From Acidobacteriota bacterium (lineage in GTDB: Bacteria > Acidobacteriota > Vicinamibacteria > Vicinamibacterales > CAVVIG01): a stretch of 61,861 nucleotides of DNA. The DNA lies in contig QHWB01000065.1 in the NCBI GenBank assembly GCA_003222395.1, positions 1-61,861 of the forward strand, read 5' to 3'. Below, piece by piece: positions 1 through 61,861 of the stretch. A program made the position numbers and the translations under genes. The number at the start of each line of letters is the position of its first letter. Position 1 is the first letter of the stretch. The notes beneath the pieces are model-generated. The model had not been told where the DNA came from. It saw only the letters and a list, made by a program, of their open reading frames with translations, and made no database searches.

Positions 1-380
1 TCGCTGCTCGTGTCCGACAGCATGGCGACGCGATCGAGAATCGGCGCGAACTCGCGGCCGAGCATCTGCATCAGGAGACCGAGCTGCAGCGCCGCTTCGC
101 TGGTCGGGAACCGCGAAACGACCGGACGCAGCGAGGCTTCGGCGTCGGCGTACCGTCCGCGCGCGATCGCCGCGCGCGCGCGAAGCGCCACGACGTTGGG
201 ATCGCGGGTATCCAGTTTTTCGGTGAGCGTGTCGACCTCCGCGTAGCGTCCTTCGATGAGCGCGCGGGCGGCGGCCTGGAGCGGCGTCGCCGCGCGGCGA
301 GGCGCCTGCGCGGTCCCGGCGCTCGGCAGCGCCAGGAACACGAGAGCGCCAATCAAGAGGGACAGGCGCGTCAAATTCAT
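1..380 (-). CDS. Exported TPR-type protein, N-terminal part only
   Basis: The reading frame starts at an ATG at 380 and runs off the left edge, giving 126 codons. The protein opens with a signal peptide (MNLTRLSLLIGALVFLALPS, cleavage near TAQA). It continues with helical Ala/Arg-rich repeats of TPR character, such as AARALIEGRYAEVDTL and AIARGRYADAEASLR, which suggests periplasmic or envelope protein-protein interaction. No catalytic motif is visible in this part. A TATAAT hexamer lies 10 nt before the ATG and there is no Shine-Dalgarno. The gene is co-oriented with the methyltransferase operon but has its own promoter-like sequence. The call rests on repeat character, so the exact family is open. 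Confidence 0.7.
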   Translation of the reverse strand, partial: MNLTRLSLLIGALVFLALPSAGTAQAPRRAATPLQAAARALIEGRYAEVDTLTEKLDTRDPNVVALRARAAIARGRYADAEASLRPVVSRFPTSEAALQLGLLMQMLGREFAPILDRVAMLSDTSS

Positions 381-390
381 GACCGGTCGT

Positions 391-396
391 ATTATA
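391..396 (-). promoter_or_regulatory. -10 element of the TPR gene, probably leaderless
   Basis: The minus strand reads a perfect TATAAT ending 10 nt before the ATG at 380. Transcription would begin within a few bases of the start codon. No convincing -35 was found. Confidence 0.45.
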
Positions 397-428
397 GGCT
401 GCAAGTCAGGTGCCGGAGATTTAGACGC

Positions 429-905
429 CTAGCGCGCGGGCCGGGCCGCTTTCCTGAGCATCCTCTCCTCGACAGCGACGCGCTTCCTCAGCAGCATGCC
501 GAAGATCGCCGTCGCGATCGGTCCGCTTATAAACGCGCCGGTCATCAGCGTGGCGCCCACGAGCTCGCCCACGACACCGATGTAATTGGGGTGCGCGACG
601 AAGCGGTAGGGTCCGCTCGCGACAAGCGGCGCGCCGGGAACGACGATGACGCGGAACGTCCAGGCCGGACCGAGCGTCGCAATCGCCCACCATTTCAGTG
701 CTTTTGCGGCAGCGAACAGTGTCGCGCCAGCGAGCAGTACGGAAAGGGACGGTCCGTCGCGCAGAGTCCCTTCGCCGAGCATGGCCAGAAACGCCCCGGG
801 ATAGGCGATTCGCATCATCTTATATATATCGTCCGGCGGCTCCACGCCGCCGCGGGCCCGCTGGGCCCGCTCGTTGGCTGCGGCACGGCGGGCCTCGAGC
901 AGCAT
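429..905 (-). CDS. Isoprenylcysteine carboxyl methyltransferase-family membrane protein
   Basis: This 158-residue protein carries the ICMT/phospholipid-methyltransferase signature: hydrophobic segments, then GPYRFVAHPNYIGVVGE and a C-terminal VEERML motif. The family S-methylates prenylcysteines, or O-methylates small lipophilic substrates, at the membrane. The first in-frame ATG is at 905, but the codons before it read VTALAVVIFLP, which completes the expected first transmembrane helix and has no start codon. Just upstream lies ATGTAACC; one extra G (ATGGTAACC) would restore an ATG in frame. The start may therefore be damaged. The gene follows the FAD oxidoreductase, separated only by a palindromic repeat copy, and is probably its operon partner. 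Confidence 0.8.
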   Translation of the reverse strand: MLLEARRAAANERAQRARGGVEPPDDIYKMMRIAYPGAFLAMLGEGTLRDGPSLSVLLAGATLFAAAKALKWWAIATLGPAWTFRVIVVPGAPLVASGPYRFVAHPNYIGVVGELVGATLMTGAFISGPIATAIFGMLLRKRVAVEERMLRKAARPAR

Positions 906-945
906 GGGCAGAAAAATGACGACGGCGAGGGCGGTTACATGAGGC

Positions 946-970
946 GTAGCGCGAGCCTTTCAGGCGAGCG
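946..970 (+). repeat. Palindromic repeat family 1, single copy
   Basis: GTAGCGCGAGCCTTTCAGG followed by CGAGCG is the same core as at 4803-4863, 23412-23814 and 57784-58000. On the minus strand it supplies the TGA stop of the FAD oxidoreductase (962-960) and fills the junction with the downstream methyltransferase. Confidence 0.7.
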
Positions 971-2144
971 GAACGGCATCGCAATCGCCGGCGCGGAGGA
1001 TGACGGCCTGCAGGATCGCGGGGGCGAGGCGGGCGCCGATGGCGGCGGCGCTGACGGCACGGGGCGACCCGACCAGCGCGCGCAGCGCGCGGTTGAAGCG
1101 CTGCTTTCCTGAAAATTCGCGCCGGCGGCGCGCGGCGAGACGGGCGTGAACTCCAGACCAGCCTCGCTCCAGCGCTTCGAGTGCGGCGGCGGCGGCGAGC
1201 TCCGCGCCTCGAATGGCAAAACGCAGACCGTCGCCGGTCATCGGATCGACGAACCCCGCAGCATCGCCGGCAATCAGTAGTCCGTCGATTGGGGTGTCTG
1301 TCGTGTCGACGGCAAGCGGCCCGAGGAGCACGGGTCCGCAGACGCCGCGCGCATCGGCAAAACGATCGCAAAGCATCGGGTCGCCGAGGACCGTTCGCGT
1401 CAGCAGCATCGTGGGATTGCGAAGCTCGGCATCCGCGGGCTGCGAAGGCTTGACCAGGCAGACATTGGTCAACCCTCCAGGCACCTGGGCGATCCCGAGG
1501 TACCAGTTTCTGCGCACATGCATCTCGCCCACCGCTGCAGAATCTGACAGCGGTCCGACACCGGTCCGACTCCGGTCCGACACGTGTCGGACCCCCGTGA
1601 AGTACGCGCCGATGGCCCAGCGCCGCGGGCGGACGGGATGACGCGCGAGGCCGAGGCCGAACGCGATCGTGGAGTGGCGGCCGTCGGCCGCAATCGTGAT
1701 GGGCGCGTCGAGGACGCGCTCGTGGCCGTTGTTGCCGACGATGACGCCGCCGACGCGCGCGTCGGCGACATCGGCGCGGTGCACGTGGACGCCCGATTCG
1801 AATTGACAACCTGCCGCCATCGCCGACTGCAGCAGCGCCCAGTCGAAATCGCGTCGCACGATCGCGCGCCCGCTCAGGCCGCGCGGATACCGTCCTTCGA
1901 TCGCGACGCCGCGTTCGCCGGTGACCAGCATCCCGCCGACGCGCAGTCCGCATCGCTCGATCGGCTCGACGACGCCAAGCTCCCGCAGGCGCGCGAGCGT
2001 TCCTGGGTTGACCGTGTCTCCGCACAGCTTGTCGCGCGGAAACGCTGCGCGATCGACGATGCGCACGCGGGCGCCGGCGCGCGCGAGCACCAGGCCGGCA
2101 ATCGAGCCGGCAGGACCCGCACCCACAATAAGGACATCATGCAT
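960..2144 (-). CDS. FAD-dependent oxidoreductase, geranylgeranyl reductase family
   Basis: The protein has 394 residues and starts at the ATG at 2144 (MHDVLIVGAGPAG); the open frame before it is only microsatellite sequence. The dinucleotide-binding GxGxxG (VGAGPAGSIAGLVL, residues 5-18), a DRAAFPRDKLCGD segment and the second FAD motif GLLIAGDAAGFVDPMTGDGL place it in the geranylgeranyl reductase/aromatic hydroxylase-like flavoprotein family. The substrate cannot be told. It lies between a ketosynthase and an ICMT-type methyltransferase in one orientation, which suggests a role in tailoring a polyketide or lipid. Residues about 181-200 (HVSDRSRTGVGPLSDS) are encoded by an in-frame palindromic repeat. 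The stop codon falls inside another repeat. Confidence 0.85.
   Translation of the reverse strand: MHDVLIVGAGPAGSIAGLVLARAGARVRIVDRAAFPRDKLCGDTVNPGTLARLRELGVVEPIERCGLRVGGMLVTGERGVAIEGRYPRGLSGRAIVRRDFDWALLQSAMAAGCQFESGVHVHRADVADARVGGVIVGNNGHERVLDAPITIAADGRHSTIAFGLGLARHPVRPRRWAIGAYFTGVRHVSDRSRTGVGPLSDSAAVGEMHVRRNWYLGIAQVPGGLTNVCLVKPSQPADAELRNPTMLLTRTVLGDPMLCDRFADARGVCGPVLLGPLAVDTTDTPIDGLLIAGDAAGFVDPMTGDGLRFAIRGAELAAAAALEALERGWSGVHARLAARRRREFSGKQRFNRALRALVGSPRAVSAAAIGARLAPAILQAVILRAGDCDAVPLA
1545..1602 (-). repeat. Palindromic repeat inserted in-frame in a flavoprotein gene
   Basis: Three tandem copies of a CGGTCCGACNC unit end in the palindrome GGTCCGACACGTGTCGGACC. The element lies inside the FAD oxidoreductase and is translated in frame. 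It adds about 17 polar residues between FTGV and GEMHVRR. Confidence 0.65.
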
Positions 2145-2280
2145 TGGGTAATTGGGGAATCGGGTAATCGGGTAATTGATTGACTGATTGCGAAGTGGAA
2201 CGTCCACGAAACGCTGTGCCCATTTACTCAATTACCCGATTACTCAATTACCCGATTACCCGATTATCCAATTATCCAAT
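2145..2280. repeat. Inverted pair of degenerate GGGTAATTGGGTAATCGGG tracts
   Basis: The whole spacer between ketosynthase and oxidoreductase is made of 9-11-nt units. The left tract (about 2145-2180) reads GGGTAAT/GGGGAAT on the plus strand. The right tract (about 2217-2280) is the reverse complement (ATTACCCGATTACTC). About 40 unrelated bases separate them. In the operon transcript the tracts could pair into a long hairpin just before the oxidoreductase start. Confidence 0.75.
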
Positions 2281-3558
2281 TCACGGTACGGTTCCAATGA
2301 CGATCGCGCTGTTCTTCGATCCAAAGCCGAGACAATTGCAGAGTGCCGCGTCGACGTCGCCGCGTCGGCCCTGGTTGGGAATGAAGTCGAGATCGCAGGC
2401 CGGATCGGGATCGCGCTGGTTGATTGTCGGCGGCAGAAAGCCGCGCGACAGCGCGAGCGCGGCGGTGACGACGCCGGCGGCGCCGCTCGCGCCCTGCGGA
2501 TGCCCGATCATCGACTTCACCGACGATCCCGCGAGCCGCTCGGCGTGATCGCCGAACAGCTGCCGCACGCACCGCGACTCCACGGCGTCGTTCAGCACCG
2601 TGGAGGTGCCGTGATAGCTCACGTAGCCGATGTCGTCGCGGCGGCGGCCCGACCGTTCGATTGCGAGCGACATGGCACGCACGATCTCCTCGCCGTCCGG
2701 CGCCATCTGCACGCGGTGGTAGGCGTCGCACGTCGACCCGTAGCCGTCGATGGACGCGTAGATCGTCGCCCCGCGCGCCCGCGCGCGATCCTCGCGCTCG
2801 AGCACCATCATCCACGCCCCCTCGCCGAGCACGAACCCGTCGCGTCCCTTGTCGAACGGCCGCGACGCTTCGGCCGGCCGCTCGTTGTACGCCATCGACA
2901 CCGCTTTCATGCGCGCGAAGCCGAAGATCATTCCGGGCGTGACGCACGCGTCGGTGCCGCCCGACAGCAGCACGTCGGCTTCGCCGCTCCTGATCAGCGC
3001 CGCCGCGTAGCCAATCGCGTCGGTGGAGCTCGTGCAGCCGCACGAGAGGACGTGGCTGACGCCGTGCAGCCGGAGCGAGATCGAAATCTCGCTTGACACC
3101 ATGCCGACGATCGACACGGGAATGGCGTAAGGCGTCACCTTGCGGCCGCGCTCGACGAAGAAGTCGTAGTACTGCCGCTCGCCCACGTCGATGCCGCCGC
3201 CGCCGCTGCCGATGACGACGCCCGATCCCGACTCGCCGATGGCGAGACCGGCGTCGGCCCAGGCTTCCCGCGCGGCGATGACGCCGATGAGCGCCGCGCG
3301 CGAGTACCGCTTCGGATCCGCCCGGTAATCGGGATCCCACAGGTCGTCGCCGTCGAGCGGCGGCACGTCGGCGATCGTCACCGGCGGCACCGCCGCGGCG
3401 ACGCGGCAGCCGAGATCGGCGGCGTCGAATCCGGTGATGGCGCGCGTGCCGCTGCAGCCGCGGCGCACATGATCCCAGAACCGTTCGCGGCCGACGCCGA
3501 ACGGCGAGACGGCGCCGATGCCGGTAATGACGATGCGGGAAGCGGGCGAACCGCGCAT
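2281..3558 (-). CDS. Beta-ketoacyl-ACP synthase family protein (KAS II/FabF-like)
   Basis: The protein has 425 residues, full length for a condensing enzyme. The Cys-His-His triad is present: Cys175 in SCGCTSSTDA, His316 in YHGTSTVLND and His353 in MIGHPQGASGAAG, with Lys348 just before. It would perform decarboxylative Claisen condensation on an ACP-bound chain. There is no ACP, ketoreductase or acyltransferase nearby. The first gene of the operon is followed by the flavoprotein and the methyltransferase, so a dedicated secondary-metabolite or unusual-lipid role is more likely than housekeeping fatty acid synthesis. The start has no Shine-Dalgarno, but TATAAG lies 7 nt upstream, preceded by TG. 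Confidence 0.9.
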   Translation of the reverse strand: MRGSPASRIVITGIGAVSPFGVGRERFWDHVRRGCSGTRAITGFDAADLGCRVAAAVPPVTIADVPPLDGDDLWDPDYRADPKRYSRAALIGVIAAREAWADAGLAIGESGSGVVIGSGGGGIDVGERQYYDFFVERGRKVTPYAIPVSIVGMVSSEISISLRLHGVSHVLSCGCTSSTDAIGYAAALIRSGEADVLLSGGTDACVTPGMIFGFARMKAVSMAYNERPAEASRPFDKGRDGFVLGEGAWMMVLEREDRARARGATIYASIDGYGSTCDAYHRVQMAPDGEEIVRAMSLAIERSGRRRDDIGYVSYHGTSTVLNDAVESRCVRQLFGDHAERLAGSSVKSMIGHPQGASGAAGVVTAALALSRGFLPPTINQRDPDPACDLDFIPNQGRRGDVDAALCNCLGFGSKNSAIVIGTVP

Positions 3559-3565
3559 GTGGCAA

Positions 3566-3573
3566 CTTATATC
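3566..3573. promoter_or_regulatory. Overlapping divergent -10 elements
   Basis: Only 23 bp separate two divergent start codons. The minus strand reads TGATATAAG ending 7 nt before the ketosynthase ATG. The plus strand reads TATATC ending 8 nt before the ATG at 3582. Both would give leaderless transcripts from one shared AT-rich core. Confidence 0.5.
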
Positions 3574-3581
3574 AGGTACGT

Positions 3582-4262
3582 ATGACCAGATTCGAGCGTC
3601 TGTTCGTCTGGTCCGGCGGTCTGCTGTTCGCCGGCTCGATCGCGCTGTGCGTGTGGTGGTACCTGTTCTACCTCGGACAGCCGCGGCCGCGGACCGGCCT
3701 CGCGCCGCTCGCGTACGACGCGGTGCTGCTGACGATCTTCGCGTGTCACCACAGCCTGTTCGCGCGCGGGTGGGTGAAACGCCAGCTGACGCCGATTCCT
3801 CCGCATCTGCGGCGATCGGTGTACGTCTGGATCGCCAGCGTGCTGCTGATCGCCGTGTGTCTGTTGTGGCGTACGCTCGGCGGCGAGCTGTACGATGCGT
3901 CGGGCGCCAGCGCCGGCGCGCTCGTTGTCGTGCAGCTCGCCGGCGTCGCGATCGCCGCGTGGTCGGTCGCGGAAATCGATCCGCTCGAGCTCGCGGGAAT
4001 TAGAACACCCGACGCGGAAGACGAGCTGCAATTTCAAGGCCCGTACCGGCTCGTACGCCATCCGCTGTATCTCGGATGGATCGTCGCGGCGTTCGGGACG
4101 CCCCATCTGACCGGCGACCGGCTCGCCTTCGCCATTCTGACGTCGCTGTACCTGGTGATTGCGATTCCTTGGGAGGAGCAGTCGCTCGTCCAGAGCTACG
4201 GCGGCCAGTACACGCGCTACCAGCGTCAGGTGCGGTGGCGCGTAATTCCTTTCATCTATTGA
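3582..4262 (+). CDS. NnrU/ICMT-like integral membrane methyltransferase
   Basis: The protein has 226 residues with about five or six hydrophobic segments. The C-terminal half has the family signature GPYRLVRHPLYLGWIV, then IPWEEQSLVQSYGGQYTRYQRQVRWRVIP, which is the SAM-binding region of isoprenylcysteine methyltransferase-like enzymes. It diverges from the ketosynthase over 23 bp, so the two may be co-regulated. The substrate is unknown. The start is chosen as the only upstream ATG, and it follows a TATATC box by 8 nt. Confidence 0.8.
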   Translation: MTRFERLFVWSGGLLFAGSIALCVWWYLFYLGQPRPRTGLAPLAYDAVLLTIFACHHSLFARGWVKRQLTPIPPHLRRSVYVWIASVLLIAVCLLWRTLGGELYDASGASAGALVVVQLAGVAIAAWSVAEIDPLELAGIRTPDAEDELQFQGPYRLVRHPLYLGWIVAAFGTPHLTGDRLAFAILTSLYLVIAIPWEEQSLVQSYGGQYTRYQRQVRWRVIPFIY

Positions 4263-4267
4263 AAATT

Positions 4268-4395
4268 CGCGTGGGGCCCCACATTTTCTGGTTCGCCGGG
4301 GCCCCACCCCGGCGCTGTTGCTCGGCGCATTCGCGCCTCGCAACGGCTCAAGGCTGTCACGCGCTGCCGTCGCTTACGCTCCGGATCCTGATTCG
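4268..4395 (+). repeat. GC-rich interspersed repeat family 2, copy A
   Basis: This copy begins GTGGGGCCCCAC, has a second GCCGGGGCCCCACCCCGGC hairpin, then GCTGTTGCTCGGCGC and GGCTCAAGGCTGTCACGCG. It matches, base for base over long stretches, the inverse of 19751-19894, and more weakly 60731-60802. It fills the spacer after the membrane methyltransferase. Confidence 0.8.
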
Positions 4396-4425
4396 ATGCA
4401 TTCCTGCTCAGCCAACGACCCGACG

Positions 4426-4764
4426 TTACCGATTGAAGCGCGAATCGTCGTCGCCCTGCGCGATGGTCGCCGCCGATCCGGCGTCGCCTTTCTGCAGGAA
4501 CACCATCGAGTGCTGCGAAGGGATGTCGAACTTCTTCCCGCACGTCTTGCACGTGACGGAGTCGTCGACTCGAATCATGTAGTCGCGCAGCTTTCCGTAC
4601 AGCGCGCGATCGCGATCGTCGGCGCCCGGCGGAATCCGATCCTTCCTCGTCCGCACGACCCATCGCATCTGATAGTCGTTCGTGCGCTTGCACCGCGGAC
4701 ACGCCAGCTTGTCGGTGCGCGTTTCGTTCCGGCTGTTGAAGAAGTCGCGTTCGTCGAGCGCCAT
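4426..4764 (-). CDS. Small zinc-ribbon protein of unknown function
   Basis: The protein has 112 residues, starting at the ATG at 4764 (MALDERDFFNSRNETRTDKL). Two CxxC knuckles (CPRC near residue 20, CKTCGKKFD near residue 70) form a probable treble-clef or ribbon Zn site. The intervening segment is charged (RTRKDRIPPGADDRDRALYGK). The C-terminus is Asp-rich and probably disordered. There are no membrane segments. A TGCTATGAT extended -10 lies 6 nt upstream, so the mRNA is probably leaderless. I do not recognise the family; nucleic-acid or protein binding is a guess from the fold only. Confidence 0.7.
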   Translation of the reverse strand: MALDERDFFNSRNETRTDKLACPRCKRTNDYQMRWVVRTRKDRIPPGADDRDRALYGKLRDYMIRVDDSVTCKTCGKKFDIPSQHSMVFLQKGDAGSAATIAQGDDDSRFNR

Positions 4765-4770
4765 GCCGCG

Positions 4771-4776
4771 ATCATA
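4771..4776 (-). promoter_or_regulatory. Extended -10 of the zinc-ribbon gene
   Basis: TATGAT, preceded by TGC on the minus strand, ends 6 nt before the ATG at 4764, with no Shine-Dalgarno between. Confidence 0.5.
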
Positions 4777-4802
4777 GCAGGCCGCGCAGGGCAGATCGCG
4801 GC

Positions 4803-4863
4803 GGTAGCGCGAGCCTTTCACGCGATCGTGGCCACGACGCTCGGCTGAAAGCCTCGCGCTACC
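4803..4863. repeat. Palindromic repeat family 1, inverted doublet
   Basis: The left arm GGTAGCGCGAGCCTTTCA (4803-4820) and right arm TGAAAGCCTCGCGCTACC (4846-4863) pair with a single mismatch around a 25-nt loop. This is the layout of REP-type doublets. The right arm supplies the TAG stop of the VPS10-type gene at 4859-4861. Confidence 0.8.
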
Positions 4864-7800
4864 GACGGATAGAAAATGCGGCCGCCCTCGCGAGGGTCGA
4901 CGAAAACAGGGCGGCGGAGTCGCGTGGGATGCGGCCCGGTGTATAAGGCGCGCCCAGCCGGTCGAGCTCCCGCTCGATGGCCGGCACGTCAGTGTCGACG
5001 AGCTGCCTGAGCGCCGCGCGCTCGGGCGCAAACAGCTCCATCGCAATCTGATACTGCTGCTCGTGCGTCGCCGTCGGCCGGGCGAGCGATCGATTCAGCT
5101 CGTTGCTGATCGTGTTGGCCCGCTCTGAAATCGCGACGGGCATCGGCACGCTCCGCGCGCCGAGCGACCGGTCGCCGCGCACGGCGACGAGAATTGCATT
5201 CAGCCGTTTCTGCATCCCTCGCGCCTGATCGTGCAGCGCGCGCGGCGCGGCGGGCGTCGCGTCGAGCGCCTTCACGATCGCCTCGAGCCGCGTCGTTGTG
5301 CTGCTGGCGAGCTCCAACGATCCCGCGATATCGCGCCGCAGCGCCTGGAGCTTCTCCTGAAACCGCCAGCGCGCGTCCTGGTCTGCCATCGTGTGCGCGG
5401 CCTGCGGGTCCATCACGACCTTGAACGTCGCGGGGCCGCCGAGTTCGGTCACGACTCCGCCGACGCGCTGCGACAAGGTGACGCGGTACTCGCCGGGCAC
5501 GACGTACGGACCGACCAGCGGATCGCCGAACAGCTCGTCGAGCTCGCCGCGCGGCCGATTGGGCGGCAGCTGATGCGCCGGCGCGCGCAGATCCCACGCA
5601 ACGCGCTGCAGTCCCTTCGCCACCGGTCCGGTGACGACGCGCACCGGCGTTCCGGACACGGACGCAATCGTCAGCAGGATCGCCGGCGGCTCTTCGTTCG
5701 CCTCCGCTCGCAACTGGTCGGCCGGCGGATATCGAATCGGCTGCCCCGCTTTCTCTGCCGCCTGCTCCGCTTCGGTGCGCTTTTCTTTCAGCGTCTTCAG
5801 ATCTTCCTTCAGGTAATACGTGAACACGGCGCCGTACGGCGGGTTGTCGCCGGTGAAGAACATCTCGCCCTGAAATCCCTTGCCGGGCATGCCGTACGGC
5901 ACCGTCGGGACGTAGAGCACGGCGTCCCTGACCGGATACAGCGTGGCGGCCGACGTCATCGTCGCGGCAGTGGACGTCCGAATCGGCGAGTAGTCGTCGA
6001 CGATGTACACGCCGCGCCCGAACGTGCCGAGGACGAGATCGTTCTCGCGCTTCTGGATCGCGATCTCGCGCACGGCGATCGTCGGCAGACCGGCAATCCT
6101 GGTCCAGTGCTGGCCGCCATCCCTGCTCCAGTACGCGGCGAACTCCGTTCCTGCAAAGACCAGATTGGGATCGACGTGGTCTTCCGCAATCGCGTACGTC
6201 GATCCGCGCTCCGGGAGATCGCCGGCGATCGACTTCCATGTCCGGCCGCTGTCGGCGCTCTTGAGGAGATACGGTTTGAAGTCGCCGTTCTGATGATTCT
6301 CCGCCGCGACGTACACCGTCGCCGCGTCGTGCTGCGACGCGCGAATGCGCGCGATGTACGCATCGGACGGCACGCCTGGAAGTCGATCGATCTTCCGCCA
6401 GTGGCCGCCGCCGTCCTCGCTCACCTGCAGGAGCCCATCGTCGGTGCCGACGTAGAGCAGCTGTTCTTTCTTCGGGCTTTCGGCGATCGCCGAGATGTTT
6501 CCGTAGAGCGCCGTCGAGGTGTTCTTCGCGACGGCGTCGGGCCCCCAGATCCTGCCCATCACCGGCAGCGTGTTGCGATCGATCTGCCTCGTCAAATCAG
6601 GAGAGATCGCCTTCCACGAATCGCCGCGATCGTCCGAGCGATACAGCACCTGCGCGCCGAGGTACAGCCGCGTGTGCAGGTGCGGCGAGATGATGAACGG
6701 CGAATCCCAGTTCCAGCGGAGCGGCGCGCCGGCCTTGTCCTCCTGCGGCTGGATGCCGACCTGCTCGCCGGTGCGCCGGTCGAAGCGGGTGATCACGCCG
6801 TGCTGCAGTTCCGCGTACACGGTGTTCGGATCTTCGGGATCGACGTGCGAGACGAAGCCGTCGCCGCCCTGTGTGACGAACCAGTCCTGGTTCAGGATGC
6901 CGTGCTCGGATCGCGTCCGCGACGGACCGCCGAGCGAGTTGTTGTCCTGGAGTCCGCCGTACACGTTGTAGAACGGCGCCGCGTTGTCGACGTCGACGTC
7001 GTAGTACTGCGCGAGCGGCAGGTTCTCGAAGAACGTCCACGTCGCGCCGCGATCGAACGAGCGATACAACCCGCCGTCGTTGCCGACGAGAAGATGGCCC
7101 GTATTCTCCGGATCGACCCAGATGATGTGGTTGTCGACGTGCATGTGCCGCTGCCCGAGCGACCGGAGCGTCTTCCCGGCATCGTCTGAGACCTGGAAGA
7201 TGACGTCGGGCACGTAAATGCGATCGACGCTGACCGGATCGGCGAAGACGTCGCCGTAGTACATCGAGCCCTGGTTGTAGTCGCTGCGCTTCTCCCACGT
7301 GACGCCGTTGTCGGTGGAGCGATAGATGCCGCCTTTGCCGTTCGCCGCCTCGACGTTCGCATACAGCACGTCCGGATTGACCGGCGAGATGGCGAGGCCG
7401 ATGCGTCCGAGCTGTTCGGTGGGCAGCCCGGTGGTGATCTTCTTCCACGTCTTCCCGCCGTCCGTGCTGCGATGAATCGCGCTCTCGGGTCCGCCGTTGA
7501 TCATCGTGAAGAAATGACGGCGCCGCTGGTACGACGAAGCGACGACGACGTCCGGGTTGCGCGGATCGATGACGACGTCGGTGACGCCGGTGTTGTCGGA
7601 AATCTTCAGCACCTGCGTCCACGTGCGGCCGCCGTCAACCGTCTTGTAGAGGCCGCGCTCGCCGCCCGGCGCCCACAGCGGGCCCTGCGCCGCGACCAAC
7701 ACCGTGTCGCTGTCTTTGGGACTGATGACGATGCGGCCGATGTGCTCGGAGGTCTTGAGGCCGACGTTGGTCCACGAACGGCCGCCGTCGTCGCTCTTGT

Positions 7801-8170
7801 ACACGCCGTCGCCGTACGCGACCGAGCGCTGCGAATTCCGCTCGCCGGTGCCGACCCACACGACGTTCGGCCGCTTCGGATCGACGGTCACCCATCCGAT
7901 CGAAAACGATCCCTGGGTGTCAAAGATCGGCTGCCACGACGCGCCGCCGTTGGTCGTCTTCCAGACGCCGCCCGACGCGGCGCCGACGTAGATGACGGCC
8001 TTGTTCGCCGGATCGACGGCGATCGTCATCACGCGGCCCGAGGTCACCGCCGGACCGATCGACCGGGCTTTGAGCCCCGCGAATGTTTCGGAGGTGAAAG
8101 TCTGCGACGCGGCCGGACGACCGGCAATCGCCAGAGCTCACACGATGGCGCCGATCGTCCATTTCGCCAT
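4859..8170 (-). CDS. Sortilin/VPS10-type BNR-repeat propeller protein, interrupted by a TGA
   Basis: The bulk of the frame is a two-propeller protein rich in Asp-box/BNR repeats (SDDGGRSWTN, STDGGKTWKK, SADSGRTWKS, SRDGGQHWTR), as in exported sortilin-type glycosyl-hydrolase-like proteins. A helical C-terminal third has no recognised motif. The natural start is the ATG at 8170, 12 nt after the TonB-receptor stop. It reads MAKWTIGAIV, then TGA (8140-8138), then ALAIAGRPAASQTFTSETFAG, so a signal peptide is split by one nonsense codon. After the TGA, the first ATG is at 8047 (MTSGRV would start two codons later than GTG-type options), which would leave the product without export signal. This is either a decayed gene, a read-through case or a base-call error. 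It lies downstream of the receptor in one operon. Confidence 0.8.
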
Positions 8171-8182
8171 GAGCCTGATCGT

Positions 8183-11092
8183 TCAGAAATTGATGCTCAG
8201 CCCGACCTTCATGATCCGTGGCGAGACGATCGTCTGCGGCACCAAGTACGTTGCGCCGACGCCGTTGCTGATCGAATCGGCCGTGTGCGCGTTCATCAGG
8301 TTGAAGATGTCGAACTGCGGCACGAGGCGGCGTCCCGGTCCGAACCGGAACGCGCGTGACACGCGGAGATCGACGAGCGTCACCGCGGGCAGCCGCTCGT
8401 CGCCGCGGCTGCTGAGGTATATCGTCTGTGAGGCCCGCGTCAGCGACACGCCCGCAGCCGCCGCCGCGGCTCGCGTCACCGAGTACGTGGAGATGTACGG
8501 ATAGCCGCCGTTCGACACGAGGCTTCCCGCCACGCTGATGTCGCCGGGCGCCTGATAGCTGCCCGAGAGCCGGAACGCGACGGTCGAATCGTACCCGACG
8601 ATGCCGCTGGCGAACGTGGTGAAGTTCGGGTCGTTGAGGTCGTTGCCGCTGCCGAGCGACTGGCCCGGCGCCACGCTGCTGTTGATGCCGCCGGTGTTCT
8701 TCCCCGCCGTCAGCCCCGCAGTCATCTGCCATCGCTGCGAGAAGCGCTTCTGCGCCGTGAACTCCACGCCTTTGTACGTGGTGTCGAGATACGGCTGGTT
8801 GTCGATGACGTTGTTCTGAAGGCCGTTGAACGCGGGCTGCAGGTTGTAGACCGTGGCGGTCACGGGTCTCGGATTCGCGAGCGTTCCGCCCGGACCGTTC
8901 GGGACGGTGACCGTGAACGGTGTGTACGCGCTCGGCGGGGCGGCGATGTTCCGCAGGCCAATCTGGTTCCGGTTCGTCCGGTAGTAGTACATGACGCCGA
9001 TTCGCATGTCCTTCATGACCTGCCGCTCGACGCCGGCCGTCACCTCGTCGGAGTACGGCCAGCTGAAGCCGTTCGCATCGCCATACTTGACGGTCAGGCC
9101 TGGAAAGCCGCTGCACTGCGCCTGCTGGATTTCGCCCGCCTGCGCGATCCCGTCGTTGTTCGGATCCGTCCACGGACAGGTCTGGAACGCGTTGGTGAAC
9201 GGGTTGACGTTCGTCACGCGATCGACGCCGACCTGCAGGCCGTACCGGCTGTAGCTCGCCTTGATCGCCGTGCGTCCGTCCGCGAGCGGGTCGTACGACG
9301 CGCCCGTGCGCCACACGAAGAGGTTCTGTCTGATCGGCGTCGAATTGGACAACGTCTGCGGGCCGACGAACTGGCGTTGCGGATTCGATTGGTCCGGCAG
9401 GATCCCGTTGTTGTGGTCGTACCGGACGCCGACGTTCAGCGTCAGGTTCCGGCCGACAGACCAGCCGTCCTGGACGAAGAGGCCAAGCACCTGGTCGAGA
9501 TTCTTCGACGTGGTCGGCGTGTTGTACTCGCGCACCGACGTCGCGCGGCCATTGGAGTAGAGCAGGTACATGTTGTTCTGCACGTCGTACCGGCTCTCGA
9601 AGTAGAGGCGCGCGAACTGCACGCCGGTCTTCAACAGATGATCGCCGCCCCATCCCGAAGCCGTGTACGACACGGTGTTGTCGAACTGCAGCCGCGAGTT
9701 CGGCTGTTCCTCGTGCCGCTGGGCGGCGAAGTCCGATTTATTCAGCGTCGCGTCTTCCATGCGCACCGCCGTGGCCGGCGTGTCGGGTTGATAGAAGTAG
9801 TTGGTCTGTCCCTTCATCAGGCTGAACGCCGACTCGTACACCAGCCGCTTGCGGACGCCGGTGTACTTGGCCTGCGTCGACGAGGCGGGATTGGTCTGTA
9901 CGAGCGAGGCGATGTCTGGCGCCTGGAACGTCCCATCGCGCCGGTGGCCCCGGATCTTGTTGTTCCAGTTGTAGGAGAACATCACTTTCTGGTTCGGCGA
10001 TTGGGAGTAGACGCCCTTGCCCGAATAGTTCTTGAGCGTGTTGTCGTCGATCGCCTGCGTCCCGTTCGCATTTCGCGCCGCGACGAGCTTGTCGACGATC
10101 CAGCGGCGGATCGACCCATTGACCCACAGCCGGTCGGTCACGATGGCGCCGCCGCCGGCCAGGTTGAAGTCCCACGTGGTCTTCGTCGGGTTGCCGAGGA
10201 ACGTCGTCGGCAGCGTGCCGTCGTCGATGCCGCTCCCGACGTTGTCGGTCTCGAGGCATCCGACGGTCGCGCGCTGCCCGGCGGCCGTCGGCTGCTCGAG
10301 GCATCCGCTCGAGAAGTTGTACCGCGCGTCGCCCCTCCATTTGTTGCCGGCGTCCTTCGTGACCATGTTGATCGACACGCCGCCCACCATCACTTCCGCG
10401 GGGATCGCCGACGTCATGTAGTTCACTTCCTCGAACATGCCCTGGTCGTAATACAGCATCGTCGCGCCGCCGCCGCCCCCCGGCCAGTTCACGGTCGCGC
10501 CGTCGATGTTGTAGCTGACGTCGTTGGTGTTCGATCCGTGCGAGGACAGCGAACTTTGCTGGAACGACTGAGTGCCGCCGACGTCGTACGTGCTCACCTG
10601 TACGCCGGGGATCAGTTTGGCCACCGACCAGGGATCGCGTCCCGTCGGAACGCCCTCGAGGACGTCCTGGTTCATGACGGTCTGCTGAAGGTTCGACTTC
10701 GTGTCGACCGTCGGCGACTGGCCCGTCACGGTGATCGCCTCGCTGACGCTGCCGACCTCCATCTTCCCGTTGACGCTCGCGATGAAGGCGGCGTTGACGA
10801 TGATGTCGTCGTGCTCCACCGTACGAAATCCCGGCAGCTCGAATTTCAGCCGGTAGCTTCCCGGCGGCAGCCGATCGAACCGGTAACTTCCCGACAAGTC
10901 GGTGACCTGACTCTGCGTGCCGCCAATCAGCTTCTCTCCGGATAGAGATACCGTCACACCCGGCAGCACTGCGTTGCTCGCGTCGGTGACGACGCCGGCA
11001 ATCGAACCGGTTTGAACCTGCGCCGACGCGGCCGAGGTGCCGAGCGCCAGCGCGAGCGTTGAAGCGGCGACAAGTCGAGTGAGCGTCCCCAT
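8183..11092 (-). CDS. TonB-dependent receptor with carboxypeptidase-regulatory-like domain
   Basis: The protein has 969 residues. The start at 11092 follows a GGAGGAGG Shine-Dalgarno. Signal peptide MGTLTRLVAASTLALALGTS (Ala-x-Ala near ASAQ), then a CarboxypepD-reg-like Ig domain (GSIAGVVTDASNAVLPGVTVSLSG, residues about 30-110). Next comes the plug (residues about 120-230, with NDVSYNIDGATVNWPGGG) and a long beta-barrel ending in aromatic VGLSINF, typical for BAM recognition. It is probably an outer-membrane transporter for a large substrate, as in acidobacterial Oar-like proteins. No TonB box could be assigned. It is the first gene of an operon with the VPS10-type protein. Confidence 0.9.
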   Translation of the reverse strand: MGTLTRLVAASTLALALGTSAASAQVQTGSIAGVVTDASNAVLPGVTVSLSGEKLIGGTQSQVTDLSGSYRFDRLPPGSYRLKFELPGFRTVEHDDIIVNAAFIASVNGKMEVGSVSEAITVTGQSPTVDTKSNLQQTVMNQDVLEGVPTGRDPWSVAKLIPGVQVSTYDVGGTQSFQQSSLSSHGSNTNDVSYNIDGATVNWPGGGGGATMLYYDQGMFEEVNYMTSAIPAEVMVGGVSINMVTKDAGNKWRGDARYNFSSGCLEQPTAAGQRATVGCLETDNVGSGIDDGTLPTTFLGNPTKTTWDFNLAGGGAIVTDRLWVNGSIRRWIVDKLVAARNANGTQAIDDNTLKNYSGKGVYSQSPNQKVMFSYNWNNKIRGHRRDGTFQAPDIASLVQTNPASSTQAKYTGVRKRLVYESAFSLMKGQTNYFYQPDTPATAVRMEDATLNKSDFAAQRHEEQPNSRLQFDNTVSYTASGWGGDHLLKTGVQFARLYFESRYDVQNNMYLLYSNGRATSVREYNTPTTSKNLDQVLGLFVQDGWSVGRNLTLNVGVRYDHNNGILPDQSNPQRQFVGPQTLSNSTPIRQNLFVWRTGASYDPLADGRTAIKASYSRYGLQVGVDRVTNVNPFTNAFQTCPWTDPNNDGIAQAGEIQQAQCSGFPGLTVKYGDANGFSWPYSDEVTAGVERQVMKDMRIGVMYYYRTNRNQIGLRNIAAPPSAYTPFTVTVPNGPGGTLANPRPVTATVYNLQPAFNGLQNNVIDNQPYLDTTYKGVEFTAQKRFSQRWQMTAGLTAGKNTGGINSSVAPGQSLGSGNDLNDPNFTTFASGIVGYDSTVAFRLSGSYQAPGDISVAGSLVSNGGYPYISTYSVTRAAAAAAGVSLTRASQTIYLSSRGDERLPAVTLVDLRVSRAFRFGPGRRLVPQFDIFNLMNAHTADSISNGVGATYLVPQTIVSPRIMKVGLSINF

Positions 11093-11213
11093 CGTGCCTC
11101 CTCCGGGATGTCGTGCAAGGTCGCGGAATCCTATCACCCCGGCGTCCGCGCCGTACGGGACCGCCGAGTCATTTGACCCGCCCGGATCCGCATGCGATCC
11201 TGACGGTTGGATC

Positions 11214-13625
11214 ATGCCGACCGACCCGGCGCGAACGTACCCGAGCGAACTTCCCGTCATCGCGCTTCGACAAAACGTCGTCCTCCCGCTGACGCTGCAG
11301 CCGCTCGCGATCAACCGTCCGGCATCGGTCGACTCGGTCAACCGCGCGCTCAGCGGCGACCGCCTCCTCTTCCTCGTGCTCCAGAACAACGACGACGACG
11401 AGCCGGCGATCGACAACCTGCGCCGCGTCGGCACGATCGGCGCGATCCGGCAGATGGCGAAGATTCCAAACGGCGGCATGTCGATCATCGTCGAAGGGCT
11501 CACGCGCGCGAAAGCGGAGAGTTATTCGAAGACGGCGCCGTCGCTCACCGCGATCGTGTCGCCCGCGCCCGACAGCTTCGTGCGATCGCTCGAAGTCGAC
11601 GCGTACGTCCGGCGCCTGCAGGATCTGATCGATCGCGCGCTCTCGCTAGCGAGCGGCCTCTCGCAGGAATTGCGCGGCCTGGTCGCCGGCATCGACGACC
11701 CGCTGCGGCTCGTCTATCTGCTCTCGAGCCTGCTCGACATGCGCGCGGAAGAGAAGCAGCAGATTCTCGAGACCGACGATCTGCTGCCGAAGCTGCAGGC
11801 GGTGGCCGGCGCGATGAACCGCGAGATCGCGCTGCTCGAGATGAAGAGCAAGATCGAATCGGCCGCGCAGCAGGAGATGACCGACGCCCAGCGCGAGTAC
11901 TACCTGCGGCAACAGCTGAAGGCGATACAGGCGGAGCTCGGCGAAGGCGAGAAGACCGACATCCAGGAGATCCGCCGGCGCCTGATCGACGCGAAGCTGC
12001 CCGAAACGGTGGCCAGGTCTGCGGAGCGCGAAGTCGATCGGCTGGAGCGGATGACGCCCGCGTCTCCCGAATACCAGATGCTCCGCACGTACATCGATTG
12101 GGTGCTGGACGTCCCGTGGTCGGTCCTCACCGAGGATCGCCTCGATCCGATCGCCGCGCGCGCGGTGCTCGACGAGGATCACTACGACCTCGGCAAGGTC
12201 AAAGAACGCATCATCGAATATCTCGCCGTCCAGAAACTGAAGCGGGCCGCGGCGCCGGCGGCGACGATCAAGGGACCCATTCTCTGCTTCGTCGGACCGC
12301 CCGGCGTCGGCAAGACGTCGCTGGGACAGTCGATCGCGCGTGCCATGAACCGGAAGTTCGTCCGCATCTCGCTCGGCGGCGTGCGCGACGAAGCCGAGAT
12401 TCGCGGCCACCGGCGCACCTACATCGGCGCGATTCCAGGACGCGTCGTGCAGGCGCTGAAGCAGGCTGGCGCGATGAACCCGGTGTTCATGCTCGACGAG
12501 ATCGACAAGATTACCGTCGGCTACCAGGGCGATCCCGCCGCGGCGCTGCTCGAGGTGCTCGACCCCTCGCAGAATCACTCGTTCCGCGATCACTACCTCG
12601 AGATCAACGTCGATCTCTCGCGCGTGCTCTTCATCGCCACGGCCAATCAGCTCGGCACCATTCATCCGGCGCTGCTCGATCGAATGGAGCTGATTTCACT
12701 TGCGGGCTACACCGAAGAGGAAAAGCTGCACATCGCGACGCGCTACCTGATTCCCCGGCAGCTCGAAGAGAACGGGCTCCGGCCCGACGCGGTGAGCTTC
12801 GAGGACAACGCGATCCGCCGCATCGTGACGGAGTACACCCGCGAAGCGGGCGTCCGAAACCTGGAGCGGCAGATCGGCGCGGTCGCACGAAAAATCGCCG
12901 CGCGCATCGCGTCGCAGGATGGCGGCGACCCGGCGAAAGGTCCGGCGGCCGCCGCCGCGGTTCCCGCCGCGGCGAGCCGCGCCGAGACGCAGCGAGCGTG
13001 GGTCGTGACTGCGGCGAGCCTGACCGAGTATCTCGGACCGCCGCGGTTCCGCGACGAGGTCTCGTTTCGCGTCTCGCGGCCCGGCGTGGCGACCGGCGTC
13101 GCGTGGACCGAAACCGGCGGCGACGTGCTCTTCATCGAAGCGCGCCTCCTGCCGTCCGGCCATCAGAATCTGATCCTCACGGGCCAGCTCGGCAACGTGA
13201 TGCAGGAGTCGGCGCGCGCGGCCCTCAGCCACATCCGCGCGGAGGCGGCGCAGCTCGGTATCGCGCCGGAGTCGTTGGACAAGAACGATCTGCACGTCCA
13301 CGTACCGGCAGGCGCGATCCCGAAAGACGGTCCATCGGCCGGGGTCACGATGGCGACCGCCATGGTTTCGGCGCTGAGGAATCAGCCGGTGCGTGACGAC
13401 GTGGCGATGACCGGCGAGATCACGCTGAGCGGCCTCGTGCTGCCGGTGGGCGGAATCCGCGAGAAGGCGCTCGCCGCGCGCCGCCACGGCATCAAGGAAT
13501 TCGTGCTGCCCGCGCGCAACGAACCGGACCTCGCCGAGCTGCCTGCCGAAGTAAAGGATGGCATTCGCTTCATCCCGGTCCAGACGCTCGAGGAAGTGCT
13601 GAAGGTGGCGCTGCCCGAACGATGA
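11214..13625 (+). CDS. lon: ATP-dependent Lon protease
   Basis: The protein has 803 residues, the usual length. The N-terminal substrate-binding LON domain begins at [20 protein letters not shown] coiled-coil middle ([22 protein letters not shown]) precedes the AAA+ module with Walker [12 protein letters not shown] (about 361-371) and Walker [12 protein letters not shown]. The C-terminal protease domain has the Ser-Lys dyad: Ser in [10 protein letters not shown] (about 707) and Lys in [11 protein letters not shown] (about 751). It degrades misfolded and regulatory cytosolic proteins. The start at 11214 is the first ATG outside the divergent receptor gene and has no clear Shine-Dalgarno. The stop overlaps the next gene by ATGA. 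Confidence 0.97.
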
Positions 13626-14680
13626 TCGTCGCCTTCTACATTTCGGGCCACGGACTCGGACACGCTTCGCGCGCGATCGAGCTGATGCACGCGCTCGCGT
13701 CTACAGCCCCCGGCGACACGCGCATTGTCGTGCGCACGTCGGCGCCGCGTTGGATCTTCGACCGGACGGCGCCGTCGTCGATCGATCTGCAGCCGATCGA
13801 GGTCGATACCGGAATCGTGCAGATCGACAGCATCCGGATCGACGAAGCCGAGACGGCGCGCCAGGCCGCGCGCTTCTACCGCGACTTCGATCGCCGCGTC
13901 GAGGACGAAGCCGCGGTCCTGCGCGAGGTCGGCGCCGACGTCGTGGTCGGCGACATCCCGCCACTGGCGTTCGCGGCGGCCGCACGCGCGAAGCTGCCGT
14001 CCGTCGCAGTCAGCAACTTCACGTGGGACTGGATCTACAGCGTGTACGACTCGTTCGAGCGCGAGGCGCCGCATGCGATGCCCGCAATCCGACGCGCGTA
14101 TTCGTGCGCGTCGCTCGCGCTGCGCCTTCCGATGCACGGCGGCTTCGAGCCGATGACCACCGTCACGCGCGACATCCCGTTCATCGTCCGGCGATCCACG
14201 CGAGACCGGCGCGACACGCGGCGGCGCCTCAGGATCGCCGACGACCGTCCTGCCGTGCTGCCCTCGTTCGGCGCCTACGGGCTCGACCTTCCGTACGACG
14301 AGCTCGCGCGCTCGGATCGGTTCGGGATGGTGCGCGGAGATTTCGCGCAGCTCGACGAGCACGATCTCCACTATCAGGATCTCGTCGCGGCGGTGGACGT
14401 CGTCGTCAGCAAACCCGGGTACGGCATCGTGTCCGAGTCCGTGGCGAACGAGACGGCGCTGTTGTACACGTCGCGCGGCCGCTTCGTCGAATACGATGTG
14501 TTCGCGAGAGAAATGCCGCGCGTGCTGCGATGCCGCTACATCGGGCAGAACGATCTGCTCGCGGGCCGCTGGGCCGATGCGATCGATGCGCTGCTCGAGC
14601 AGCACGCACCCGTCGAGCGACCGCCGATCGACGGCGCCGCGGTCGCCGCACGCTACGTGATACAGTTGGCCCGTCGCTGA
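13622..14680 (+). CDS. Glycosyltransferase-like protein (family 28/ARA1 N-terminal type)
   Basis: The protein has 352 residues. The N-terminus [21 protein letters not shown] is the glycine-rich entry of GT-B enzymes, like the domain fused to arabinose/galactokinases in plants and found alone in bacteria. The C-terminal half has the nucleotide-sugar-site pattern VVVSKPGYGIVSESVANETALLYTSRGRFVEYD. No signal peptide is present, so it is cytosolic. It is translationally coupled to lon by an ATGA overlap. Donor and acceptor are unknown. Confidence 0.7.
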   Translation: MIVAFYISGHGLGHASRAIELMHALASTAPGDTRIVVRTSAPRWIFDRTAPSSIDLQPIEVDTGIVQIDSIRIDEAETARQAARFYRDFDRRVEDEAAVLREVGADVVVGDIPPLAFAAAARAKLPSVAVSNFTWDWIYSVYDSFEREAPHAMPAIRRAYSCASLALRLPMHGGFEPMTTVTRDIPFIVRRSTRDRRDTRRRLRIADDRPAVLPSFGAYGLDLPYDELARSDRFGMVRGDFAQLDEHDLHYQDLVAAVDVVVSKPGYGIVSESVANETALLYTSRGRFVEYDVFAREMPRVLRCRYIGQNDLLAGRWADAIDALLEQHAPVERPPIDGAAVAARYVIQLARR

Positions 14681-14781
14681 TCTCACAGGAGTCCTCTCGC
14701 GCGGAAGCTGCTCCCGCGCGCTCTTCTTCTCTGCTTCGTCGGACAGGTGAACGGCGGTCTTCGAGTACGCTTTTAACCACC

Positions 14782-16092
14782 ATGCTCACCAGACGCCATT
14801 TCCTCACGCTGACCGGCGCCGCCGGCGCGCTCTCCGTCACCCGCCTTTCCGCCCAGCGCGGACGCGGATCCGAATCGACCGGTCCGCCGCCGCCGAGCAT
14901 CGCCGCGCTCACGTCGATGCGCAATCGCGCGAAGCCGATCACCACCGACGAGCGACGCGGCCGAGTCGAGCGCGCGAAGAAGCTGATGGCCGAAGCGAAG
15001 CTCGACGCCATCATCCTGACCGGCGGCACGTCGCTCACCTACTTCACCGGGATCCGCTGGGGCAACAGCGAGCGCCTCTTTGCCGTCGTCATCCCGCGCG
15101 AAGGCAATCCCTACGTCGTCTGTCCGGGATTCGAGGAAGAGCGCGCGCGCGAGCAGCTCGCGCTCGGACCGCTGGTACACACCGACGTTGCCACATGGCA
15201 GGAGGATGAGAGTCCGTTCGACCGTGTCGCTCAGGGCCTGAAGGACCGCGGCATCGCGTCGGGCCGCGTCGGCGTCGAGGAGACGACGAAATTCGTGTTC
15301 GCCGACAGCGTCTCTGCGGCGGCGCCGGCCGCCCACATCGTCAGCGCCACGCCGATCACCGCCGGGTGTCGGATGCTCAAGGATGCGCACGAGGTCGAGC
15401 TGATGCGCATCGCGTCCGAGGCGACGCTGAAATGCTACGAGGCGGTGTTCAAGGCGCTCGCGCCGGCGATGACTCAGAATCAGGTCGGCCGCCTCATCGA
15501 CGCCGGCTACTCGCGTCTCGGATTTCCCGGCTTCGCAAGCGTGCAGGTCGGCGAATATACCGCGTTGCCGCACGGTTCCATCCAGCCCCAGGCGATCCGC
15601 GAAGGCACCATCATCATGATCGACGACGGCTGCACGGTCGAAGGGTACCAGTCCGACATCACGCGGACGTTCGTGCTCGGCAAGGCGACCGACAAGATGA
15701 AAAGGGTGTTCGACATCGTCCATCAGGCGCAGACGGCCGCCCTGAAGGCCGCGCGTCCCGGCGTCGCCCTCGAATCGATCGACGCCGCCGCGCGCAAGGT
15801 GATCGCCGACGCGGGCTACGGTCCGGGATTCAAGTACTTCACGCATCGCGTCGGGCACGGCATGGGGATGGACGGCCACGAATGGCCGTACCTCGTGAAG
15901 AACAACATGTTCGGCTGGGAGAAAGCGGTGAGGATGATGCCGGGCATGATGTTCAGCGACGAGCCCGGCATCTATATCCGCGGCGAGTTCGGCGTGCGGC
16001 TCGAGGACGACATGCACGTCACCGAGAGCGGCGCCGAACTGCTTACGCCCCAGAGCCCTTCGATTGAGAATCCATTCGGCGCATCGTCATAG
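14782..16092 (+). CDS. M24-family metallopeptidase (Xaa-Pro aminopeptidase-like), Tat-exported
   Basis: The protein has 436 residues, starting at the ATG at 14782. A twin-arginine signal (TRRHFLTLTGAAGAL, ending near LSAQ) indicates folded export. A creatinase-type N-terminal domain (about 50-190) is followed by the pita-bread domain. The M24 metal ligands are recognisable: Asp in MIDDGCTVEGYQSDITRTF (two Asp), His in HRVGHGMGMDGHEWP, Glu in SDEPGIYIRGEFGVRLEDD (two Glu). It would remove N-terminal residues before proline, or cleave related amide bonds, in the periplasm. A GC hairpin follows the stop. Confidence 0.9.
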   Translation: MLTRRHFLTLTGAAGALSVTRLSAQRGRGSESTGPPPPSIAALTSMRNRAKPITTDERRGRVERAKKLMAEAKLDAIILTGGTSLTYFTGIRWGNSERLFAVVIPREGNPYVVCPGFEEERAREQLALGPLVHTDVATWQEDESPFDRVAQGLKDRGIASGRVGVEETTKFVFADSVSAAAPAAHIVSATPITAGCRMLKDAHEVELMRIASEATLKCYEAVFKALAPAMTQNQVGRLIDAGYSRLGFPGFASVQVGEYTALPHGSIQPQAIREGTIIMIDDGCTVEGYQSDITRTFVLGKATDKMKRVFDIVHQAQTAALKAARPGVALESIDAAARKVIADAGYGPGFKYFTHRVGHGMGMDGHEWPYLVKNNMFGWEKAVRMMPGMMFSDEPGIYIRGEFGVRLEDDMHVTESGAELLTPQSPSIENPFGASS

Positions 16093-16115
16093 GGGACGGT
16101 CTCGAGACCGTTCCC
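16092..16115. terminator. Bidirectional hairpin between convergent genes
   Basis: The perfect palindrome ACGGTCTCGAGACCGT, flanked by GGGG and TCCC, lies in the 29-bp gap between the M24 gene and the convergent secreted-protein gene. There is no T-run, so termination is inferred from position. Confidence 0.5.
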
Positions 16116-16121
16116 GACCCA

Positions 16122-16928
16122 TCACCGGCCGACCATATGACGGGCGTCCTTCTCATTTTCCAGACAGATGTAGTCGAGCAGCTCCGTGTCGAGCGCAATG
16201 AAGTGATTCAGCTTGACGGTCCACGGCGCGGTGTACGCCTTCGGATCGTCGACGGTGATCTCGATCTCGAGCTTGCCGTAATTCACGCGGCGGAACCGTT
16301 CGGTCATTTTCGCGGTGTCGGTCATCGGGCTTCCGCTGCGATCGAGCCACGTTCCGTCCTTGAATCCCACCGTCTGTACGATCAACGTATCGCCATCCCA
16401 CTTGCCGGTTGAATAGCCGTCGAACGACGGCTGCTCGACCTCGGGCAGCGGCCGGCCGTCGGTGAAAATCTGGCGGTAGGTCTTGTTCTGTTCCTTGAGA
16501 ATCAGCAGGAGCCCGGGTACCTGGACGTACTTCTGGAGCAGCGGTGTCGTGTGCGCTTTCACCACGCCTCCGGGCAGGCAATACGATCCCGGATCGTCCT
16601 TGCCGTTTTGGTCCATCCGCGCCTTCCGCGCCTCGGCTGCCCAACGCTGATACGGTAGACCGCCCTTCAGGCTCCAGCCGATGTTGACGAACTCCTGTCC
16701 CACCTCCATGTCGGCGCATCCGCCGGGAGCGCACGGTCTGTTGTGTTCGATGTCCCAGATGCCGGAGAGATCGGGTTTGCCATCGGAGGTTCGCGGCGTC
16801 GGCGCGGCGAGATCGGGCTTTCCCTCGTGAGTCTTCGGAACGCCGGCCGTCGGGTACTTGAGCCACTGCGCGGACACTGGTCCCGCCAGCGCGCAGAGCA
16901 CAACGGCGATGCCGGTGACGATCTTCAT
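16122..16928 (-). CDS. Secreted protein of unknown function, 'WLKYPTAGVPKT' family
   Basis: The protein has 268 residues. The ATG at 16928 is chosen because GGAGG lies 5 nt upstream; the GTG two codons earlier would sit on the ribosome site. Signal peptide MKIVTGIAVVLCALAGPVSAQ, then the conserved opening WLKYPTAGVPKTHEGKPDLA and DGKPDLSGIWDIEHNRPC. A core of alternating beta segments follows (YSTGKWDGDTLIVQTVGFKDG, NYGKLEIEITVDDPKAYTAPW), which looks lipocalin- or propeller-like. This type is abundant in acidobacterial genomes, but I know of no assigned function. Confidence 0.75.
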   Translation of the reverse strand: MKIVTGIAVVLCALAGPVSAQWLKYPTAGVPKTHEGKPDLAAPTPRTSDGKPDLSGIWDIEHNRPCAPGGCADMEVGQEFVNIGWSLKGGLPYQRWAAEARKARMDQNGKDDPGSYCLPGGVVKAHTTPLLQKYVQVPGLLLILKEQNKTYRQIFTDGRPLPEVEQPSFDGYSTGKWDGDTLIVQTVGFKDGTWLDRSGSPMTDTAKMTERFRRVNYGKLEIEITVDDPKAYTAPWTVKLNHFIALDTELLDYICLENEKDARHMVGR

Positions 16929-17008
16929 GGCCACCTCCGGATGTGCACAGGATGCTACACCCGCCGCGATTGGCGGCGTTGGGTTTTACACGATCGCGCC
17001 GCCGCGGT

Positions 17009-17710
17009 TCAGTCTTTGATGCAGGTCACGAGCGACCAGATCCGCGGGACGTTCACCTTCTGAATCGAAACCGGCTTCAGCTCCGCCTGCGCCAGAAACG
17101 CGGGCAGATCGAGATCCGACTTGAAGCCGATGTGGACGGTGAACGGCGAGATGAGCCGCTCGAGCCACGCCATGAGCGTGTTTCGACTGCGGAAGTGATT
17201 GAGGATGACGATGCGTCCGCCGTGACGGCAGACGCGGCGCATTTCGCTGGCGACGGCCACAGGATCCGGAACGACGCTGATCACGTACGGGGCATATACG
17301 ATGTCGAACGTATCGTCGGCGAACTTCAGGTTCGCGGCGTCCATCTGCAGAAGCCGTACGTTCCGCACCTCTTTGCGCGCGATGCGGTCGCGCGCCTTCT
17401 CGAGCATGGAACTCGACAGGTCGATGCCCGTGACCGAGCAGTCGCGCGGATAGAGCGACGAGTTGATGCCCGTGCCGACGCCGACCTCGAGCACGCGATC
17501 GGCCGGCCTGATGCCCATGCGGCGTATTGCGTCGACGCGCCCGGGATGCAGCGCCGGACCGAACACGACGTCGTAGATCCACGCGAGGTTCTCGTAGACG
17601 CGTGCGACGAAATCGTTTTCGACGACGGTGACCGAGAGGGAGCGAGTGGCGGCGTCTGACCCGAGGATATCTTCACTTTCGCGTTGCGGATCCGGCTCAA
17701 ATAGGGCCAT
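17009..17710 (-). CDS. SAM-dependent methyltransferase, PmtA-like
   Basis: The protein has 233 residues with an AAAGGAG Shine-Dalgarno before the ATG at 17710. Rossmann-fold methyltransferase motif I is VLEVGVGTGINSSLYP, motif II GIDLSSSMLEKAR, and a post-I acidic MDAANLKFADDTFDIVYAPYVISVVPDP follows. YDVVFGPALHPGRVDAIRRM before motif I is typical of the phosphatidylethanolamine N-methyltransferase PmtA group, so lipid head-group methylation is the best guess. It lies 68 bp downstream of the bifunctional methionine/folate gene in the same orientation. Confidence 0.75.
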   Translation of the reverse strand: MALFEPDPQRESEDILGSDAATRSLSVTVVENDFVARVYENLAWIYDVVFGPALHPGRVDAIRRMGIRPADRVLEVGVGTGINSSLYPRDCSVTGIDLSSSMLEKARDRIARKEVRNVRLLQMDAANLKFADDTFDIVYAPYVISVVPDPVAVASEMRRVCRHGGRIVILNHFRSRNTLMAWLERLISPFTVHIGFKSDLDLPAFLAQAELKPVSIQKVNVPRIWSLVTCIKD

Positions 17711-17778
17711 CAGGCTCCTTTGACGTTCAAGCGGTGTACCGCGAACGTGAACAGTCGAGCGACTATACATCTGGTCCG

Positions 17779-19635
17779 TTAACGAAGTCCATCGAGGACT
17801 GACAGCGCCGATTCGACGTCGCCCGATTGCGTCGACACCTGAAAGCCCTGCACTGCGCTTCGCAGCTCGGACGCAATCTCCCGTGCAATCGCGACGCCCT
17901 CGGCGGCGCCGCCCGAGCGACCGTCGCTCTTGCGCATGCGCTCGAGCAGCGCGTCGGGTACGCGAACGCCGGGCACTTCGTTCGCCATGAACTCGGCGTT
18001 GCGCGCGCTCTCGAACGGAAACAGCCCGGCGATGACCGGCAATCCCGCGGGCTCGAGCCGTCTGAGGAGCTGCTCGAACGCCCGCACGTCGAACACCGGT
18101 CGGGTCACGATGAACTCCGCGCCGGCGTCGACTTTGTACTCGAACCGCCGCAGTTCCTGATCGAGGTTCGTCGCGGCCGGGTTGATCGACACCCCGATGT
18201 GGAACGCCGTTGGTGCGCCGATCGGCTGACCGCCGACGTCGCATCCACGGTTCAGCCGCACGACGACGTTCGTCAGACCGATCGAGTCGACGTCGAACAC
18301 GGCGGTTGCGTCCGGATAATCGCCGACGCGGCCAGGATCGCCGGTGACGAGCATCAGGTTGCGCACGCCCATCGCGTGCGCGCCGAGGAGATCCGACTGA
18401 ATGCCGAGGAGGTTGCGATCTCGACACGCGTAGTGCAGCAGCGTCTCGACGCCCGCCTGCTGCTCGACGAGCACCGCCAGCGACAGCGCGCTCATGCGCG
18501 CGCCGCCCCGCTGGCCGTCGGGGATGCTGATGACGTCGACGCCGCCAATCTTCAGCCGTCGGGCCCGCTCGACTACCTGGTCGGTCTGGTACCCGCGCGG
18601 CGGCAGCAGCTCGACGCCGATCACGAAGCGCCGGTTCGCGATCGAGCGCGCGAGGCGCGATTTCTGATCGCGCGGCACCGGCGGTCCCTCGACACGGCTC
18701 AACGGCGGCGAAGGTGCCGCGCCGGCGCGCGGTGTCTCGACGCTCGCCCGGACCACAGCCGGCGCCAGCGCGCGGACCGCCATCTTGATCTGCCGGATGT
18801 GCTCCGGCGTGGTGCCGCAGCATCCGCCGACGAGCCGTACGTTGTGCAGGATGAAGCGCCGGGCGTACGATGCCATGTACTCCGGCGAGCAGAGGTAGAT
18901 GTTGCGCCCTTCCACGTCGCGCGGCTTGCCGGCGTTCGGCTGCGCCGTGAGCTTCAGCTTCGTGACCGCGGCCATCCGCTCGATCGTGTCGAGCATCGGC
19001 GCGGGGCCGACGGCGCAGTTGACGCCGATGAGCGTCGCGCCGCGCCGCTCGAGCTCGGGCGCGAATTTCTCCGGCGGCGTCCCGTCGAGGGTGTTCCCGT
19101 CTTCCTCGGTCGTCATCTGCGCGACGATCGGCAGATCGGAGACGGCGCGGACCGCATCGATCGCCGCCCCCATTTCGTTCAGGTCCCGGAACGTTTCGAG
19201 GATGAACAGGTCGACGCCGCCGTCGGCGAGCGCCTGGGCCTGCTCGCGGAAATAGTCGCGCGCTTCGTCGACGCCGGTCTTGCCCCACGGCTCGATGCGG
19301 ATGCCGAGCGGACCGATGGCGCCCGCCACGTACGCGCGGTCGTCGGCCGCGTGCCGCGCGATGCGCGCTCCCTGCTCGTTGATCGCGTGAAGCCTGTCGG
19401 CGAGACCGAACGAACCGAGCTTGATCCGGTTCGCGCCGAACGTGTTCGTCTCGATGATGTCGGCCCCCGCGCGCACGTACTCCGCGTGCACTTCCGCCAC
19501 GAGATCCGGCTGCGTCACGTTCAACGCGTCGAAGCTCTTGTTGATGAAGACGCCTTTCGCGTACAGCATCGTCCCCATCGCCCCGTCGCAGACGAGCACG
19601 CGCTCTTCGATCGCTTCTTTGAGCGCTTTGAGCAT
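17779..19635 (-). CDS. Bifunctional homocysteine S-methyltransferase / 5,10-methylenetetrahydrofolate reductase
   Basis: The protein has 618 residues. The N-terminal half is a homocysteine S-methyltransferase barrel starting LVCDGAMGTMLYAKG, with the zinc cysteines in GVNCAVGP and VGGCCGTTPEHI (residues about 210-295). The C-terminal half is a MetF-type TIM barrel (ELLPPRGYQTDQV, LMLVTGDPGRVGDYP, FHIGVSINPAATN, FIVTRPVFD). It would make methyl-THF and methylate homocysteine to methionine, feeding SAM to the downstream methyltransferase. The fusion is known in several bacterial phyla. A TACAAT hexamer lies 15 nt before the ATG, with a weak GAAGG ribosome site. Confidence 0.92.
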   Translation of the reverse strand: MLKALKEAIEERVLVCDGAMGTMLYAKGVFINKSFDALNVTQPDLVAEVHAEYVRAGADIIETNTFGANRIKLGSFGLADRLHAINEQGARIARHAADDRAYVAGAIGPLGIRIEPWGKTGVDEARDYFREQAQALADGGVDLFILETFRDLNEMGAAIDAVRAVSDLPIVAQMTTEEDGNTLDGTPPEKFAPELERRGATLIGVNCAVGPAPMLDTIERMAAVTKLKLTAQPNAGKPRDVEGRNIYLCSPEYMASYARRFILHNVRLVGGCCGTTPEHIRQIKMAVRALAPAVVRASVETPRAGAAPSPPLSRVEGPPVPRDQKSRLARSIANRRFVIGVELLPPRGYQTDQVVERARRLKIGGVDVISIPDGQRGGARMSALSLAVLVEQQAGVETLLHYACRDRNLLGIQSDLLGAHAMGVRNLMLVTGDPGRVGDYPDATAVFDVDSIGLTNVVVRLNRGCDVGGQPIGAPTAFHIGVSINPAATNLDQELRRFEYKVDAGAEFIVTRPVFDVRAFEQLLRRLEPAGLPVIAGLFPFESARNAEFMANEVPGVRVPDALLERMRKSDGRSGGAAEGVAIAREIASELRSAVQGFQVSTQSGDVESALSVLDGLR

Positions 19636-19750
19636 CTAGATCCTTCGAATTGTACCTTAACGTGACCGATGGCGACTGCCGTCACCAATAGTCCGATCTG
19701 CGACGTTCTGTTCCGGATACGCCCGAGCGCAGCGCCTGCGGCCAAGCGAG

Positions 19751-19894
19751 CGGGGCGGGGCCCCACGAGCCGAAGGAAAATGCCGCGAGGGCGTCAGCGC
19801 GTGACAGCCTTGAGCTGTTGCGAGGCGCGCACGCGCCGAGCAACAGCGGCGGGGGTGAGGTCCCGCCGCGATAAGTAAAAGTGGGGCCCACGCG
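19751..19894 (-). repeat. GC-rich interspersed repeat family 2, copy B
   Basis: Read on the minus strand this is the counterpart of 4268-4395: GTGGGCCCCAC, then GCTGTTGCTCGGCGCG, GCGCCTCGCAAC and GCTCAAGGCTGTCACGCGCTG in the same order. A further GTGGGGCCCC closes the left end. It fills most of the 264-bp spacer between the bifunctional gene start and the metallophosphoesterase stop. Confidence 0.8.
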
Positions 19895-19899
19895 TTAAC

Positions 19900-20595
19900 T
19901 TATGTATCTAACCGCTCTGTCTTGAACGTCTCTGCGTTGATCAAGAGATAAGACTTCGTCACCACATCGAGCCCGATCGAGCGGACCTCTTGTCGCATCG
20001 AGTCGGTGAATTCGTGGTGATGGCCGAAGAGATGCAGGCGCGGCTTCATCGCCGCGAGCACGTCGTTCAGGACCGTCTTGCCGGCATCGATCCGGCGGCC
20101 GGCCGGATAGAACGGACGCGGCGCTTCGTGCGTGAGAAACAGATCGATGTTCGCCAGCGCCTTGCATGCGAGCACTTCGTCGCGAACGAAGTGACGGCGC
20201 TTGTCGTCGCGGCTCTTGCCGAGCTTCAGCGACGCGCTCATCGACTTGCGCCCCTTCGAGGGCGGCAGCTGCGAGGCCGGCGTGTTGTACCAGCTCGGCG
20301 CGAACGTGCCGCCGAGCGCCGCCACGCGCCACGGCCCGACGATGAACGGTCCGCCGTTGGCAAGATAGTGCAGCATCGGCGACGGCGGGCGTCCCGCAAT
20401 TGCCGCGGCGAGCACGTCGAACTCCTCATTGTTGCCCTTGACGAAATAGAGCGGCGCCGCCGGCGTGAAGTATTCCCCGTCGTTGCTCGCGACGTCGCCG
20501 ACACACACCCACAGGGGCACGTCGCGATGCCGTTTCATGATGTCGTCGACAGCCTCGAACTCGCCGTGGATGTCGCCAAGCGCTCCGATCATCAT
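19900..20595 (-). CDS. Calcineurin-like metallophosphoesterase
   Basis: The protein has 231 residues. The metal-binding blocks appear in order: GDIHGEFE near the N-terminus, CVGDVA, GNNEEFD, THEAPRPFYP and LFGHHHEFTD. No signal peptide is present, so the enzyme is cytosolic. It has the size of small class III phosphoesterases, which act on phosphodiesters or nucleotides; the substrate is unknown. The region before its start is a purine-rich repeat tract rather than a normal promoter. Confidence 0.85.
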   Translation of the reverse strand: MMIGALGDIHGEFEAVDDIMKRHRDVPLWVCVGDVASNDGEYFTPAAPLYFVKGNNEEFDVLAAAIAGRPPSPMLHYLANGGPFIVGPWRVAALGGTFAPSWYNTPASQLPPSKGRKSMSASLKLGKSRDDKRRHFVRDEVLACKALANIDLFLTHEAPRPFYPAGRRIDAGKTVLNDVLAAMKPRLHLFGHHHEFTDSMRQEVRSIGLDVVTKSYLLINAETFKTERLDT

Positions 20596-20815
20596 GGGCG
20601 GGAGGGAGAGGACGAGTGGGAGGAGCAGGAGGGGCGGGACAGGCAGAAGGGGTGGGACCGGCAGGAGGGTCGGGACAGGCAGGAGGGGCTGGGAGAGCAG
20701 GGCCGGCGGGACGGGCAGGACGGATCGGATCGCTGCGCGGTTGCCACGGGCGCTTCGCCCTCCAGCCTGTCCAGCCTATCCTGCCCTTCCAGCCCGAATT
20801 GCCGGCGGCGGCGAA
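20596..20815. repeat. Degenerate GGCAGGAGGGGTGGGACC tract and related CCAGCCTGTCCAGCC tail
   Basis: About 150 bp of imperfect 9-18-nt units built from GGAGGG, GGGACAGGCAG and GGACGGGCAGG carry strong purine strand bias. A pyrimidine tail of related units follows, up to about 20800. It separates the phosphoesterase start from nuoI and extends into the nuoI 3' end, where it supplies the last residues and the TAG stop. Confidence 0.7.
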
Positions 20816-21237
20816 ATGGTCGCCGGCACCAGAAGGTCCGTCTTGTCCCAGACAAAGTCGTCTTTGCTGTAGACCGCCAGCTCGTAGTCCTTGCCCATGA
20901 AAATCGCGCCGACCGGGCACGCTTCCTCGCAGTATCCGCAGAAGATGCAGCGCATCTTGTGAATCTGGTAAACCGAGGCGTAGCGCGGACCGGCCTGGAC
21001 CGTGCCATCGTTTTCCGCTGCCTCGAGGTAGATGGCATCGGCGGGACACGCAACCGAGCACAGGCCGCACGCGACGCATTTCTCGAGCCCGTTCTCATCG
21101 CGCATGAGCACCTGCTTGCCGCGGAATTTCGGGAACATCGGGAACTTCTGATCCGGATAGTTGATCGTGATGGGCTTCCTGAACAGGTGCTTCAGCGTCG
21201 TCGCGAAACCGATGATGAACGGTCGGATCACAGCCAT
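20776..21237 (-). CDS. nuoI: NADH-quinone oxidoreductase subunit I
   Basis: The protein has 153 residues with the two 4Fe-4S motifs of complex I subunit NuoI: CVACGLCSVACP and CIFCGYCEEACP. The N-terminus FATTLKHLFRKPITINYP is also typical. It would carry electrons through the N6a/N6b clusters in the peripheral arm. It stands alone here, with no other nuo gene in the window. The last residues (about IRAGRAG) are encoded by the neighbouring repeat tract, so the C-terminus is not native to the family. Confidence 0.9.
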   Translation of the reverse strand: MAVIRPFIIGFATTLKHLFRKPITINYPDQKFPMFPKFRGKQVLMRDENGLEKCVACGLCSVACPADAIYLEAAENDGTVQAGPRYASVYQIHKMRCIFCGYCEEACPVGAIFMGKDYELAVYSKDDFVWDKTDLLVPATISPPPAIRAGRAG

Positions 21238-21278
21238 TTGCTCTCAGTTTACCCGGCCGATAAGATCAATGTAAATCA

Positions 21279-22610
21279 ATGCAGGGCCCGCAGTTCCTCT
21301 CCGCCGAGCAGATCCTGCTGACGACGCTCGTCGTCAAGCTCGCCGTCATGGCGGCGCTGGCGACGATGCTTGTGCGCTACCGGCGCTTCCGCCACATCCT
21401 CATCTTCGAGCGTCGCGCATGGCCCGATCGGCTGGTGTTTGCGCTCAGCCTTGCGATCCCCCTGACGGCCGGCGTCGCGGCGCGGCTCCTCCTGCACTAC
21501 GATGCTGCCGACTTGACGCTGGAAGGTTCCTTCATCGCCGGCCTCGTCGCGGGACCCTATGCCGGCGCGCTCGTCGGCGCGATGGGCGCGTTTGCCCCGC
21601 TCTTCAACGGCGAGCTGATCGCGCTGCCGTTCGCCGTCGGCTGTGGCTTCGCCGGCGGCGGCCTCCGCGAGCTCTGCCCGAAGGAAGCCATCTGGCACTT
21701 CTCGCCGTTCATCTTCACCAGCCTCCACCGCCGCGCATGGCAGATGATTCGATCGGTGCAGGTCGACTGGCAGGTCGTGCTGCTGCTGGCGCCGGTGACG
21801 CTCGAATTCCTGCGCCAGGGACTCGGGGCGCGGTGGAGCGCGCACCACCGGCTCTTCTACCTTCACGGCGCTCCGCCGGCATCGCCGTGGATGCTGTTCG
21901 TCGTCGTCATGGCGACGGTGCTGTGCGTGGCGACGCCGATCAAGATCTGGAACAACGCGCGCATCGAACACCGGCTGCAGGAGCAGGAGAAGCTGCTGCT
22001 CGCGGCGAAGATCGAGGCGCTCTCGAATCAGATCAACCCGCATTTCCTGTTCAATACCCTGACGTCGATTTCGTCGCTCATCCGCACGAAGCCGGAGACG
22101 GCGCGGATGCTCATCACGAAGCTCTCCGCGCTGCTTCGGCGGCTGATGCGAAGCACCGATCATTTCGTCACGCTGCGCGAGGAGCTCGAGTCGATCGACG
22201 AATATCTCGACATCGAGGTCGTGCGCTTCGGTCCGCAACTGATTGTCGACAAGGAGATCAGCCCCGACACGCTGGACGTCGTCGTGCCAAGCATGATCCT
22301 GCAGCCGCTGATCGAGAATTCGATCAAGCACGGGCTGTCGCGCAAGGTCGGCGGCGGACGGATTACGATCAGGGCGGAGGTTCGCGACGGCCACACGACG
22401 ATCGAAGTCCACGACGACGGCCTCGGCATGAGCGAAGAGCGGCTCGAGCACGCACTCGACGGCGGCATCGGCTTGAGCAACGTCAACGAGCGGCTCCGTA
22501 CGATCTACGGCGCGAACTACTCCCTGAAGCTGACGAGCGTCGCCGGCCGCGGCACCGTCGCGATCGTGAACATTCCTCAATTGACGGTTCCCGAACGGGT
22601 GACGGCGTAA
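21279..22610 (+). CDS. LytS-type membrane sensor histidine kinase
   Basis: The protein has 443 residues. The N-terminal 5TM-Lyt-type region (about 1-230) has several hydrophobic helices, including SFIAGLVAGPYAGALVGAMG. A linker coiled coil leads to the His_kinase domain with LSNQINPHFLFNTLTSISS, where His is the phospho-acceptor. The HATPase_c domain has LQPLIENSIKHGL (N box) and HDDGLGMS (G1). It senses an envelope signal and passes phosphate to the LytTR regulator that begins 1 nt after its stop. Confidence 0.93.
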   Translation: MQGPQFLSAEQILLTTLVVKLAVMAALATMLVRYRRFRHILIFERRAWPDRLVFALSLAIPLTAGVAARLLLHYDAADLTLEGSFIAGLVAGPYAGALVGAMGAFAPLFNGELIALPFAVGCGFAGGGLRELCPKEAIWHFSPFIFTSLHRRAWQMIRSVQVDWQVVLLLAPVTLEFLRQGLGARWSAHHRLFYLHGAPPASPWMLFVVVMATVLCVATPIKIWNNARIEHRLQEQEKLLLAAKIEALSNQINPHFLFNTLTSISSLIRTKPETARMLITKLSALLRRLMRSTDHFVTLREELESIDEYLDIEVVRFGPQLIVDKEISPDTLDVVVPSMILQPLIENSIKHGLSRKVGGGRITIRAEVRDGHTTIEVHDDGLGMSEERLEHALDGGIGLSNVNERLRTIYGANYSLKLTSVAGRGTVAIVNIPQLTVPERVTA

Positions 22611-22611
22611 T

Positions 22612-23409
22612 ATGGATTTGCGGGCGGTGCTGGTTGACGATGAACAGCTGGCGCGCGATGAGCTCGGGTTTCTCCTCGGCCAGGTCGGCGGCGTCGAGAT
22701 CATCGGTCAGGCCGGCAACGGCGTCGAGGCGTTGACGACGATCGACAAGCTGCAGCCGGACGTCGTGTTCCTCGACGTCCAGATGCCCGGGCTGACCGGG
22801 TTCGAAGTCGCGCGGCGGATGCTCGACACCCAGGCGCTGCCGCAGATCATTTTCGTCACGGCGTTCGATCAGCACGCCATCGAGGCGTTCGAGGTGAACG
22901 CCGTCGATTACCTGCTGAAGCCAGTCGATCCGGCGCGTCTCGAGATGGCAGTCGACCGCGCGCGGCGCCGCATCTCGATCGATCGCAAGCTCGACCTGGG
23001 CGAAGCGGCGCCCGGCTTCGTGCAGGCCCAGATCGAAAAGATCGTCCAGCTCGTCGCCGAGCGCCAGCACCGGCGCGATCGGCTGGCGATCAAGGTGGGC
23101 GAGCGGTTCATGCTGGTACAGGCGGAAGAGATCGTCTACGCCTCGCTCGCCGACGACGGGATCGTCGTCGTTACGCTCAAGCACTCGGGCACGTCGAACT
23201 ACCGGACGCTCGACGAGCTGCAGGAACGGCTCGACCCGGGCGTGTTCTGGCGGGTCCACCGATCGCACCTGGTGAACATCAACAAGATCAAGGAGATCGT
23301 CCCTTGGTTCAGTCGGAACTACATCCTGCGGATGAAAGACGAGAAGTCGACGGAAATTCCGGTCAGCCGAACGCAGACGCGCAGGCTCAGGGAGTACCTG
23401 AAGCTGTAA
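22612..23409 (+). CDS. LytTR-family response regulator
   Basis: The protein has 265 residues. The receiver domain (1-120) has the acidic pocket VDDEQLARDE, phospho-Asp in DVVFLDVQMPGL and Lys in NAVDYLLKPVD. A helical linker precedes a LytTR DNA-binding domain (about 160-262, with RFMLVQAEEIVYASLADDG, FWRVHRSHLVNINKIKEI and PVSRTQTRRLREYL). It is tightly coupled to the LytS kinase. Its stop abuts the 39-bp repeat array. Confidence 0.95.
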   Translation: MDLRAVLVDDEQLARDELGFLLGQVGGVEIIGQAGNGVEALTTIDKLQPDVVFLDVQMPGLTGFEVARRMLDTQALPQIIFVTAFDQHAIEAFEVNAVDYLLKPVDPARLEMAVDRARRRISIDRKLDLGEAAPGFVQAQIEKIVQLVAERQHRRDRLAIKVGERFMLVQAEEIVYASLADDGIVVVTLKHSGTSNYRTLDELQERLDPGVFWRVHRSHLVNINKIKEIVPWFSRNYILRMKDEKSTEIPVSRTQTRRLREYLKL

Positions 23410-24386
23410 GCGAACGCTCGCCTGAAAGGCTCGCGCTACCCGGTGAACCAGAACGCCCGGCTGAAGGGCTCGCGCTACCCGGTGAACCAGAACGCCCGGC
23501 TGAAAGGCTCGCGCTACCCGGTGAACCAGAACGCCCGGCTGAAAGGCTCGCGCTACCCGGTGAACCAGAACGCCCGGCTGAAGGACTCGCGCTACCCGGT
23601 GAATCAGGACGCCCGGCTGAAGGGCTCGCGCGGCCACCCGAATCGGAACGCTCGTCTGAGACGCAGGCGGTACGGGCCGAACCAGAGCGCTCGCCTGAAC
23701 AGCTCGCCCCGCCGGCCGAACCAGAGCGCCCGCTTGAAGGGGTCGCGCCACCGGCCGAAGCGGAACGCTCCCTCGAATCGACAGCACATGTAGCGCGAGG
23801 CTTTCAGCCGAGCGAGGCGATCGCAGTCGACGCGCCCGATTTGCGCCTGACGAGTCCGGGCATCCGCCTCGCGCAGGTAAAGGAGGAGCTAATCGCGTGG
23901 GTGAAGACGCTCGTCTCTGCCGCCGTTTACGCGATTCTCATCGTCACGTTCGGTTTCCAGATCGCGCGCGTCGAGGGCCAGAGCATGGCGCCGACGCTCG
24001 AAGATCAGGATCGGCTCGTCGTGAACAAGCTCGTGTACCGCATCGGCGAGCCGCGACGCGGCGACATCGTCATGCTGTACTATCCGCTGAACCCCGAAAA
24101 ATCATTCGTCAAACGCGTTATCGCCGAAGAAGGCGACACGGTGCGCATCCTCGACGGCCGCGTGTACGTGAACGACATCCCGCTGAAGGACGATTACGTC
24201 CCGACGGAGTTCCGGAGCCACGACGACTGGGGACCGCAGGTCATCCCGGAGGGCTACTACTTCGTGATGGGCGATCACCGCAACAACAGCTCGGACAGCC
24301 GTCACTGGGGCATGGTGCCGAAGAAGTACATCATCGGGAAGGTGCAACTGCGCTGGTGGCCCGTGCCGAGCGCGCGGGTCTTCTGA
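23304..24386 (+). CDS. lepB: Signal peptidase I with a repeat-encoded N-terminal extension
   Basis: The catalytic core is clear: one membrane helix (KTLVSAAVYAILIVTFGFQIA), Ser in VEGQSMAPTLEDQD and the general-base Lys in KSFVKRVIAEEGD, then GDHRNNSSDSRHWG. It cleaves Sec and Tat signal peptides at the membrane. The frame is open back to a TTG at 23304, inside the preceding regulator gene and 8 nt after AAGGAG. There is no ATG, GTG or TTG inside the 39-bp array itself. Later candidates are TTG 23841 and GTG 23901, the latter 12-14 nt after AGGAGGAG and giving a 161-residue minimal enzyme. With the upstream start, about 120 residues of Glu/Pro/Ala repeats (ERPAERLALPGEP type) precede the helix. 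Function is certain, the start is not. Confidence 0.85.
   Translation: MVQSELHPADERREVDGNSGQPNADAQAQGVPEAVSERSPERLALPGEPERPAEGLALPGEPERPAERLALPGEPERPAERLALPGEPERPAEGLALPGESGRPAEGLARPPESERSSETQAVRAEPERSPEQLAPPAEPERPLEGVAPPAEAERSLESTAHVARGFQPSEAIAVDAPDLRLTSPGIRLAQVKEELIAWVKTLVSAAVYAILIVTFGFQIARVEGQSMAPTLEDQDRLVVNKLVYRIGEPRRGDIVMLYYPLNPEKSFVKRVIAEEGDTVRILDGRVYVNDIPLKDDYVPTEFRSHDDWGPQVIPEGYYFVMGDHRNNSSDSRHWGMVPKKYIIGKVQLRWWPVPSARVF
23412..23814 (+). repeat. 39-bp tandem array of repeat family 1 with inverted end copy
   Basis: Nine consecutive 39-nt units (23412-23762) each begin GAACGCNCG and contain CTGAAAGGCTCGCGCTACCC or a variant. The first five are nearly identical and the last four have diverged. 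After a partial tenth unit, an inverted core copy (GTAGCGCGAGGCTTTCAG) closes the element at 23790-23814. Because 39 is a multiple of three, the lepB frame stays open throughout (13 residues per unit). Confidence 0.9.
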
Positions 24387-24387
24387 A

Positions 24388-24600
24388 CACCGTCGGGATT
24401 CGGGATGCGGGATTTGGGATTCGAAAAGTCAAAAGCCATAGCGCATGATCGGATCACAGACTCCGAGCGAATTGCGATCGTCGAGCCAATCTCGAATCCT
24501 GAGCGGCGGACTGCGAATCGCGAGCACATCCCGGACCCTCAGCGGGTCCCACAGCCGGAGCGAATCCCGAATCCCGCATCCCAAATCCCGACGCGGTACA
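24388..24600 (+). repeat. Degenerate GGGATTTGGGATTCGG tracts, inverted pair
   Basis: A plus-strand tract (GGGATTCGGGATGCGGGATT, about 24394-24425) is followed by AATCCTGAGCGG- and AATCCCGAATCCCGC-type units reading the other way up to about 24595. The related motif ATTTGGGATTCGGGATTCG is at 32021-32040. The tracts encode the N-terminal region of the CDF transporter. Confidence 0.65.
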
Positions 24601-25457
24601 AAGAGGTCGCGCGCGTCCTGATTCGCGTGTTCGCGTTGAACCTCGCGGTGGCGCTCGCCAAGATCATATTCGGCTACTCCAGCGGGGCGATCAGCGTCCT
24701 TTCGGACGGGTTTCATTCGCTGACTGACGGCGCGTCGAACGTCGTCGGCCTGGTGGGCGTCTACGCCGCGCGCCAGCCTCCCGACGCGGATCATCCGTAC
24801 GGGCATCGCAAGTACGAAACGGTGGCCGCCTCGGTCGTCACCCTGTTCCTGCTGCTGGTCGTCATCGAAGTACTGCGCAATGCCGTCGACAACCTGACCG
24901 GTCGCACGAGCGCTCACGAAATCACATTCGGCAGCTTCGCCGTCATGCTCGTCACCGTCGTGATCAACCTCTTCGTAGTCATGTACGAATCGCGCGAAGG
25001 CAATCGACTTGGAAGCGAGGTTCTCCTCGTCGACGCGACGCAGACGCGCGGCGACGTGTGGTCGTCGTTGACCGTGATCGGAGCGCTCGTCGGCGCGCGC
25101 GCCGGGTTGCCGGTGCTCGATCCGCTCGCGGCGCTGGTCGTCGCTGCGTTCATCGCGTTCTCCGGATACAAGGTCGCGCAGACGACGACGCGGATTCTGA
25201 GCGACCGCATCGTGATGGCCGAATCGGACCTGATGAAGGTCGTCATGAGCGTGCCCGGCGTCCTGGGATGCCATCAGATTCGCACGCGCGGATCGTCGGA
25301 TCACGTGTTCCTCGACCTGCACGTCTGGCTGCCGTCCGCGATGCCGCTCGTCGACGCGCACGCGCTGTCGCACGTCGTCAAGGATCGGTTGATGGCGCGG
25401 TATCCTCAGATCGCCGATGCGATCATCCACATCGAACCCCCACCCAATATTTCTTGA
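24405..25457 (+). CDS. Cation diffusion facilitator family metal-ion exporter
   Basis: The protein has 350 residues from the ATG at 24405. The CDF core starts near residue 68 (VARVLIRVFALNLAVALAKI), with metal-site helices SVLSDGFHSLTDGASN and DATQTRGDVWSS, HPYGHRKYE, and a C-terminal cytoplasmic domain with HVFLDLHVWLP. It exports divalent metal ions such as Zn2+ or Mn2+ by proton exchange. The first 60 or so residues (DLGFEKSK... NPERRTANREHIPDPQ) are repeat-encoded. There is no alternative start between TTG 24414 and the first helix, so the extension is either translated or the start is unconventional. Confidence 0.88.
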   Translation: MRDLGFEKSKAIAHDRITDSERIAIVEPISNPERRTANREHIPDPQRVPQPERIPNPASQIPTRYKEVARVLIRVFALNLAVALAKIIFGYSSGAISVLSDGFHSLTDGASNVVGLVGVYAARQPPDADHPYGHRKYETVAASVVTLFLLLVVIEVLRNAVDNLTGRTSAHEITFGSFAVMLVTVVINLFVVMYESREGNRLGSEVLLVDATQTRGDVWSSLTVIGALVGARAGLPVLDPLAALVVAAFIAFSGYKVAQTTTRILSDRIVMAESDLMKVVMSVPGVLGCHQIRTRGSSDHVFLDLHVWLPSAMPLVDAHALSHVVKDRLMARYPQIADAIIHIEPPPNIS

Positions 25458-26316
25458 AGAGTGGCGAGCCTTTGTCGCAAAGAAGGAAGCCGAGGCTGTT
25501 TCCGCAGCTCTGTGGCCGCTGACGACTGAGACCGACGAGCATCCGATCGACGCGGTCGCAATCGGCAACGACTGGACGCGGAAACTGTTCGGCGGCGACT
25601 TCTACCTGTCGCCGCCGTCAGGCGCAGACCTGCCGTCGACGTCGCTCGTGTTCGTGCAGTCGCGCGACGGCAACACCGGCGCGAGCAATCCATCGACGCT
25701 CGGGGCCGGCGACACCGACAAGCATCTGATCTACGAAGGACTGTCGCGCGTGGCGGCCGATGCGGTCATGGCCGGCGCGCAGACGGTTCGCGGCGGCAAG
25801 ATCGTGCTGTCGACGTGGCATCCGGAGCTCGTCGCGTTGCGCGCGTCGCTCGGCCTGGCGCGCCACCCGATTCAGATCGTCGCGACGCTGCGCGGGATGC
25901 CGTTCGACGACTCGCTGATGCTCAACCTGCCCGATCTGCGCGTCGTGCTTTTGACGATTCCGAGCTGGCTCGCGCTGATGCACGACCAGCTCGTGTCGCG
26001 CCCGTGGGTCACGCCGGTGCTGATGGACACGCCGGCCGATCTCGCCGGCGCCTTCCGCCAGCTCCGACGCCTCGGCATCGAACGGATTTCCTGCATCGGC
26101 GGAAGGACGCTCGCGCGGCAGCTGATCGACGCAGGATTGATTCAGAACCTGTATTTGACGACGTCACCGAAGGCGGGCGGTGAACCCGGCACGCCGCTCT
26201 ATCCGACTCCGATTCATGCGCCGGTCGTCGTCCGCAAACACGGCACCGGCCCGGAAACGGGCGTGACCTTTGAGGAGTTGGACCTGCGACCTATTCGCCC
26301 TTCTTCACCAACTTGA
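25417..26316 (+). CDS. RibD C-terminal/dihydrofolate-reductase-fold protein
   Basis: The protein has 299 residues. The DHFR-like fold typical of RibD-C proteins is seen in TSLVFVQSRDGNTG, KHLIYEGLSRVAADAVMAGAQTVRGG and RRLGIERISCIGGRTLARQLIDAGLIQNLYLTTSP. An NADPH-dependent reductase acting on a pyrimidine or related substrate is likely. The N-terminal 45 residues are unfamiliar. The only ATG (25417) overlaps the transporter gene by 41 nt, suggesting coupling. The 3' end overlaps the convergent cyclase gene by 26 nt. Confidence 0.8.
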   Translation: MRSSTSNPHPIFLEEWRAFVAKKEAEAVSAALWPLTTETDEHPIDAVAIGNDWTRKLFGGDFYLSPPSGADLPSTSLVFVQSRDGNTGASNPSTLGAGDTDKHLIYEGLSRVAADAVMAGAQTVRGGKIVLSTWHPELVALRASLGLARHPIQIVATLRGMPFDDSLMLNLPDLRVVLLTIPSWLALMHDQLVSRPWVTPVLMDTPADLAGAFRQLRRLGIERISCIGGRTLARQLIDAGLIQNLYLTTSPKAGGEPGTPLYPTPIHAPVVVRKHGTGPETGVTFEELDLRPIRPSSPT

Positions 26317-27058
26317 TCTCGAAGAGCTTCGGCCAGAGCTTGCCCGTGACGAACAGACGATCCTGTTTCGCATCGTACGCGATGCCGTTGAGGACGTCGG
26401 TGTTCGCGCGTTCGGTGGCGGTGAGCAGACCACGCAAATCGATGTACGCCGTCACGCGGCCGCTGTCGGGTGCGACGCGGGCCACGTAGTCGGTCATCCA
26501 GATGTTGGCGAGGATCTCGCCCTTCATGTATTCGAGCTCGTTGAGGTTGCGAAGCGCAATGCCGCCGGCGGTTACTTTGATGCGGCGCTTCTCCGCGAAC
26601 GTTACCGGATCGAGCACGCGCAGCTCGTCGGTGCCGTCGCTCATGACGAGGTTCGTGCCGTCGCTCGTCAGGCCCCACCCTTCACCGGGGTACGTGAAGC
26701 GCTTCTTCGGCTCGAAAGTCGCGCGATCGTAGACGAACGCCACGTGCGACTGCCACGTGAGTTCGAACAGATCGTTCTTCCACACGGTGATGCCTTCGCC
26801 GAAGAACTCGCCGGGTACAGTGCGCTGCTGAAGCACCTTGCCGGTCTCGAGCGTGACCTTGCGGATCGATGAGCGGCCGTTCAGCCCAGTACCTTCATAG
26901 AAGTACCCGTCGAGATACTGAAGACCTTGAGTGAAGGCGCCCGCATCGTGCGGGTACACGTTCACAATGCGATACCCGTACAAAGGAAGGCCGCCACTTG
27001 AAGGGACCTGAGCCATCAAAATCGACCAGCCGCCGATCAGCGCGGTGAGCAGTCGCAT
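26291..27058 (-). CDS. Glutaminyl-peptide cyclotransferase (propeller type)
   Basis: The protein has 255 residues with a short hydrophobic leader (LLTALIGGWSILMAQ), so it is probably exported. The five-bladed propeller of the plant/bacterial glutaminyl cyclase family is recognised by HDAGAFTQGLQYLDG, FYEGTGLNG, GEGWGLTSDGTNLVMSDG, LNELEYMKG, IWMTDYVARV and VTGKLWPKLFEI. It converts N-terminal Gln to pyroglutamate. A GATAAT hexamer lies 9 nt before the ATG without a Shine-Dalgarno. Confidence 0.92.
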   Translation of the reverse strand: MRLLTALIGGWSILMAQVPSSGGLPLYGYRIVNVYPHDAGAFTQGLQYLDGYFYEGTGLNGRSSIRKVTLETGKVLQQRTVPGEFFGEGITVWKNDLFELTWQSHVAFVYDRATFEPKKRFTYPGEGWGLTSDGTNLVMSDGTDELRVLDPVTFAEKRRIKVTAGGIALRNLNELEYMKGEILANIWMTDYVARVAPDSGRVTAYIDLRGLLTATERANTDVLNGIAYDAKQDRLFVTGKLWPKLFEIKLVKKGE

Positions 27059-27067
27059 GTCTTGGTC

Positions 27068-27073
27068 ATTATC
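27068..27073 (-). promoter_or_regulatory. -10 element of the glutaminyl cyclase gene
   Basis: The minus strand reads GATAAT, ending 9 nt before the ATG at 27058. This is the same spacing as at other presumed leaderless genes of the window. Confidence 0.4.
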
Positions 27074-27478
27074 GATCGTTATGGGACACCAGGGATCAAT
27101 GATTGCAGCGGTGTGCGTGGACTTGACGCCCGATGCAAATTACCCGTGATTGAATGGCCGCGGCGTCATCCCGCAGCCATCTCGCGCCCGCGCGAAACGC
27201 CCGAACGCCGCCGTGTTGAAAGCGTTCTTGCCGTGCGCGTTCTTGCCTGCCTGTAACAGGACCGGTACGCCTCGTGGAGATACTCCGAGTTTGAATATTA
27301 CGAAACCGGAGATCGCCTTTGCCGAATTATCAGGCGCGCGGTTTCGTGTTGTTGGCAGATATATCGGGCAGCCGAACAGCCCCCGGTCGTGGAGGTGCAC
27401 GCGCGTGCCGCCACCGCCGCCTCCCTGCGCGGCGATGGCGCGTGCGCACCGGAGCTGATGCGAACGTTTTATGGCCGG
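27074..27478. other. Gene-free spacer
   Basis: About 400 bp lie between the start of the cyclase gene and the stop of the LuxR-type gene. Short open frames exist in several phases but show neither protein-like composition nor a ribosome site. The stretch around 27280-27370 is locally less GC-rich. No clear hairpin or RNA gene was recognised. Confidence 0.5.
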
Positions 27479-28156
27479 TTATGGCCGGGCGTGATCGCGC
27501 GACCTGACGAGCTCGCGCCTGGTTGCGAGCAACGCGAGCTCGAGTCGAGTGGAGACGCCCGTCTTGTTGAAGATCTGCGTGAGGTGGTGTTTGACCGTCT
27601 CCTCGCTGATCGAAAGCGTCGAGCCGATTTCGCGGTTCGTCAACCCACGCATGACGTTCCCGACGATCTGCATCTGTCGGTCGGTGAGACCGTACGGATG
27701 GCGCGTCTGCGGAGCGCTCCCGCTGAGCTCTCGTACGACCTGGACCAGGTCGGAGACCGATCCACGATCGAGCCACTGGCGGCCCTGCAGGACCGCGGAA
27801 ATCGCGCCGAACAGAATGTCGCTGCCGGCCGTCTTCAACACGACGCCACGCGCGCCATGCTGCAGCGCTTTGAGAACTGCGGCGCGATCGATCGAGGGTG
27901 CGAGCGCGATGACCTTCGTCTCGGGAGAGTCCGGAGTGATCTGATTCAGTGCCTCGAGCCGCGACAGCTCCGGCATCGAGATGTCGAACAGCAGCACCTC
28001 GGGCCGATGCGCGCGCGTAACGTGGATGGCTTCGCGGCCGGTCTTCGCTTCGCCGACGACTCTGTAGCGCGCCTGCGATTCGAGCTTACGCTTCAGCACG
28101 TTTCTGACGATTGAGTGATCGTCCGCGATGACAATCCGAACAGTTGTGTCCGTCAT
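27479..28156 (-). CDS. NarL/FixJ-type response regulator with LuxR HTH
   Basis: The protein has 225 residues. The receiver domain has IVIADDHSIVR (acidic pair), phospho-Asp in VLLFDISMPEL and a Lys near GVVLKTAGS. The C-terminal LuxR-type helix-turn-helix is LTDRQMQIVGNVMRGLTNREIGSTLSISEETVKHHLTQIFNKTG. It activates or represses transcription after phosphorylation by an unseen kinase; no histidine kinase is adjacent, so it is an orphan here. The ATG at 28156 has no strong Shine-Dalgarno. Confidence 0.93.
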   Translation of the reverse strand: MTDTTVRIVIADDHSIVRNVLKRKLESQARYRVVGEAKTGREAIHVTRAHRPEVLLFDISMPELSRLEALNQITPDSPETKVIALAPSIDRAAVLKALQHGARGVVLKTAGSDILFGAISAVLQGRQWLDRGSVSDLVQVVRELSGSAPQTRHPYGLTDRQMQIVGNVMRGLTNREIGSTLSISEETVKHHLTQIFNKTGVSTRLELALLATRRELVRSRDHARP

Positions 28157-28840
28157 ACCTGAAAGTTGCGCAGGAGGAGCGTATGCGCGCGCTCCCTTCT
28201 ACTTCGGTTGTTCAGCGGTGCTTCGTCCAGGCGGAAGCGGCGGCTCGTGAACGACCGTCCAAGCTTCACGTCCGCCGAACCCGATCTCCGCACGGCACAC
28301 GCCTCCGCCTTCCACAGGTGTTCCCCGGGTGCGGACGAATTACAACTCGGATGCCACTGCCTAACCCCTTAAGCAGTGACAACGCGACGCGCCTTTTCGC
28401 GTGCTTGAGCGAGCACGCAGGTCTGTGGCGATGGTTCCGCCGGCGTGCCGTTTCGAGCGATTTTGCTTGGAAATTCGAGGGTGGACGGAGATGCAGGCCT
28501 GCGTCGGGGCGCGTGGGAAAAGTCTGCCCCGACCTTTCTATATATTGTCGGCCGCGGAATTTGTCGCCGAGGGTAGGCCTTCAGCGACACATTCAGTGGG
28601 CAACGAGCGACCACTGTGAGACGTAATACCCTCGAGAATGGCCGAGTCCGACTAGATCAAACAACCTATCGCGTCGGGCCCGCGACCTCCACGGGCAGAC
28701 GCGCGCGGGACTTTCTCCACCGCTCGCGGGGCCCGACCCTGCTCGCCTCGCTCACGGACTCACGCTCGCTCCAGCCGCAGGCGCTGCCCGCGAGGGATCC
28801 AGGAAGAGAACGTCGCGTCGCCGGGGCGCAACTGCTGACA
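28157..28840. other. Gene-free region with one inverted repeat
   Basis: About 680 bp lie between the LuxR-type gene start and the moaC stop. Plus-strand open frames of 68-160 codons are rich in Arg/Ser/Pro and look like noncoding translation. An inverted repeat, CACTGCCTAA-CCCC-TTAAGCAGTG-like, sits at 28355-28378. A TATATATTG patch lies at about 28540. It may hold the promoter of the LuxR gene and an unrecognised RNA. Confidence 0.4.
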
Positions 28841-29332
28841 TCACGTTCTTCGGAAGGTTCCTGATTTTCCGCCGCGCTTGAAGGTCAGCGTGATGTCGCC
28901 GATCACCATCGTCTTGTCGACCGCCTTCACCATGTCGTAGATCGTCAGCGCGGCAACGGCGACGGCGGTGAGCGCTTCCATCTCGACGCCGGTCTGCGCC
29001 GTCGTTCTGACGCGCGCCTCGATGTCGTAGCCGCGCGCGGTCGGCGTCAAATCGACGTCGACGCCCGAGAGCGGCAACGGATGACAGAGCGGAATGAGCG
29101 AGGAGGTCTGCTTCGCCGCCAGGATGCCAGCGAGCCGCGCGGCCTGAAGCGGATCGCCCTTCTTCACTTTGCCGGCGCGAATGAGGTGGCGCGCCTCGGA
29201 CGACATGGCAATCGATCCACGGGCAATCGCTTCACGATCGGTTACCGGTTTGTCCCCGACGTCGACCATCTTGACGCGGCCGCGCGCGTCGAAATGGGTC
29301 AGCGGCACAGAACGGCGCCGTTTAGCTCTCAC
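28841..29332 (-). CDS. moaC: Cyclic pyranopterin monophosphate synthase
   Basis: The protein has 163 residues. The conserved MoaC blocks are present: [65 protein letters not shown] and the C-terminal [10 protein letters not shown]. It makes cyclic pyranopterin monophosphate in molybdenum cofactor synthesis. No moaA or other mo genes are near. The start overlaps the rex stop by 11 nt, so the two genes are translated from one message. Confidence 0.96.
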
Positions 29333-30008
29333 CGTCGCCTTGCGCGAGAAAGAACGAGAGGCTTTCGAGAGAGACGGTGAGATCCACGCTTTTCAGCTTC
29401 ACGTCGGGCGGCGCCTGCATCGTGCCCGGCGAAAAATTCAGCACCGCTTTGATCCCCGCGGCGACGACGAGGTTGAATACGTGCTGCGCCGACGTGGCGG
29501 GCACCGCGAGCACCGCGATGCGGACCCCTTCGCGCTTCGCGATTTTCTTCAAATCGTGGATGTCGTAGATCGGCACGCCGAGCCGCGACTGCTGCCCCAC
29601 CTTCTCGCGCAGGTTGTCGAACAGCGCGGCGATCTCGAACCCTTCCATCCGAAATCCCGGATAGTCGGCCAGCGCGAGCCCGAGGTTGCCGGCGCCCATG
29701 ATCGCCACGCGCAGCTTTTGATCGAGACCGAGAATCTGGCGGAGATGGCGCTTCAGATCGCGCACGTAGTAGCCGACGCCGCGCACGCCGAACTCGCCGA
29801 AGTACGCGAGGTCCTTGCGAATCTGCGCCGCATTGAGGTGAAACTGCTGCGCCAGCGCCTGCGAGCTGATCGTGCGGACCCCCGCGTTCTCGAGCGCATT
29901 GAGGCAGCGCAGATACACCGAAAGACGGTTCGTGGTGAGCTCGGAAACCTGGTCTGCGCTCTGCTTGACCGGCGCGGCCTTCGACGACCCTTTGTTCGAG
30001 ACTTTCAC
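29322..30008 (-). CDS. rex: Redox-sensing transcriptional repressor Rex
   Basis: The protein has 228 residues from a GTG at 30008. The winged-helix DNA-binding domain (about 25-95) contains [33 protein letters not shown]. The Rossmann domain has [19 protein letters not shown], which binds NADH or NAD+, and a C-terminal swapped helix. It represses respiratory and fermentative genes when NADH is low. Only a half-site-like TTGTGAA overlaps its own start, so autoregulation cannot be claimed. A TAGAAT hexamer lies 12 nt upstream. Confidence 0.96.
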
Positions 30009-30035
30009 AAGGCAGGAAGAATTCTAACGCAATGC

Positions 30036-30041
30036 TAATAT
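30036..30041 (+). promoter_or_regulatory. Extended -10 of the OPT transporter
   Basis: TAATAT preceded by TGC ends 8 nt before the ATG at 30050. The same TAATAT-N8-ATG arrangement occurs at 45589-45605. It supports 30050 over the ATG at 30032 as the start. Confidence 0.5.
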
Positions 30042-30049
30042 CCGCCTCC

Positions 30050-32014
30050 ATGGCCACTCCCGTCCAGAAGCACGCCACCGGTTTCCAGCCCTACGTCAGC
30101 CCGAATCAGTCGCCGCCGGAGTTCACGCTGAAGGCGGTCGTCATCGGATCGCTCTTCGGGCTGTTATTCGGCGCATCGACGGTATACCTCGGCCTGCGCG
30201 CGGGACTGACGGTGAGCGCCTCGATTCCGATCGCGGTGCTCGCCATCTCGGTGCTGAAGCGGCTCGGCGGATCGACCATCCTCGAGAACAACATCGTGCA
30301 GACGATTGGGTCGGCCGGCGAGTCGGTCGCCGGCGGCGTCGTGTTCACCATCCCGGCGCTGATTTTTCTGACGCCGTACGGCCCCGCCTACTTCAGCTAC
30401 TTCCAAATCGCGATGCTCGCCTTCGCCGGCGGCATTCTCGGCACGCTGATGATGGTGCCGCTCCGCCGCGCGCTGATCGTCAAGGAACACGGCACGCTGC
30501 CGTACCCCGAAGGAACGGCGTGCGCCGACGTGCTCGTCGCCGGCGAACGCGGCGGCAGGCTCGCGACGATGGTGTTCGGCGGTCTGGGGATTGGCGCGCT
30601 CTGGAAATCGCTGTCGTGGATCTTCAATCTGTTCCTCACCGAGCTCGATTACTCCACTTCAAGGAGCGCGCAGTTTCCCAATGCCACGCTGAACATCGAC
30701 ATCTCGCCGGAATACATGGGCGTCGGTTACGTCATCGGACCGCGCATCGCGGGCACGATGTTCGCCGGCGGCGTACTGTCGTGGCTCGTGTTGTTGCCGC
30801 TGCTGACGATTCTCGGCGCGTACATCCCAGTACCGTTCCCGCCGATCCATCCGAACTTCGCGAACAACCCGGCGACCGGTATGCCCTTCAGGATCTCGGA
30901 AATGAGCGCGCCGCAGTTGTGGAGCGCGTACATCCGCTATATCGGCGCCGGCGCCGTGCTCGCCGCGGGTCTCATCACGCTCGGCCGGACGCTGCCGACG
31001 ATCATCGCGTCGGCGCGCGAAGGGTTGAAGGACTTCGGCGCCGGCGCGACGGCGACCGCACGGCTGCGCACCGAGCGCGATCTGCCGACGACGGTCGTGC
31101 TGGGCGGATCGCTGCTGCTGGCAATCTTCCTCGCCGTCGCGCCGAAGATGCCGACGCAGGGCAATTTCCTCGCGGCGATTCTCGTCATCATCTTCGGATT
31201 CCTGTTCGTCACCGTCTCGTCGCGCATCACCGGGCTCATCGGCACCTCATCGAATCCGATCTCGGGTATGACGATCGCGACGCTGATCCTCACATGCCTA
31301 TTGTTCGTCGGGCTCGGGTGGACCGGTGATGCGTACGCGCCGATCGCACTCTGCGTAGGCGCCGTCGTCTGCATCGCGGCCGCGAACGCCGGCGGCACGT
31401 CTCAAGATCTGAAGACGGGCTACATCGTCGGCGCGACGCCGATCCATCAGCAGGTCGGCTTGATCATCGGCGTCATCACGTCGGCCGCCGTCATCGGGCT
31501 GACGACGATGTATCTGCATCGCGTCTTCGGCATCGGGACCGCAGCGGTGCCGGCGCCGCAAGCCACGCTGATGGCGACGATCATCAGAGGCTTGCTCAGC
31601 CGGAATCTGCCGTGGGGTCTCGTCCTGGTGGGCGTGTTCATTTCCGTCACGCTCGAACTATGCGGCGTCCGCTCGTTGTCGTTCGCCGTCGGATCGTACC
31701 TGCCGATCGCGACGACGGCGCCGATCTTCGCGGGCGGTCTCGTGCGCGCGTTCGTCGAGCGGAAGACGGGCGTGCACGAGGAATCGGAAATCGGCGCGGG
31801 CACGCTGTTCAGCTCGGGGCTCATCGCGGGCGGCTCGCTGTGTGGCATCCTGTTCGCGGTGCTCGTCGGCACCGGCCACATCGCCGGTCCGCAGTCGATC
31901 GGCAACTTGCTGCCGTTCCTGCACGACGGCGTCAGCGGCTACATCGCCGGCGTGGGCCTGTTCCTCGCGCTCGGCGCGATTTTGGCGAACGCGGCGCAGA
32001 AGAAAATCATGTGA
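30050..32014 (+). CDS. OPT-family oligopeptide/metal-chelate transporter
   Basis: The protein has 654 residues with about 14-16 hydrophobic helices. Family motifs are ENNIVQTIGSAGESVAGG near the N-terminus, LPYPEGTACADVL, ISPEYMGVGYVIGPRIAGTMFAGG and NAGGTSQDLKTGYIVGATP. It imports peptides or peptide-like metal chelates by proton symport at the inner membrane. The start is placed at 30050 because a TAATAT box lies 8 nt before it. An ATG at 30032 would add six residues. It diverges from rex over a very short region, which makes redox control possible. The stop overlaps the next gene by GTGA. Confidence 0.93.
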   Translation: MATPVQKHATGFQPYVSPNQSPPEFTLKAVVIGSLFGLLFGASTVYLGLRAGLTVSASIPIAVLAISVLKRLGGSTILENNIVQTIGSAGESVAGGVVFTIPALIFLTPYGPAYFSYFQIAMLAFAGGILGTLMMVPLRRALIVKEHGTLPYPEGTACADVLVAGERGGRLATMVFGGLGIGALWKSLSWIFNLFLTELDYSTSRSAQFPNATLNIDISPEYMGVGYVIGPRIAGTMFAGGVLSWLVLLPLLTILGAYIPVPFPPIHPNFANNPATGMPFRISEMSAPQLWSAYIRYIGAGAVLAAGLITLGRTLPTIIASAREGLKDFGAGATATARLRTERDLPTTVVLGGSLLLAIFLAVAPKMPTQGNFLAAILVIIFGFLFVTVSSRITGLIGTSSNPISGMTIATLILTCLLFVGLGWTGDAYAPIALCVGAVVCIAAANAGGTSQDLKTGYIVGATPIHQQVGLIIGVITSAAVIGLTTMYLHRVFGIGTAAVPAPQATLMATIIRGLLSRNLPWGLVLVGVFISVTLELCGVRSLSFAVGSYLPIATTAPIFAGGLVRAFVERKTGVHEESEIGAGTLFSSGLIAGGSLCGILFAVLVGTGHIAGPQSIGNLLPFLHDGVSGYIAGVGLFLALGAILANAAQKKIM

Positions 32015-33168
32015 TCAGCGATTTGGGATTCGGGATTCGCGCTGTCGCGGTCGCTCTCGTCGTGACGACCGTGTCGATCTCCGCGCAGCCGCAGGTACGA
32101 CGCGCGACGAATATTGCGGCGCTGCTCGCGTACCCGACCTTCTACACCGGTCGGCCGATCGTGATCGTCGGCAAGGTCGGCGTCGAGAAGGACGAGATCC
32201 GCGTCTCGAGCGAGGCGGGATCGATCCGGATCGTGAGCAAAGGCAGCGCGCCGGACGGTATCGACGAAGTGCGCGGCGAATTCTGGGATCTTGGCCGCAT
32301 GAAGCCCGACGACGTGCGGTTGAGCACCTACGATTTGCGCGCGACGTTCCACATCGATCCCGACGGCCCCTGGCCGAGAGCCGGCGAGGTGACCGCGATT
32401 ATCGCGACGTCGGTCACGCCCGCCCAGCCGCCGCCGGCGCCGTCGATCCGCGCCATCGTGCTGAATCCCGATCGGTACTTCGATCAGAAGGTGACGATCT
32501 CCGGACAGTTTTCGGGACGCAACCTGATGGGAGATCTGCCCGACGCGCCGGCCAAGAGCCGGTACGACTTCGTGCTCCGCGCCGCCGACGCGGCAATCTG
32601 GATCATCAACATGCGCCCGCGCTTGAAGGGCGCCGACGGCAAGGATTTCGAGCTCGGCCTCGATGCGCGCATCGACACGAGTCGATGGCTCGAATTGCGC
32701 GGCACCGTGCAGCAAGGGCGCGGTCTGATGTGGCTGGACGCCGAAGCCGGCAGCCTGAAGTTGTCGAAGCCGCCTACCGAGCCGACGCCGACCGAAGAGG
32801 CCGTCCGGGTGCCGGCGGGTCCTCCACCGGAAGTGATCTTCAGCACACCGACGGAAGACGAAACCGACGTGGCGACGACGACGACCGTCCGCGTCCAGTT
32901 GTCGCGCGATCTCGATCAGGCGACGCTCAAAGGTCACATTCAGGTACGCTATCTCGCCTCGCAGAGCGCTCAGCGCGGCGAGCCCGATACGCCGCCGATC
33001 GAATTCACGGCCCGATACAACCCCGCAAACCGCGTCGTGGAAATCAGATTCGCGAAGCCGCTGGAACGGTTCAGAACAGTGAAGGTCGAGCTCGGCGAAG
33101 GGATTGCCGGGACCGACGGTCAGCCGTTGAAGCCGTGGGTGCTGACCTTCGCGCTCGGCGGCTCGTAG
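32011..33168 (+). CDS. Exported protein with C-terminal Ig-like (Big_5/SbsA-type) domain
   Basis: The protein has 385 residues from a GTG at 32011 that overlaps the transporter stop. Its signal peptide begins ISDLGFGIRAVAVALVVTTVSISAQ; the DLGFGIR part is encoded by the GGGATTTGGGATTCGG repeat. The middle (about 30-230) has two similar beta-rich segments (TGRPIVIVGKVGVEKD and DRYFDQKVTISGQFSGRN), possibly OB-like. The end (PPEVIFSTPTEDETDVATTTTVRVQLSRDLDQATL) is an Ig-like domain. No catalytic residues were recognised. Translational coupling links it to the OPT transporter. Confidence 0.7.
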   Translation: MISDLGFGIRAVAVALVVTTVSISAQPQVRRATNIAALLAYPTFYTGRPIVIVGKVGVEKDEIRVSSEAGSIRIVSKGSAPDGIDEVRGEFWDLGRMKPDDVRLSTYDLRATFHIDPDGPWPRAGEVTAIIATSVTPAQPPPAPSIRAIVLNPDRYFDQKVTISGQFSGRNLMGDLPDAPAKSRYDFVLRAADAAIWIINMRPRLKGADGKDFELGLDARIDTSRWLELRGTVQQGRGLMWLDAEAGSLKLSKPPTEPTPTEEAVRVPAGPPPEVIFSTPTEDETDVATTTTVRVQLSRDLDQATLKGHIQVRYLASQSAQRGEPDTPPIEFTARYNPANRVVEIRFAKPLERFRTVKVELGEGIAGTDGQPLKPWVLTFALGGS

Positions 33169-33193
33169 GGCCGATCGATGTGTCGGCCGCGCG

Positions 33194-33220
33194 GTGTCCG
33201 GTCCGCGAGAGAGCGGACAC
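33194..33220. terminator. Hairpin between convergent genes
   Basis: GTGTCCG and CGGACAC form a 7-bp stem around a 13-nt loop in the 60-bp gap between convergent stops. There is no T-run. Confidence 0.4.
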
Positions 33221-33228
33221 GCTGACGA

Positions 33229-35373
33229 CTACGGAATCACCCGAAACGCGGCCAGCACGCGGTCGCTTCCTTCCGATAGCTCGATGACGTAATCGCCCGC
33301 CGCGAGCGGCGACAGCGCAAGCTGCGCCGTCATCCATCGCGATCCGTCGCTGTCGGTGCGAACAGCCGCCGTCACCGGAACGGCGAGGGCCTTCCCGGTG
33401 CGGTCGAGCAAACGGGCGGCGCGAGCCTCGTTCCCGAGCGTCGGGATCTCGACGCGGACCTGCTCGCTGCGGCGGAAGCGGAGATCGGCGGTCGCGACAT
33501 CACGATTGCCGGTCGACTGCCCGCGGCGGATCCAAATCGCGCCGGTCGCCCGCGGGCTCGGCGGCAGCGTGAGGTGAAGGGTGTCGCGCGTCAGGATCGT
33601 CGCGTCGACGCCGCGCGCGGCAACGCGGACGATGTACTCGCCTGGCTGGAGCGGGTGGTCTGCCACGAGGGTCGCGCGAAAGCTCCGCACGCTGGCGGCG
33701 ACAGTGGCGCGCGCGCTCGCGATCGACGGTCCCTCGGCCACCGCGAGCTCGAACGTCATCGACGCGCCGCCCTTCCATTGTTCGTTGAACTCGGCGGCGG
33801 CGCCGAGCTCGCCCTCGACCCAGACGGTTGCGACCGGCGGATCGCCCTTCCAGCCGGCGGCCGCCTGCATGCGGATCGGCACCTCGCGTCCGTAGGCAGC
33901 AAGCGGCGAGATCGCCGTCGCGATCGCGGCGGCTTCCGCATTCGCCTTTGCCGGCGCGGCGCCGGCGGCAGCGGTTGCGGCGGCAGCCATCACAGCGCCC
34001 GGCGTCGCGGCGAGATAGCCGCGGCGTGCGCGGACGTCGACGCCGCGCCGCTTCACGCGAACGGTGATCGCGTGAAACCGTCCGTCGAGTTTTCCGCTCG
34101 AGTAGTAGCCGAGCAAATAGTACGAGCTGAGGTCGTCGACGACGCGCCGCATCCCTTTCGACAGATCGTTCGAGTCGACGATGGCGAGGCCGTCGGTCGC
34201 CTCGGCCAGAGTCCGCAGCGAGGTGAGCCGCGCGCGCAACCGCGCTACATCCACTGTCAGTGGTGTGATCGTCGTCGAGCCGGTCGGCGGCGCGCCGGTC
34301 GTAACCTTCGAGATCGGCTCGTCGAACACCACGAGGCCGCGCGGATCGATGGGATAGAACGACACGTTGGCGGCGTTCGCTTCGTCGAGCAGCATCCGGA
34401 AGTGCCGGTCGTCGTCCATGTATGCGAGCGTCTGTCGATCGCGCTCGCACGCCATGTTCGATCGCTGTCCCGGCACCACTGGATCCGCGGTCGGCCTGCC
34501 AGACCGCGGATCGACGCCGATCGGCGGCAGCGACGGCGCCTGGCAGTACAGCTTGCGGGCGAGGGTTGGATCTTCACGAAACAGGCGCCAGCCGTCGGTG
34601 ATCGCAAGAATGGCTTTGCGTTCCTCGCGGACGCCGCGCAGATATCTGGCCAGATCCGACAACGCATCGAGTGTCAACTTCTCGCGCCGCCGCTCGATCA
34701 TCTCGTCTGCGACCCCGCGGTCGTCATCGGAGCACTGCCGACTCGGTCCGAAGCCGGGAAAGCACATGCGATAGTCGTCTTCCACCGGGTCCGTTGAATT
34801 GATCTGATTGCGTTCGCCCCACGTCCAGTAGCGCGCCAGGAATCCTTCGATCGTCGTCGTCTTTCGCGCGAATGTGATATCGGCGGCGGACATGTACGGC
34901 GTCATGACACCGACGAGATCCTCCGGACCGATCAGGCGATCGAGCGCTTCGACCAAGGGCTTCCGGATGTTGTGCGATCCGCCGACGTCGACGTGGTGCG
35001 TATCGAGAAAGACGACGAACACGCGCGCGCGAGGATTCTCCATCATCGCCCTGGATTCGCGGACGGTGTTCGGCTCGATTCGCGTGTCCTGAGGCCCCGC
35101 GGACCGGATGACGACGTGCTCGAATTGTTCGATTTTCTGCGCGACTCTTTCCTCGAGGATCTCGAAGTCGTCCTGCGTGAGGTCCATGACCGGCGCCCCG
35201 TTCAGTGTCGGATAGACGTCGACGCGAACGTAGTTGGCTTCGGTGCGGAACGTCGGACGCGGAGGTTGGGCAGGTTGTGGGTCCTGCAACGCCGCGGAAA
35301 TCCGGCTGAAACCGGCTGCCACGAGCGTCGCTGCCAGAGCGGTGTATCCGAGCGCGATCGCCGCGCGGCCCAT
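33229..35373 (-). CDS. VWFA-related acidobacterial-domain exported protein
   Basis: The protein has 714 residues. After an N-terminal hydrophobic segment (ALGYTALAATLVAAGFSRI) comes the characteristic opening TFRTEANYVRVDVYPTLNGAPVMDLTQDDFEILEE. A von Willebrand A-like fold follows (RVFVVFLDTHHVDVGG, KAILAITDGWRLF, VSFYPIDPRGLVVF, SSYYLLGYYSSGKLDGRFH, VRARRGYLA). The C-terminal third is beta-rich. This domain architecture is strongly expanded in Acidobacteriota. A role in surface adhesion or protein interaction is inferred. It lies 9 bp downstream of plsC in the same orientation. Confidence 0.85.
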   Translation of the reverse strand: MGRAAIALGYTALAATLVAAGFSRISAALQDPQPAQPPRPTFRTEANYVRVDVYPTLNGAPVMDLTQDDFEILEERVAQKIEQFEHVVIRSAGPQDTRIEPNTVRESRAMMENPRARVFVVFLDTHHVDVGGSHNIRKPLVEALDRLIGPEDLVGVMTPYMSAADITFARKTTTIEGFLARYWTWGERNQINSTDPVEDDYRMCFPGFGPSRQCSDDDRGVADEMIERRREKLTLDALSDLARYLRGVREERKAILAITDGWRLFREDPTLARKLYCQAPSLPPIGVDPRSGRPTADPVVPGQRSNMACERDRQTLAYMDDDRHFRMLLDEANAANVSFYPIDPRGLVVFDEPISKVTTGAPPTGSTTITPLTVDVARLRARLTSLRTLAEATDGLAIVDSNDLSKGMRRVVDDLSSYYLLGYYSSGKLDGRFHAITVRVKRRGVDVRARRGYLAATPGAVMAAAATAAAGAAPAKANAEAAAIATAISPLAAYGREVPIRMQAAAGWKGDPPVATVWVEGELGAAAEFNEQWKGGASMTFELAVAEGPSIASARATVAASVRSFRATLVADHPLQPGEYIVRVAARGVDATILTRDTLHLTLPPSPRATGAIWIRRGQSTGNRDVATADLRFRRSEQVRVEIPTLGNEARAARLLDRTGKALAVPVTAAVRTDSDGSRWMTAQLALSPLAAGDYVIELSEGSDRVLAAFRVIP

Positions 35374-35382
35374 CGCCGCAGT

Positions 35383-36105
35383 CTACACCGGACCTTGCGC
35401 GAGCAGCGCGGTGATCCGTTCGCGCGTCTTGGCGATCAGCGCGTTGCGATTGTCCAGCGTCAGTCCGGCGGTCTCGATCGGCTCGCCGACACGGATACTG
35501 ACGGTGACGGGCCTCACGATCCGGCTGCCCTTCCGCATGGCATCGCGTCCGCCCTGGACCGCGACCGGTACGATGGGCGCCTGTCCCTTGATTGCCATGA
35601 TGAAGCCGCCCTTCTTGAACGGCAGCAGCTCGGCCGTGCGACTGCGGGTACCCTCGGGAAAGATCAGAAAAGAGTTGCCGGCCCTTAGCGACGCCGCGCC
35701 CGCTTCGATCGATCGCAGCGCCGCTTCCTTGTTGCGGCGATCGACCGGGATGAACCCCCCGACGCGAAACGCCCGGGCCAGGAGCGGCAGCGCGTTCAGC
35801 TCCGCCTTGTAGAGGATGTGCGTCCGCGGATGCAGCGCCTCGAACAGCACCGGCGGGTCGACGTTGCTCTGATGGTTCGAGCAGAAAACGACCGCCCGAT
35901 CGCGTGGAATGTGCTCGGCGCCGGCCACGCGGTATTTGATGCCGCTCAATCCGAGCGCGAGGCGGACGCCGCAGTGGCCGAGAAAGTACAGGAAATTTTT
36001 CGCGCCGAACAAAATGGCGAGCGCCATCCCGAGGGGCGCTGCGATCAGAACGTAGAGGGAAACGGCGAGATAAGTGGCGAGAGAACGGACGGCCGCGATG
36101 AACAC
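35383..36105 (-). CDS. plsC: 1-acyl-sn-glycerol-3-phosphate acyltransferase
   Basis: The protein has 240 residues from a GTG at 36105. The N-terminal hydrophobic anchor (LYVLIAAPLGMALAILFG) is followed by PlsC blocks: SNHQSNVDPPVL (HX4D catalytic motif), GGFIPVDRRN, LIFPEGTRSRT and VPVAVQGG. It transfers an acyl chain to lysophosphatidic acid in phospholipid synthesis at the inner membrane. TATGAT lies 9 nt before the GTG and there is no Shine-Dalgarno. The VWA gene follows closely. Confidence 0.93.
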   Translation of the reverse strand: MFIAAVRSLATYLAVSLYVLIAAPLGMALAILFGAKNFLYFLGHCGVRLALGLSGIKYRVAGAEHIPRDRAVVFCSNHQSNVDPPVLFEALHPRTHILYKAELNALPLLARAFRVGGFIPVDRRNKEAALRSIEAGAASLRAGNSFLIFPEGTRSRTAELLPFKKGGFIMAIKGQAPIVPVAVQGGRDAMRKGSRIVRPVTVSIRVGEPIETAGLTLDNRNALIAKTRERITALLAQGPV

Positions 36106-36114
36106 GCGGCCGCC

Positions 36115-36120
36115 ATCATA
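36115..36120 (-). promoter_or_regulatory. -10 element of plsC
   Basis: The minus strand reads TATGAT, ending 9 nt before the GTG at 36105, in the 34-bp gap after carD. Confidence 0.4.
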
Positions 36121-36139
36121 AACGAAACAGAACGATCGA

Positions 36140-36733
36140 CTACGACGCGCGGGCGGTGCGGCGGCTGTTGTTCGCCGTCGCGCGCGGGGCGGCTTTCACA
36201 ACCTTCGCGCGAGCAGGCGCGGCCGCGGCGCGCGAGGCCTTGACCGTGAGGCAGCGCTCGAGCGCGCGATCGACGCGCCCCTCGATCGCCGCCGCCGATT
36301 CGCGCATCACCTCGGAAATTTCCGACACGACGAGGAATCTGGCGCGATCGAGCATCCGCTTCTCGCGGAACGAGAGGCTCTTCGATTTCGAGAGGAACGT
36401 GAGGCTCTTGAGCACGTCGGCGACCTCGTAGATCGAGCCGCTGCGCATCTTGTCCGAGTTGTCCTTGAACCGGCCTTTCCAATTCTGATGGTTGTCAATC
36501 TTGCCGTCGCCGAGCAGCCCGAACAGGCGCTCGACTTCATCGTCGTTGATGGCGCGGCGGAGGCCGACGCCGTCGACGTTGGCCAGCGGCACGAGCACAG
36601 TCGTGTCGTTGGCGACGATGCGGAGATGATAGAAACCGCAGGTGGTACCGAGGATGGTTTTTTCTTCAATGCGCTCGACGATCCCGAGACCATGGTTCGG
36701 GTAGATGACCTTGTCGCCGATCTCAAATGTCAC
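36140..36733 (-). CDS. carD: CarD-family RNA-polymerase-binding transcription regulator
   Basis: The protein has 197 residues. The GTG at 36733 is chosen because AGGGGG lies a few nt upstream and the product then begins MTFEIGDKVIYPNHGLGIVERIEEKTI, the Tudor-like RNAP-interaction domain of CarD/CdnL. The helical DNA-binding domain follows (SIYEVADVLKSLTFLSKSKSLSFREKRMLDRARFL). The C-terminal tail is Ala/Arg/Lys-rich (about 165-197), as in other basic-tailed CarD proteins. It stabilises open promoter complexes. A TATATA patch lies upstream at about 36760. Confidence 0.93.
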   Translation of the reverse strand: MTFEIGDKVIYPNHGLGIVERIEEKTILGTTCGFYHLRIVANDTTVLVPLANVDGVGLRRAINDDEVERLFGLLGDGKIDNHQNWKGRFKDNSDKMRSGSIYEVADVLKSLTFLSKSKSLSFREKRMLDRARFLVVSEISEVMRESAAAIEGRVDRALERCLTVKASRAAAAPARAKVVKAAPRATANNSRRTARAS

Positions 36734-36822
36734 GGTTCCCCCTGTAGGAAGCGCTATATATGGAAGGCTGAAACGGCACCGGCAGTCCATTCAGTATAGC
36801 CGACTCCTGATCGCGAATCAAC

Positions 36823-36851
36823 GCAAAATGGCCTGAAATCGGCCATTTTGC
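36823..36851. terminator. Strong hairpin, probably bidirectional terminator
   Basis: GCAAAATGGCC and GGCCATTTTGC form a perfect 11-bp stem with a 7-nt loop (36834-36840). T/A runs flank the GC core on both strands. It lies between the stop of the secreted-protein gene at 36975 and the carD promoter, so it most likely ends the former. Confidence 0.6.
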
Positions 36852-36974
36852 AGCATTTTGCACATGACGCCGAGCTGGCATTTGCCGCACCTTAAGTCCA
36901 TGTGCGCTGCGAAGTTGTACGAGAAAATCGTGAAGATGCCCTCGGCGAGACGACCGAAGCGAGCTACCTCAACA

Positions 36975-37430
36975 TTAGTGCGAAGACAGCTTCGAGCGGC
37001 TGAGAGTCACGAACCAGCTTTCGCAGTCTTCGCGCGATCCGCCGGCGAGCACGACCTCGAGGTGGATGCCGTTGACGTCCCAGACGTGCTTTGCGTTGTT
37101 GCCGACGACCTCAACCGTGAATGGATGGAGGAGATTCTCGGCGGAGTTGTGCATTCGATGCTCGTCCTGAACGCCGCGAAACAGCGCGAACTCGTGGTAC
37201 GGACCCATGTGCAGCTCGAACGGCTGCATGCCGGGCCAGCGTCCGTCGTAGACGCGTTCGGCATATTGGCCGTCCGCTTCGCGGCACGACTGCCAGTTGC
37301 CCTCCAGCATTGCGCGCGAGCGATCGGTGAATGGCCTGAACAACTGTGCGTGGCCGAGCGTCGCGGTGCCAAGGCAGGCAGCGACCGTGAAGACTGCAAT
37401 TCGTTGCCAACTCGCCTCTTGCCGCATCAT
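36975..37430 (-). CDS. Small secreted protein of unknown function
   Basis: The protein has 151 residues. The signal peptide covers about residues 1-28 (WQRIAVFTVAACLGTATLGHAQ). The mature part is acidic and aromatic (GNWQSCREADGQYAERVYDGRWPGMQPFELHMG split across beta segments), with two Cys (SCREAD, EDCESW) that could form a disulfide. No known motif was recognised. A weak GAGGG lies 8 nt before the double ATG. Confidence 0.6.
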   Translation of the reverse strand: MMRQEASWQRIAVFTVAACLGTATLGHAQLFRPFTDRSRAMLEGNWQSCREADGQYAERVYDGRWPGMQPFELHMGPYHEFALFRGVQDEHRMHNSAENLLHPFTVEVVGNNAKHVWDVNGIHLEVVLAGGSREDCESWFVTLSRSKLSSH

Positions 37431-37498
37431 CGAACGAGCCCTCCGGTATCGGCGAGTGCAAAGATGCGGCCCGTCGACGGTCGAGGAGCGGCGGCTGA

Positions 37499-37504
37499 TA
37501 TGAT
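37499..37504 (+). promoter_or_regulatory. Extended -10 of the PpiC-type lipoprotein gene
   Basis: TATGAT preceded by TGA ends 9 nt before the ATG at 37514. No Shine-Dalgarno is present. Confidence 0.5.
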
Positions 37505-37513
37505 GGATTGTTT

Positions 37514-38563
37514 ATGAAGATCACTTTTGCGCCACTGATCGCGCTCGGACTCATTGCCTCGCTGGCCTCCTGCAAGAAGGGGACACCCGCATCAAACTCT
37601 ACGGCCTCCGCGGCCAGCCCGACAGCCGGCCCACAGCGTCAGCCTGTCGCGACAGCGCCAATCAAGCCGATGCCGGCGCAGATCCCTGCCGTGTTGGCGC
37701 GGGTCAACGGCGAGGTGATCGAGAAGTGGGAGTTCGACAGCGCAGTCAAGCGGATCGAGGCGCGCGCCGGTGCACCGCTGCCCGCCGACAAACGCGATGA
37801 GGTGCTGCGGGGCGTGCTCGATCGGCTGGTGGCATTCCATCTCCTCGAGCAGGAATCACGCAATCGCAAGATCGAAGTGACCGACGCGGAAGTCGACGCG
37901 CGCATCGGCGACATCCGCCGCAGCTTCCCGAACGAACAGGCGTTCGCGGAGAGCATGAGCGCTCAGGGACTCACCGTCGATCACGTGCGGCAGCAGTCGC
38001 GCGCGCAGCTGCAGGTCTCGAAGATCATCGACGCGGAGATCGCGTCGACGGCGTTGGTGCAGGAGAGTGACATTGGCGCGTTCTACGAACAGAACCTGCC
38101 GCGTTTCAAACAGGACGAGAGCGTTCACGCGAGTCACATTCTGATCGCCGCATCCGAGAACGCCACGCCTGGGCAGAAAGCGGAGGCGCGCAGCAAGGCG
38201 CAATCGCTGTTGCGGAAGGTGCGCGGCGGCGCCGATTTCGCGACCGTTGCGCGCGCCGAATCGCAGGATCCCGGCACCGCGCAAAATGGCGGCGATCTCG
38301 GCTTCTTCGCGAAGGGACGGATGACGCCTGCATTCGAAGCGGCGGCGTTCAAGCTGAAGGCCGGCGAGATCAGCGGCGTTGTCGAAACCCCATTCGGTTT
38401 TCACATCATCAGAGTGCACGAGCGCCGCGCGCCCCGCACCGCGACGCTCGCCGAGGTCAGCGGCCAGATCAAACAGTTCCTCGAGCAGGGACGCCGCGAC
38501 CAGAAGCTGGAGACGTTCATCCAGCAGGTCCGCGGGAAGAGTAAGATCGACATTCTTGTGTAG
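37514..38563 (+). CDS. Peptidyl-prolyl isomerase lipoprotein (PpiC/SurA/PrsA type)
   Basis: The protein has 349 residues. A lipoprotein signal ends in LASCKKG, so Cys about 21 would be lipidated. An Ala/Pro linker precedes a SurA_N-like helical chaperone region (about 55-190: LARVNGEVIEKWEFDSAVKRIE, LDRLVAFHLLEQESRNRKIEV). The parvulin domain (about 195-300) contains HASHILIAASEN, GADFATVARAESQDPGTAQNGGDLGFFAKGRM and ETPFGFHIIRV. It assists folding of exported or outer-membrane proteins. The TATGAT box supports ATG 37514 over the TTG two codons earlier. Confidence 0.92.
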   Translation: MKITFAPLIALGLIASLASCKKGTPASNSTASAASPTAGPQRQPVATAPIKPMPAQIPAVLARVNGEVIEKWEFDSAVKRIEARAGAPLPADKRDEVLRGVLDRLVAFHLLEQESRNRKIEVTDAEVDARIGDIRRSFPNEQAFAESMSAQGLTVDHVRQQSRAQLQVSKIIDAEIASTALVQESDIGAFYEQNLPRFKQDESVHASHILIAASENATPGQKAEARSKAQSLLRKVRGGADFATVARAESQDPGTAQNGGDLGFFAKGRMTPAFEAAAFKLKAGEISGVVETPFGFHIIRVHERRAPRTATLAEVSGQIKQFLEQGRRDQKLETFIQQVRGKSKIDILV

Positions 38564-38643
38564 AGGTCACGCGTCAGAGGCCAACGGTCAGGCTCGAGCC
38601 ACCGGTAGACGGCCAGAGCTCGAGGTCAGGTCAGACGCAAGAT

Positions 38644-38732
38644 GCCGGAGTGGTGAAACTGGCAGACGCGCGGGACTCAAAATCCCGTGGGGTTCACTCC
38701 CCGTGAGGGTTCGATTCCCTCCTCCGGCACCA
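38644..38732 (+). tRNA. tRNA-Leu (anticodon CAA)
   Basis: The acceptor stem GCCGGAG pairs with CTCCGGC, followed by A and an encoded CCA. The anticodon loop CTCAAAA sits in a CGGGA/TCCCG stem, giving anticodon CAA (reads UUG). A long variable arm (GTGGGGTTCACTCCCCGT region) marks a class II tRNA, and GGTTCGATTCC is the T-loop. The whole gene is 89 nt with CCA. Confidence 0.95.
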
Positions 38733-38903
38733 TCCGCTCGCCTCCGACGAGCCCTCGGATTGGTAGCCCTCACGCTACCGTCGGCGCAGCTTCGGTGCAA
38801 ACCATTTGGCCGTTGGGCGAGCTTCGGTTGAAATACCGTTCTGATCCGTAAGCCCAATCAACGCTTTGCGGCGCGCCTTCGTCTAAGGCGACCGGAGGGA
38901 TGC

Positions 38904-39680
38904 ATGCGCCGAGTTCTCGCCTTCACCCTTGTCGCTCTGTCGTTTGTCGTCGACGCGACCGCGCAGGCGACTTTCCAGTGGAGCGGTCAGCTCACCTCGG
39001 GTCAGACCATCGAAATCAAAGGAATCAATGGCGACGTTCGCGCGACACCGTCCTCTTCCGGACAAGTGGAAGTCACCGCCACGAAGTCGGCGCGCAGAAG
39101 TAACCCGGCCGATGTCCGCGTCGACGTCGTGCCACACGGCGGCGGCGTAACGATCTGCGCTGTCTACCCGGATGTTCCTGGTAAGGAGCCGAACCGGTGC
39201 GATCCCAGCGGCACGAGCCGCTCGTCGACGCGCGACAACGATACGGTCGTCCATTTCGAGGTGCGCGTGCCGGCTGGCGTGGCCTTCGTCGGACGAACGG
39301 TGAACGGCGAAGTCAACGCCGAATCGCTGCAGGCGGACGTGGAGGCGCACACCGTCAACGGATCGATTCGCGTGTCGACGACAGGACTGGCCGTCGCAAG
39401 CACGGTGAACGGATCGGTCAACGTGACGGCCGGCCGCGCCGATTGGCCGGGTGAGGCGGAGTTCAAGACCGTGAACGGCGGCATCACGCTGACGCTGCCC
39501 GGAGCGTTCGACGCCGAGCTGCGCGCAGAAACCTTGAACGGCAGCATCACGACCGATTTTCCGATGACCGTCACCGGCCAGGTCAGTCCGCGGCGTCTGC
39601 GCGGCACCATCGGGAACGGCGGTCACCAACTCGTGTTGTCGACGGTCAACGGAAGCATCAAGCTGCTCCGAGCCCGGTAG
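38904..39680 (+). CDS. Exported DUF4097-like beta-repeat protein
   Basis: The protein has 258 residues. Signal peptide MRRVLAFTLVALSFVVDATA; a GGAGGG ribosome site precedes the ATG. The mature protein is a repeated beta-strand array with recurring TVNGS/TVNGE/TLNGS motifs every 20 or so residues (about 125-255), typical of DUF4097/head-domain adhesin-like solenoids. No catalytic residues were seen. Such proteins are often near anti-sigma or envelope genes, but none is here. Confidence 0.75.
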   Translation: MRRVLAFTLVALSFVVDATAQATFQWSGQLTSGQTIEIKGINGDVRATPSSSGQVEVTATKSARRSNPADVRVDVVPHGGGVTICAVYPDVPGKEPNRCDPSGTSRSSTRDNDTVVHFEVRVPAGVAFVGRTVNGEVNAESLQADVEAHTVNGSIRVSTTGLAVASTVNGSVNVTAGRADWPGEAEFKTVNGGITLTLPGAFDAELRAETLNGSITTDFPMTVTGQVSPRRLRGTIGNGGHQLVLSTVNGSIKLLRAR

Positions 39681-39704
39681 CGCTCCGCGTCAAGGAGCGG
39701 AGCG
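39681..39704. terminator. Hairpin between convergent genes
   Basis: CGCTCCGC and GCGGAGCG form a perfect 8-bp stem with an 8-nt loop right after the DUF4097-like gene, facing the convergent coiled-coil gene. Confidence 0.5.
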
Positions 39705-39712
39705 ACGGTCGA

Positions 39713-40246
39713 CTAGCGAATCGTCAACTGCCGCTCGATTTCGTCCAGACGCGAGTTGAAGTCGACCCACCGGCTCTGCTCGGTGGCGAGCTGGTTCACC
39801 ACTTCGGTTTCCTGCGCCTCGAGCTGTTGCTGTTCCTGATCCGCTTGCCGGATCGTGCGCGCCAGAGCGCGGCACTCGTTCTGGAGCGACGCGAGATGAT
39901 CGTTGACGACCGCGGGAGCTGCCAGCGTCTGCTCGCATTGGTTCAACTGACTCGCCATGTCCGCGCGGCCCGACCTCTGCGTCGTCAGTTGCCGACGCAG
40001 ATCGGTCAGCTGTCCTGACAACACGTTGATCCGCTGCTCCTGCGATTGCAGCCGCGCGATGAGAAGCTGAGCGCGAATGCCGGTGCTTGCCGCGTGGTTC
40101 ACATCTGCCCGCAGCGCGCGCACTTCCTGGAGGAGCGGATCGCCGGCTGCGTTCGACGCCGACTGCGCGGCGACGATCGCCATCCCGCCGATCGCGACCA
40201 CGGCCGCGGCAATCAGGATTCGACGCAAGAATTTCGAAGTCGCCAT
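39713..40246 (-). CDS. Membrane-anchored or secreted coiled-coil protein
   Basis: The protein has 177 residues. An N-terminal hydrophobic segment (ILIAAAVVAIGGMAIVAAQ) acts as anchor or signal. The remainder is a long heptad-like coiled coil rich in Gln/Glu/Leu (LLQEVRALRADVN, RQADQEQQQLEAQETEVVNQ). Two Cys (QCEQT and ECRAL) could crosslink. No family was recognised. It begins 3 nt after the stop of the small DUF5519-like gene in the purA operon, with AGGAGG before its ATG. Confidence 0.65.
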   Translation of the reverse strand: MATSKFLRRILIAAAVVAIGGMAIVAAQSASNAAGDPLLQEVRALRADVNHAASTGIRAQLLIARLQSQEQRINVLSGQLTDLRRQLTTQRSGRADMASQLNQCEQTLAAPAVVNDHLASLQNECRALARTIRQADQEQQQLEAQETEVVNQLATEQSRWVDFNSRLDEIERQLTIR

Positions 40247-40249
40247 CGT

Positions 40250-40594
40250 TCATCCTCCTGATGCCGAATTCCGACTCCACGGACGCAGGTAGCTCAAACG
40301 AAACAGCGCGATGACGGCCGCCACATCGTCGGGACCGCGAATGCGCCGGCTCACCCATCCACTCTGCGGGAGGACGTGATGCGGCTCGGCGCGTCCCGAC
40401 GCCACCAGTTCTTCGCGTACCTTCACCGGAAACGGCAGATCCGCGAGGCGATCGCCGTGCAGATGACCGATTTCGCGTCGACCGACGCGGAACTCGATTC
40501 CACCGAAACGGTGCGGTCGCACGATGATGCCGTCCCAACTCGCGACTTCGCGTTCGATCTGTTTGGAGAGGCCGTCGGTCATACCGGACCGCAT
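40250..40594 (-). CDS. Small DUF5519/luciferase-like-fold protein
   Basis: The protein has 114 residues from an ATG at 40594 that overlaps the purA stop as TGATG. An internal ATG at 40582 would give MTDGLSKQIEREV. The sequence IVVRPHRFGG-like core (GIIVRPHRFGGIEFRVGRREIGHLHGDRLADLPFP), then HHVLPQSGWVSRRI and VAAVIALFRLSY, matches the small family annotated as luciferase-domain/DUF5519. Its biochemical role is unknown. It is coupled to purA and to the coiled-coil gene. Confidence 0.65.
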   Translation of the reverse strand: MRSGMTDGLSKQIEREVASWDGIIVRPHRFGGIEFRVGRREIGHLHGDRLADLPFPVKVREELVASGRAEPHHVLPQSGWVSRRIRGPDDVAAVIALFRLSYLRPWSRNSASGG

Positions 40595-41868
40595 CAGCGA
40601 GTCATCAGCGCTTCGCGTTCCGCCCCGACCGAGACGAATCTCACCGGCACGCGAATGAGATCTTCGATCGTCTCGACATAGCGGCAGGCCGCCTCGGGCA
40701 GATCGGCGAAGCGGCGCGCGGACGCGATGTCGGCGGACCATCCTTCCATCTCGGTGTAGACCGGCTTCGCCACGCGCAGCTCCGGCACGAGCGGAAAATG
40801 ATCGACGCGCCGGCCGTTGATCTCGTAGTGCGTGCAGATTTTGAGCGGCCCTTCGCCGGAGAGATTGTCCAGTTTCGTGAGCGCAACTTCCGTCGCACCC
40901 TGAACGCGGACGCCGTAGCGCGTTGCGACCGCGTCGAAGTGGCCGATGCGGCGCGGACGACCGGTCGCCGCGCCGAACTCGCCCGTGCGATTCCGGAACT
41001 TGTCGGCCGCTTCGCCGTGAATCTCCGTCACGAACGGCCCCTCGCCCACGCATGTCGAAAACGCCTTCACGACGGCCGTCACCGTCGTCGGCGCATGAGC
41101 GAAGAGTCCGCCGCCCACTGCCGCGAACGCCGCGAGCGGACTCGACGACGTGGTGTACGGATAGATGCCGTAGAAAATGTCGCGCAGCGACCCGAGCTGC
41201 GCTTCGAGCAGAATCGTCTTGTTCGCCCTGGCTGCGGCTTCCAGGTAATCGACCGTATCGCAGATGTGCGGCAGCAGCCGCTTGCCGTGCATCGTCGCCC
41301 AGTCGCACATGTCGTCGAGATTCGCCGGCGGCTGGCCGTACACGCGTTCGAACAGGCTGTTCTTCAACTCGAGCGTGCGGCGCAGCTGATCGCGCAGGTA
41401 ATCCGGATGGCGCAGCGCGCCCACCTGCACGCCGTACTTCATGTAGCGATCGCCGTACACCGGCGCGATTCCCTGCACCGTCGATCCGAACTTTTCTTTG
41501 CCGAGCCGCTGCTCCTCGTACAGATCCTGCAGCTTGTGAAATGGGAAGCAGATGCATGCGCGATCGGAGACTTTCAGATTCTCAGGACCGATGTGCACAC
41601 CCTTGCCCGAGAGATACTGAATTTCGTCCGCGAGCGCTTCGAGATTGACGACCGTTCCGGGACCGACGATGTTGGCGACGCCCGGGTAGAAGATGCCGGA
41701 GGGGACAAGGCGAAGCGCGAACTTGCCGCGATCGTTGACGACTGTGTGTCCTGCGTTGTGCCCGCCCTGATACCGCACCACGCAGTCTGCGTCCTTCGCG
41801 AAGTAATCGACCATGCGGCCTTTGCCCTCATCGCCCCAGTTGCCGCCGACCACGATCCGAACGGGCAT
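40594..41868 (-). CDS. purA: Adenylosuccinate synthetase
   Basis: The protein has 424 residues, full length. The P-loop region is GGNWGDEGKGRMVDYFAKDAD with the catalytic Asp; RYQGGHNAGHTVV follows with the catalytic His. Further blocks are GPGTVVNLEAL, STVQGIAPVYGDR and LLEAQLGSLRDIFYGIYPYTTSS. It converts IMP and Asp to adenylosuccinate in AMP synthesis, using GTP. AAAGGAGAAGG lies upstream of the ATG. It heads a three-gene unit ending with the coiled-coil gene. Confidence 0.97.
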   Translation of the reverse strand: MPVRIVVGGNWGDEGKGRMVDYFAKDADCVVRYQGGHNAGHTVVNDRGKFALRLVPSGIFYPGVANIVGPGTVVNLEALADEIQYLSGKGVHIGPENLKVSDRACICFPFHKLQDLYEEQRLGKEKFGSTVQGIAPVYGDRYMKYGVQVGALRHPDYLRDQLRRTLELKNSLFERVYGQPPANLDDMCDWATMHGKRLLPHICDTVDYLEAAARANKTILLEAQLGSLRDIFYGIYPYTTSSSPLAAFAAVGGGLFAHAPTTVTAVVKAFSTCVGEGPFVTEIHGEAADKFRNRTGEFGAATGRPRRIGHFDAVATRYGVRVQGATEVALTKLDNLSGEGPLKICTHYEINGRRVDHFPLVPELRVAKPVYTEMEGWSADIASARRFADLPEAACRYVETIEDLIRVPVRFVSVGAEREALMTR

Positions 41869-42237
41869 TCCTTCTCCTTTGAACCCTCACATGAAAGCTC
41901 ACATCTTCACAGGTTCACCCGTGGCTGACAATGCGTGCCCCTCGTTTCGCCGAACGCCACTAGGTCCGATGGCCTAACAGAGAACACGGACCGACATAAC
42001 GGAACATCTGTCAGACAAGTCGATGATTGACACAGGTTTACTGTTCGAGCTCCGACCGTCGGCTCCTCCGACGTGTCCCGTTCTGAAGCTGCGACGTGTG
42101 AGAGCCTTCGAGCGCGAATCGACATCAAAGGACTTGTTTCCAGAGATTTAAGACATGTCTGTCGAACGCGGCATGGTTCATGGTAGGAGAGGGCGCTCCT
42201 CTATTTCATATTTCAGCGGAGCCGTCAGCATCGAACC
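41869..42237. other. Intergenic region between divergent purA and gspE-like genes
   Basis: About 370 bp of lower GC content and no coding signal. It must hold the purA promoter and that of the ATPase gene. Close to the latter, AGGAG-AGGGCG-CTCCT (about 42183-42199) can form a small hairpin, followed by TATTTCATATTTC. No riboswitch was recognised. Confidence 0.4.
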
Positions 42238-44049
42238 ATGACCGTTGAATTCAACACTTTCCATAACGTTGCTCATCCCGAGGGGAACGGTCAGTCCGGC
42301 CTTCGAGTCTCGCCTGCGGCGCGGACCAACATCGCGCTCGGCGAGCTGCTCGTGGAACGGGACTTCATTACAGCGGAACAGCTGGCCGTAGCGATCGCGC
42401 AGCAGCGGACCTCGGGCCGACGCCTCGGCCACATGCTGATCGATCTCGGTTTCACCACTCCCGACGCGGTGCTCGGTGCGCTGGCCGTGCAGCTCGGCGT
42501 GGCGGCGACACGGCTGAACGGCTACACCGTGAACCCCGCCGCGGTGCAGGCGCTGCCGGAAAAGATCGCGCGCAAGCACCTGACGGTGCCGCTGCAGAAG
42601 ATCGGCGCGATGCTGCAGGTGGCGATCGCGAACCCGAACGATCTCACCGCCCTCGACGATCTGCGATTCGCTACCGGCTGCCAGATTCAGACGCTCGTCG
42701 CGCTCGAGGACGAGATCGTCGCGGCGCTCGACCGCTTCTACGCGCAGACGTCGCTCGAATCGGCCACCGAGTCGGATCGCGATCCGGTGCTCATCGAGGC
42801 GTTTCATCAGGAACGGCGCGACGCGACGTACGACGATCGCCGGCTGAATAAAGGACGCCGGAAGACCGATCAGGCGCCGGAGAAGGAATTCGACGAAGCC
42901 ACCGAGGAGACCGCGGTCCGCGCGGTCGATCGCGTGCTGTCGCGGGCGGCGTCCTCCGGCGCGAGCGACATCCATCTCGAGCGGACGGCCGACTCGATGC
43001 GCGTCCGCTTCCGCGTCGACGGCACGTTTCAGGACGTCGGGTACGTTTCGGCCGCCGTTGCACCGGCGATCGGCGCGCGTCTGAAGGTGCTCGCGGGCAT
43101 GGACATCGCGGAACATCGCGTCCCGCAGGACGGCCGCCTCAGCGTCACGATCGGCACGCGGCGGCTCGACTTCCGCGCGTCCACCTATCCCACGATCCAC
43201 GGCGAGAAGATGGTGCTGCGCGTGCTCGATCAGCAGTCGCTGAAGCTGGATCTCGTGACGCTCGGCCTGCGCGTGCCGATGCTCGACAGCTACCGAGACG
43301 TCATCCGGCGGCCCGAGGGCCTCGTGCTGATCACGGGCCCGACGGGAAGCGGCAAGACGTCAACGCTCTATGCGTCGCTCTCTGAGCTCATCGACACCGG
43401 CAAGAACATCACGACGATCGAGAATCCGGTCGAGTACGAGCTGCCGGGAATCAATCAGGGACAGATCAACGAGAAGGCCGGATTCACGTTCGCGAAGGGA
43501 CTGCGTGCGGTGCTCCGTCAGGATCCGGACGTGATCATGGTCGGCGAAGTCCGCGACACCGAAACGCTGACGACCGCCATCGAAGCGTCGCTCACCGGCC
43601 ATCTGGTGTTTTCGACGCTGCACACGAGCAGCGCCGTCGGCACGATCACCCGACTCCTCGACATGGGGATGGAGCCGTACTTTCTGGCGTCGAGCCTCCA
43701 GGCGGTCGTCGCCCAGCGCCTCGTGCGGCGGATCTGCGCCAACTGCTTGGCGACATTGCCGGTACCCGCCGGCGTCCGTCACCTGTTCGGCGACACGCTG
43801 CCGACCTCGCTCAGCCGCGGCAGCGGCTGCGCGGACTGCCGCGGCACCGGATTCGCCGGCCGCATCGGCATTTACGAGATGTTCCGCATGACGCCGTCTT
43901 TGCGCGAGCTGATTCTCGCGCGCGCCTCTGAGGCGTCGCTGCTCGCCCGCGCGCGCGAAGAGGGGATGAGCACCCTGCGCGATCAGTGTCTCGCCACCGT
44001 GCGCGAAGGGATGACGACCCTCGAGGAAGTCGTGCGCGTCACGCAGTAG
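42238..44049 (+). CDS. GspE/PilB-family secretion or pilus assembly ATPase
   Basis: The protein has 603 residues. An MshEN/T2SSE N-terminal domain (about 30-165: IALGELLVERDFITAEQLAVAI, LARKHLTVPLQKIG-like) precedes the ATPase core. Walker A is GPTGSGKTSTLYASLSEL (about 367-384), the Asp box AIENPVEYE-like is TTIENPVEYELPG, and Walker B/HisBox are RQDPDVIMVGEVRDTET and HLVFSTLHTSSAVGT. A zinc-binding four-Cys loop follows (RICANCLATLP and GCADCRGTGF). It drives type IV pilus extension or type II secretion. No other pil or gsp gene is in the window, so which system it serves is open. Confidence 0.92.
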   Translation: MTVEFNTFHNVAHPEGNGQSGLRVSPAARTNIALGELLVERDFITAEQLAVAIAQQRTSGRRLGHMLIDLGFTTPDAVLGALAVQLGVAATRLNGYTVNPAAVQALPEKIARKHLTVPLQKIGAMLQVAIANPNDLTALDDLRFATGCQIQTLVALEDEIVAALDRFYAQTSLESATESDRDPVLIEAFHQERRDATYDDRRLNKGRRKTDQAPEKEFDEATEETAVRAVDRVLSRAASSGASDIHLERTADSMRVRFRVDGTFQDVGYVSAAVAPAIGARLKVLAGMDIAEHRVPQDGRLSVTIGTRRLDFRASTYPTIHGEKMVLRVLDQQSLKLDLVTLGLRVPMLDSYRDVIRRPEGLVLITGPTGSGKTSTLYASLSELIDTGKNITTIENPVEYELPGINQGQINEKAGFTFAKGLRAVLRQDPDVIMVGEVRDTETLTTAIEASLTGHLVFSTLHTSSAVGTITRLLDMGMEPYFLASSLQAVVAQRLVRRICANCLATLPVPAGVRHLFGDTLPTSLSRGSGCADCRGTGFAGRIGIYEMFRMTPSLRELILARASEASLLARAREEGMSTLRDQCLATVREGMTTLEEVVRVTQ

Positions 44050-44926
44050 GCTCCGTGGCGGCGCCCGCGTAAACCGCCGACGTCGCGGCGAGCAGCGCGA
44101 AGATGCCGGTCAGCCGGCTGATCACGGCGAGCATCCTATCGCGTCGATCATCCAGGTTGCGGATCGGGAGCCTTCCGTCCGCCGCCGCCAGGCGAATCAG
44201 CTTCGAATCCCCGTACGCTTCACCGTAGACGCCGTATACAACGGTACGACCGGCTCGCACGGCATCCAGAATCGCGGCCTCGCTCGCGTCCGTCGCGAAC
44301 ACATAGGTGCGCGGCAGACCGAGCGCGCCAATGCCGTGATAGTCCGACGATCCGATCGCCGTCATCCCTCCGCGCCTCAGGAACTGCTGCAGTTCGAGGC
44401 GGACGCGCGGCTCGAAGAACGCGCGCGGATGCATCACTTCCGCCCCGTCGAGCTGCGCGAGCGCGGCGCCCGAATAGGCCGGCCAGAACTCCGCAATGGG
44501 ATGCGCTGCGATTGCCGCGCCGCCTTGGCGATGCACTTCGGCAATCGCCTCCGCCGCGGGCGCGGTCGGCGCGATCCGCGCCTCGATGCCTGCCGCGATC
44601 AGGTGATACCGCAGCCGGCGGACTTCTTCGCCGACGATGACGGTTGGACCGCCGACGAGACGCGCAAACCAGCGGCCGATCTTTGCGGAGACGATCTGAT
44701 TGTGCGGCGTCAGCGCGAACGCTTCGATGCCCTGACGCCGTGCTTCGAGCACGAGATCCCACGGCCCGAGCAGTGCCGCGCCGGGAAACGTGCTGTGCAC
44801 GTGAAAGTCCGCAGCGAGGACGCGATAACCGCCGACCGATATCGGAGCGCGAATCTGCGCTCGATCCGACCAGGTGCCGGCGGCAATCGCGACGAGCAGC
44901 AGCACGATCGCGGCGATCGATTTCAC
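44039..44926 (-). CDS. PHP-domain metal-dependent hydrolase, exported
   Basis: The protein has 295 residues with a signal peptide (SIAAIVLLLVAIAAGTWS). PHP motif I is DFHVHSTFPG; later motifs with metal ligands are ALTPHNQIV, AAIAAHPIAEFWP and GSSDYHGIGALG. A C-terminal hydrophobic segment (FALLAATSAVYAG) may anchor it. It is probably a phosphoesterase or related hydrolase. Its 3' end overlaps the convergent ATPase gene by 11 nt, and its start overlaps the upstream membrane-protein gene by ATGA. Confidence 0.85.
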   Translation of the reverse strand: MKSIAAIVLLLVAIAAGTWSDRAQIRAPISVGGYRVLAADFHVHSTFPGAALLGPWDLVLEARRQGIEAFALTPHNQIVSAKIGRWFARLVGGPTVIVGEEVRRLRYHLIAAGIEARIAPTAPAAEAIAEVHRQGGAAIAAHPIAEFWPAYSGAALAQLDGAEVMHPRAFFEPRVRLELQQFLRRGGMTAIGSSDYHGIGALGLPRTYVFATDASEAAILDAVRAGRTVVYGVYGEAYGDSKLIRLAAADGRLPIRNLDDRRDRMLAVISRLTGIFALLAATSAVYAGAATEPTA

Positions 44927-45447
44927 GTCAGCGGCCCAGCCAGTCCCAGCCGGTCAACGACGAGCGGCCAGCCTGCAAAGCCGGCGAAATACACGGCCAG
45001 CGCGGACCACGAGATGGCGCGCTGCAGGAGCACGTCACGGATGGCATCTGCGCGCGTTCGCGCGAAGGCGTCCTGGAAGAAACGGACGTCGATCGAGGCG
45101 GCGCACAGCGCGGCGGCGAAGGCCGTCAGGTCGATCGCGATCCACGAGCTCCACGCGGAGAACCACGCGTTGGCCTGCACCGGCGTAAGGAACGACATGA
45201 CGCCGGACACGGCGATCAGCCACACTACCCACGGCCAGTCGCCTGCCGCGAAGCGATCGAGATCGCGCGCGAAGGAGCCGCGTCGACGCACGCGCCGCCT
45301 GACGATCGCGAACGACGCGCCCTCGAACAGCGGGATGATGACCCACGCCACCGCGCCGCCGAGGGTCAACCGGAGCGTCAAACGTCCCGACACTATCAGG
45401 GAGACGGCGCAGCCGAGGAGGAAGGTCTGAAAGAGCAGGCGCCTCAC
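44923..45447 (-). CDS. Integral membrane protein of unknown function
   Basis: The protein has 174 residues with four to five predicted helices (LLFQTFLLGCAVSLIVSG, LGGAVAWVIIPLFEGASFAIV, WPWVVWLIAVSGVMSFL, WIAIDLTAFAAALCA, LAVYFAGFAGWPLVV). An Arg-rich cytoplasmic loop lies after the second. No family was recognised. GGAGG lies upstream of the ATG. It is coupled to the PHP gene by a 4-nt ATGA overlap, so the two are probably functionally linked. Confidence 0.7.
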   Translation of the reverse strand: MRRLLFQTFLLGCAVSLIVSGRLTLRLTLGGAVAWVIIPLFEGASFAIVRRRVRRRGSFARDLDRFAAGDWPWVVWLIAVSGVMSFLTPVQANAWFSAWSSWIAIDLTAFAAALCAASIDVRFFQDAFARTRADAIRDVLLQRAISWSALAVYFAGFAGWPLVVDRLGLAGPLT

Positions 45448-45588
45448 GGCGCATCCTCCGTGGACACGGTTTCGATCATTTCAGTTCCGAACAGCGCGCG
45501 ATGTTGGACATTGAAGGGCGCTCGCATGACCGGCGGTCATCATCAGGATGATCGCAAGCACCGGTACCGATCGACGGCGCACGCGACA

Positions 45589-45594
45589 TAATAT
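45589..45594 (+). promoter_or_regulatory. -10 element of the ADOP permease
   Basis: TAATAT ends 8 nt before the ATG at 45603, the same arrangement as the OPT transporter. Confidence 0.5.
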
Positions 45595-45602
45595 CGGCCA
45601 CC

Positions 45603-48047
45603 ATGCTGCATGAATTGAAATTCGCACTCCGATTCCTCGTGCGTTCGAAAGGGCTCGCGGCGACGGTCATCGTGACGCTGGCCCTCGGCATCGGCGCGAA
45701 CGCCGCGATCTTCGGCGTCGTCCGCGGCGTCCTCCTGCGGCCGCTCGTCAACCGCGACGAGGCGCGCCTCATCTACATCCGGCAAAGCGCGCGCGGCATC
45801 GGCGTCGAGAACGCCGCGTTCTCGGTGCCGGAGATCCAGGATCTGCGCGAGCGCATCAAGACGCTCAGCGCGTTCGGCGACTTCTCGACGATCGGCTTCA
45901 CGATGATCGGCCTCGGAGAGCCGCGCGTGGTGCGCGCCGGCGTCGTCGGCGGCTCGTATTTCGAGGTGATGGGACTGCACGCGGTCCTCGGTCGGCTGCT
46001 CGATGCGCGCGACGACGGTCCGAGCGCCGCGGGCGCGGCCGTCCTTACCTATCGTTTCTGGACGAACACGCTCAAGAGCGATCCATCCGTGCTCGGCCGG
46101 ACCGTCCGGCTCGGCACGCGCGCGGCAACCATTGTCGGCGTTCTGGAACCGTCGGTACCCTATCCGGCCGAAACGGAGATTATCGCGAACGTCGTGACGA
46201 GCCCGCACCATCTGTCGGCGACGATGGTGACCGGCCGGGTGCACCGGATGACCGAGCTCTTCGGCCGTCTCGCGCCCGGCGCCGATCTCGACTCGGCGCG
46301 CGCCGAGCTGCGAGCCGTTCACGGGGCCATTCTCAAAGAACATCCCGAATCGTATTCGACGAAAGCCGATTTCCGGATCGATGCCGTGCGGCTGCGCGAC
46401 CAGATCACATCGCGCGCGAGGACGGTGCTGCTCGTGCTGCTCGCCGCATCGGCGCTCGTCTTCGTCATCGCCTGCTCGAACGTGGCCAACCTGATTCTCG
46501 CGCGGACCGTTCGACGCGAAGGCGAGCTCTCGATTCGCGCGGCGCTCGGCGCCGGCACCGGCGCGCTGCGTCGCACGCTGCTCGCCGAAAGCCTCCTGCT
46601 CTGCGGCGCCGGCGCCGCGATCGGCGTGCTGACGGCGCGGCCGATGATGACGATCCTGGCGCGCTACGCGTCGCGCTTCTCGGTCCGCGCGCTCGACGTG
46701 ACGGTCGACTCGAGCCTGCTCTGGGTCGGCGCGGGCCTGGCGATCCTCTCGGCCGTGCTGCTCGCCTACGTCCCCCGTCTCCCTTCAGCCGATGCCTCGC
46801 ACGGATTCGCGCTGTCCAGCGGCGGCGTGCGCATCACCGGCGGGACCAATCGCCGACTCCGTCTCTTTGCCGTGACGCAGATCGCCGCGTCGTTCGTGCT
46901 GCTGGTCGGCGCCGGCGCGTTCATCAAGACGCTGCTCGCGCTGCAGGCGGCGCAGGCCGGTTTCGAAACGCACCAGGTGCTCGCGCTGGACGTCCCGGTG
47001 ATCTCGTACGGACGGACGCCCGATCAGATTCTGGGCTTCTACAAGGAAACGATGCGGCGCATCGCGGAACTGCCCGGCATCGACCGCGTCGCGGTCGGCA
47101 CGACCGTTCCGTGGCGCGATGCGGGCAACTTCGGTCCCGGTTTCGAATTCTCCGCCGACGGACACGTGCGCGCGCCGGGCGAAGAGGATCCGCGCGCGCG
47201 GTTCCGGACCGTCTCGCCCGGCTTCTTCGCGGCGCTCGGGGTTCCGATCATCGCAGGGCGCGACTTCACGGATGCCGATCGCCGAGGCGGCGAGTCGGTC
47301 GTGATCGTGAGCCAGACCCTTGCCCAGCGCATGTTCCCGAATCAGGATGCCGTGAACCGCCACATGATGTGGACCGATCCCGTGATGAAGTTCATCGACG
47401 TCAACACGGCGCCGCGGCGCATCGTCGGCGTCGCGGCCGACATCGACGACGAGAACGTCGTGCCGGGCCCGGCACTCAGCGTGTACCACCCGCTCGAGCA
47501 GGAGATTGGCGGCGGCCGTCTCTTCGTTCACACGCGCACGGATCCGTACGCGCTGGTCGCGCCGATCAAACGCATCATCCGCGAGATGTCGGCGGATCAA
47601 CCGGTCGAGCGCCCGGCGACGCTCGAGGACGTTCGCGCCGAAGTGCTGGCGCCCGACCGGCTCAACGCGCTGGTTTTCGGTGGCTGCGCCGCGATCGCGC
47701 TCGCGATTGCCGTGGTCGGCGTCGCCGGTGTCCTGGCGTTCTCCGTCAGCGCGCGGACGCGCGAATTCGGCATCCGCCTCGCCATCGGATCGCAGCCGCG
47801 CAGCATTCTCGCCGGCGTCGTGGTCGAAGGCGCCGTGATGGCGGCGATCGGCGTGGTTGTGGGCGGATTCGGCGGCTTCGTCGCCGCGCGCGCGCTGGCC
47901 AGCGTCGTCCAGCAGATCCAATTACCCGGAGCCGTGCCGATTACTGCGGCCGCGACGGTGTTAATCGGCGCAGCCGTGCTCGCATCGGTACTGCCGGCGG
48001 CGCGCGCCGCGGCCGTCGACGTCATGCAGGCCTTGCGAAGCGAATAA
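45603..48047 (+). CDS. ADOP/MacB-type ABC transporter permease
   Basis: The protein has 814 residues with two MacB_PCD/FtsX units in tandem. The first starts LKFALRFLVRSKGLAATVIVTLALGIGANAAIF, with its FtsX helices at about 275-400 (VLLVLLAASALVFVIACSNVANLILARTVRRE). The second covers about 420-814 and ends with FtsX helices and PAARAAAVDVMQALRSE. This duplicated architecture is the acidobacterial ADOP family. No ABC ATPase is nearby. It probably takes part in export or envelope mechanotransmission. A TAATAT box lies 8 nt upstream. Confidence 0.93.
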   Translation: MLHELKFALRFLVRSKGLAATVIVTLALGIGANAAIFGVVRGVLLRPLVNRDEARLIYIRQSARGIGVENAAFSVPEIQDLRERIKTLSAFGDFSTIGFTMIGLGEPRVVRAGVVGGSYFEVMGLHAVLGRLLDARDDGPSAAGAAVLTYRFWTNTLKSDPSVLGRTVRLGTRAATIVGVLEPSVPYPAETEIIANVVTSPHHLSATMVTGRVHRMTELFGRLAPGADLDSARAELRAVHGAILKEHPESYSTKADFRIDAVRLRDQITSRARTVLLVLLAASALVFVIACSNVANLILARTVRREGELSIRAALGAGTGALRRTLLAESLLLCGAGAAIGVLTARPMMTILARYASRFSVRALDVTVDSSLLWVGAGLAILSAVLLAYVPRLPSADASHGFALSSGGVRITGGTNRRLRLFAVTQIAASFVLLVGAGAFIKTLLALQAAQAGFETHQVLALDVPVISYGRTPDQILGFYKETMRRIAELPGIDRVAVGTTVPWRDAGNFGPGFEFSADGHVRAPGEEDPRARFRTVSPGFFAALGVPIIAGRDFTDADRRGGESVVIVSQTLAQRMFPNQDAVNRHMMWTDPVMKFIDVNTAPRRIVGVAADIDDENVVPGPALSVYHPLEQEIGGGRLFVHTRTDPYALVAPIKRIIREMSADQPVERPATLEDVRAEVLAPDRLNALVFGGCAAIALAIAVVGVAGVLAFSVSARTREFGIRLAIGSQPRSILAGVVVEGAVMAAIGVVVGGFGGFVAARALASVVQQIQLPGAVPITAAATVLIGAAVLASVLPAARAAAVDVMQALRSE

Positions 48048-48059
48048 GGATTGCGTTAT

Positions 48060-48190
48060 ACCAGCGGCGAAATTAGTCGTTGGTGAGTCGTCGTCTGTCA
48101 TTGGCCGTCGGCCGTCGGTTGACGATCAAGGACCAGTGACAAACGACCAATTGGAGGTGACGTTCGACGACCGGTGACTCCGTTCGCCAG
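48060..48190 (+). repeat. Degenerate GTCGTTGGTGAGTCGTC tract
   Basis: The spacer between permease and broken receptor is built of related short units (TCGTTGGTGAGTCGTCG, GGCCGTCGGCCGTCGG, then CAGTGACAAACGACC-type reverse units). A shorter similar piece lies at about 54205-54235 upstream of the NHL-repeat gene. Confidence 0.5.
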
Positions 48191-48199
48191 GAGGGACAC

Positions 48200-51002
48200 A
48201 TGAAACGCGCGGCGAGTGTTGTGTTGTTCGCATCGGCGTGTCTGTTGATCAATCCTCACGCCGCGCTTGCACAGAGCGCGATTGCCGGCGCGGTCAAGGA
48301 TGCGACCGGCGCCGTGCTGCCCGGGGTCACCGTGGAAGCCAGCAGTCCGGCGCTCATCGAACGCGTGAGGACGGTGACGACCGACGCGGCCGGTCTGTAT
48401 CGCATCATCGATCTCCGGCCCGGCATCTATACGGTCACGTTCACGCTGCCCGGGTTCAACGCGATCCACCGGCGACTCGCCGGTCGTGGACGTGAAGAGC
48501 GCAACGCAGCAGCAGGTGCTGTCGCGCGATCTGCTCGATGCGGTGCCGACGGGGCGCAACATCTGGGCGGTCGGCTCGACGCTCACCGGCGTCACCCTCA
48601 GCGCGCCCGACGTCGGCGGCACCGCCGGCATGCAGCAGACCTACATGGCCGTTCACGGATCGCAGCGGCGCGACAACTCGATTCAGGTGGACGGCATGAG
48701 CGTCAACGGCATCGAGGGTGACGGCGCGATTCAGAACTACTTCAACGACGGCATGTTTCAGGAGATGAGCTATCAGACGGGCGCGCTCTCGGCCGAAGTG
48801 CAGGCATCGGGCGTTCGCCTGAACATGATTCCGAAGGAAGGCGGCAACGCGTTCAAAGGATCGATGTTCCTCTCGCGCACGCCTGGAAGCTGGCAGAGCA
48901 ACAACTTCACCGACGAACTGCGCGCCACGGGACTCCGTGCGCCGAACCGCGTCGAAAGGATCCAGGACTTCAATCCGAGCCTGGGTGGACCGATCAAGAA
49001 GGATCGCCTCTGGTTCTTCACGTCGTTCCGGCGATGGGGCGTCGATCAGACGATCACCGATTCGTTCTACAACCTCGACCCGACACACGTGACGTACGTT
49101 CCCGCGGACGGCGCAAGCGGACGGACGCTGAAGCCGACCGTCGACGACAACATCATCAAGAGCGGCGTCGTGCGGCTGACGTGGCAGATGGCGTCGAAGC
49201 ACAAGTTCTCTGCCTACATGGACCGCATCGTCAAGTTCCGGGGACATGAATGCCCGGCGCTCTACGCCGAAGAAGCGTGTGGCATCCGGAGTCCGAAGCG
49301 CTACTTCACGACGCAGGCGAAGTACACCGCCACGCTGAGCAGCAAGCTGCTCCTCGAAGCCGGCTTCTCGGAAAACGACGAAACCTATTCGACCAACGAA
49401 GCGCAGCCGAGCGTCGGCGCGAGCGACATTCCGCGCTTCGACCGTACGACCGGCGCCGCATGGGGCGCGCCGCAGGGTCCGTTCTATTTCCGCTCGCCGG
49501 ATCGCTACACGTACACAGGCTCGTTGTCGTACGTCACCGGCACGCACGCGTTCAAGAGCGGGTTGCAGTGGGGCACCGGCGGCAACCGCCATCAGCGATC
49601 GCTGCAGAACGGCGTCGATCTGATTCAGGAGTATCGCAACGGCGCGCCGGTCTCGGTGCAGACCTACAACACGACGCAGTGGTCCGCCGAGCGGATCAAG
49701 TACGACCTCGGACTGTACGTCCAGGACTCCTGGACGATGAACCGATTGACGCTGAACCCAGGTCTGCGGATGGAGTTCTTCAACACGTACATTCCGCAGG
49801 AAGGAGCGCCCCCGGGACGGTTCGTGCCGCTGCGCGAGTACGGGCCGATCTACGATCTGCCGAACTGGAAGGATCCGTGGGTTCCGCGCCTTGGCGGCGT
49901 GTACGACCTGACGGGCGACGGGAAGACCGCGATCAAAGGTCATGTCGGCAAATACATGACGGCGTTCTCGACCGTCGGCTTCGCGCAGGTGTACAACCCG
50001 CTGCGACAGGAGACCGATCGCCGCAACTGGACCGACACGAACCGCGATGACGTGGCGCAGAACAGTGAGATCGGAGCGATCAACACGCCGTTCAATACGA
50101 CCGGCGTGCTCAATCGCGTCCCCGATCCCAATATCGTGCGGCCGTATCAGTGGGAGTACAGCGTCGGCGGTCAGCGCGAGCTCGTGCGCGGCGTCTCGGT
50201 TTCGGCGAACTGGGTGAGAAGAAGCTGGCGCCGTCTCATCTGGACCGACAACACGGTCGTGAGCTTCGACGACTACACGATCGTCAATACGCCGAATCCG
50301 CTCAACCCGTCCGAGCTGATTCCGATCTACAACCTGCGCGCGGCGAAGCTCGGTCAGGTGACGCAGATCGACAAGAACTCCGATCAGAATCAGAAGTGGT
50401 ACAACGGCTACGACGTCGGCTTCACCGCCCGGATCCGCCAGGCGAACATCTACGGCGGTGTGAGTACCGGCCGTCTGCTGACGGTCAACTGCGAGGTCGA
50501 CAATCCAAACAGCCTGCGCTTCTGCGATCAGCGCGATCTCGACATCCCGTACCTCACGCAGTTCAAAATCTCGGGCGCCTACCCGCTACCCTACGGCGTC
50601 CAGATCAGCGGCAACTGGCAAGGGTATCCCGGCGTTCCGCAATCGACGCTGCGCCAGGACGGCGAGTACAACACGACGAACAATCGTGTGGACGACTCGT
50701 CGCTCAACGTGAACTACATCGTCGATCGCACGGTCGTGCCGTCGCTGACCGTTTCGAGCGTCACGGTGCCGCTCATCAAACCGGGCGCGAAGTATCTGAG
50801 CCGGTGGAACCAGATCGATGTGCGGCTGGCGAAGAAGTTCCGCGTCCACAACGTGAACTTCCAGGGACAGCTGGACATGTTCAACATTCTCAACGCCAGC
50901 TCGATCCTGACCGTGAACGAGACGTACGGCACGTCGCTGGATCATCCGACGGCGATTCTGCAGGGACGTTTGTTCGCCTTCGGCGCGCAGATGAATTTCT
51001 GA
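48200..51002 (+). pseudogene. TonB-dependent receptor, frameshifted by internal deletion
   Basis: The first frame (from ATG 48200, GAGGGACAC before it) has a signal peptide and the CarboxypepD-reg-like domain QSAIAGAVKDATGAVLPGVT up to LPGFNAI. The next codon of homology, SPVVDVKSATQQQVLSRDLLDAVPTGRNIW, continues in another frame at about 48470 and runs on as plug and barrel to the aromatic end FAFGAQMNF at 51002. Against the paralogue at 51139-54153, about 30 residues between the two domains are missing (about 89 nt), which shifts the frame. The junction contains the inverted repeat CCGGCGACTCGCCGG. Without the join, the receptor part would lack a signal peptide. It is a degraded gene or an assembly artefact. 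Confidence 0.75.
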
Positions 51003-51138
51003 CGGCGGAATCAGACTCGACACGGAGTTAAACGGAGACCCAGACGTTTGTCGTACAGAGTTTTGTGTCTTTTGTGTCTCTGTACCTGATTTCTCTCCGT
51101 GTTCTCCGTTTCCTCTGTGTCGATCGATCTGGATCAGA
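51003..51138. repeat. Degenerate TTTGTGTCTCTGTGTTCTCCG tract
   Basis: Related pyrimidine-rich units (TTTTGTGTCTTTTGTGTCTC, CTCCGTGTTCTCCGTTTCC) fill the 136-bp gap between the two convergent receptor genes. GACACGGAGTTAAACGGAG near the left end is the reverse type. Confidence 0.6.
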
Positions 51139-54100
51139 TCAGAAGTGGACCTGCGCGCCGAGCGTGAGAATTCTCGGCTGCAGCGCCTGCGTCGCCTGTC
51201 CCAGTGCCGATCCGTAATTGGTGCCAACCGCGAGGATCGGATGTGCGTTCAGCGCGTTGAACAGATCGCCCTGAATCTGCCACGTCCCCTTGCTGGCTGG
51301 CAGCTTGAACTTGCGCGCGAACCGCAGATCCAACTGATTCAAACGCGGCAGGTACAGACTGCCCGGATAGTTCAGATTGACCGTCTCCTGCGCCTGTCCC
51401 GGCGTCAGCAGCGCCGTCGGCACGAGATAGGTCTGCTGCAGGTAGTCGAAGTTCGTCGCGCCCGATCCGTAGTTGCGCGTACCGGGGTAGCTCTGGAACG
51501 TGCCGCTGATGTTCAATCCGTACGGCAGCGGATAGGTCCCACCGACTTTCATCTGCGTGTGGAACGGGATGTCTAACTGCGTCTGGTCGCAGTAGATCGT
51601 GTAGTTCGGGTTGCTGGCCTGCGCGAAGGTGATTGTCGCGGTGCCATCGGCCGAATCGCACAGCCTCGAGACCTGCCGCGCCGTCAGGAAGCCACCGAAC
51701 ACCTGCATGCCGCCTGTAATGCGCGCCATGAACGACGCTTCGACGCCGTTGTATACCCGGTAGTTGTTCGGCGAGTTGCGATCGATGACCGGCGCGCCTT
51801 TGCCGATCAGGTCGGACCGAATCTTGTACACCGTCAGCGTCTGGGGCTGGATACCGCCGCACTGAAACGCGCCGGTGTTGCACGGGTTGTCGATGGTGAC
51901 CGGCGTGAACGCGCCGGCGACGTCGAGTGCCGTGTTGTCGGTGTAAATCAGGTTGTAGTAGTGGCGATGGTAGTAGCCAAAACTGACCGACATGCCCGGC
52001 ATCACCTCGCGCTGCACGCTCGCCGTCATCTCCATGCTGTACGGTCGCGTGATGTTCGGATCAGGCGTGCGCGTGAGCAACCCGAACGACGAGTTCGTCG
52101 ACGGCCCGAGCTGGCTGACACCGGGCACGAAGATGTTGTTGGTCGCCGCCGGGTTCAGCCAATTGCGCGTGTCGGTCGACAGGACCATTGGGTTGTACGC
52201 CTGTGGGAAGGTGACGGTCGAAAACGCGGAGTTGTATTTGGCGATGCTCGCCTTCAACGCCGTCTTGCCGTTGCCGAACAGATCGTAGGAGGCGCCGAAT
52301 CGGGGCGCCCAGTTCTTGAACGTCGGCATAGTCGCGCCGGGGAAGAGGGGCCGCTGCGCATAGCCTTCGGCGAGCATCAGCGCCTGCTGCTGCACCGACA
52401 CGCCTTCCTCGTCGTAGCTCGCGTTGAAGTATTCCCACCGCACACCCGGCGTCAGCGTCAGCCGCTTGAGCGTCCACGTGTCCTGCACGTAGAGGCCGAG
52501 ATCCGCGTTCAGCTTGTCGAACTCCTCGGTCGGCGTGTTGTAGAGCGTCACCTGGACTGGCGCGGTGACGCCATTGGTGGTGCGGAACCGCTCGTAGAAG
52601 TTGACGTTCGGATTCTGGAACCGCCGCTGCAGTCCGCTCTTGCCGTGCGAGAACTCCATGCCGGTCCGGATCGCGTGCGATCCGGTTACGTATGACAGCG
52701 AGGCGATCGCCGTGCCGCGGACCGGCGTGTGCACGTAGAAAGGATTGATCGGCGCGCCCCAGGTCTGGCCGTTCGTGAGGTTGACCTTCGGGATCGGACT
52801 GCACGCGCCGGCGGCGACGCACGCCTCGAGCCCCGGCTCCAACTCGCCCGTGATGTACGACTCGTTGTTGATCCCGGCGCCCGCTTCGAACAGCAGCCTT
52901 GTCGTCCAGACGCCGGTCCATTTCGCCTCGGTCATGTAGTACTGCTTCGGCTGCCGCGTGCTGAAGGTGTCCTCCGACCAGATCGTGCTCGTGCCGGCGA
53001 CGCTGTTCTGCTCGTGCCCCCGGAACTTGATGATGCGATCCATGTAGAAGGCGAGCTTGTTCTTCGGGCTCACCTGCCACGTGAAGCGCGTCATGAAGCT
53101 CTTGATCAAGTTGTCGTCGGGCACCTGACGCGACGTGTCCGGGGCGAAGGCCGTGTCGCTCGGCTGGAACTGGTTCGCCGGATAGAAGGCGTTTGCGACC
53201 GTCTGGTTCACGCCCCAGTGGCGCATCGAGCCGTAGAACCACAGACGGTTCGCCTTGAGCGGTCCGCCCGCCGAGGCATTGAGATCGTGGATGCTGTCGA
53301 GGGCGTTGCCGGCCTTGAGCCCTTTGTCCACGAGCTCCTGTGGCAGCGGATCGGCCTGCAGCGACGATCCCGTTCGCGAGAAGAAGACGTCGCCGCGGAA
53401 CGTGTTGCCGCCGTCCTTCGGGATCATGTTCAGGCGCACGCCGCCGCCGGAACTCTCGGCGGAAATACCGGCAGTCTGATAGCTCATCTCCGAGAACATG
53501 CCTTCGTTGAAGTACTGCTGGATGGCGCCGTCGCCCTCGATCCCGTTCAGGCGGATGCCGTCCACCATGATGTAGTTGTCTTTCGGATCGCTGCCGTGCG
53601 CCGCGATATAGGTCTGCTGCATCCCCTGCGCGCCGCCGACGTCGGGCTGTGACTGCGTGACGCCGACGAGCGTGGCGCCCACCGACTGAATGTTCCGGCC
53701 GCCGGTCGGCACCGCGTCGAGCAGCTGCTGCGGCAACACTTGCTGCGTGACCGCCTGCTGTACGTCGACGACGGGCGATGCGCCCGAGACCGTGACGGTT
53801 TCCTCGACGGCGCCGACGCGCAGCTCGCCGTTGACCGGCGCGGTGAAGTTCGCCGGCAGCTCGATCCCGTCGCGCTTCACCGTCGCAAATCCCGGAAGCG
53901 AGAAGGTGACGCTGTACGTGCCGGGACGCAGGTCGAGAATCTTGTATTGGCCCTGAGAGTCGGTGGTCGCCGAACGCGTCTGCTCGATCAACACGGGGCT
54001 CGACGCTTCGACGGTGACGCCGGGCAACACGGCGCCCGTCGTGTCTTTCACCACTCCCGCGATGGCGCTTTGTGCGTAGGACGCAGCGGGCAGCAACAGT

Positions 54101-54153
54101 ATTAGTGCGAGAACGCCGACGAGAACCCGTGGGAACAGCCGGTCGATCGCCAT
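51139..54153 (-). CDS. TonB-dependent receptor with carboxypeptidase-regulatory-like domain
   Basis: The protein has 1004 residues. ATG 54153 is chosen because AGGAGGG lies 4-5 nt upstream. Signal peptide RVLVGVLALILLLPAASYAQ, CarboxypepD-reg-like domain QSAIAGVVKDTTGAVLPGVTVEA (about 28-105), plug (about 115-230, with NYIMVDGIRLNGIEGDGAIQ), then a beta-barrel to the aromatic end LTLGAQVHF. It is the intact, convergent paralogue of the broken receptor at 48200-51002. The transported substrate is unknown. Confidence 0.93.
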   Translation of the reverse strand: MAIDRLFPRVLVGVLALILLLPAASYAQSAIAGVVKDTTGAVLPGVTVEASSPVLIEQTRSATTDSQGQYKILDLRPGTYSVTFSLPGFATVKRDGIELPANFTAPVNGELRVGAVEETVTVSGASPVVDVQQAVTQQVLPQQLLDAVPTGGRNIQSVGATLVGVTQSQPDVGGAQGMQQTYIAAHGSDPKDNYIMVDGIRLNGIEGDGAIQQYFNEGMFSEMSYQTAGISAESSGGGVRLNMIPKDGGNTFRGDVFFSRTGSSLQADPLPQELVDKGLKAGNALDSIHDLNASAGGPLKANRLWFYGSMRHWGVNQTVANAFYPANQFQPSDTAFAPDTSRQVPDDNLIKSFMTRFTWQVSPKNKLAFYMDRIIKFRGHEQNSVAGTSTIWSEDTFSTRQPKQYYMTEAKWTGVWTTRLLFEAGAGINNESYITGELEPGLEACVAAGACSPIPKVNLTNGQTWGAPINPFYVHTPVRGTAIASLSYVTGSHAIRTGMEFSHGKSGLQRRFQNPNVNFYERFRTTNGVTAPVQVTLYNTPTEEFDKLNADLGLYVQDTWTLKRLTLTPGVRWEYFNASYDEEGVSVQQQALMLAEGYAQRPLFPGATMPTFKNWAPRFGASYDLFGNGKTALKASIAKYNSAFSTVTFPQAYNPMVLSTDTRNWLNPAATNNIFVPGVSQLGPSTNSSFGLLTRTPDPNITRPYSMEMTASVQREVMPGMSVSFGYYHRHYYNLIYTDNTALDVAGAFTPVTIDNPCNTGAFQCGGIQPQTLTVYKIRSDLIGKGAPVIDRNSPNNYRVYNGVEASFMARITGGMQVFGGFLTARQVSRLCDSADGTATITFAQASNPNYTIYCDQTQLDIPFHTQMKVGGTYPLPYGLNISGTFQSYPGTRNYGSGATNFDYLQQTYLVPTALLTPGQAQETVNLNYPGSLYLPRLNQLDLRFARKFKLPASKGTWQIQGDLFNALNAHPILAVGTNYGSALGQATQALQPRILTLGAQVHF

Positions 54154-54298
54154 TGATCCCTCCTCGTGCGAACACCAACCTGCGTTCGTTCGCCGCATCA
54201 TATGCTCGTTGTCCGTCGTCGTTGGTCGTGAGATGCTTCGGTCATCGGGACGGCGAGCGCTTCTTCAAGAATCCGTAATTCGCATAAGGAGACTGCAA

Positions 54299-55891
54299 AT
54301 GCGCGGGGCAATCACCGGGCTGTTGGCGGCGGTCGCGATCGGGTCCCTCTCCGCTCCGGTGCTCCAGCAGGAAAAAGGTGGCGACGATCGGACTGGGCCG
54401 TACGATGTCGTCCAAGGTTGGCCGCAGCCGCTGGCATTCGCGAAACCCGGCTACATTTGGGGCTCGACTGGAGGAATCTTCGCGGAATCGCCGAACCGAA
54501 TCTTCATCGCCAACCGCGGCGAGCTGAAGCTGCCCGATAAGCTGCCGCCGAACTTCACCGGCTTCTGGGGATCGTTCGGTGAACAGGCGACGACGCCGAC
54601 GCCCGAGTTCCGCAACTGCATCGTCGTCGTCGAGGGCGCGGGCAGGGCTGTCGAATCGTGGACGCAGTGGGACTACCTGTTCGAAGATGGCCGTGGACCT
54701 CATTCAGTGCTGATGAGCCCGTACGATCCCGAGCACAACGTCTGGATCGTCGACGACATCCATCATCAGATCTTCAAGTTCACCAACGACGGCAAGAAGA
54801 TGTTGATGGCGCTCGGCGTCCGCGACGAGCCTGGCAGCGACGCGACGCATTTCAAGCGGCCGACCGACATCGCCTGGCTGCCCGACGGCACGTTTTTCAT
54901 CAGCGACGGTTACGGAAATACGCGCGTCGCCAAATTCGACGGGAACGGGAAGTTCCTGCTGACGTGGGGCACGAGGGGGACCGGACCGAGCCAGTTCAAC
55001 ACGCCGCACTCGATCACCATCGATCGCAATCGGCGCGTCTACGTGTCGGATCGTGCGAACAACCGCATCCAGGTGTTCGACGAGAACGGAAAATGGCTCG
55101 ACGCGTTCCCGAACATCCAGCAGCCGTACAACATCCGGATCAGCGACGATCAGTTCCTCTGGGTGTTCTCCGGTCCGCTCGACAAGATGTTGAAATACGA
55201 TCTCGACGGTCATCTGCTCTACGCGTGGGGCACGCACGGAACCGCTCCTGGCTTCTTCTGGGCGGTGCACGAATTCGGCGCCGACGCGGACGGCAATCTC
55301 TACACCGCAGAAGTCTTCGGCGGCCGTTCGCAGAAGTTCCGGCCGCGCGCGGCCGCGGACTCGACGCACATCTACAGGCCGCAGCCGCTCACGCCGAAGT
55401 CGGCGTCGATGTCCACGCAGACGGGAATCGCGCCGCCGGTGTTCGACGCGCCCGTCGCCGGCGCGCCGGGCGCCGAGAAGTTCTCCGGCGCGTGGAAGCT
55501 GGTGAAGGCCGAACCCGAGGTCACGGCAGGTCGCGGCGGCGGAGCCCGCGGCGGCGGCATCGGTGGCCCGTACGCCGAAACGATCTTCAATCAGGCGCCG
55601 CCGTCCGTCGTGCTCACTCACGCGGCCGGAAAAGTGTCGGTCCAGATCGGATCGGCGTCGGCATCGTACACACTCGACAATAGAACGACGTGGTCGACGC
55701 CGGGCGATGTGAACGCGCTGAAGACCCGCGCGCACTGGGACGGCGCGAAGTTGCATCTCCACTTCAAGCAGGGGATGAACTGGGGTCGCGACGTCCTCTC
55801 GCTCGACGGTCCGACGCTGACGATCGTTCGCGATCTGGAATCGGGTGGCGCATCGACGACGAGGACGATGACGTATACGCGTACCTCGTGA
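54299..55891 (+). CDS. Exported NHL-repeat propeller protein
   Basis: The protein has 530 residues. ATG 54299 follows AAGGAGA. Signal peptide RGAITGLLAAVAIGSLSAP. The NHL propeller (about 60-390) has repeats such as FKRPTDIAWLPDGTFFISDG, FNTPHSITIDRNRRVYVSDR and NRIQVFDENGKWL. A Gly-rich linker (GRGGGARGGGIGGP) leads to a beta-rich C-terminal domain (about 440-530). Propellers of this type bind ligands or act as lyases or peptidyl-glycine-type enzymes; no catalytic residues are assigned. It diverges from the intact receptor, so the two may share regulation. Confidence 0.85.
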   Translation: MRGAITGLLAAVAIGSLSAPVLQQEKGGDDRTGPYDVVQGWPQPLAFAKPGYIWGSTGGIFAESPNRIFIANRGELKLPDKLPPNFTGFWGSFGEQATTPTPEFRNCIVVVEGAGRAVESWTQWDYLFEDGRGPHSVLMSPYDPEHNVWIVDDIHHQIFKFTNDGKKMLMALGVRDEPGSDATHFKRPTDIAWLPDGTFFISDGYGNTRVAKFDGNGKFLLTWGTRGTGPSQFNTPHSITIDRNRRVYVSDRANNRIQVFDENGKWLDAFPNIQQPYNIRISDDQFLWVFSGPLDKMLKYDLDGHLLYAWGTHGTAPGFFWAVHEFGADADGNLYTAEVFGGRSQKFRPRAAADSTHIYRPQPLTPKSASMSTQTGIAPPVFDAPVAGAPGAEKFSGAWKLVKAEPEVTAGRGGGARGGGIGGPYAETIFNQAPPSVVLTHAAGKVSVQIGSASASYTLDNRTTWSTPGDVNALKTRAHWDGAKLHLHFKQGMNWGRDVLSLDGPTLTIVRDLESGGASTTRTMTYTRTS

Positions 55892-55943
55892 GCTCGCCAC
55901 AACGGAGAGCTCGCCGCCACGGAACACGCGAAGGGCACGCTCC

Positions 55944-56528
55944 ATGAAGCCTGTCCTGGCGCTCGTCCTCTCGTTGGTGGTCTCGCAGACCGCACCGCTG
56001 GCATCACCGCATTGGGCAACGGGCGAGGTCATTCGCGTGTGGATCGACACGCGTCCGGCGCCAGAGGATGGCGTGCGACTCGTCGAACGTGCGATGAAGA
56101 CCTGGACCGCCGCGGCTGCGGATCGGTTCACGCTGACGCGCGCGGCGTCGCCAGACGATGCGCCGATCCGCGTGTTCTTCATCAGCAGCGACAGGAATTA
56201 TGGGGAAACGGCGCCGCACGTGGACCGTGCGAAGCGGAGGATCGTATCGGCCGAGGTCGCCATCAACGCTGACGTGCCAGCGGAGCCGCTGATGGCGCGC
56301 ATCATTATTTATCTCACGGCGCTGCACGAGCTCGGCCATGCGCTCGGCCTGGCGCACACCGACGAGTTCGCCGACATCATGTACCGCTTCCGCCGGCCCG
56401 ACGATGGCGAGCGGTACTTCGGTGGTTTCCGGCAGCGTCTGCGGTCCGCCGACGAAATCGGATCCGTATCCGCGACCGGGCTCTCGCCGGCTGATGTCGC
56501 GGCACTGCGGCAACTCTACGACCGGTAA
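55944..56528 (+). CDS. Matrixin-like secreted metalloprotease
   Basis: The protein has 194 residues. Signal peptide KPVLALVLSLVVSQTAPLA. The zinc motif HELGHALGLAHTDEFADIM gives three His ligands, the catalytic Glu and a following Met (metzincin Met-turn), as in matrixins (M10). The domain (about 25-160) is of the compact matrixin size, without pro-domain cysteine switch or hemopexin repeats. It would cleave extracellular or periplasmic proteins. The gene lies 52 bp after the NHL gene, in the same orientation. Confidence 0.85.
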   Translation: MKPVLALVLSLVVSQTAPLASPHWATGEVIRVWIDTRPAPEDGVRLVERAMKTWTAAAADRFTLTRAASPDDAPIRVFFISSDRNYGETAPHVDRAKRRIVSAEVAINADVPAEPLMARIIIYLTALHELGHALGLAHTDEFADIMYRFRRPDDGERYFGGFRQRLRSADEIGSVSATGLSPADVAALRQLYDR

Positions 56529-56627
56529 TCCGATTGGCGCATCCGCGCTTCGCGCTACGGCGTGCCTCGCCGAAGCGGAGCGAGGCGGGAAGTCGGATAT
56601 ACTGACCGCCCGCCGGAGGAGGCCATC

Positions 56628-57782
56628 ATGAAGAAATACGTGGTTGCACTGCTGAGTGCGGCCGTTGTCGGCCTGGGTCCGACAGCGATCGCGCAGCAAT
56701 CGGTTCCTGAAATCCCGTTCGACGCCGACATCAATTTTCTCAAATTGCCTGCCGGGATGAATCTCGGCGAAGCCTCCGGCATCGCCGTCAACTCGAAGGG
56801 CGACATCGCCGTGTTCACGCGATCGAACAGCGCGAGCGGTCCGGCGTACGGCGCGACGGCGTCGCAGATCCTGTTGTTCGACAAGACCGGTAAGTTCCTG
56901 CGCGAGGTAGGCAAAGGGCTGTACGCCTGGTCGTATGCGCATACGGTGCGCTTCGACAAGGACGACAACCTCTGGGCCGTCGACAAGGGATCGGACATGA
57001 TCGTCCGCTTCAACCCGCAGGACCGCGTCACGATGGTGTTCGGGCGCAAGAAGGAAGCGTCGGACAAGGCCGAACCGTGGGAGCGCGTGACTCCGCCGCG
57101 GGCGCCGGTTCCGGGTCAGTTCCGCCAGCCGACCGACGTGGCGTGGGACACCGAGGGCAACATCTACATCAGCGACGGCTACATCAACTCGCGCGTCGCG
57201 AAGTTCACCAGGGACGGCGACTGGGTCACGTCGATGGGCGAGGCCGGCGGCGGCAAGCTCGGCAACCTGAACACGCCTCACACGATCGCCAACGATGCCA
57301 AAGGCAACATCTACGTCGGCGACCGTGGCAATCGGCGCATCCAGGTGATCGATCCGAAGACGAACCAGTTCGTGCGCGAGATCAAGATCGACGTGCCGGC
57401 GCCGGCCGACGCGATGCCGTGGATGGGCGCGAAGCCGGACGTCGCGCGCCTGCTGGCAGCCGATGCGCCTCCCGGATCGGCGACGATGGCGCCGGGCGCG
57501 CCGTGGGCGATCTGCGTCACGCCGCCGAACGCGCAGGGCGTGCAATATCTCTACAGCTCCGACGCGTATCCCGGCCGCGTCTACAAGCTGACGCTGGACG
57601 GCAAGGTGCTCGGCTGGCTCGGAAAATCAGGACATCAGACGAAGCAGTTCGGCTGGATCCACGAGATCGCCTGCCCGAGCGAGAACGAGATTCTCGTGGG
57701 CGAGCTGCTGAACTGGCGCGTGCAGAAGATCACGATGCACCCGCAGCAGGCGAAGACGTCGACCGCAGCGAGTGGACGATGA
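56628..57782 (+). CDS. Exported NHL-repeat propeller protein
   Basis: The protein has 384 residues; ATG 56628 follows CGGAGGAGG. Signal peptide KKYVVALLSAAVVGLGPTAIA. Six-bladed NHL propeller with blades such as GEASGIAVNSKGDIAVF, RQPTDVAWDTEGNIYISDG, NTPHTIANDAKGNIYVGDRG and FGWIHEIACPSENEILVGEL. It resembles the propeller of peptidyl-alpha-hydroxyglycine lyase-like bacterial proteins, but function is not known. TATACT lies at about 56598 as a possible -10. A repeat array starts right after the stop. Confidence 0.83.
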   Translation: MKKYVVALLSAAVVGLGPTAIAQQSVPEIPFDADINFLKLPAGMNLGEASGIAVNSKGDIAVFTRSNSASGPAYGATASQILLFDKTGKFLREVGKGLYAWSYAHTVRFDKDDNLWAVDKGSDMIVRFNPQDRVTMVFGRKKEASDKAEPWERVTPPRAPVPGQFRQPTDVAWDTEGNIYISDGYINSRVAKFTRDGDWVTSMGEAGGGKLGNLNTPHTIANDAKGNIYVGDRGNRRIQVIDPKTNQFVREIKIDVPAPADAMPWMGAKPDVARLLAADAPPGSATMAPGAPWAICVTPPNAQGVQYLYSSDAYPGRVYKLTLDGKVLGWLGKSGHQTKQFGWIHEIACPSENEILVGELLNWRVQKITMHPQQAKTSTAASGR

Positions 57783-57783
57783 T

Positions 57784-58000
57784 TGAACGCTCGGCTGAAA
57801 GCCTCGCGCTACACCGGCACGAGATTCGTGCGGCGAGCCTTTCAGGTGAGAGATCGGTAGGGCGAGCCTTTCAGGTGAGAGAGATCGGTAGGGCGAGCCT
57901 TTCAGGTGGGAGATCGGTAGGGCGAGCCTTTCAGGTGAGAGATCGGTAGGGCGAGCCTTTCAGGTGAGAGATCGGTAGGGCGAGCCTTTCAGGCGAGCCA
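57784..58000 (+). repeat. Palindromic repeat family 1, inverted copy plus six direct copies
   Basis: One inverted core (GCTCGGCTGAAAGCC, CTCGCGCTAC) is followed by six direct copies of GGCGAGCCTTTCAGG at 29-31-nt spacing, linked by TGAGAGATCGGTAG. The copies are consecutive without unique spacers. The last copy runs into AGGAGAAG, the ribosome site of the quinoprotein gene. Confidence 0.85.
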
Positions 58001-58015
58001 GGAGAAGAACGAACG

Positions 58016-60205
58016 ATGAAACGCATTGGATTGGGCGTTGCGGCGATCGTCGCTGCCGCGTCGGTGCTGTCGCTCGTGCATGCCCAGGCGCCGAACTTCC
58101 CGAGCACGAAGAACGGCGAGTGGGCGTACTACACCGCGGACGTGAAAGGCACGCGCTACTCGCCGCTCGATCAGATCAACGCAACCAACTTCAACCAGCT
58201 CGAAGTCGCGTGGCGCTTCAAGACCGACAATCTCGGCACACGTCCCGAGTACAAGCTGGAAGGCACCCCGCTGATGGTGAAGGGGGTCGTGTACACGACC
58301 GGCGGCACCCGCCGCTCGGTCGTCGCGCTCGATGCGAAGAGCGGCGAGCTGATGTGGGTGTACTCGCTGCGCGAGGGGGCGCGCGCCACTGCCGCGCCGC
58401 GGCAGCTCTCGGGCCGCGGCCTCTCCTACTGGACCGACGGCAAGGGCGACGAGCGCGTGCTGTTCGTCACCACGGGCTACAACCTCGTGGCGCTGAACGC
58501 GCACACCGGCGCGCCGGTCCGCCAGTTCGGCAAGGACGGCATCGTCGATCTGAAAGTCGGCGCCGTCGTCGGCAAGGGCGAGCAGATCCCGCTCGAGACC
58601 GGTGAAATCGGCCTTCACTCGACGCCGACCGTGGCAAAGGATGTCGTGATCGTCGGGTCTTCCTTCCGCGAAGGGCTGACGGTGAAGACGCACAACAACA
58701 CCAAGGGCCTCGTCCGCGCGTACGACGTGCGCACGGGAAAGACGCTCTGGACGTTCAACACGATTCCGCGACCCGGTGAATTCGGCAGCGACACGTGGGA
58801 AAAGGAGTCGTGGGCGATCAACGGCAACACGGGTGTCTGGTCGCAGATCACGGTCGACGAAGACGCGGGCCTCGTGTACCTGCCGGTCGAAGATCCGACG
58901 TCAGACCTGTACGGCGGTCATCGCCCGGGCAACAACCTGTTCGGCGACAGCCTCGTCTGTCTCGACCTGAAGACCGGCCAGCGGAAGTGGCATTTCCAGA
59001 TCGTGCATCACCCGATCTGGGACTACGACATGCCCGCGGCGCCGATTCTGATCGACATCAACGTGAACGGCAAACCGATCAAAGCCGTTGCGCAGGCGAC
59101 CAAGCAGGGAATGCTCTACGTGTTCGATCGCATCTCGGGTCAACCGGTGTGGCCGATCGAGGAGCGACCGGTTCCGCAGACCGACGTTCCCGGCGAGAAG
59201 ACGTCGCCAACGCAGCCGTTCCCAACCAAACCGCCGGCGTACTCGCGCAATGGCGTGCTCGAAAGCGATCTGATCGACTTCACGCCCGAGCTGCACACGC
59301 AGGCGGTCGAGCAGGCGAAGCGATATCGACTCGGACCGGCGTTTCTGCCTCCCGTCGTCAGCAAAGCGGAAGGTCCGCTCGCCGCGCTGACGGCGGGCAC
59401 GCTGAGCGGCGGCGTCAACTGGCCGGGCTCCGCAGCCGATCCCGAGATGCACTGGTTCTTCACGCACGCGTGCAACGCGTGTCTCGCGCCGCTCGGTCTC
59501 GTCGCGCCGCCGAAGGAATTCTCGGATCTCGACTACGTGATGGGCACGGCGGGCCAGCAGTTCCGCCCGATTTTGGGCGGCGGTGAAGGGCTCGCAGCCG
59601 ACGCGCCCCAGCGCGGCGGACCCGTTGGCGGACCGACTGGACCTCCGCCAGCGGCACCGGCAGGTCGCGGCGCTGAAGGCCGCGGCGGTGCGGCGGGCGG
59701 GCGCGGCGGCGCGGGCGGCGGCGGCGGCGAAGGCTTCGGTGGCGCGGGGACGATCGTGCAGGGCCTGCCGATCCTCAAACCGCCGTACGGCGTCGTTGTC
59801 GGCATCAATCTCGACAAGGGCACGCTCGAATGGTCGACGCCGCACGGCGATACGCCCGACAACATCCGCAACAGCCAGGTGCTCCGCGGCATCAATGTTC
59901 CGAAGACCGGACAGACGGGCAATGTCGGCGTCGTCGTGACGAAGACGCTCGTCATCGTGGGCGATCCGCTGGTGACGACGACGCCCGATCATCCGCGCGG
60001 CGCGATGCTGCGGGCGTACGAGAAGCTGACGGGCAAGGAGGTCGGCGCGGTGTACATGCCGGCCGCGCAGAGCGGATCGCCGATGACCTACATGATCGAC
60101 GGCAAGCAGTATGTGATCGTGGCGGTCAGCGGCGGCGCGTATTCGGGCGAGTACATCGCGTACGCGCTGCCAAACACCGCGACGCGCACGTCAACGGGAA
60201 GATGA
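58016..60205 (+). CDS. PQQ-type quinoprotein (alcohol/glucose dehydrogenase-like) propeller
   Basis: The protein has 729 residues. Signal peptide RIGLGVAAIVAAASVLSLVHA. The eight-bladed quinoprotein propeller is seen from KNGEWAYYTADVKGTRYSPLDQINATNFNQLEVAWRF onward, with tryptophan-docking repeats such as GKTLWTFNTI, TGQRKWHFQIVHHPIWDYDMPAAP and KGTLEWSTPHGD. HACNACLAPLG has a CxxC-like pair. A Gly-rich low-complexity insert lies at about 525-580 (RGGAAGGRGGAGGGGGEGF). It would oxidise an alcohol or sugar in the periplasm. No cytochrome c domain is seen. A partial paralogue follows at 61470. Confidence 0.9.
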   Translation: MKRIGLGVAAIVAAASVLSLVHAQAPNFPSTKNGEWAYYTADVKGTRYSPLDQINATNFNQLEVAWRFKTDNLGTRPEYKLEGTPLMVKGVVYTTGGTRRSVVALDAKSGELMWVYSLREGARATAAPRQLSGRGLSYWTDGKGDERVLFVTTGYNLVALNAHTGAPVRQFGKDGIVDLKVGAVVGKGEQIPLETGEIGLHSTPTVAKDVVIVGSSFREGLTVKTHNNTKGLVRAYDVRTGKTLWTFNTIPRPGEFGSDTWEKESWAINGNTGVWSQITVDEDAGLVYLPVEDPTSDLYGGHRPGNNLFGDSLVCLDLKTGQRKWHFQIVHHPIWDYDMPAAPILIDINVNGKPIKAVAQATKQGMLYVFDRISGQPVWPIEERPVPQTDVPGEKTSPTQPFPTKPPAYSRNGVLESDLIDFTPELHTQAVEQAKRYRLGPAFLPPVVSKAEGPLAALTAGTLSGGVNWPGSAADPEMHWFFTHACNACLAPLGLVAPPKEFSDLDYVMGTAGQQFRPILGGGEGLAADAPQRGGPVGGPTGPPPAAPAGRGAEGRGGAAGGRGGAGGGGGEGFGGAGTIVQGLPILKPPYGVVVGINLDKGTLEWSTPHGDTPDNIRNSQVLRGINVPKTGQTGNVGVVVTKTLVIVGDPLVTTTPDHPRGAMLRAYEKLTGKEVGAVYMPAAQSGSPMTYMIDGKQYVIVAVSGGAYSGEYIAYALPNTATRTSTGR

Positions 60206-60230
60206 CGCAACGACACCATTGCGCACATGA

Positions 60231-61424
60231 TCATGGGGGCGGACACGTTGGTCCGCCCCTACGTGTCTGAACGACGTCTCGATAGATCCGCACCGCTCTC
60301 TTCCCTATCACCTCCCACGTCAATTCGCGCTGGAAATGATCCATTACGCGCTGCCGCGCTCCTGACAGATCGCGCGAACCGACGTCGCCGAGTGCACGCG
60401 CGCACGCCGACGCATCTCCTGGCGTCCACAGCGCGCCAACGGCCGTTCCAGTGATCGCCCGAAATGCTGGAATGTCGGTGACGACCGGAATCGCGCCGCA
60501 GGCGATCGCTTCCATGAGCGCGTAGCCGCTTCCTTCGTGATGGCTGCCGACGACGAAGATGTCGGCGGCGCTGAAGAAGGCGGCCATGCGATCGTGCGGA
60601 ACCGCGCCGACCAGGCGCACGCGATCCTTCAGAAGAGGAGACGACTGGATGCGCGCCTTGACCGCTGCAAGCAGTTCCTCCTCCTGATAGACCATCGTCA
60701 GCGTCGCCAAGGGAACATCATTTTTCACTGCGCCCGGGGCCCCACCCCCGGGCGCTCTCACTCGCGCGTTGCGCTCGCTCGGGCTCAAGGCTGTCTCGAA
60801 CGCGTCGACGACCGTCAGCGGGTCCTTGTTCATGTTCAAACGTCCGACCCAGAGCACGGCCGGCGCGCCGGTGACGCCGCTTTGCGATCGTGCGTCGCCG
60901 CGCGGCAACGGCGCGATCGTCGTGCTCGCCTCCATCACGTCGTGCACCGATTGTGTCGGCCGGATCAGCCGCGCACGATGCCAGGGCTCTGCCTGTTCCA
61001 GGGTGGTGAACAGGAACGCGTCAATCGATCGCATCAGCGAACGGCGGACGGCATTCTTCGCGGTCGTGGCGGCGCCGGGATCGCCGGACGCATGATCCTG
61101 GACGACCAACGCCGAGGACGCCTGCAGCGGACGCCGCATCAGCCATGTACGCATCGGAAACCCGAGACCGTTCACGTGAACGACATCGGGCTCGAAGCGC
61201 GCGGCCGCGCGGGCGAGCGTCAGGAAATCGGCGAAGACGTATCGCACGCCGTCGCGCGTGACATTCGCTGACGAGTGGAACTGCTGCAGCGTCAGCACCT
61301 CGACGTCCGGCGCCGCGTTCGCGATCGCGCGACTCCATCCGGTCAAAGTCGCGTAACGGTCGAGCAGCGCCTCGGGATCGCGCAGCCGCGTGTCGAACGC
61401 GTAGTTCACCTGAGCCACTCGCAT
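60231..61424 (-). CDS. Glycosyltransferase family 4-like protein with repeat-encoded insert
   Basis: The protein has 397 residues. The N-terminal GT-B domain (MRVAQVNYAFDTRLRDPEAL; DVVHVNGLG) and C-terminal domain (VLWVGRLNMNKDPLTVVDAFE; RVRLVGAVPHDRMAAFFSAADIFVVGSHHEGSGYALMEAIACGAIPVV, with the nucleotide-sugar Glu) are typical. About residues 208-231 (SPSERNARVRAPGGGAPGA) are encoded by a family-2 GC-rich repeat, between the conserved FE and LTMVYQ strands. The last eleven residues (TRRGGPTCPPP) come from a terminator-like palindrome. The acceptor is unknown. ATG 61424 is 45 bp from the divergent quinoprotein start. Confidence 0.85.
   Translation of the reverse strand: MRVAQVNYAFDTRLRDPEALLDRYATLTGWSRAIANAAPDVEVLTLQQFHSSANVTRDGVRYVFADFLTLARAAARFEPDVVHVNGLGFPMRTWLMRRPLQASSALVVQDHASGDPGAATTAKNAVRRSLMRSIDAFLFTTLEQAEPWHRARLIRPTQSVHDVMEASTTIAPLPRGDARSQSGVTGAPAVLWVGRLNMNKDPLTVVDAFETALSPSERNARVRAPGGGAPGAVKNDVPLATLTMVYQEEELLAAVKARIQSSPLLKDRVRLVGAVPHDRMAAFFSAADIFVVGSHHEGSGYALMEAIACGAIPVVTDIPAFRAITGTAVGALWTPGDASACARALGDVGSRDLSGARQRVMDHFQRELTWEVIGKRAVRIYRDVVQTRRGGPTCPPP
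60236..60259. terminator. Palindrome GGGGCGGAC-N6-GTCCGCCCC at convergent gene ends
   Basis: A perfect 9-bp stem with a 6-nt loop lies 31 bp after the quinoprotein stop and inside the last codons of the convergent glycosyltransferase. It is probably a shared terminator and also coding. Confidence 0.55.
60731..60802 (+). repeat. GC-rich interspersed repeat family 2, copy C inside a gene
   Basis: GCCCGGGGCCCCACCCCCGG, then CGCTCGCTCGGGCTCAAGG and CTGTC, matches copies A and B (shared GGGGCCCCACCCC and GGCTCAAGGCTGTC). Here it lies inside the glycosyltransferase reading frame (minus strand) without disrupting it. Confidence 0.7.
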
Positions 61425-61469
61425 TGGCGGTATAGTGTCCGCGCTATTTCTACAACGCGGCAGCGCATC

Positions 61470-61861
61470 ATGGAACGCACCGTTTTCGGACTCGCGGCGG
61501 CAGTCGCGTCGCTTGCGGTGCTCGCCACGCTTGATGGACCCATCGCGGGCCAGGGCTACGCGCCGAGCACGAAGAACGGCGACTGGACACACTACACCGC
61601 CGACGTCCGCGGCACGAAATACTCGCCGCTCGATCAAGTCACCGCGGCCAATTTCAATCAGCTCGAGGTCGCGTGGCGGTTCAAGACCAGCAACCTCGGC
61701 ACGCGTCCCGAGTACAAACTCGAAGGCACGCCGCTCGCCATCCGAGGCACGCTGTACACGACGGCCGGCACGCGGCGATCGGTGATCGCGCTCGACGGGA
61801 AGACCGGCGAGTTGATGTGGACGCACAGTTATCGCGAAGGCAACCGCGCCGCGATCGCGCC
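61470..61861 (+). CDS. PQQ-type quinoprotein propeller, N-terminal part only
   Basis: The frame starts at the ATG at 61470 (MERTVFGLAAAVASLAVLAT, signal peptide) and runs off the right edge after 130 codons. It reads STKNGDWTHYTADVRGTKY and SPLDQVTAANFNQLEVAW, closely matching the quinoprotein at 58016 (STKNGEWAYYTADVKGTRY and SPLDQINATNFNQLEVAW). It is a tandem paralogue with the same predicted periplasmic oxidoreductase role. TATAGT lies at about 61431, between it and the divergent glycosyltransferase. Confidence 0.88.
   Translation, partial: MERTVFGLAAAVASLAVLATLDGPIAGQGYAPSTKNGDWTHYTADVRGTKYSPLDQVTAANFNQLEVAWRFKTSNLGTRPEYKLEGTPLAIRGTLYTTAGTRRSVIALDGKTGELMWTHSYREGNRAAIA

Follow-up and report, generated by a model that had tools for sequence, protein, structure and literature searches.

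The DNA that we analysed, referred to below as the window, is a stretch of 61,861 nucleotides from an Acidobacteriota bacterium, in which a tandem repeat array lies at the junction between a LytTR regulator gene and the signal peptidase gene lepB. The features of the locus are as follows, with two possible starts that had been offered by an earlier sequence-only reading.

21279-22610, plus strand: upstream histidine kinase gene (His_kinase PF06580, HATPase_c)
22612-23409, plus strand: LytTR response regulator gene (Response_reg and LytTR), with its TAA stop at 23407-23409
23290-23295, plus strand: AAGGAG, proposed Shine-Dalgarno (SD) sequence inside LytTR, 8 nt before TTG 23304
23304-23306, plus strand: TTG, the proposed LepB start, in the -1 frame of LytTR
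23304-23409, plus strand: overlap of the LytTR 3' end and the proposed lepB 5' end, 106 nt
23304-24386, plus strand: proposed full lepB open reading frame, 360 amino acids
23412-23762, plus strand: nine REP-derived 39-bp units, each 13 codons in the lepB frame
23790-23814, minus strand: inverted REP core copy behind the array, also within the linker
23841-23843, plus strand: TTG offered earlier as a start
23856-23951, plus strand: predicted LepB membrane helix, residues 185-216 (pLDDT 66-94 in these blocks)
23892-24359, plus strand: Peptidase_S26 domain (PF10502; TIGR02227, signal peptidase I)
23901-23903, plus strand: GTG offered earlier as a start, with AAGGAGG 14 nt upstream

LepB matches TIGR02227 with 163.7 bits (cut-off 47) and PF10502 with 166.4 bits. 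Ser227 and Lys270 (numbering from 23304) are invariant across 29 aligned sequences, and we take them to be the Ser/Lys dyad motif of type I signal peptidases. With its full S26 domain and one predicted N-terminal helix, LepB resembles this class of enzymes and is a predicted peptidase, but it differs from type I signal peptidases in general by a long, fast-changing Ala/Pro-rich N-terminal linker, which here contains the REP array. Structure prediction from the 29 sequences gave a poor model overall (mean pLDDT 50, pTM 0.25), and only two of its features are used here: residues 1 to 184 are predicted to have no regular secondary structure, and they are followed by a helix at residues 185 to 216. 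Presumably the usual signal peptidase topology applies, which would place the linker on the cytoplasmic side of the membrane.

The array starts two bases past the LytTR stop and takes up 351 bp of the 61.9-kb contig. In TRF, 23412-23631 came out as an array with a 39-bp period (5.6 copies, 95% matches, score 384), and a second, less strict row of 9.1 copies runs to 23770. When the array was cut at 39 bp, units 1 to 5 agreed with the consensus at 37, 38, 39, 39, and 36 of the 39 positions and units 6 to 9 at 29, 28, 28, and 28, and the following 39 bp at only 16. All nine units keep the period with zero indels, and units 3 and 4 are identical. The TRF match and the cutting at 39 bp thus bear out the sequence-only reading, which had described nine units of 39 bp. 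Its further statements, that the lepB frame stays open across all units and that no start codon lies within the array, also agree with our results: the frame runs uninterrupted out of LytTR as far as the lepB stop and has no ATG, GTG, or TTG between 23304 and 23841. The array had been drawn as far as 23814; the direct units are real but end at 23762, and 23790-23814 is an inverted core and not a direct unit. The proposed recent expansion is supported by the five near-identical units and by a single REP unit found at the same distance past the LytTR stop in genome G010 (locus L015), where 27 of 36 positions are identical, compared with 17 in the next best locus. In the lepB frame GC3 is 0.54 for the array, compared with 0.87 for the core of LepB, and the substitutions in the array are spread over the three codon positions as 18/13/18, so we see no sign of selection on the repeat peptide. 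A peptide translated from the array would be of the RLALPGEPERPAE type.

The repeat itself fits a GTAG REP together with its predicted RAYT. The core is found at 594 places in the 7.74-Mb genome when up to 3 mismatches are allowed, compared with 9 places for a reversed control pattern. The element had been called an interspersed palindromic repeat, of which the first part holds and the second only loosely, as the palindrome is imperfect. The consensus core folds as an imperfect hairpin that is only slightly better than shuffled sequences (-5.7 kcal/mol, z -1.77; 11 of 200 shuffles were as good). The commonest unit of the lepB array has lost part of the stem and has a fold z of +1.04. The reverse strand of the core begins with GTAG, and GTAG stands at one end of the unit, GTAGCGCGAG..., in the units around the RAYT gene and at 23790-23814. 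The sole Y1_Tnp (PF01797) match of the genome sits between inverted REP arrays. This RAYT-like gene (L159, 780-2060) has such an array on both sides, the left one with a 37-bp period. Among 60 genomes, the source genome included, the core with at most 1 mismatch occurs 420 times here, 203 times in G026, 71 times in G024, 47 times in G010, and 22 times in G016; the other 55 genomes have 0 to 6 copies. Because 43 of the 60 genomes carry a Y1_Tnp match, the presence of such a gene alone does not predict REP copy number. An Rfam search of the window found one tRNA and nothing else.

The GTAG REP/RAYT systems described in the available text of PMC3733652 share the GTAG end, apparently the imperfect hairpin, the hundreds of copies, the tandem clusters, the occurrence of some units inside open reading frames, and the placement of a RAYT-like gene between REP arrays. 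The hosts named in that text are Proteobacteria, Cyanobacteria, Chloroflexi, and the PVC group, whereas the host here is an acidobacterium; REPs have been predicted in three other Acidobacteriota, according to PMC12306157. The stretches encoded by REPs are quoted at 43 to 82 amino acids (PMC3733652, same text), and the 117 amino acids at this locus would exceed that range. Rickettsia palindromic elements (RPEs) offer a second parallel, as these palindromic repeats are read in frame inside unrelated proteins, N termini included; as outlined in the same text, they carry a CGTC tag and lack a transposase of their own, in contrast to the combination of GTAG, RAYT, and tandem array seen here.

REP arrays also lie in other open reading frames of the genome. 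We surveyed the window and 20 other stretches (385 kb, picked mostly around core matches), and these 21 stretches contain 17 same-strand clusters of at least three REP units, with spacings of 21 to 45 bp apart from a single gap of 72. In 7 of the 17 clusters every spacing is a multiple of three. The Pfam domain search covered six of the seven (all but L182), and each of the six lies in one open frame with a domain. The six are the following.

Window: REP array in the LepB open frame
L174, 5388-7418, minus strand: NuoM-like protein, array in the C-terminal tail, 3n period, in frame
L173, 3399-5726, minus strand: FMN oxidoreductase, array in the C-terminal tail, 3n period, in frame
L175, 3015-4718, plus strand: PhzF-like protein, array before the domain in the signal-peptide region, 3n period
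L178, 2986-4977, minus strand: Omp85-like protein, array before the POTRA domain in the signal-peptide region, 3n period
CofH-like protein: array just ahead of an ATG and perhaps untranslated

Among the ten other clusters, two three-unit ones keep an open frame throughout, and one of these (L185) precedes the likely ATG of an alcohol dehydrogenase. The window also holds a second tandem array of the REP core (57832-57997, 29-bp period), which is closed in every frame. If LepB is translated through its array, the locus would show in which coding DNA REPs are able to expand, namely in linkers and tails and by steps of three.

Relatives give an indication of where LepB begins. The compared loci come from contigs titled Vicinamibacterales and from others, with one locus kept per identical junction, and the counts take no account of how closely the genomes are related. 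Several contigs are titled so, and the order is taken to be Vicinamibacterales. Two duplicates (L077 and L078) and the second lepB match of L044 were left out, and L042, in which the LytTR stop is misread, was left out of the sets of 68 and 115 loci. lepB lies directly behind LytTR in 120 of 125 distinct LytTR loci. In the five others, three loci stop at the contig end (L100, L117, and L238), L194 runs out of contig after 419 bp, and lepB is apparently deleted in L195 (genome G008), where a short stretch resembling the LepB C terminus is left, followed by a cation efflux gene. In 116 of the 120 linked loci lepB is in the -1 phase relative to LytTR. The linkers of 115 loci range from 24 to 165 codons and have 56 distinct lengths, so this phase has outlasted many changes in length. 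Read in the lepB frame, their 6,860 codons are free of stops, while the other two frames have 93 and 74, the count of 93 excluding the LytTR stops. Only a start overlapping the LytTR stop could lie behind LytTR and still hold the phase, and in 78 of the 115 loci this stop is TAG or TAA, which cannot form such a start. The overlap is free of stops in the lepB frame in 111 of the 115 loci, and all four exceptions have an ATGA start. In 16 of the 115 loci the linker has no ATG, GTG, or TTG at all, and 5 of these 16 have none as far as the helix. As an observation apart, the LytTR stop is TAG in 71 of the 115 lepB-linked loci and in 14 of 40 unlinked ones.

At least three other linkers contain unrelated tandem repeats (27 bp in L023, 45 bp in L025, and 12 bp in L029), so growth by repeats recurs in lepB linkers. 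LepB copies encoded away from LytTR, including L058 in the source genome, have similar Pro/Ala-rich fronts behind ordinary ATGs. In four linked loci with an offset of 1, stops in the lepB frame precede the LytTR stop and ATGs follow it closely; these and the loci with an ATGA start also carry Pro-rich N-terminal stretches behind ordinary ATGs. The earlier reading had proposed that a proven start at 23901, together with close relatives lacking any array, would point to an intergenic repeat. We indeed find the array in none of the relatives, but they have other in-frame linkers in its place.

A candidate start site is conserved inside LytTR. In 115 of 115 loci, a Trp codon (TGG) some 35 codons short of the LytTR stop is preceded by a codon with T, C, or G as its last base, which creates a candidate lepB-frame start codon 8 nt after AAGGAG (TTG in 58 loci, CTG in 45, and GTG in 12). 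The codons that spell AAGGAG are Lys AAG and Glu GAG, each in 114 of 115 loci. For Glu, the usage of GAG is 0.70, and Acidobacteriota controls with unlinked LytTR genes have GAG in 5 and GAA in 35 of 40 loci. The Pro codon is CCT, which gives TTG, in 39 of 68 loci against a usage of 0.04, and in 3 of 40 unlinked controls; on a centroid fold, it is possible that CCT is retained because of a hairpin that covers the site and not because it gives TTG. CCG is rare at this codon in the linked loci but also in the controls (6 of 40), so its rarity is not specific. Between AAGGAG and the start, the rare Ile codon ATA occurs in 48 of 115 loci (usage about 6%, from 68 loci), and the Ile codon of the window (23296-23298) is ATC. 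In 57 of 68 loci no other in-frame start has SD pairing as strong as that of the nested site. This does not hold for the window, where AAGGAGG precedes GTG 23901 (energy -9.8, compared with -8.5 at TTG 23304).

The overlap stays open beyond what codon usage predicts. An exact calculation from codon usage, which took in 67 of the 68 loci for the overlap and 66 for the part upstream, gives 19.8 loci with a stop in the overlap and one was seen, although the same model over-predicts in the 40 unlinked controls as well (26 seen, 33.2 expected). A synonymous T that would make a stop was used at 1 of 591 sites in the overlap and at 150 of 1,120 elsewhere, compared with 37 of 311 and 97 of 587 in the controls. 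Part of this avoidance is general, as upstream of the site the figures are 33 of 529 and 162 of 1,366, and the four offset-1 loci, in which that frame is not the frame of lepB, have 0 of 36 and 11 of 62. Synonymous diversity does not drop significantly across the whole overlap (p = 0.15 in 66 of the 68 loci, with relatedness ignored), so the 35 residues of the overlap seem to be little constrained beyond staying open.

The ATGA loci provide a natural control. In eight loci, all from one family (f15), an ATGA start lies across the LytTR stop, and the overlapping frame is closed in four of the eight, compared with none of the 107 others (Fisher p of 1e-5, relatedness ignored). A ninth locus (L194), cut by the contig end, has a stop in the overlap and AAAGAG in place of AAGGAG, and the sole GAA at the Glu codon belongs to this class (L192). 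It thus seems that the nested frame is retained only in the absence of an ATGA that takes its place. As the eight loci are one family, few evolutionary events may be involved. In these lineages the stretch behind LytTR seems to be the natural N terminus of LepB. If the nested start is right, this family offers a natural case for comparing how extended overlaps between genes arise or are given up.

Taken over all loci, we consider it probable, at about 0.78, that LepB begins at UUG 23304, nested inside LytTR. The array, the open frame, the phase lock, the conserved site, and the REP/RAYT identity can be read from the sequence itself; from these we infer initiation at 23304 and its coupling to the translation of LytTR. 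The weak UUG, in the -1 frame of the 3' part of LytTR and served by AAGGAG with an 8-nt spacer, would give a LepB whose first 35 residues are overprinted on LytTR. After these residues would come an unstructured Ala/Pro-rich linker, then a single membrane helix, and last an ordinary catalytic domain of the S26 type. Insertions into the linker would be tolerated as long as they hold the phase and create no stop. A REP probably inserted just past the LytTR stop before the source genus and G010 split, and in the source genome it would then have grown tandemly, by steps of 39 bp (13 codons), to nine units. With a start inside LytTR, the array would lengthen by 117 residues an Ala/Pro-rich linker that was variable to begin with, so the array is probably read as part of the floppy front end of LepB, where the repeat peptide is most likely passive cargo without a function. 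The sequence-only reading had considered a gain of about 120 Glu/Pro-rich residues by lepB, and we favor this, with the change that they would be added to a long, variable, in-phase linker and that the start would lie in LytTR. One point against the nested start is that it would be CTG in 45 of the 115 loci, 39 of them without ATGA. CTG is a poor start codon in bacteria, and these loci make the nested start demanding.

The other starts that had been offered, TTG 23841 and GTG 23901, do exist, but the list lacked TTG 23304. Among the 21 loci that reach the first codon, TTG is found in the source genome only, and at the second position GTG is found in 18 of 68 loci and ATG or TTG in 5 more; as these codons vary among relatives, we rejected both as the conserved start. 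It is unlikely, but the best of the alternatives, that LepB nevertheless starts at 23901 (or 23841) in this genome and that its array is a cluster of REPs between two cistrons, left untranslated. The SD pairing of GTG 23901 is the stronger one, a product from there would retain the helix and the catalytic domain, REPs are common just past stop codons (available text of PMC3733652), and the array has no coding signature inside. Against this, the SD spacing is 14 nt, the 39-bp period has been kept without an indel, and a downstream start would leave the phase and openness of the linkers in the other loci unexplained.

We judge it considerably less likely that a programmed -1 frameshift in LytTR produces a LytTR-LepB fusion without a separate start. 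Such an event would mean that most of an order has a response regulator/signal peptidase fusion tethered to the membrane, and that the tether includes the REP array here, which is equally improbable. It would account for the -1 phase and for a frame that is open into LytTR, and an SD-like AAGGAG stands ahead of CCY TGG, with CCY in 102 of 115 loci. Re-pairing of the P-site tRNA, however, needs a C before CCY, which is guaranteed only with Val GTC; this codon is present in 80 of 115 loci and GTG, GTA, or GTT in the other 35, so the slippery codon is not conserved. In the one sequence that was folded (121 nt, pseudoknots outside the fold) there is no strong downstream structure (z -1.0), and the eight ATGA and four offset-1 loci appear to make LepB with the same kind of linker from a start of its own. 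The least likely alternative is that the unit number is an artefact of a draft assembly in 118 contigs in which two units are identical, as units 6 to 9 have diverged and are each unique, the core also forms arrays elsewhere in the genome with different spacings, and the array is 351 bp long and inside a large contig; an error in the unit count would leave the argument for the start site untouched.

A nested start of LepB would belong to the known class of unidirectional overlapping genes with translational coupling, in which, according to PMC3887535, the downstream start lies in the upstream gene and its SD sequence is kept (PMC6728339 and PMC12548453 are further entries on the subject). It would differ from these in the 106-nt out-of-frame overlap kept through an order, the UUG and CUG starts, and the hypervariable linker, with one lineage among the relatives having the short ATGA form instead. 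Among the titles and first lines of abstracts that a search of open-access papers gave, none describes the LytTR/lepB junction. REPs inside genes are already known, and what would be new is the widely conserved nested UUG/CUG start. If this reading is true, a regulator gene would harbor the weak start from which a signal peptidase is made, and lepB models called from the nearest ATG, GTG, or TTG would be too short at the N terminus in this order. Because conserved CTG starts are unusual in bacteria, the lepB loci would then be a ready test bed for such starts.

Two further repeats lie close to this locus. The next gene, encoding a cation efflux protein (24405-25457, Pfam domain from residue 72), opens with about 65 Asn/Pro/Glu-rich residues that come from another repeat, of the GGGATTCGGGAT type, at 24397-24600, and a G-rich tandem repeat with periods of 18, 36, and 54 bp is found at 20596-20728.
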